A stretch of 22,895 nt of DNA from a virus: IMG/VR virus record IMGVR_UViG_3300042090_001896, positions 1 through 22,895 of that record; one strand, 5' to 3'. Below, one piece after another: positions 1-22,895 of this stretch. The position numbers and the translations under genes are program-made. Below the pieces are notes generated by a model that worked only from the letters and a program-made list of their open reading frames with translations, was not told the DNA's origin and made no database searches. Each line of letters begins with the position of its first letter. Within the stretch, counting starts at the first letter, position 1.

Positions 1-811
1 CCTGCGCGTCACTGTAGCCGATGTCCGCATCAATGATGCAGCGCACGCGGCACTTTGAGGGGTAGCTGATGTCTGGAGTATTTAGAACGTCGGAGAGCTT
101 GACCTTCCTGTATTTTGGACAGTCCTTCCAGTCGGCAAAGCTTACGTCACCGGTTTCGGTGTCAAGCACGCACATTCCACGCTCATCGTCCCACGCATCA
201 CCGTAGTCCATCGGAAAGCAGGACCCAATGTAGATGACGTTGTCGTTCATCTGGCGCTTGTGAAAGTGCCCAGAGAAGATGTAGGTGGGATTACTGAACT
301 GCGTGTGTTCAGGTCCGTGCTCCATGCGACGATCAGAACCGGTGACGATGAAGTTTCGGAACTCGAAGTGTCCAAGCCAGTAGGGAAGCTTGGTGTGTTC
401 AGCGAGCGACGGGTATTCGTCCTTGAATAGGAACGGACAGAGAAGAACCTTGCTGCCGATAACCATTGGCTCGTTCACCAGGTGAACGTTGTCGAACTCC
501 TCGAACACCTGCGTTGAGAAGATCTTCCGGTTTTCACGGTGATAGAGGTCATGGTTGCCGATGATGATGTACACCGGCAACCCAAGCTCACTTAGCTTCT
601 TCACCGCCTGCAGCGTGTAGTGCATCGTGAGCACGTTCACGTTGTTTCGGTTTTCGAACCAGTCGCCCATGAACACGATGTCCGTGATCAGTGGATCCTT
701 CGCAACGCGCTTGCAAAACCACTCAACAAAGTCAAGGCAGTCTTGGTTGTGAAGGTGTGAGTTGTTCTTCTTACCGAAGTGAATATCGGTAAACATGGCG
801 ATCTTACGCAT
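1..811 (-). CDS. 47: SbcD/Mre11-type nuclease, T4 gp47-like (partial, 3' end off window)
   Basis: Nuclease subunit of the phage SbcCD/Mre11-Rad50-type complex. With an SbcC/gp46-like ATPase it processes DNA ends for recombination and recombination-dependent replication. About 270 residues are visible and the frame stays open to the left edge. The calcineurin-like phosphoesterase motifs appear in order: D9-x-H11, GD at 49-50, GNHD at 85-88, GHFE near 147-150 and GHFH at 181-184. Together these form the two-metal site typical of SbcD/Mre11. The start ATG at 811 lies inside the end of the upstream sigma-factor gene (shared ATGCGTAA), so translation is probably coupled. The C-terminal region is missing from the window, and a gp46 partner would be expected further left. 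The family assignment is strong; calling it gp47 rather than another phage SbcD rests on the gp55 neighbour. Confidence 0.9.
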   Translation of the reverse strand, partial: MRKIAMFTDIHFGKKNNSHLHNQDCLDFVEWFCKRVAKDPLITDIVFMGDWFENRNNVNVLTMHYTLQAVKKLSELGLPVYIIIGNHDLYHRENRKIFSTQVFEEFDNVHLVNEPMVIGSKVLLCPFLFKDEYPSLAEHTKLPYWLGHFEFRNFIVTGSDRRMEHGPEHTQFSNPTYIFSGHFHKRQMNDNVIYIGSCFPMDYGDAWDDERGMCVLDTETGDVSFADWKDCPKYRKVKLSDVLNTPDISYPSKCRVRCIIDADIGYSDAQ

Positions 812-1763
812 GCTTAGCGACCTTCTTTGTAGCCTTCTTCTTGGCGTGCTTGATCTCAGCCGCCATTGCGTTGGCAACCTTCATGTCCTTCGTCGCAAGC
901 TTCGTTGCCTTCTTGTACGCGTTGCGCTTCGGCGATGGCGGCGTGTCAACGACTGGTGCCACCTTAGCCTTCTTCGCTACCTTAGGCAGCTTCAGCTTCG
1001 GCGCCCGATCATTCGGCGTCTTCACAACGATCCGCTTGGTCTTCGGCTTCTTCTCCTCAACGGGCTTCACACCGATGATGTTGCCTGCCTCATCGATGAT
1101 GAGCGTCTTGGGATCGATCTTGGTGACCGCGCCGTGCTGACGGCTCTCTTGACGGACAGAAAGCTTCTTGCGCTCGATGCGGATGGCTTCCTTCTGCTCC
1201 TCAACCATTCCGGCTACGATCTCGGCGGCACGGTTGGCGGCGTGCGCCGCGTCTTCCCGCTGCTCAGCGGAAAGCTCCTCATCGACTACGACAGTCTCTG
1301 GCTCCTCGATGGGCAGGGCGTGCTCGTCGCTCTCCTTGATCTCGAAGTCCCGCTCATCACGTTCGTTCTCGAGGAAGTTGAAGGACGGATTTGATCCCGC
1401 GTCTACGAGCAGCGCGTCGCGGATGTTGCGGTGCTTCTTCTCGTCAGCTTTGTACTGAGAGAAGGAGTTCATGATCGCGGTGGTGTAGTACGAGAACGGA
1501 TTGCTCGACTTCTCGGGATTGAACTTGAGCGCGGTGCTGCAGAGATTCATCACCGCCGCGGCTACCATATCCTCTCGAAAGGAGTAGCCAACGAACCACG
1601 ACTTACGTGACGTCCGCTCAGCGATCATCCATATCATTCGGATGAGCTGATCAGATACTTTTCCGTTCTTTTTTGCTTCGATTACAACAGGGAGGAGGTC
1701 AGCATTTCGGACGTAGTGTCCTTTGGTCGAAGTACTTTTTTCTCGCTTCGCTTTGACTTTCAA
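804..1763 (-). CDS. 55: Late-transcription sigma factor, T4 gp55-like, with long C-terminal extension
   Basis: Probable sigma factor that directs host RNA polymerase to phage late promoters. Residues about 18-120 resemble the compact sigma-2-like domain of T4 gp55: an RNADLL start, helices with IWMIAER, a GYSFREDMVA segment, a FNPEKSSNPFSYYT segment and FSQYKADEKK. At 126-133, PSFNFLEN resembles the hydrophobic/acidic sliding-clamp motif that ends T4 gp55 (SLDFLYE). T4 gp55 is about 185 residues, while this protein continues to 319. The extra part is an acidic stretch (about 132-167), a likely helical Ala/Glu region (168-205) and a Lys/Ala/Pro-rich histone-H1-like tail (about 238-319). The start is TTG at 1763, supported by AGGAGA seven bases upstream and by the next Met being only at residue 43. 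It is the first gene of the leftward operon. Confidence 0.82.
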   Translation of the reverse strand: MKVKAKREKSTSTKGHYVRNADLLPVVIEAKKNGKVSDQLIRMIWMIAERTSRKSWFVGYSFREDMVAAAVMNLCSTALKFNPEKSSNPFSYYTTAIMNSFSQYKADEKKHRNIRDALLVDAGSNPSFNFLENERDERDFEIKESDEHALPIEEPETVVVDEELSAEQREDAAHAANRAAEIVAGMVEEQKEAIRIERKKLSVRQESRQHGAVTKIDPKTLIIDEAGNIIGVKPVEEKKPKTKRIVVKTPNDRAPKLKLPKVAKKAKVAPVVDTPPSPKRNAYKKATKLATKDMKVANAMAAEIKHAKKKATKKVAKHA

Positions 1764-1770
1764 ACTAAGA

Positions 1771-1776
1771 TCTCCT
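1771..1776 (-). promoter_or_regulatory. Ribosome binding site deciding a TTG start for gp55
   Basis: On the minus strand AGGAGA lies seven bases before the TTG at 1763. This is the strongest Shine-Dalgarno match in the leader and fits a TTG start, since no ATG follows until residue 43, inside the conserved sigma domain. Confidence 0.75.
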
Positions 1777-1796
1777 GTGACGTGACAACGCTAGGA

Positions 1797-1827
1797 GACA
1801 AGAGCCATTGTAACTTGTGCTCTTGTC
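1797..1827. promoter_or_regulatory. 9-bp inverted repeat around the -10 box, possible operator
   Basis: GACAAGAGC (1797-1805) and GCTCTTGTC (1819-1827) are perfect inverted copies separated by 13 bases. The left arm covers the predicted start-site area and the right arm lies in the -35/-10 spacer of the leftward promoter, with the -10 hexamer between them. Arms placed about two helical turns apart suit a dimeric repressor. In RNA the same sequence could form a hairpin, but there is no U-run for a classical terminator. Confidence 0.5.
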
Positions 1828-1835
1828 AAAGTAAA
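1807..1835 (-). promoter_or_regulatory. Sigma70-like promoter for the gp55-gp47 operon
   Basis: Read on the minus strand, TTTACT (1835-1830, 4 of 6 to TTGACA) is followed after exactly 17 bases by TACAAT (1812-1807, 5 of 6 to TATAAT). Transcription would begin near 1800, about 37 bases before the TTG start. This would let unmodified host polymerase make the late sigma factor before late promoters can be used. It is a sequence match only. Confidence 0.6.
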
Positions 1836-1860
1836 CACCCGGATGGGCGTTACCTGATTC

Positions 1861-1870
1861 CATAAATACC
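1861..1870 (+). promoter_or_regulatory. T4-type late promoter (CATAAATACC)
   Basis: CATAAATA differs from the T4 late -10 box TATAAATA at one base. By T4 spacing the transcript would start near 1874, giving a leader of about 27 bases that carries AGGA at 1892-1895, five bases before the ATG at 1901. It stands at the head of the rightward structural operon and no sigma70-like -35/-10 pair is visible for that direction, as expected for a gp55-dependent promoter. Confidence 0.7.
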
Positions 1871-1900
1871 TGAGCCTATTCAACCCTCCTTAGGAAACTC

Positions 1901-2578
1901 ATGAACGACAGCACTGCACTGAATGAGGATCTCGCCCCGATGGGGAGCAAGAAGGTGGCGGTTGTGATCGGTAGGTTCAACCCACCAACCCGCGGACACT
2001 ACAAGGTGATTGACGAGGTCAAAAAATTCATTCGCGCGAATAAGGGTTTGGGATTGGAAGCTACCCCATTTGTAGTGATCATCGGCGGTAGCAAGACGGA
2101 CGCTGACAAGAAGAGAAATCCTCTGACAGTAGATGAGCGTTTGGTATTTATGCGCGGCAGCGGTAATGCAAATGGCGTTTCCTTCTATACCGCTCCGAAC
2201 GCCTTTAAGGCGTTTGAGACGCTTCGGGAGAAAGGTTTCGAGCCTATCGCCGTCGCTGCGGGCACGGACAGGATCCAGGACTACATCAGGATACTCGACG
2301 AATACTTCAAGACGCCTGACGGTCAGCCCATTAAGCACTACCGCGTAAAGCTCGACCGCGACGAGAGCGCCCTCAGTGGCAACAACCAGGGGCTAGACGA
2401 CGTTCTCGCCAAGATGAAGGACGCGGACGTCGAGACTGACGTGGTATCAGGTTCACTTGCTCGCCGCGCCGTCGAGCTTGGGTTTGAACCTGAGTTCGCA
2501 AAGATCGTCGGGCTTGAGAACAAGCCTGACCTGGCGAAGAAGCTCTACGCCAAGATTGCGGCAGCGGTGAAGGAATAA
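1901..2578 (+). CDS. Cytidylyltransferase-like nucleotidyltransferase
   Basis: Member of the HxGH-type nucleotidyltransferase superfamily, which joins an NTP to a phosphorylated substrate and releases pyrophosphate. Residues 24-33 (GRFNPPTRGH) are the phosphate-binding loop with a T-x-G-H form of the signature. RNPLT at 72-76 before an ER pair, GTDRI at 121-125 and SGSLARR at 183-189 (the ISSTxxR-type motif) follow in the expected order. At 225 residues it is the size of a single-domain enzyme. The substrate cannot be read from the sequence; nicotinamide-nucleotide adenylyltransferase-like and cytidylyltransferase activities are both possible. The ATG at 1901 has AGGA at 1892-1895, and a second Met at residue 14 still precedes the domain. 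It is the first gene after a late promoter and ends one base before the next gene, so it is expressed with the baseplate genes. Confidence 0.8.
   Translation: MNDSTALNEDLAPMGSKKVAVVIGRFNPPTRGHYKVIDEVKKFIRANKGLGLEATPFVVIIGGSKTDADKKRNPLTVDERLVFMRGSGNANGVSFYTAPNAFKAFETLREKGFEPIAVAAGTDRIQDYIRILDEYFKTPDGQPIKHYRVKLDRDESALSGNNQGLDDVLAKMKDADVETDVVSGSLARRAVELGFEPEFAKIVGLENKPDLAKKLYAKIAAAVKE
2143..2152 (-). promoter_or_regulatory. Late-promoter-like box on the minus strand (CATAAATACC)
   Basis: On the minus strand this is an exact 10-base copy of the box at 1861-1870, lying inside the nucleotidyltransferase gene and facing left towards gp55. If used, it would give an antisense RNA across 1901-2137 that continues into gp55. 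It may simply be coding sequence (Val-Phe-Met codons). Confidence 0.3.
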
Positions 2579-2579
2579 A

Positions 2580-3794
2580 ATGCCGTCAGTTCTAAACTCC
2601 ACCAGCCAGTTCAACCAGCAGCTCAATCTGCCTCTGGCTCAGCCAACGGCAAATACTGTCGGCATATCTTCATTCCTGGCGCCCATCACCGTCCAGCAGA
2701 CCACGAACTACGGCCTTCCAGATCCATCTCAGCTTTCGGCAGAAGCGATTCAGAAGCTAGCGACTACCGGCAACGCTGGATCGTTCAATCAGGTAACTTC
2801 TAGTCTTTCCTGCGTCGCGCAAAATGGGCAAATCAACGTTGTTGATTCATCTACGAGCGCTGTAGTCGCGTCAAATCTTGCTACGGTTCCACAGGGAGTC
2901 CCAAATCCTTCTGTACTCCCGGGTGATCTAGCCGACCCAACGTCCGGCCTCAAGGTGACGATCTCGCAAGAGCCGCAAATTCTCGGCTCTCCCGCGGCCA
3001 ACACCGCTGGAAACTCGGTTACCTTTAAGGTGATGCCGACAATTCAAGAAAGTCGGGCCGCAAACTACAAGTCATTCACCCCGCTCCAGCACCCGGGTGA
3101 AATCCTCAAGTACGAAGGATCCACCTCGCGCACGTGGGCAATTGAAGCCAAGCTTATCTCACGTAACACGGCTGAGGCGGATGATAACCTCCGCATGATC
3201 AACTTGATTCGTTCGTGGGTGATGCCGTTCTATGGAGCTGGAACCGCTGGAGATACGGGCGACGCGAGCGTGCAGCAGTACCTCGGCGCACCTCCACCAA
3301 TCCTTACGCTTACTGCATACGGAAGTCAAATGATTGGCCCAGTGAAGTGCGTTCTTGAGAATCACAGCTGGAGCTGGCCAAATGACGTTGACTACATTCA
3401 GACATCGTCAAACGTTCCCTTCCCGGTCATTATGAACGTCTCGCTAACAATGAAGGAAAGCTGGAGCCCGGCAGAGTACAGCGGCTTTGACATCATCGCG
3501 TACCGCAACGGTTCCCTTCCTCAAGCATTTACGAGCGTACCAAGCACCAACATTGGTGCTAAGAACAAGCAGCAACAGACGGTATCAGGAACGAACACCC
3601 CAATTCCTAACTCGTCAACCGTCGATACGTCGCAGGCAAACACCGCGACGCCGCAGCAGACGACAATGGTTAAGGCACCAGGCTACACAACAGCAAATGA
3701 GCAGGACTGGCTTGCTGCAAATCCGGGGCTTGGTCATTCAAACTACCTGGCATACGTCAGGGGTGATGTAGCCGGATCTATCATTCCACAATGA
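2580..3794 (+). CDS. Probable baseplate tail-tube initiator/cap protein (gp48/gp54-like)
   Basis: Probable baseplate protein on which the tail tube starts to assemble. The central part (about 145-310) has the look of tube-initiator proteins: TFKVMP, then IQESRAANYKSF, a PGEILKYEG turn, a RTWAIEAKLISR strand and WPNDVDYI before a long beta strand. The first 130 or so residues are Ser/Thr/Gln-rich, and the last 80 are a Thr/Gln/Asn-rich linker ending in an ANEQDWLAANPGLG segment. AAGGA at 2570-2574 sits five bases before the ATG. The gene begins one base after the nucleotidyltransferase stop and overlaps the gp53-like gene by ATGA. The assignment rests on these features and on gene order (next to gp53), and I cannot separate gp48 from gp54. 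Confidence 0.6.
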   Translation: MPSVLNSTSQFNQQLNLPLAQPTANTVGISSFLAPITVQQTTNYGLPDPSQLSAEAIQKLATTGNAGSFNQVTSSLSCVAQNGQINVVDSSTSAVVASNLATVPQGVPNPSVLPGDLADPTSGLKVTISQEPQILGSPAANTAGNSVTFKVMPTIQESRAANYKSFTPLQHPGEILKYEGSTSRTWAIEAKLISRNTAEADDNLRMINLIRSWVMPFYGAGTAGDTGDASVQQYLGAPPPILTLTAYGSQMIGPVKCVLENHSWSWPNDVDYIQTSSNVPFPVIMNVSLTMKESWSPAEYSGFDIIAYRNGSLPQAFTSVPSTNIGAKNKQQQTVSGTNTPIPNSSTVDTSQANTATPQQTTMVKAPGYTTANEQDWLAANPGLGHSNYLAYVRGDVAGSIIPQ

Positions 3795-4222
3795 CAATCT
3801 CCTCAACAACCCAATACACGACGCTTCCATCTACTGGTCCAACGTCGGATAACAACACCAACAGCCTGTACAACAAGTACTCAAGGCTGGTGGGTGGTGG
3901 CGTCACGGAAGTTTCCGACGGAATGCTTGGGTGGTGGGAGCGCAGCATCTACGCCAAGGATCCATCTGACCAAGTCTACGTGGTCGAAAACTACTGTGCC
4001 CAACGCATCGACAAGATCTCGGTGGTCTTCTACGGTGAAGCTCGCTGGGGTTGGCTTATTGCCCAGTACAACAACATCCTTGACCCATTTACTGAACTAA
4101 CTCCTGGACGCTATCTTTTGATCCCCACGAAGGCACGGCTGCCGCTTCTTATCGCCACTCAGCAGGGCGGTGTAGATTCAACAGCACAACCCGTGGCGAC
4201 CATCTCACCTATCATAACATAA
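3791..4222 (+). CDS. 53: Baseplate wedge protein, T4 gp53-like
   Basis: Baseplate wedge component that clamps wedges around the hub. The family pattern is clear from residue 48 on: WWER, YAKDPSDQVYVVE, a RIDKISVVFYG strand, WGWLIAQYNNILDP, then ELTPGRYLLIP. The last stretch resembles the LysM-like fold known for gp53. The N-terminal 45 residues are Ser/Thr/Asn-rich and probably flexible. At 143 residues it is a little shorter than T4 gp53 (about 196). It starts within the stop of the preceding gene (ATGA overlap) without a clear Shine-Dalgarno, so coupled translation is likely. Confidence 0.82.
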   Translation: MTISSTTQYTTLPSTGPTSDNNTNSLYNKYSRLVGGGVTEVSDGMLGWWERSIYAKDPSDQVYVVENYCAQRIDKISVVFYGEARWGWLIAQYNNILDPFTELTPGRYLLIPTKARLPLLIATQQGGVDSTAQPVATISPIIT

Positions 4223-4228
4223 GCTCCC

Positions 4229-6634
4229 ATGGCTGGACAGACAAGCATTGACCAGAGCCAGAACTACGAGAACCCCCTCGACAAGTTTCGCTCCTACTCA
4301 TACCAATATATCTTGACCGTCGCTTCTGATACAGAAGCGATGCGCGGGCTGATGGGTGCGAACCAGAGCTCTAAGACTGGCGCGTCTCAGGCACCGTTAC
4401 TTCAAGCCGTTCAAAAGGCAAAGCTTGGTGATGAGCTTAAGGTGGGCTCTGGAAGCGCGTGGCTTCTTATCGACACGCGTCGCTACTCGCAGTACTCAAT
4501 CACTGATCTAGAGATGCACCACGTTTATGGAACGGGTCCGGTAAATGCCCCAAATGTTCCATACTCCGCGCACACGATGAAGATCATCGATACGACGGGT
4601 CTAACATTCTTCAATTTTCTTCTTGACACGCTGCGCAACAAGGTTCAAAGCTCGTCAAAGTCCGCGTTCTTCATGCTCGCCATCCTATTCACGGGTCACC
4701 GCGATGATGGCACAACTGAAACGATCTCGACCTGCTTCATGATCGTGCAGTTCAAGTCAATCAACTTCCGCTTCGATTCCTCTGGTTCCACATTTGACAT
4801 CGAGCTCTTTGAATTTGAAGCAATTGAGCCAGTAATTCCGATGGGCGTAGCAACATCACAGATCAATTACTCAGCGGAGCACCTTCGCTCACTGGGTAAT
4901 CTCAAGTCGATCAGCACGCAAGGACGCAGCAACACCGTAGGTGACATGGTCCAAGCGCTCGAAGATTCCCTCAATCAGCAGTCGTTGAACTTCTACAAGA
5001 AGTTTACCAATGAAGCGTTGAAGAGCCAGACCAATCCTAACAACACTGCAACCAATCCTAACAGCGCGGTAAAGTTTGGGAAGCTGGTGCAGTTCATGAT
5101 CAACATTCCAACAGAGTGGATGGGCTACAAGCTCACAACCGCCACTCGCTCTAAGAATCTAGAGCAGGTGTTTGTGTCAACTACGCCTCCTGGAAAGGCG
5201 CTGACTCCAGCCGAGAGAGCCGCACTTGCTGAACAAACGCAGCGAGCTGTCCTTGCCAAGACAGCCGCGACAAAGAAGGCCGCTCAGGCAAACAAGGCGG
5301 TGATAGATGCCTACATCGCGAACACTAAGGGCATGAGCCCAGCTGCAATCGCCCAAGAACAAAAGAAGCTGAATGCCCAGCTCGCGCAAACGTCGGTGAC
5401 AGATCTCACAGACCAGTACCAAGAGCTTACCTTCTCGTCAATAACGACAATTGACGAAGCGATTAACAGCATTCTTCGCTGCTCAAAGGAAATTCTGGAC
5501 CTTGCAAGCTCAGACAAGCTTCGCGCTGGCACAGCAATCATCCCAAAGGTTCTCACCGTCATCACATCTGACGCGACTACGTTCGTTCTTCACATTGACG
5601 TTTATCCATTCCAGCCGCCGCCAAACAGCACCTTTCAAGATGGCAAGCTTACGGCGGGTGCCGCAACTCCGGTAAAGATCGACAAAAATAACCAGGCTCA
5701 GCAGGTAGCAGTCAACGTGATGAACTACAACTACCTGTTCTCCGGGCGCAATACGCACATCAAGAATCTTGAAATCAAGTACAGCCCAATCGCGATCGCG
5801 GCGCTTGACACTTCACTGAATATCGGAGGTGCCCGCTTCCGCGACAACGCCCAGCAGGCCGGTCAAGTCGCGTCAAAGCAGCAGGAGGTTGCAGCTGGAA
5901 AGGCAAAGACAAACATCGTAATGACGGAAATCCGCCCCAACGATCCAATCTTTTTTCCTATCCGGTCGGTGGCGCAGAAGACAAACAATGTCGCGCAGTA
6001 CACGGAGGAGCTCGAAACGCTGCAGGCGGTTGACACCCTCGGCTCGCTTCAAGAGTTCACAACGACGATGTCAGAGCTGCACTTTCTATCCTCGCTCAGC
6101 GCTGACATGACCATCCGCGGTAACCCAAACCTTATTCGAAAGTTTGCTGATCGTTCTGTTCGCAATGGTATTCCACCGCAGCTCCCAATCATCAGCGCGC
6201 AGAACCTGAATAACTTAGTCCAAAATCCTACCTCGACGCTGGTGTTTGAAAATTCAACCGTGCAGGCGGGAGTGAGCTCGTCAAAGGCATTCTACCGCTC
6301 ACAGTTTTATCAGCCACGTCTGGACGCCGCGCAGAAACCAGCTACGCAGGGGCAAGACGCGCTGCTCAATGGTGTTGACGTGGCCATCGCGCCGCTCTTT
6401 GTTAAGATCAACATCTTCGCGCCTAATGTAGACTTCGCTGGAACGTATGACTCAAGCAGCGGCGATCCACTTTTCACGCAGGCGTTTTTCTACAATGGAC
6501 TTTACCAAGTGATGCGCATTCAAACGTCATTTACTAATGGTGAGTTCGAGCAGGTGCTGCAGCTCAAGGCTACACCGTGGGTCAGCACCATCAACGATAC
6601 CAATCCTAGCGGCTTCCCAGCGAAGTTCATCTAA
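4229..6634 (+). CDS. Baseplate hub-region structural protein (gp27 position)
   Basis: Large structural protein of 801 residues lying directly before the gp5-like spike gene, the usual place of the hub protein gp27. The N-terminal part (about 15-200) is a beta-rich domain beginning ENPLDKFRSYSYQYILTV and ending with FRFDSSGSTFDIELFEFEA. Residues about 325-395 are Ala/Lys/Gln-rich and probably form a long helix or coiled coil, an insert between beta domains. The C-terminus (about 735-801) has FYNGLYQVMRIQTSFTNGEF followed by QVLQLKA, a pattern common at the end of hub proteins, where a strand pair supports tube contacts. It is about twice the length of T4 gp27 (391). ATG 4229 follows six bases after the gp53 stop with no evident Shine-Dalgarno, and the stop overlaps the next ATG (TAATG). 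The hub role is inferred from position and the C-terminal pattern. Confidence 0.55.
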   Translation: MAGQTSIDQSQNYENPLDKFRSYSYQYILTVASDTEAMRGLMGANQSSKTGASQAPLLQAVQKAKLGDELKVGSGSAWLLIDTRRYSQYSITDLEMHHVYGTGPVNAPNVPYSAHTMKIIDTTGLTFFNFLLDTLRNKVQSSSKSAFFMLAILFTGHRDDGTTETISTCFMIVQFKSINFRFDSSGSTFDIELFEFEAIEPVIPMGVATSQINYSAEHLRSLGNLKSISTQGRSNTVGDMVQALEDSLNQQSLNFYKKFTNEALKSQTNPNNTATNPNSAVKFGKLVQFMINIPTEWMGYKLTTATRSKNLEQVFVSTTPPGKALTPAERAALAEQTQRAVLAKTAATKKAAQANKAVIDAYIANTKGMSPAAIAQEQKKLNAQLAQTSVTDLTDQYQELTFSSITTIDEAINSILRCSKEILDLASSDKLRAGTAIIPKVLTVITSDATTFVLHIDVYPFQPPPNSTFQDGKLTAGAATPVKIDKNNQAQQVAVNVMNYNYLFSGRNTHIKNLEIKYSPIAIAALDTSLNIGGARFRDNAQQAGQVASKQQEVAAGKAKTNIVMTEIRPNDPIFFPIRSVAQKTNNVAQYTEELETLQAVDTLGSLQEFTTTMSELHFLSSLSADMTIRGNPNLIRKFADRSVRNGIPPQLPIISAQNLNNLVQNPTSTLVFENSTVQAGVSSSKAFYRSQFYQPRLDAAQKPATQGQDALLNGVDVAIAPLFVKINIFAPNVDFAGTYDSSSGDPLFTQAFFYNGLYQVMRIQTSFTNGEFEQVLQLKATPWVSTINDTNPSGFPAKFI
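5030..5062 (+). repeat. 12-bp direct repeat within the hub-region gene
   Basis: ACCAATCCTAAC occurs at 5030-5041 and again at 5051-5062, 21 bases apart and therefore in frame. It encodes two copies of a Thr-Asn-Pro-Asn turn in a low-complexity linker near residues 268-279. This is probably a small tandem duplication. Confidence 0.7.
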
Positions 6635-8025
6635 TGCGCTCACTCATTGAAGATTTCCCACAAGGAGTACCCTTCATCATGGAGGGTCAAGTTGTTTCCG
6701 TTGATGACCCGGATCAGATGGGAAGAGTCAAGGCGTGGATTCCATCTCTTGACGGGGATAACTACGACGTTGAGCAGCTTCCATGGACATCGTACGCTCC
6801 ACTGTTTGGTGGTTTTACCGTAGCGTATCCCGCTGGTGGTAACCCGGCGGCCGCGACAAACATCTCCGAGACATCCTACGGTATGTGGGCTATCCCAAAG
6901 TTGGGATCTACAGTGTTCATCTTCTGTTCCCATGGAGATCCTGCCGCTCGATTCTACTTTGCATCCTCACCGCGGCTTCACCGCAACCGGTCCCTTCCTG
7001 CCGGGCGTAACTTTGACAACAGCGGAAATCCTGGACCATTCGGTGATGCTCAAGATACTAGCGGTAACTTCAACCCTATTCAGCCTGCCTACAACAACCT
7101 ACGAACGCAGTTTAACGGCAACGTTACGGCGTCCGAGGCGGTTACCCGAGGCGCTTATGAGCGGCAGGTGGCGCAGGCGAACTTCAACAAGGATGGCAGC
7201 GAGGGCTACTCCACGAACCCAGCCGACGACTCATACCTTGATCCGCAAACCTACTGCATCGTGACACCTGGACGCCATGCCTTCATCATTCAAGATGATC
7301 CTCGCATGGCGCGCATGCGCCTGAAGACAGCCTCTGGGCATCAGATCATCATGGACGATGCAAATGAGCGCATCTACATTTCGACCGCGCTGGGTAACTC
7401 GTGGCTTGAAATGGACCAAGATGGTCACGTCAACGTGTTTTCTACTGACTCTATCAGCGTGAGAACTGGTAAGGACTTCAACGTCTACGCTGATGGCAAC
7501 ATCAACATGGAAGCCGGTAAGGGCGTGAACATCAAGGCGAACGATGGAGACATTCGGGCTGAGACATCTGAGTCCCTACAGATCCAGGCCAACAGCAACA
7601 TCGTCATGGCGGCGTGCGGTTACTTTGACGTGGGCTCTGATGGTAAGCTTCACATCACAAGCGGGGACACGCTGAACATTCACGCGAAGGGTGACATGAA
7701 CACGCAGACCGACGGTGAGCTCAACGTTAGCGTTGGCGGAAGCATCTTTGAAACGGCCGGCAGTGATCACAACATCAACGCTGGTGGCAGCGTAGCCCAG
7801 ACATCCGCAGGCAACTTTGACGTGAACGTTGGTGGTGCCTACACCCTCAGCGCTGGCAATGGCGTTAACATCGACGCGGGCGCAGCAGCGATAGCGCCAA
7901 CCGCGAATGAGGCATCAGATGCTTCATGCCCAGATCTTCCAGCCGATCCAAGCGTCGTCCCTGGATTCGAGCCATGGACCCGCCCAGCAACTTCAGGAAC
8001 CCGTGGACCTAACTGGAAGCCGTGA
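6634..8025 (+). CDS. 5: Baseplate central spike, gp5-like (OB fold + beta-helix, no lysozyme domain)
   Basis: Trimeric membrane-piercing spike at the centre of the baseplate. Residues about 15-115 are the N-terminal OB fold (MEGQVVSVDDPDQMGRVKAWIP, LPWTSYAP, WAIPKLGSTVFIFCSHGDP). Residues about 205-240 (VTPGRHAFIIQDDPRMARMRL, SGHQIIMDD) lead into a triple-stranded beta-helix made of short repeating strands to about residue 418 (INMEAG, VNIKAN, LNIHAKG, VNVGG and similar). The tail ends with GFEPWTRP near 444-451. T4 gp5 has a lysozyme domain between the OB fold and the helix; here the linker (about 115-205) is Asn/Gly/Pro-rich and shows no lysozyme motif. Its ATG shares one base with the preceding stop, and its TGA shares one base with the next ATG. 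Confidence 0.85.
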   Translation: MRSLIEDFPQGVPFIMEGQVVSVDDPDQMGRVKAWIPSLDGDNYDVEQLPWTSYAPLFGGFTVAYPAGGNPAAATNISETSYGMWAIPKLGSTVFIFCSHGDPAARFYFASSPRLHRNRSLPAGRNFDNSGNPGPFGDAQDTSGNFNPIQPAYNNLRTQFNGNVTASEAVTRGAYERQVAQANFNKDGSEGYSTNPADDSYLDPQTYCIVTPGRHAFIIQDDPRMARMRLKTASGHQIIMDDANERIYISTALGNSWLEMDQDGHVNVFSTDSISVRTGKDFNVYADGNINMEAGKGVNIKANDGDIRAETSESLQIQANSNIVMAACGYFDVGSDGKLHITSGDTLNIHAKGDMNTQTDGELNVSVGGSIFETAGSDHNINAGGSVAQTSAGNFDVNVGGAYTLSAGNGVNIDAGAAAIAPTANEASDASCPDLPADPSVVPGFEPWTRPATSGTRGPNWKP

Positions 8026-8972
8026 TGCACATCTGCGCGACCACACCCATCCCGGACTTCAACTCGCTGTACAACGCCGCTCTTCCAGCGATGACGGCAC
8101 CGCTTCCACTTGCGCCGATAACGATCCCTCCGTTGCCGTCGCTTCCAAGTCCGATCTATCCTGGCTTTACGCAGCCCAACATCGAGATCCTGCAGATAGT
8201 TCTCGAGCTTCAGAACTACCAGTTCCTCACCACTTTCAGCGCGTTCATTACCCCGCTGGTAAACTTTCTTGGGCTAAACCTCAGCGCGATCCTTCCAAAG
8301 ATACCCGGAACAAACCTTTCACTGCTTGATCTACTCGCGCTAACTCCCAATGTTGTGGTGCCACAGTTCACGGCCGCCTGGAAGCTGGACCCGACCATCT
8401 TCATGGCGATCCCTAACTCGATCTACTACGCGATGAACAGCCCCGGGCTTACCGACTTGAAAATTGCAAGGGCTGCAGTTCAAAGCTACTTCACGCTGCT
8501 GATCGATTTTGTAGTTAACCTGATTAACCAGGCGATCGGAAAGATCAACCAGAGCCTGCCCGCTCTTCCAACCATCCCAACCATCCCGACTATGGTTGAC
8601 CTGCAGCTGCTCGCAGTCCCATTCATTCCAGGTCTTCCTCCTTCAACTCCAGGCATCCCAGGTCTACCACCGGTTCCATCGGTTCCTGGCCTGCCGGTGG
8701 TTTCAGTTGGCACGATCCTCGCCTACCTTAACAAGTTCTCACTGAACAACCTGCTCTCGCTCATCGCTATCCCTGGTTTCCCAGCGATTCCTTCTCTTCC
8801 GACACCGCTGGTTCCTAACTTCACAAGCCCGGAATACAACTTCTACGTTGGTCTCGAGGTAGCCTTCAATGAGTTAGTTGCGTACCCGATGTCGATCATC
8901 ATGAACTTCATCAACAGCGTTCTCTCTCACTTCATCGGCTTCTCGTTTCCCACGATATGCTTGGATTTCTAA
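8025..8972 (+). CDS. Proline-repeat hydrophobic structural protein of unknown function
   Basis: I do not recognise a family for this 315-residue protein. It alternates three proline-rich blocks with hydrophobic, helix-like stretches. The blocks are residues about 25-47 (PLPLAPITIPPLPSLPSP), 178-224 (LPALPTIPTIPTM, then IPGLPP occurring twice) and 249-264 (IPGFPAIPSLPTPLVP). The hydrophobic stretches are about 52-105, 120-175, 228-250 and 275-310. They are long enough to span a membrane in places but carry many polar residues, so packing inside a virion is as likely as membrane insertion. I chose the ATG at 8025, which overlaps the spike stop (TGATG), over the in-frame GTG at 8022. Its place between the spike and gp25 genes suggests a hub, tube-lumen or spike-associated role, which is inference only. 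Confidence 0.65.
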   Translation: MHICATTPIPDFNSLYNAALPAMTAPLPLAPITIPPLPSLPSPIYPGFTQPNIEILQIVLELQNYQFLTTFSAFITPLVNFLGLNLSAILPKIPGTNLSLLDLLALTPNVVVPQFTAAWKLDPTIFMAIPNSIYYAMNSPGLTDLKIARAAVQSYFTLLIDFVVNLINQAIGKINQSLPALPTIPTIPTMVDLQLLAVPFIPGLPPSTPGIPGLPPVPSVPGLPVVSVGTILAYLNKFSLNNLLSLIAIPGFPAIPSLPTPLVPNFTSPEYNFYVGLEVAFNELVAYPMSIIMNFINSVLSHFIGFSFPTICLDF

Positions 8973-8977
8973 ATACC
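8968..8977 (+). promoter_or_regulatory. Candidate late promoter before gp25 (TCTAAATACC)
   Basis: It shares TAAATACC with the box at 1861-1870 and includes the stop codon of the proline-rich gene. It falls in one of the few gaps of the rightward gene string. By T4 spacing the transcript would start near 8981, one base before the gp25 ATG, giving an almost leaderless mRNA. It is weaker than the other boxes because the second base is C. Confidence 0.4.
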
Positions 8978-8981
8978 TGCT

Positions 8982-9353
8982 ATGGCGACCGCGATCTATA
9001 AAGGCTTCTCGACTGACAACTGGCTGAACCGCCGTACGTTCGGTCTTTCGAATGTCGCCCTGGTGGAACGTGATCTGCTTACCCAGATTTGGACGAACAA
9101 GGGCGATCGCGTGATGATGCCTGACTTTGGCACGCGCATCCCAATGCTGGCGTTTGAACCGAACGATGACAACACAAGGGCGATCATCGATGAAGATCTT
9201 CGCGCGGTCTTCAACTACGATCCTCGGGTTCAGCTACTGTCGCTGAACATCATGTCGCTGCCTTCGAACAACGCGATTATCGCGATCGCTGAACTCCTCT
9301 ACATCGAGTTCAACGTAACGCAAGTTCTCAACATAGAGATTCCGACGCAATGA
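8982..9353 (+). CDS. 25: Baseplate wedge protein, gp25-like (GPW/gp25 family)
   Basis: Conserved wedge protein with the small lysozyme-like but non-enzymatic fold of the gp25 family; it joins the wedge to the sheath. The 123 residues match the family length. Typical elements are the N-terminal YKGFSTDN, VALVERDLLTQIWTNKGDRVMMPDFGTRI in the first half, with the G(D/E)R and PDFG turns, and LAFEPNDDNTRAIIDEDLRAVFNYDPRVQL in the second. No Shine-Dalgarno is visible before the ATG at 8982. The gene overlaps gp6 by ATGA, matching the near-universal pairing of gp25 with gp6. Confidence 0.9.
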   Translation: MATAIYKGFSTDNWLNRRTFGLSNVALVERDLLTQIWTNKGDRVMMPDFGTRIPMLAFEPNDDNTRAIIDEDLRAVFNYDPRVQLLSLNIMSLPSNNAIIAIAELLYIEFNVTQVLNIEIPTQ

Positions 9354-12300
9354 CGATCACCAACACGTACGCCGCAGAAGCCTGGAACAAGGTCTACTCC
9401 GCCTTCCAGCAGATCAACTTTACCGCGTATGACTACGATACGGTAAAGGAGTCGCTGATCCAGTATCTGCAGATCTATCACGCGGAACACTTCAACGACT
9501 TTATCGAGTCGGATGAGCTGGTGGCGTTCCTCGAGATCTTCGCCTACGCGGCTGAGCTGATCTCGTATCGCGTTGACCAAATGTCGCACGAGAACTTCAT
9601 CACGACGGCGCAGCGCAAGGCGTCCATCCTTCGTCTTGCTCGTCTTATCTCTTATTCGGCAGCTCGCAACATCCCAGCGCGTGGTCTCGTAAAGATCCAG
9701 ACGGTGCGCACCGCGCAGACCGTCTATGACTCGCTTGGTAACAACCTTGCGAACACCACCATTACGTGGAACGATCCAAACAACACCAACTGGAAGGAAC
9801 AGTTCTTCCTTGTGATGAACCTCTCGCTGACTACTCCATTTGGTCAGCCATCAAAGTCCTTCCAGATCGCGGACGTGTTGATGCAGCTTTACACATTCAA
9901 CAATGATCCTACCACCCTTCCTACTGGCGTCTTCCCATTTTCAGCATCTACATCCGGGCAGCAGCTTCAGATGGAACTTGTGCCGATTGACATCGACGCG
10001 AATGGTCCAAAGGAGCGCGCGCCCGACCTTAACGCGCAGTTCAACGTCGTGTACGCTACCGACGGCCGCGGTGATGGCTCAGACTACACGGGCTTCTTGA
10101 TGTTCGTTAAGCAGGGAACCCTCTACCTCACGAACTACAACATCGCGCAGCCAACCGCAAACCGTCGCATCGAGCTTAGCACGATCAACATCAATGATAC
10201 CGACGTGTGGCTCTACCGTGTTGACAGCACAAACACGATCACCGAAAATTGGGTCGCGGTTGATACTCTTGCAGACCAGAACATCGCCTTCTACACGAGT
10301 CAGACCACCCGCAAGCTGTATGAAGTTGAGACACTCGAGAACGATTCTATCGCGCTCATCTTTGGCGATGGCAACTTTAGCGATGCACCAGTTGGTAACT
10401 TTCAGCTCTGGACCCGCGTCTCGCTTAACCAGGATCTCAACATTCCACAGAGCGCGATCACGAATCAGCAGATCACGTTTAACTACCTCTCGCAGACGCA
10501 GATCACCTACGCGTTCAACTGCACGTTCTCGCTAACCTCTGCGATCCAGAATAACTCTGCGTCTGAAACTATCGAGCATGTTCGTCAGTCCGCACCTTCG
10601 GTAAACATCGCGCAGAATCGAATGGTCAATGGGCAAGACTACAACACCTTCCCGCTGAAGGACCAAACGATCCTCCGCCTTAACGCGATCAACCGCACTT
10701 TCGCTGGGCAGCCGAAGTACATCGACTGGAATGATGCGTCAGGCGCGTATCAAAACATCAAGCTCTTTGGTGATGACCTTACGATGTCGCTCACACCTGG
10801 GATCGATCTCGTTACAACGACTGACAGCTCACAAACGATCGTCGACACTTACATCGAGCCACTGCTTTCATCAAGCGCTATCCTCAACGTTCTCACCCAC
10901 ATTTCAGCGGTGGCTGATGGCACAACGAATGGCATCGTAAGTTACCCGCGCACCAAGTTCATTCAAGACAACCAGTCGAAGTACTACGACATCAATGGCA
11001 ACTTCGTAAACCCATACGGCGTTCAGCTTGACTCGCTTGACCTTCAGACGCCAGATGGTTCGCTCAAGGAAAAGACTGTTATTCAGGGAGCCCTTGACCA
11101 GCACTGGTACGGAGATCCTATCTCGCTCGTGACGATCAATGGTTCTCAGGCCGGCGTTGTAGCTGACCCAGTTCTAGATCCAACAACTGACGACAATCTT
11201 TACCTCTCGACGCTCCCGCGTACCATCGACGGGATCAACCTTTACCCACCAGGAGACAAGGGTTCAGGGCTGCAAACCATTCAGCGTCAGCAGTACTTTG
11301 GTCTTCGCTACAATAGGCTGCTCAAGTGCTTTGGCGCGGCCACTATGTACCTTTCAAATCCAGCCGACACATCACCAAATAACGTAGGTAATGGTCCGAC
11401 TCCTGTTCCAGCAAGCGCTGCGCTTCCTACAAGTCCAGCGCAAGCGGGAGCGGTGGAAACATTTACCATAGAGATGACGTCGGATACCGTCACCTTCACT
11501 GTGACCAGCAACCTTCGTGGTTCATTGCCAAACTACAGCCTCTCGATTGGTGGTCGATACTCATCTCAAAACGGTTTGGGCACTAACAGCCCAATCGACT
11601 TCGTAATTACTGGCGTAACTACTACCTTCTCACAAGGTGATGCGTACGTCATCGATGCGGTAAGCACTGGCGTTGTGTGGAACTCTAGTCTCCGGCTTTT
11701 CGGAACCAACAACTATCCAAACTGCAACCTTAACGGTTGGTGGGAACTTATCCCCGCGGACGTGATTGCCGCTACGGTTGGCGGAGCTGGACTGTTCTCT
11801 GGTGGCCCGAGCGACGGTCCTAACCTCGCGCAAACGCTGATCTTTAACCAAGCCACAAAGCCTAACTCGTGGGTGTTTCTCGTCTCACGCACCGATGATT
11901 CGTCCGGCAACGTGCTCAACTGGAGCATCTACAACCGTGACATGGAGATCATTGTTGATAGCCCGACGACGAACTTTTGGTACAACAATGGCGCTCAGCT
12001 TACAGACCCGGAGACGCTGCTGCCGGTGTACGACGTCATCCGTATTCTTCGTTCAAACCTTGACGCGGCTGGCTACCCACTTCGTGCAAACGCGATCTAT
12101 GATGTAGCAGGTCTTTCATACGACCAAAATGGTGTGGTACAGACCCACCAGCTCGAGGTACTCCCAGCTGGCATCCTGAACTACAACTCGACATCAAACA
12201 CTACCGCTCCTGCAAACATGCTGCAATTTGAGGCTTTCACGTTTGGGTCGTATCAGTTTTCCCTGCTCGATTTTACGGTCGCAAGCAATCCAACTTACAC

Positions 12301-13159
12301 TACGTACTCACCACTTACGTATGGCACGAGCAACAACTACACGTGGACTCCTACTCCCGCCCACCCAGGCGACGATGCGGGTTATCTCACCGTAACAGGT
12401 GAGGGAGCCGGAACCTATCACTTTGCGACGGGTAACTTCCTGTCTACCGACATGACGGGAACTCTTGCGGCTGTTCGCGTTCCTTACGTTCCAGCGCCAG
12501 CGGTTCCAACTACAACGCCAACCGTCTACGAGGCTAATCCAACGCTGGGTCTGGACTTTATGTGGCAGCACTTCACCCCAGATTCCAACCTCATCGATCC
12601 GTCTACGTCGAACATCATAGACATGTACGTCATCACGCAGGGCTACTACACGAGCGTTCAGAACTACGTCAATGGTCTTACGACCGTTGTTCCATCTCCA
12701 GACACGCCACTTTCGCTGCGCACCTCCTACGGCTACCTCCTAAACTACGCAACGCTGTCTGACACGGTTGTTCTGCACCCAGGTAAGTTTAAGTTCCTGT
12801 TTGGTTCGCTGGCCGATCAAACGCTGCAGGCCACGTTCATGGTGGTTCCAGCCGCGACGGCAACCTTCACGAACGAGCGGATCCAGCAAGAGGTTCTGAA
12901 CACGATCAACACCTACTTTGACATCTCGAACTGGGATTTCGGTGATACGTTCTACGCCACTGAGCTGATTGGTCTGATTCACCAAGCCCTTCCAACCCAG
13001 ATCGCAACTGTGGTTATCGTACCGACTTACTCGGTAAATTCCTTTGGTTCGCTCTTTACAATCGATTCAGGGATTGACGAGGTGCTTCAGTCAGTAGCAA
13101 CGCTTGACAACATTCAGGTGGTTTCGGCGCTTACGCCGTCTCTGATCCGTCAATCGTAA
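9350..13159 (+). CDS. 6: Baseplate wedge protein, gp6-like (baseplate J family), enlarged
   Basis: Wedge protein that forms the iris-like ring around the baseplate hub. The N-terminal part (about 25-110) has the gp6 pattern: LIQYLQIYHAEHFNDFIESDELVAFLEIFAYAAELISYRVDQMSHENF and TAQRKASILRLARLISY. The middle has IALIFGDGNFSDAPVGNF near 341-358 and IAQNRMVNGQDYNTFPL near 420-436, both gp6/J signatures. The C-terminus (about 1180-1269) has IQQEVLNTINTYFDISNWDFGD, FYATELIGLIHQALP and a final beta segment, like the gp6 dimerisation end. T4 gp6 has about 660 residues; the extra length lies mainly between about 690 and 1130, including a small beta-rich module at 702-771 that recurs in the next two genes. 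Confidence 0.87.
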   Translation: MTITNTYAAEAWNKVYSAFQQINFTAYDYDTVKESLIQYLQIYHAEHFNDFIESDELVAFLEIFAYAAELISYRVDQMSHENFITTAQRKASILRLARLISYSAARNIPARGLVKIQTVRTAQTVYDSLGNNLANTTITWNDPNNTNWKEQFFLVMNLSLTTPFGQPSKSFQIADVLMQLYTFNNDPTTLPTGVFPFSASTSGQQLQMELVPIDIDANGPKERAPDLNAQFNVVYATDGRGDGSDYTGFLMFVKQGTLYLTNYNIAQPTANRRIELSTININDTDVWLYRVDSTNTITENWVAVDTLADQNIAFYTSQTTRKLYEVETLENDSIALIFGDGNFSDAPVGNFQLWTRVSLNQDLNIPQSAITNQQITFNYLSQTQITYAFNCTFSLTSAIQNNSASETIEHVRQSAPSVNIAQNRMVNGQDYNTFPLKDQTILRLNAINRTFAGQPKYIDWNDASGAYQNIKLFGDDLTMSLTPGIDLVTTTDSSQTIVDTYIEPLLSSSAILNVLTHISAVADGTTNGIVSYPRTKFIQDNQSKYYDINGNFVNPYGVQLDSLDLQTPDGSLKEKTVIQGALDQHWYGDPISLVTINGSQAGVVADPVLDPTTDDNLYLSTLPRTIDGINLYPPGDKGSGLQTIQRQQYFGLRYNRLLKCFGAATMYLSNPADTSPNNVGNGPTPVPASAALPTSPAQAGAVETFTIEMTSDTVTFTVTSNLRGSLPNYSLSIGGRYSSQNGLGTNSPIDFVITGVTTTFSQGDAYVIDAVSTGVVWNSSLRLFGTNNYPNCNLNGWWELIPADVIAATVGGAGLFSGGPSDGPNLAQTLIFNQATKPNSWVFLVSRTDDSSGNVLNWSIYNRDMEIIVDSPTTNFWYNNGAQLTDPETLLPVYDVIRILRSNLDAAGYPLRANAIYDVAGLSYDQNGVVQTHQLEVLPAGILNYNSTSNTTAPANMLQFEAFTFGSYQFSLLDFTVASNPTYTTYSPLTYGTSNNYTWTPTPAHPGDDAGYLTVTGEGAGTYHFATGNFLSTDMTGTLAAVRVPYVPAPAVPTTTPTVYEANPTLGLDFMWQHFTPDSNLIDPSTSNIIDMYVITQGYYTSVQNYVNGLTTVVPSPDTPLSLRTSYGYLLNYATLSDTVVLHPGKFKFLFGSLADQTLQATFMVVPAATATFTNERIQQEVLNTINTYFDISNWDFGDTFYATELIGLIHQALPTQIATVVIVPTYSVNSFGSLFTIDSGIDEVLQSVATLDNIQVVSALTPSLIRQS
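11453..11662 (+). repeat. Shared beta module, copy in gp6-like protein
   Basis: Residues about 702-771 of the gp6-like protein: VETFTIEMTS, TVTFTVTSN with a nearby Gly, then PIDFVITG and FSQGDAYVIDAV. The same order of motifs appears in the two following genes. Confidence 0.5.
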
Positions 13160-13161
13160 GC

Positions 13162-13181
13162 CCTCCGGGACAACCCGCAGG
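13162..13181 (+). other. Small hairpin after gp6, before the late promoter
   Basis: CCTCCGGG (13162-13169) and CCCGCAGG (13174-13181) can pair over eight positions with one C/C mismatch around an ACAA loop. It begins three bases after the gp6 stop. There is no following U-run, so a classical intrinsic terminator is unlikely. It may protect the 3' end of the upstream mRNA or partly pause polymerase. Confidence 0.4.
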
Positions 13182-13183
13182 TG

Positions 13184-13193
13184 GATAAATAAC
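13184..13193 (+). promoter_or_regulatory. T4-type late promoter before the giant gene (GATAAATAAC)
   Basis: GATAAATA matches seven of eight bases of TATAAATA. By T4 spacing the mRNA would start near 13197, with a leader of about 21 bases and a weak GAG at 13205-13207 as the ribosome site. It lies in the 58-base gap before the 8.9-kb gene, the largest gap in the rightward string. Confidence 0.65.
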
Positions 13194-13217
13194 TCCATCG
13201 CGACGAGATCATAACCC

Positions 13218-16200
13218 ATGTCCCAAAATCTGGACTTCAATTCCCTAGTTCCTGCCTCACTGAAGAATGAGCTTCAGCAGGCTCTTGTGAGCAACCTGTT
13301 CAATCGCTTTGTCTCCAGTGAGAGCAGCGTTCAGGTTGACGGAACGGTCGGTCAGCAGCAAGCAGGTCTTCCTCCTATCGTCGAGACAACTCTCGAGCGA
13401 ACAGAAAATGCTCTGATCCCGGGTCTCTTCTTCAAGTCGGGCACCACCGAATATCTCTACATCTTCCAAGACTTCGTCGACAAGATGCAGATGCTGGACG
13501 TTGACCAAATCAACATTCGAGAGTGGATCGCTGAGCAGCCATACAACTACACCCTACCGATCGACTACGATCGCTTCGTCAACTACACGAACTACTACTG
13601 GGCTTCACCGTCTAACGTCACCGGCTTCACGGCGCTCCCAAGCTACGTTCCAAACTACTCGTGGAATCCAAAGCTAATTCCAGAGTACTACGTTCAAGCG
13701 CGACCAGCTCCAACCGACAACACCAAGATGCCGGTCGATCTAGCGACGACTCGCGATGTTAATCTGTACATCAACGACCGACCACCTGAAACCTTTACGG
13801 TTCTTTTTCTCAGCAACAGCACATTTCAGGTAACAAGCAACCTCGGCACGGTTACGCCAAGCGTCACCTCACTCTCAAGCCTGAGCGTAAGCGCAACAAC
13901 AACCGTTGGCGTCAGCACCGCCAGTTCTGTGGTAGCGCCGGGACTTTACGACAACAACACTGAAGCTGGTTTCGGAACCGACCAGCTGATCTCGTTCATC
14001 ATTACAAATGGGTCGAACCAGTTCTCCGCAGGAGATTACTTCACCATCACGGTGACGTACTTTACGAGTTCAATCTTTACCGCCTTCAACTCTTCTAGCG
14101 TTTCTGGTAAGGGGTCAGTAAGCGGTGTAACCTCTACCTCGCCATACATGTACATCGATGGCGTGCGACTTAAGGGCGGAGAGCGCATCCTAGTCAAAAA
14201 CCAAACTAACCCTGCGCAAAATGGAGTGTACGTAGCTAATGTCGGGGGCGCATGGACGCGCTCCTACGATGCTAATACCGCCGCAGATCTGCCAGCTGGA
14301 ACCATCGTGTACGTCATGGGTGGAGCGCAGGCGGGAACAACCTTCATTACAACCGGTCCAGTTACAACGCTAGGCACAACCCCAATCACATTCGTTGTTG
14401 AATCTACAAACAGCCCTTCACCGGTAAATCAGTGGCAGTTCTTCAACTACTGGATTCACAAGGACGACTTCGCAACCCTCGCGCCTATCGGCGTCACGAT
14501 TGAAAACTCGATTCAGGCTCAGCGTCCTATCATCCAATACAGTGACGACATCCAGATAAATGGAGCTGTCGACGCAAATGGTTATCCCGCAGATAAGAAC
14601 AACCTGCCTGTTGGTGGCGTACTCGTCCCACAGGTAAAAACCCGGTTCAACCAACTTCCTCAGTTCGATTTGTTCCGGTTTGACGGCACGCATCAAGGCG
14701 CTACTAGTTCTCTCTTCTTCTACGTCGAGAATCCCGACTATGCAACTGACCAGGTCCTCGAACGTCGCGTTGAGACCAACGTCAACGGCGACTTTGTGTT
14801 TGGGATTGGTCTTGTAGATTCAGTGGGTAGGCTCCTTTACTACGCAGACAATTCAAGCGGCTCTCCGGTTTTCAAGTCGATATGGCAGCAAAGTACGTAT
14901 GGTACAACGCCGACTGCATCGACTGCGATATACAACGGATTGGCTACCCCTGGTAATGTGCTTGTCGGAGTCCAAGCTTACACCACTACAACGCTTCCTG
15001 ATAACCAGGTCTGGACTCTTACTGCGTTGACCCCCACGACGTTCTCGATTGTGGGTTCACGAAGTGGAAATATCGGAACTCTGACGGTGGGTTCACTCTT
15101 TACTCCTACAGATGTCGATGACCTTACGTCAATAATGGTCTCAGCCGCGATGACTGGTTCCTACGCGCCGGGTGACACGTTTACATTCAACGTTTACGCT
15201 CCACTTGCTCCACGTTACATAGAGCAGCAAACAGACGGGACGGTCATTAACTTCCCAGGCGGTCCTGCTGCCGACACGAGTGGAGTTGGTGCGTGGCTGA
15301 ATCCACTGCGCATGTTCCAGAATCTGAACCGTGAAACGCGGCAGCAAGTCGCCTACGGTGATCTGCTTGACCACATGGCCAGCGTCCTCCAGTACCAAAA
15401 CGGTTTTACTGGCAGTCCATTCGGCGACAACAACTTCCGCGAGATACCTTTCAATCCGGGTCTTGGTGGGCAAATCAGAGATTTCTCAAGCAACTTCCCG
15501 CTGCTCGCATCCATGCTGATCCAGGATGGAACATCACCGCTCTCAATCATCACCTTCGCGCAGCAACAGTACAACATCGCGCTGTCAAGCGTCGATCAGT
15601 TCCTCATCAACAATTTTGCAACGTACATCGCAACAACTGCGGCGGTGACAACGACTACGATCAATCCTTCTGCGTCTGACATCATAGCTCTCGAAGAATA
15701 CTTCGAGACGATGCGCGGCGAGGATATGAACCTATCGACCGTGTTTAGCGATACAACGTCTGGCGTTACTAACTGGCCTGTTACGCTGCCCCAAATTGGT
15801 TTGCTTCCTCCGGTTGTTCCTTCCTACAGCTTCGACATGGAGCTAGGAATTAACATCATCACGTGCCATGATGGCCACGTCACGCCTCTTTCGCTACCAG
15901 ACCAGGCGTTCAACACCGCGTTGGTGCAGTCAGTTGTTCCACGGTCAGATGGCACCTATACTCCTGGTGTCTTTTCTACGTCGATGCCATCTTCTCCATA
16001 CGCTCGTCAGCTGTGGATGAACACGACCACGTTCCAGCTGTACCTGTTTAATGTCACGTTTGACACCAACGTAGCGCCGATATCGGCCACCACGGGTGAG
16101 TACTGGTTCCAACGCTCTACCGGTTTCCTGTATCAGTGGAACAATGGCTGGGCAATTCAGAATCCGTCAGTAATTCCTACGCTGTGGATCCCAGTGGCCC

Positions 16201-19200
16201 CTGACGCGGTTCGAAACAGTCTTGTCCTATGCATTGAAAACAAGCTTTATGCCGCGGTGAACCCTGTGCAGCAGCTGAACATCACGCTGCTTCAAAATAG
16301 CATCATCAATTCCCCGTACGCTGAGCTTGAGCTCGCGTCATTCGCGCTCGAGTACAACTACGACACGTACGCGCCAAACTACAATCCTACGAATGCGTTC
16401 ACGTGGAACTACAAGCAAGCAACAATTCCACCACTTTCACCAACCCCAGCCCGCTGGTTTAATATTTACGAGGAATACTTCGCTACCTTCGCTGGCGTAG
16501 TACCAACACCTCGCCCAGATCTCCAGCCTTGGTGTCTTCTGGGATATGCTACAGAGCCTGCATTTTGGGCATCGTCCTACGCCTCTACTGTTTCAGCGAC
16601 GACAGTGGGCGCGAATGTTGCGGCTGTCGCCACCACGAATATCGCCGCGCTTTCAGGCCTCATCACTATCGACGGCTACACGACATCTGTCGGTGATCGA
16701 ATTCTTCTTACGGCGCAAACATCGCCGCAGTTCAATGGCGTGTACATCGCTTCCTCTGGTGGTTGGGCCCGCGCTGCTGACACGCTGGTATCTGGACTCG
16801 GTTACTTCGTGACAAACGGATATGCTTGGGGATCTACGACTTGGGCTATCACGACCACGGGTCCTATCACCGTTGGTACGACACCAGTAAACTTTGGTCA
16901 GGTGCGGACTTGGCTGCCTTCAATGTGGTCTGCAATTCAGACCTCGCAGCCAACGATGAAGCTTTGCGTGAACGTAAACACCGACAGCATCATTCCTCCA
17001 TACGTTTCACCTACGCAGTTTTCCTCAAGCCAGGCCCTGCTTACAGCAATTCCACCGGGAGTAGCCGACGGTTACGTCTTTGGTGATGATGGCCCAGTTG
17101 AACAGGTCTGGAAGAAGTCGCTTGAGTACGGCTACGGTCTCGCGCGCAGCTACTTCCGTCTCTACCCGCTTCAATTCCTCGACTCAGCTTGGGGTGAGAC
17201 ATACATCCAGACTGGACCTAACGTTCGTGTTGAACGTAACACGATGGCACCACTGCCTGCTTCTAAATTCCTGCTTCACGGCGAGGCGCTTGAGGTCGTA
17301 AACAACTACGACTCAGCGGCCGCGGGTGAGCGCGTCGCGATTCAGCTTGGCGGTTCAATCACGTGGGGTCAACAGGCCGCGGCTGAGGTGACGTTCAAAG
17401 TTGTCTACTGTGAGCTCTACAACACCACGGTTCTCTTCGCCTACGTCAATGGCGTGCAGGTGAACAATTCGCTGACAAACTCTCCAGTGTTCTTTGAGGG
17501 CGTTCCATTCAACCTCACGTATGGCAGCGGGTCTACGCTTATCAAATTCACCAATGTTCAGATTGAGGATCGTGGAATCCCGTTTGAATACGGTGACGTA
17601 ATCACCGTCACCTTCTACAACGACAACCTCGTTGAGACCACATCAACACTGAACACCATCATCTCTACAGTGGTTGGTTGTGAAGGCTGCTTCGCGCAGG
17701 GAACAACGACTACGACTCAAGTAATTTCTGACAGTCAAGTTCTTCCAACCTACTCATTCACCCCGGGCCTCGTGAAGATTCTCCCAGGCGTGGGTCAGTG
17801 GTTTACGGATCTTCTGCGCTACAGCTACATCGACACCGACGTTTCACAAGCGGCGCTGGCCTTCCGCGGCTGGGATCTCTACCTCGTTCACCGCATGGGC
17901 GCGATGATCCGACCAGACAGCCTGTCAATAACAACGTCACAGGGAACTCTCGATACTGCCGCGTACAACATGATGATCAAGCGGTCTACGGCAATTCAAG
18001 ATCCGTGGATCTCGGCGCTGCGCGTTCAGCTTGTTCAAATGGGAACCACGGTACTCGCACCATCGGGTGAGCTGATTCCAGCAGGAGCAGCCGATGACTG
18101 GATCTTCCGCATCACAACCTACCACCCTAATGACGTTTCAGTTCCATACTTCCCAGTCGACACGAGTGGTCCGTACACTGACTTTAAAGCGCTGAATGGT
18201 GCTCACACGTCTCTTGCGTGGAATCACTACACGACAGATACTTCTCGCCAGTACGCGCTCATGCCGCTGACGATCACGGGTCTGCAGAACGTCATCAACT
18301 TTATCTACGGCTACGTTGATTACCTCACGAGTCTCGGGTGGAAGCTGAACGTCAATGACGTACCCGTCACCGATCAACAGACTGGTCGCAACCTCGATTG
18401 GCAGCTGGAAATCGAGAAGATGATCGATCTCGTTTACTCTGGCATGTCCGCTGGTTCTGCCTACTCGCTGAATCCATTTGCAACTGCCCTTTACATCCAG
18501 ACGCCGGTTGGTTTGCTTTCACGCTTTACCGACAACAAGTTCACTGACGTTTTCTCAACTCAGGCCGCTTACGACGTTCTTGGCACGGTAATTCCTATCA
18601 AGCAGATGATGATCGTTCGTACTGACGACCAGACGGTTGTCTACTCGAACACGCCTATCTACTCAGCTCACGTCTTTATCGACCAGTTTGAGCACGTGAT
18701 CATCATGAATCAGAAGACGTCCACCGCTTCGAACGCGCTTACGCTGTTCGATCCATTCTTGGGTCTTCGCATTCAAACGGCGTACCTAAAGTTTGTCGCG
18801 CAGGACGGCTACACCGGCAAGCCGACCTTTGATGGCTTCTTCATCAGTGGTAACGATTTGGTTCGCAACATGTCTTCAAGCGTTGACCAGATGGGGAACT
18901 ATTACGATGCGACTAAGACGTTCAATGATCCGACAACGGTGCCCCACGCGCTCGCGCTGCTAGGCTGGCAAGACAAGTCCTACTTCGACTCACTCAATGT
19001 AAGCCAGGCAACGCAGTTCAACTTCTGGCGCGGCATGATTCACGCCAAGGGAACTACGACTGCGATCAACGCGTTTCTAAACTTCAAGGACTTCGCTCAG
19101 GGATCCGTTGATGAATACTGGGCGTACAAGGTAGCTGAGTATGGTGACGCTCGAGAGAAGTCATTCCCTGAAATCGTGGTCAACCCGCCAGACACGTTCC

Positions 19201-22109
19201 AAAAGTTCACCTCACTCCAGTTCTACACGAATGGGGATCTGAACTATCAGCCGCTGCCGCTCTTCATTCAGATCGAAGCAGATGATGACAGCCGCTGGTA
19301 CTCATTTGACGATCTCGGCAAGGGCATGTGGTTTGAAGCGAACCCAATCAGCGAGACGATCGTAGTTCCTTCTGGTGGAACATTCCCACAATACTACCCG
19401 CTGAAGAACATCTACGACAACACCGGTAGCGGCGCTGAGCTTCCTCAAGTAACCGGTCCTGGTAGCCCGGTGATGATCAACGCAAACCTCCTTAAGGTTA
19501 CGGTGGCTGGCACCTACACAGTATCCGGATACTCGTGGTTGAACCGCACGAAGCTTTCCCCAATAAAGCTCTTCAACTACGTTACTGAGCAGCTTGTTGA
19601 CCAGCACAGCCTGTGGCACCCAGCCATCGGCATCCACGCTTGGGAGCCGCTCGAGGTTGTTGACCTCATAATGAACACCGATCCTGCTCGCTACAACTAC
19701 ACGCCGCAAACGATCAACAACCCTAACTACCAGCTTCTAAAGCCGTGGGGTAAGGAAGAGGTAGGCACGGTCTGGTGGAACACCGAGAATCTGGGCTACG
19801 TGCCGTATTACGACACGTCGATCTTCCCGAACCGCTCAACGCGCCACTCTCGTTGGGGTAACCTTGCCGCCTGGGCAAGCGTGGATCTTTACGAGTGGAC
19901 TGAGTCTGACTACCCACCATCGCAGTACAACGCTCAAGCAGCGCTGCAGCAGGGTAACGCCTCGATTGACCCAACGGTTGCCCTTTCAGGAACAATCGCG
20001 CAGACCGTGTACTACGCAAGTGATCGTCAGATTACGATCAATCCTATCGCATGGTCCTACAATCCATCCGGCGTCGCGCTCTCGCAGCCGTCATTCATCA
20101 ATGCGTCGTTCACGAAGGTCTACGTTTCTGGTAGCACGCTTATCGCCGATACAGGAACAACAGCAGCGATCAATCTCACGAGCGGCTATAACTTTGGCGG
20201 CTGGGACGCGGTAAATCTGGTTCCAGTTGGTGAAGCGCAGATTGGGACAACAGTATCTTGGGTAATTGGTTCGTCGACTGACCCATCTGCTCCTGCCTTC
20301 CATCCAACGGTTGAGGCAAGCGGAACAATCTCAAGCATGTCTCTAGCTGGAACAGGTAGTAACTTTGGCTCAAGCATTGGCCAGATACAGCTCGTCGCAA
20401 ACGTAGCTGGTTCTTCCTACGCGCTGCGAATGATGGACTCTAGCGGTAACTACCAAGATGTCACGGTGGCTGACTGGAATGTTTCAACGCTTGGTCCTAA
20501 CGCGACTCAGACATTTGTGTTCAACAAGTTTGGTCTGTCGCTGACCGTGGTTCGTAGCACGATCGGCCTCTTCACCGCTGCTGATCTTGTGGCGGCGCTC
20601 ACGACGAATCCTAGCGACATTTTCATTCGTGAAGCGGTAAGCTTCACGAGCACTGTAACCCCTGTCGGTGGTTGGCACGCTTCATACTCAAATGATCCAC
20701 TCGACACGTCATCCGAGTATCAGTGGATCACCTGGCAGATCCCCACGCAGACTCAACTCTCGGCCGATATTCTGCCGCCAAACAACGCGTGGCAGCCATA
20801 CATCGGTGCCGCGGTGGTTGTTCCCGCAACCCCAGCCACCATCGCTGGAATGCAGGCAACTCCTCTTACACTGTCAAGCGGCATCACGGTCAACCGCTAC
20901 ACGTCAACCTGGCTTCCTTGGGTCGCGCTTACGGACTACAGGGCAACTCAGATCTCTACGGGTCTGGCCGCGGTTTCATTCACAGTTCCTAGCTCTGAGC
21001 TTATCAGCAACGCGATCGACACAACGCGTTTGTCTGTGTACTCGAACGGCATTCAGATCATTCCGACCGGATACGTCGTTTCTGGAGCGACTGTCACCCT
21101 CGTAAATACTCTACCAGAGGGAACAACGGTGCTTCTTCTTTACCGCGCGTACCAACCTACTCCAACGGATCTCGCCTTCAATCCAGCGGTCTCTGACAAT
21201 GTCCAGCTTCAGACGCAGTACAAGCTGGACTGGCAGTACTCAATGGTTGAACAACGCGACGTGAATGGTAACATCACGGGCATCAAGTACTACTTCTGGG
21301 TTCAGAATAAGACGATCGCTGGAGCGAACCAATCTATGTCCTTGCTTGATGCCGCCGCAATGCTTGCCAGCGGCCCAGACACCTACACGATCTTTTCGCG
21401 CCTGCGAACGGTCCCGCAAACGACCATGCCGTCATACGACAGCTGCGCTATCGCGGGTCTTAGCAACCTCGTGTCTAACACAAACACATTCAAGCTTCGC
21501 TTCCTCCGCGACTTCACGCTAACGAACGCACCAGGTCCAATGACGCCAACAGCGCCACAGGCTCTCAAGAACACCCACACAGAGTGGACGCTCATTCGCA
21601 AGCAGCAGACCTCAAAGATTCCTTACGCGCTGTGGGAAGCTCTGACTGATGCAGCGTGTGGTCAGACCGCGGGTGGCATTTCAGTTCCTTCTCAAGAGAG
21701 AATCAACTACGACGCTAAGCACGGAACGCTGACTCAATTCGGTTTTGAGCCAGGCCAGATCTTTGCGCCAACTGATCTTGTTCAAGGTTCTATCTCGTAC
21801 ACAATCCAGAACACGCAGGTGGTTCTGGATCTTGGCGCAACGGCTATCACCGACTACATCACGGTGCTGCAGCCATTCCAGCCAAGCACGTGGTTCGCGA
21901 CTCCAGCTGCCGCTCGCAACACGATGAACTTGATTTGGTCTACCGCCCGCCCGCAGCAGATCAACGAGATCTTCTTCAATGTTCTTGACGACGCGCTAGC
22001 CAATAACTACCAGATCACCGATCTCTTCAAGACGTCGATGATCACCGTGAACTCCACTACCAACGTGGTGCAGGCGGCACAGTCTAATCTTCGGTCGGAG
22101 TTCTACTGA
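13218..22109 (+). CDS. Giant baseplate wedge/virion structural protein (gp7 position)
   Basis: A 2963-residue structural protein following gp25 and gp6, the place of T4 gp7 (1032 residues). The N-terminus has a conserved-looking segment (IFQDFVDKMQMLDVDQ at about 82-97, then WIAEQPYNY, FVNYTNYYW). Aromatic, beta-rich, Asn/Thr-rich sequence dominates. Recognisable pieces: beta modules at about 191-281 and 597-660; a pair of homologous tail-fibre-like modules (DGVRLKGGERILVKNQ type) at about 295-395 and 1125-1230; paired LWMNTTTFQLYLFN / YWFQRSTGFLYQWNNGW strands at 931-981; and a SVYSNGIQIIPTGYVV strand unit from about 2605. A less repetitive stretch from about 1850 to 2020, with FWRGMIHAKGTTTAINAFLNF near 1936-1956, is probably core wedge sequence. 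No catalytic motif was seen. The stop shares one base with the next ATG. Equating it with gp7 rests on position and size class. Confidence 0.65.
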   Translation: MSQNLDFNSLVPASLKNELQQALVSNLFNRFVSSESSVQVDGTVGQQQAGLPPIVETTLERTENALIPGLFFKSGTTEYLYIFQDFVDKMQMLDVDQINIREWIAEQPYNYTLPIDYDRFVNYTNYYWASPSNVTGFTALPSYVPNYSWNPKLIPEYYVQARPAPTDNTKMPVDLATTRDVNLYINDRPPETFTVLFLSNSTFQVTSNLGTVTPSVTSLSSLSVSATTTVGVSTASSVVAPGLYDNNTEAGFGTDQLISFIITNGSNQFSAGDYFTITVTYFTSSIFTAFNSSSVSGKGSVSGVTSTSPYMYIDGVRLKGGERILVKNQTNPAQNGVYVANVGGAWTRSYDANTAADLPAGTIVYVMGGAQAGTTFITTGPVTTLGTTPITFVVESTNSPSPVNQWQFFNYWIHKDDFATLAPIGVTIENSIQAQRPIIQYSDDIQINGAVDANGYPADKNNLPVGGVLVPQVKTRFNQLPQFDLFRFDGTHQGATSSLFFYVENPDYATDQVLERRVETNVNGDFVFGIGLVDSVGRLLYYADNSSGSPVFKSIWQQSTYGTTPTASTAIYNGLATPGNVLVGVQAYTTTTLPDNQVWTLTALTPTTFSIVGSRSGNIGTLTVGSLFTPTDVDDLTSIMVSAAMTGSYAPGDTFTFNVYAPLAPRYIEQQTDGTVINFPGGPAADTSGVGAWLNPLRMFQNLNRETRQQVAYGDLLDHMASVLQYQNGFTGSPFGDNNFREIPFNPGLGGQIRDFSSNFPLLASMLIQDGTSPLSIITFAQQQYNIALSSVDQFLINNFATYIATTAAVTTTTINPSASDIIALEEYFETMRGEDMNLSTVFSDTTSGVTNWPVTLPQIGLLPPVVPSYSFDMELGINIITCHDGHVTPLSLPDQAFNTALVQSVVPRSDGTYTPGVFSTSMPSSPYARQLWMNTTTFQLYLFNVTFDTNVAPISATTGEYWFQRSTGFLYQWNNGWAIQNPSVIPTLWIPVAPDAVRNSLVLCIENKLYAAVNPVQQLNITLLQNSIINSPYAELELASFALEYNYDTYAPNYNPTNAFTWNYKQATIPPLSPTPARWFNIYEEYFATFAGVVPTPRPDLQPWCLLGYATEPAFWASSYASTVSATTVGANVAAVATTNIAALSGLITIDGYTTSVGDRILLTAQTSPQFNGVYIASSGGWARAADTLVSGLGYFVTNGYAWGSTTWAITTTGPITVGTTPVNFGQVRTWLPSMWSAIQTSQPTMKLCVNVNTDSIIPPYVSPTQFSSSQALLTAIPPGVADGYVFGDDGPVEQVWKKSLEYGYGLARSYFRLYPLQFLDSAWGETYIQTGPNVRVERNTMAPLPASKFLLHGEALEVVNNYDSAAAGERVAIQLGGSITWGQQAAAEVTFKVVYCELYNTTVLFAYVNGVQVNNSLTNSPVFFEGVPFNLTYGSGSTLIKFTNVQIEDRGIPFEYGDVITVTFYNDNLVETTSTLNTIISTVVGCEGCFAQGTTTTTQVISDSQVLPTYSFTPGLVKILPGVGQWFTDLLRYSYIDTDVSQAALAFRGWDLYLVHRMGAMIRPDSLSITTSQGTLDTAAYNMMIKRSTAIQDPWISALRVQLVQMGTTVLAPSGELIPAGAADDWIFRITTYHPNDVSVPYFPVDTSGPYTDFKALNGAHTSLAWNHYTTDTSRQYALMPLTITGLQNVINFIYGYVDYLTSLGWKLNVNDVPVTDQQTGRNLDWQLEIEKMIDLVYSGMSAGSAYSLNPFATALYIQTPVGLLSRFTDNKFTDVFSTQAAYDVLGTVIPIKQMMIVRTDDQTVVYSNTPIYSAHVFIDQFEHVIIMNQKTSTASNALTLFDPFLGLRIQTAYLKFVAQDGYTGKPTFDGFFISGNDLVRNMSSSVDQMGNYYDATKTFNDPTTVPHALALLGWQDKSYFDSLNVSQATQFNFWRGMIHAKGTTTAINAFLNFKDFAQGSVDEYWAYKVAEYGDAREKSFPEIVVNPPDTFQKFTSLQFYTNGDLNYQPLPLFIQIEADDDSRWYSFDDLGKGMWFEANPISETIVVPSGGTFPQYYPLKNIYDNTGSGAELPQVTGPGSPVMINANLLKVTVAGTYTVSGYSWLNRTKLSPIKLFNYVTEQLVDQHSLWHPAIGIHAWEPLEVVDLIMNTDPARYNYTPQTINNPNYQLLKPWGKEEVGTVWWNTENLGYVPYYDTSIFPNRSTRHSRWGNLAAWASVDLYEWTESDYPPSQYNAQAALQQGNASIDPTVALSGTIAQTVYYASDRQITINPIAWSYNPSGVALSQPSFINASFTKVYVSGSTLIADTGTTAAINLTSGYNFGGWDAVNLVPVGEAQIGTTVSWVIGSSTDPSAPAFHPTVEASGTISSMSLAGTGSNFGSSIGQIQLVANVAGSSYALRMMDSSGNYQDVTVADWNVSTLGPNATQTFVFNKFGLSLTVVRSTIGLFTAADLVAALTTNPSDIFIREAVSFTSTVTPVGGWHASYSNDPLDTSSEYQWITWQIPTQTQLSADILPPNNAWQPYIGAAVVVPATPATIAGMQATPLTLSSGITVNRYTSTWLPWVALTDYRATQISTGLAAVSFTVPSSELISNAIDTTRLSVYSNGIQIIPTGYVVSGATVTLVNTLPEGTTVLLLYRAYQPTPTDLAFNPAVSDNVQLQTQYKLDWQYSMVEQRDVNGNITGIKYYFWVQNKTIAGANQSMSLLDAAAMLASGPDTYTIFSRLRTVPQTTMPSYDSCAIAGLSNLVSNTNTFKLRFLRDFTLTNAPGPMTPTAPQALKNTHTEWTLIRKQQTSKIPYALWEALTDAACGQTAGGISVPSQERINYDAKHGTLTQFGFEPGQIFAPTDLVQGSISYTIQNTQVVLDLGATAITDYITVLQPFQPSTWFATPAAARNTMNLIWSTARPQQINEIFFNVLDDALANNYQITDLFKTSMITVNSTTNVVQAAQSNLRSEFY
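13788..14060 (+). repeat. Shared beta module, first copy in the giant protein
   Basis: Residues about 191-281: ETFTVLFLSNSTFQVTSN, a Gly/Thr/Ser-rich middle longer than in the other copies, then LISFIITNG and FSAGDYFTITVTY. Confidence 0.5.
14100..14402 (+). repeat. Tail-fibre-like module A in the giant protein
   Basis: Residues about 295-395: YIDGVRLKGGERILVKNQTN, NGVYVANVGGAWTRSYDA, LPAGTIVYVMGG, then TGPVTTLGTTPITFV. It is clearly related to module B at 16590-16907, with about 830 residues between them. Confidence 0.7.
15006..15203 (+). repeat. Shared beta module, second copy in the giant protein
   Basis: Residues about 597-660: QVWTLTALTPTTFSIVGS, SGNIGTLTVGSLF, a middle strand, then YAPGDTFTFNVYAP. 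It has the same motif order as the gp6 copy and the start of the copy in the next gene. Confidence 0.55.
16590..16907 (+). repeat. Tail-fibre-like module B in the giant protein
   Basis: Residues about 1125-1230: a VATTNIAALSG lead, TIDGYTTSVGDRILLTAQTS, NGVYIASSGGWARAAD, then TTTGPITVGTTPVNF. It lines up with module A through the DG-x(5)-G-(E/D)-RIL, NGVY, GG.W.R and TTGP...GTTP positions. Confidence 0.7.
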
Positions 22110-22895
22110 TGAGTAGCTCCAACGCGATCAATATCAACTACGCGACGCTGACCTCCGCGCCGCTGAACAGCCTTGTCGACTATGTGCTCGACGTAAAGCC
22201 GTATCGCACGAAGCTGAACAACATCGTTGAGACCTACGTCTTCCAGGACATCGTAAACGTGTCGATGGTTGAGTCATTCAACAACCTCATCTTCTTGGGT
22301 GAGGACGTAATGCCTGATACGTACCAAGGTCAGGGAATCCGTGAGCGCCAGTCATTCACGTGGTTCCAAGATAAGACGTCTAATGGACAGACAAAGTCGT
22401 TTACGGTTCCAGTCACGTCCATCTACAAGTTTCAGAGCGAGGCAAGTCAGGCGTCATTCACCGCTGGCGTAAATGACATTCAGACCATCGCAGGAATGAC
22501 TCTCACAAACTCCGCGGGCGGTGGTAGCGTTCTTGATCAGCGTCGCATCGATGGTCCTGGCATCACGCTTGTCACCAAGAATGGCGCTGACCTTCAAGAC
22601 ACGGTTGACTACTACTACAGCTACGGCGCCCTCTCGATGGAGACGCTTGGCGGACAACAGTGGAGATTGACAGAGCTAACGGGTGTAACCAATCCAAATG
22701 ATGCAGACCCATTTGCCCCAGCGCTAAATGATGGTGCCGCGGTTTATCCAGATGTCGTTCGTTCGTATGGAACCATCTTTGACATTCAGCCTCAAAACTT
22801 TGTCTACGAAGAGTGGACTCTTGTGTGGAATGGAACGAACCTCGATGTAAGTGGTTCGATATCCGGCGTGCAAGCCCCCGCCACGCTCGACACCC
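22109..22895 (+). CDS. Baseplate/virion structural protein in the gp8 position (partial, 3' end off window)
   Basis: The ATG at 22109 overlaps the previous stop by one base (TGATG) and the frame is open to the right edge, giving 262 full codons. The N-terminus reads MSSSNAININYATLTSAPLN, then LVDYVLDVKPYRTKL and VFQDIVNVSMVESFN, a pattern I associate with structural proteins of large myoviruses but cannot name. Further on come SFTVPVTSIYKF, VNDIQTIAGMTL, DGPGITLVTKNGADL and TVDYYYSYG, all beta-rich. From residue 234 a copy of the shared beta module begins (EEWTLVWNGTNLDVSGS, SGVQAPATLD) and is cut by the window edge. Its place after gp25, gp6 and the gp7-position gene corresponds to gp8 in T4, but I see no specific gp8 motif. 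Confidence 0.6.
   Translation, partial: MSSSNAININYATLTSAPLNSLVDYVLDVKPYRTKLNNIVETYVFQDIVNVSMVESFNNLIFLGEDVMPDTYQGQGIRERQSFTWFQDKTSNGQTKSFTVPVTSIYKFQSEASQASFTAGVNDIQTIAGMTLTNSAGGGSVLDQRRIDGPGITLVTKNGADLQDTVDYYYSYGALSMETLGGQQWRLTELTGVTNPNDADPFAPALNDGAAVYPDVVRSYGTIFDIQPQNFVYEEWTLVWNGTNLDVSGSISGVQAPATLDT
22808..22895 (+). repeat. Shared beta module in the gp8-position protein (truncated by window)
   Basis: Residues 234 onward: EEWTLVWNGTNLDVSGS followed by SGVQAPATLD. This matches the first half of the module at 15006-15203 (VWTLTA...TFSIVGS, SGNIGTLTVG). The FxxGDxF second half would lie beyond the window. Confidence 0.45.

Follow-up and report, generated by a model that had tools for sequence, protein, structure and literature searches.

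What is a proline-rich, hydrophobic protein doing between the spike and wedge genes of a phage baseplate? The question is raised by a gene, here called X, in a 22.9-kb IMG/VR virus record (hereafter the window, meaning the whole stretch of DNA that was analysed), in which the baseplate genes are ordered as in a large myovirus (Table 1). We give about even weight to the proposal that X is a putative virion protein of the cell-puncturing device, working with the central spike in the genomic, and probably also the physical, slot that the PAAR protein gp5.4 occupies in T4.

The X gene and its neighbourhood

The gene order in the window is gp53-like, an 801-aa hub-position protein, gp5-like spike, X, gp25, gp6 and a very large protein. 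PHROG profiles identified the gp5-like spike on the 5′ side of X and gp25 and gp6 on the 3′ side, in agreement with the first-pass annotation, which had placed X between spike and wedge genes. The same annotation described X as locked in by overlap. This holds at the 5′ end, where TGATG combines the spike stop and the X start, but not at the 3′ end, where a 9-nt gap precedes the gp25-like gene. The promoter search of X yielded no sigma-70 site, and the only terminator was at chance level and on the opposite strand; there is thus nothing to indicate that X is transcribed as a separate unit. By its gp6 neighbour, the window is placed near XacN1, GAP32, RaK2 and 121Q. The order of the hub-position and spike genes was kept in most of the loci L004-L082. 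We also observed that all spikes of the window's clade, with or without X, end with PxxVPxHEPWxRPxSxxxRxxNWK after the β-helix.

Table 1. Genes of the spike region and features of X; positions refer to the window.
Feature	Position	Strand	Description	Basis
gp53-like	3791..4222	+	LysM-type baseplate wedge protein	phrog_7145
Hub-position protein	4229..6634	+	801-aa virion structural protein, gp27/hub position	phrog_11190
Central spike, gp5-like	6634..8025	+	β-helix and conserved C-tail PWxRP...NWK	phrog_13211, phrog_430, others
X	8025..8972	+	315-aa proline-rich hydrophobic protein, proposed spike companion; ATG 8025, TAA 8972	
Pro block 1, PLPLAPITIPPLPSLPSPIYP	8100..8162	+	aa 26-46 of X	sequence
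Repeat 1	8130..8306	+	aa 36-94: Pro-rich strand, long helix, LPKIP	repeat HMM i-E 1.7e-17
Repeat 2	8397..8579	+	aa 125-185	repeat HMM i-E 9e-18 (segment included in model); cross-repeat test
Pro block 2, LPALPTIPTIPT	8556..8591	+	aa 178-189 of X	sequence
Pro block 3, PFIPGLPPSTPGIPGLPPVPSVPGLP	8619..8696	+	aa 199-224 of X	alignment
Pro block 4, PGFPAIPSLPTPLVP	8772..8816	+	aa 250-264 of X	sequence
Repeat 3	8781..8963	+	aa 253-313, C-terminal F[PT]T[IL]C motif conserved	repeat HMM i-E 1.6e-19
gp25-like	8982..9353	+	baseplate wedge / sheath initiator	phrog_261, phrog_43
gp6-like	9350..13159	+	baseplate wedge	phrog_10646, E 8e-176, first 717 aa

The X protein contains 14.3% Pro, 15% Leu, 10% Ile and 5.7% charged residues, with a GRAVY of +0.72. 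The fetched loci contain 610 non-overlapping genes with a length of at least 150 aa, and among these the X-family copies were alone in combining at least 10% Pro with a GRAVY above 0.4, which excludes chance for this composition. An in-frame GTG at 8022 lies just 5′ of the ATG; the latter is favoured as the start because of the N-terminal pattern of the X family, M..[IL]C...LP.F. The reading frame is confirmed by homologues in unrelated phages. The three Pro blocks reported earlier (IPGLPP, PTIPTIPT and IPSLPTPLVP) were all found in X, although the total is four, as the N-terminal PLPLAPITIPPLPSLPSPIYP had been missed. Aligned with the homologues, Pro block 3 is mostly an insertion specific to the X of the window. 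X had no match in the Pfam, NCBIfam or PHROG profiles.

Internal repeats and predicted structure

X consists of three tandem repeats of ~62 aa, each combining a long helix with a Pro-rich linker, and all five members of the family have three. In each unit, a Pro-rich strand (roughly P-x-P-[IL]-x-P-x-[FI]-S-x-P) leads into a helix of 30-38 residues, and [FL]P-x-I closes the repeat. Repeats 1 and 3 aligned with a pair score of 65, compared to 28 ± 5 for shuffles, and in cross-searches with repeat profiles most of the real repeats outscored all of about 1000 shuffles. These are the independent tests; the joint repeat model, which recovered exactly three full copies per family member (i-E 2.5e-13 or better), was trained on the same segments. 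The AlphaFold model of X, calculated from three sequences, placed three long helices at the repeat positions. As its pLDDT was 40 and the fold was unusable, we treat it as support for secondary structure only. The model of phrog_5296 (see below; ten sequences, pLDDT 51) had no usable fold either. Solved structures included relatives of neither X nor phrog_5296, as the listed matches were weak and to unrelated chains.

The X family and its coupling to the spike gene

In tblastn searches of phage records, Xanthomonas phages PhiXhv-12/15/16 and Erwinia phage Ep032 matched X with 28% identity and E down to 2e-10. Of the 80 IMG/VR loci gathered via gp6, one (L063, from a 345-kb jumbo phage record) carries an X homologue. 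A profile scan revealed another, 38% identical to X (phmmer E 5.7e-52), in L084, a tail module that we call Mu-like from a reading of gene order and sizes, without a profile search; this protein led to X homologues in two Alishewanella phages. Scanning viral contigs with the X, PhiXhv, Alishewanella and L084 proteins returned, beyond the seeds, only L063/L085, L084 and L086, and no relatives were found in the bacterial genomes scanned or in plasmids.

In all five lineages, X follows the spike gene at a distance of -4 to +3 nt. The two genes overlap by 4 nt in L063 and are spaced by 3 nt in L084 and by 1 nt in both the Alishewanella phage L090 and PhiXhv-15 (L001). A gp25-sized gene directly follows X in the window, L084 and L090, whereas in L063 there is one gene in between and in PhiXhv-15 X is followed by unassigned genes. 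The spike-gp25 slot of L063 also holds an unrelated gene (6938-7846) for a 302-aa protein.

In L086, another myovirus-type tail module, positions 5920-6288 directly 5′ of gp25 encode a 122-aa protein of near-pure LPxLPxLP (MASLCTLPPFPPSLKLPALPGLPGLP...), which begins with an MxxLCxLPxF pattern like that of X. It may be a reduced relative of X or a case of convergence, and the match is possibly compositional.

The spike-gp25 slot in the window's clade

The nearest relatives of the window (L004, L006, L008, L010, L013, L021, L045 and L070) have no X, and their spike and gp25 genes are separated by 43-59 nt. They keep the same spike C-tail (PxxVPGxEPWxRP...NWK), meaning that X is optional in this clade and that no tip exchange was seen. 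In the tip-exchange comparison for the clade, the distal spike was variable among the X-lacking relatives too. In these jumbo phages, X may have joined the spike as an extra partner and not as a substitute for its cap.

The slot is an accessory one in this clade, and in eight loci (L032, L034, L037, L047, L053, L071, L074 and L083) it is occupied by other genes. Five of them encode soluble proteins of 116-159 aa (L032 1307-1762, L034 1199-1609, L037 3378-3728, L047 3787-4197 and L071 8111-8590). These belong to another branch of the jumbo clade, have the N-terminal QELExxMxLxE in common and start within the spike gene; the two that were tested had no PHROG match. The slot of L074 (2864-3583) encodes a 239-aa protein with tandem repeats of KGPFKLGEPAIAKNAxxAYxYAxxVL, that of L053 (7872-8540) a 222-aa protein that looks kinase-like by eye, and that of L083 (3857-5224) a 455-aa protein. 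In Xanthomonas phage XacN1 (L087 7710-8549), the spike-position gene 5′ of gp25 is annotated as an M23-family peptidase.

A likely relative in the T4 family

The protein family phrog_5296 (RB43ORF205w, KP15_158, SP18_gp165, KM16 gp201) comprises proteins of ~690 aa encoded between gp5 and gp6, with relatives in about 215 T4-family phage records, including RB43, KP15 and SP18. We found no functional study of it in the literature; RB43ORF205w appears solely in a table of novel ORFs (PMC1524935). In several Klebsiella/Raoultella phages (records H32, H44, H53, H54 and H67), it was deposited as "tail length tape measure", which is probably a misannotation, since the gene lies between gp5 and gp6.

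The X of PhiXhv-15 matched gp201 of Salmonella phage KM16 (690 aa) with a tblastn E of 3e-3. When 4,233 ORFs from 121 loci were searched with a five-member X profile, only phrog_5296 members matched beyond X itself (whole-protein E from 4.5e-5 to 0.12). Each match consisted of two segments corresponding to X repeats 1 and 3, in the same order, and reversed and block-shuffled decoys gave no matches. With hhalign, X and phrog_5296 aligned at E 0.024 through the C-terminal repeat only. The single-repeat model of X was not significant on phrog_5296, and the X of the window alone did not match phrog_5296 among the PHROG profiles. Both genes are located directly behind the gp5/spike gene and upstream of the wedge genes; those of phrog_5296 start -1 to +4 nt after gp5. 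We consider it likely, though not certain, that X is homologous to phrog_5296.

The two proteins share the place behind the spike gene, a C-terminal end containing Pro and Cys, and long helices. However, phrog_5296 is twice as long, with a ~230-aa N-terminal domain that is missing from X, which aligns only with the helical C-terminal two thirds; phrog_5296 also has only 5% Pro and, with a GRAVY of -0.06, is not hydrophobic overall. The first-pass annotation considered the composition of X unlike any T4 baseplate protein. The statement is true of T4, but the T4 family as a whole includes phages with a probable relative between gp5 and gp6, namely those counted above.

Exchange of phrog_5296 with the PAAR cassette and the gp5 tip

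The T4 locus reads gp5, 5.1, segC, 5.3, 5.4 (PAAR), gp6, whereas in PD112, a Tequatrovirus (the genus of T4), it reads gp5, phrog_5296, gp6. VR26 and SP18, both of the genus Gaprivervirus, differ in the same way. The flanking DNA is mostly more than 90% identical in T4/PD112 and mostly 80-98% identical in VR26/SP18, and in both pairs the replacement is clean, starting inside gp5 and ending at gp6. With gaps counted as differences, the gp5 identity between T4 and PD112 falls from 94% to 25% after T4 residue 502, and that between VR26 and SP18 from 92% to 25% after VR26 residue 507. The gp5 body and tip are 65% and 90% identical between PD112 and SP18, and 99% and 41% between T4 and PD112. Across 12 phages, gp5 tips clustered by companion type (phrog_5296 or PAAR) and not by body. 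The last ~70 residues of gp5 switch along with the cassette, between conserved flanks. The exchanged part falls inside the T4 gp5 fragment 484-575, which binds gp5.4 at 3:1 (PMC7600766), and gp5.4 is the membrane-attacking tip of the T4 spike (PMC4576200). As judged from these sequences, phrog_5296 is an allelic alternative to the gp5.1-gp5.4 (PAAR) cassette in the T4 family. The co-switch of the gp5 tip could also be explained by recombination merely dragging the adjacent tip along.

PF05488 did not exceed the cut-off in any of nine phrog_5296 genomes (KM16, SP18, RB43, KP15, S13, Pm5461, POP12, SdyM006 and PD112), the RB43 match being sub-threshold at 13.7 bits against a cut-off of 27. T4, VR26 and MP1 have PAAR and no phrog_5296. 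PAAR likewise stayed below the cut-off in three X records (PhiXhv-15, Alishewanella phage Slickus01 and the L063 contig); in the ten jumbo relatives without X, it was over the cut-off in five, weak in two and absent in three (G003, XacN1 and G009). Because PF05488 alone was used and IMG/VR records may be incomplete, the case for mutual exclusion of PAAR and phrog_5296 is good within the T4-family sample but no more than suggestive outside it. X and its homologues showed no PAAR repeat domain in Pfam searches.

A functional tie of X to the spike is supported by these results. In five phage lineages with little else in common, the gene comes immediately after that for the spike, and the likely relative of X in the T4 family is exchanged together with the spike tip; therefore, X belongs functionally with the spike. 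The X proteins form a genuine family, as yet without a name, that is linked to the spike and represents an occupant of the PAAR slot, not a member of the PAAR family.

Alternative explanations

Membrane activity of X is plausible from its sequence and compatible with its low-charge helices. It is unlikely, nevertheless, that X is a membrane-active effector for which the spike is only the site of delivery, with helices that enter the inner membrane and open or line a route for DNA. X does have three long helices with few charges, the 19-residue Kyte-Doolittle maxima are 1.6 in X, 2.2 in the L063 homologue and 2.2 in KM16 phrog_5296, and T6SS spike-borne effectors provide a precedent with transmembrane domains beside PAAR (PMC12881460). 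However, N, Q, S, T and E recur at regular intervals in most X helices, which are only borderline transmembrane and could pack equally well as a bundle, and there is no chaperone gene beside X. We regard as quite unlikely the view, also raised by the first-pass annotation, that X belongs to the tail lumen, where it would sit on the trimeric hub/spike and fill the tube mouth as a plug or as a bundle resembling a tape-measure protein. A triple-helix partner at the spike is sterically reasonable, as in Anabaena phage A-1(L) the N-termini of the spike are intertwined with three C-terminal helices of the tape-measure protein (PMC10966104). KM16 phrog_5296 matches tape-measure profiles weakly (best 6e-9), although such matches of long helical proteins are often compositional, and the "tail length tape measure" records point the same way. 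What speaks against this view is that in the T4 family the distal tip, not the hub side, is exchanged with the phrog_5296 gene, and that the X profile matches no tape-measure protein among the fetched ORFs; the X homologues reach only chance level against tape-measure PHROGs (E 0.036 and 0.6), and the X of the window has no match. The lumen readings thus found no specific support. Judging from protein sizes, X probably does not scale in length with the tail tube: it has 315 aa in the window, which is from a large phage, and its L084 homologue has 288 aa. The Mu-like module of L084 has its own tape-measure-like gene upstream of the X homologue.

If X were a chaperone that folds or assembles the spike tip and is absent from the mature virion, the same tight coupling to the spike gene and the same tip co-exchange would be expected, and T6SS spikes use such accessory proteins (PMC13373197). 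The low charge, high Pro content and hydrophobicity of X would be unusual for a soluble chaperone, and the alternative cassette of T4 encodes a structural tip, gp5.4, which makes this role improbable. Least probable is that X arrived by chance in a permissive slot as an unrelated accessory gene, with no role at the spike. The slot does hold different genes in the eight loci of the window's clade, but X homologues occupy it with the same coupling in unrelated phages, including the Mu-like module. We rejected this reading because of the recurrence, since a chance insertion would not be repeated in the same place.

Proposed role of X and its implications

The reading that we prefer, X as a spike companion in the PAAR slot, starts from the observed gene order, tight coupling to the spike gene, triple repeat and sporadic distribution of X, and from the observed replacement of PAAR together with spike-tip exchange in its likely T4-family relatives. 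X is probably a second kind of needle-tip protein. From these observations we infer its physical binding, stoichiometry, tip position and membrane step. X would assemble onto the spike and travel along with it. The triple repeat suggests that one X chain is arranged around the threefold spike, much as a trimer is capped by a single PAAR monomer; the three ~62-aa units of a single chain would form a pseudo-threefold assembly matching the spike. In this position, X may cap or sheathe the distal spike end, a task for which PAAR proteins use another fold. Its low-charge helices might cover the tip of the spike, or else unfold into the membrane of the host once puncture has occurred. Liposomes were not bound by the gp5-gp5.4 tip complex of T4 (PMC7600766), which leaves room for a different membrane solution.

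If X and phrog_5296 are alternative tips, the pairs PD112 and T4, and SP18 and VR26, represent a natural experiment. Between gp5 and gp6, the tip and its companion are essentially all that distinguishes these close relatives, which allows a direct comparison of PAAR and non-PAAR tips in laboratory E. coli. In addition, a protein of more than 200 sequenced phages that is now hypothetical or misleadingly called "tape measure" would receive a name and a role. The wider question is how contractile tails pass the inner membrane once the spike has pierced the outer one. A broader idea, which we consider rather doubtful, is that a PAAR-independent class of tips extends across T4-like, jumbo, Mu-like and other myophages, built as a single-chain pseudo-trimer with membrane-engaging helices, exchanged with the distal spike and carrying the phage through the inner membrane.

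Comparison with known systems

Tape-measure proteins resemble X in their long helices, and phrog_5296 matches their profiles weakly; X differs from them in being too short and interrupted by Pro. The T6SS prePAAR/TMD effectors carried on VgrG share with X, by analogy only, hydrophobic helices delivered by a spike, whereas X has no PAAR, no toxin domain and no Eag-type chaperone gene. In position, X parallels the T4 gp5.4/PAAR tips (PF05488, phrog_281), which are likewise encoded between gp5 and gp6/gp25; a gene next to that for the spike is characteristic of PAAR tips and is also seen for X. A single chain on the trimeric spike has been demonstrated for gp5.4 and would be expected for X. The two differ in build, as T4 gp5.4 has 97 aa with a PAAR fold, and X has 315 aa of Pro-rich helical repeats.
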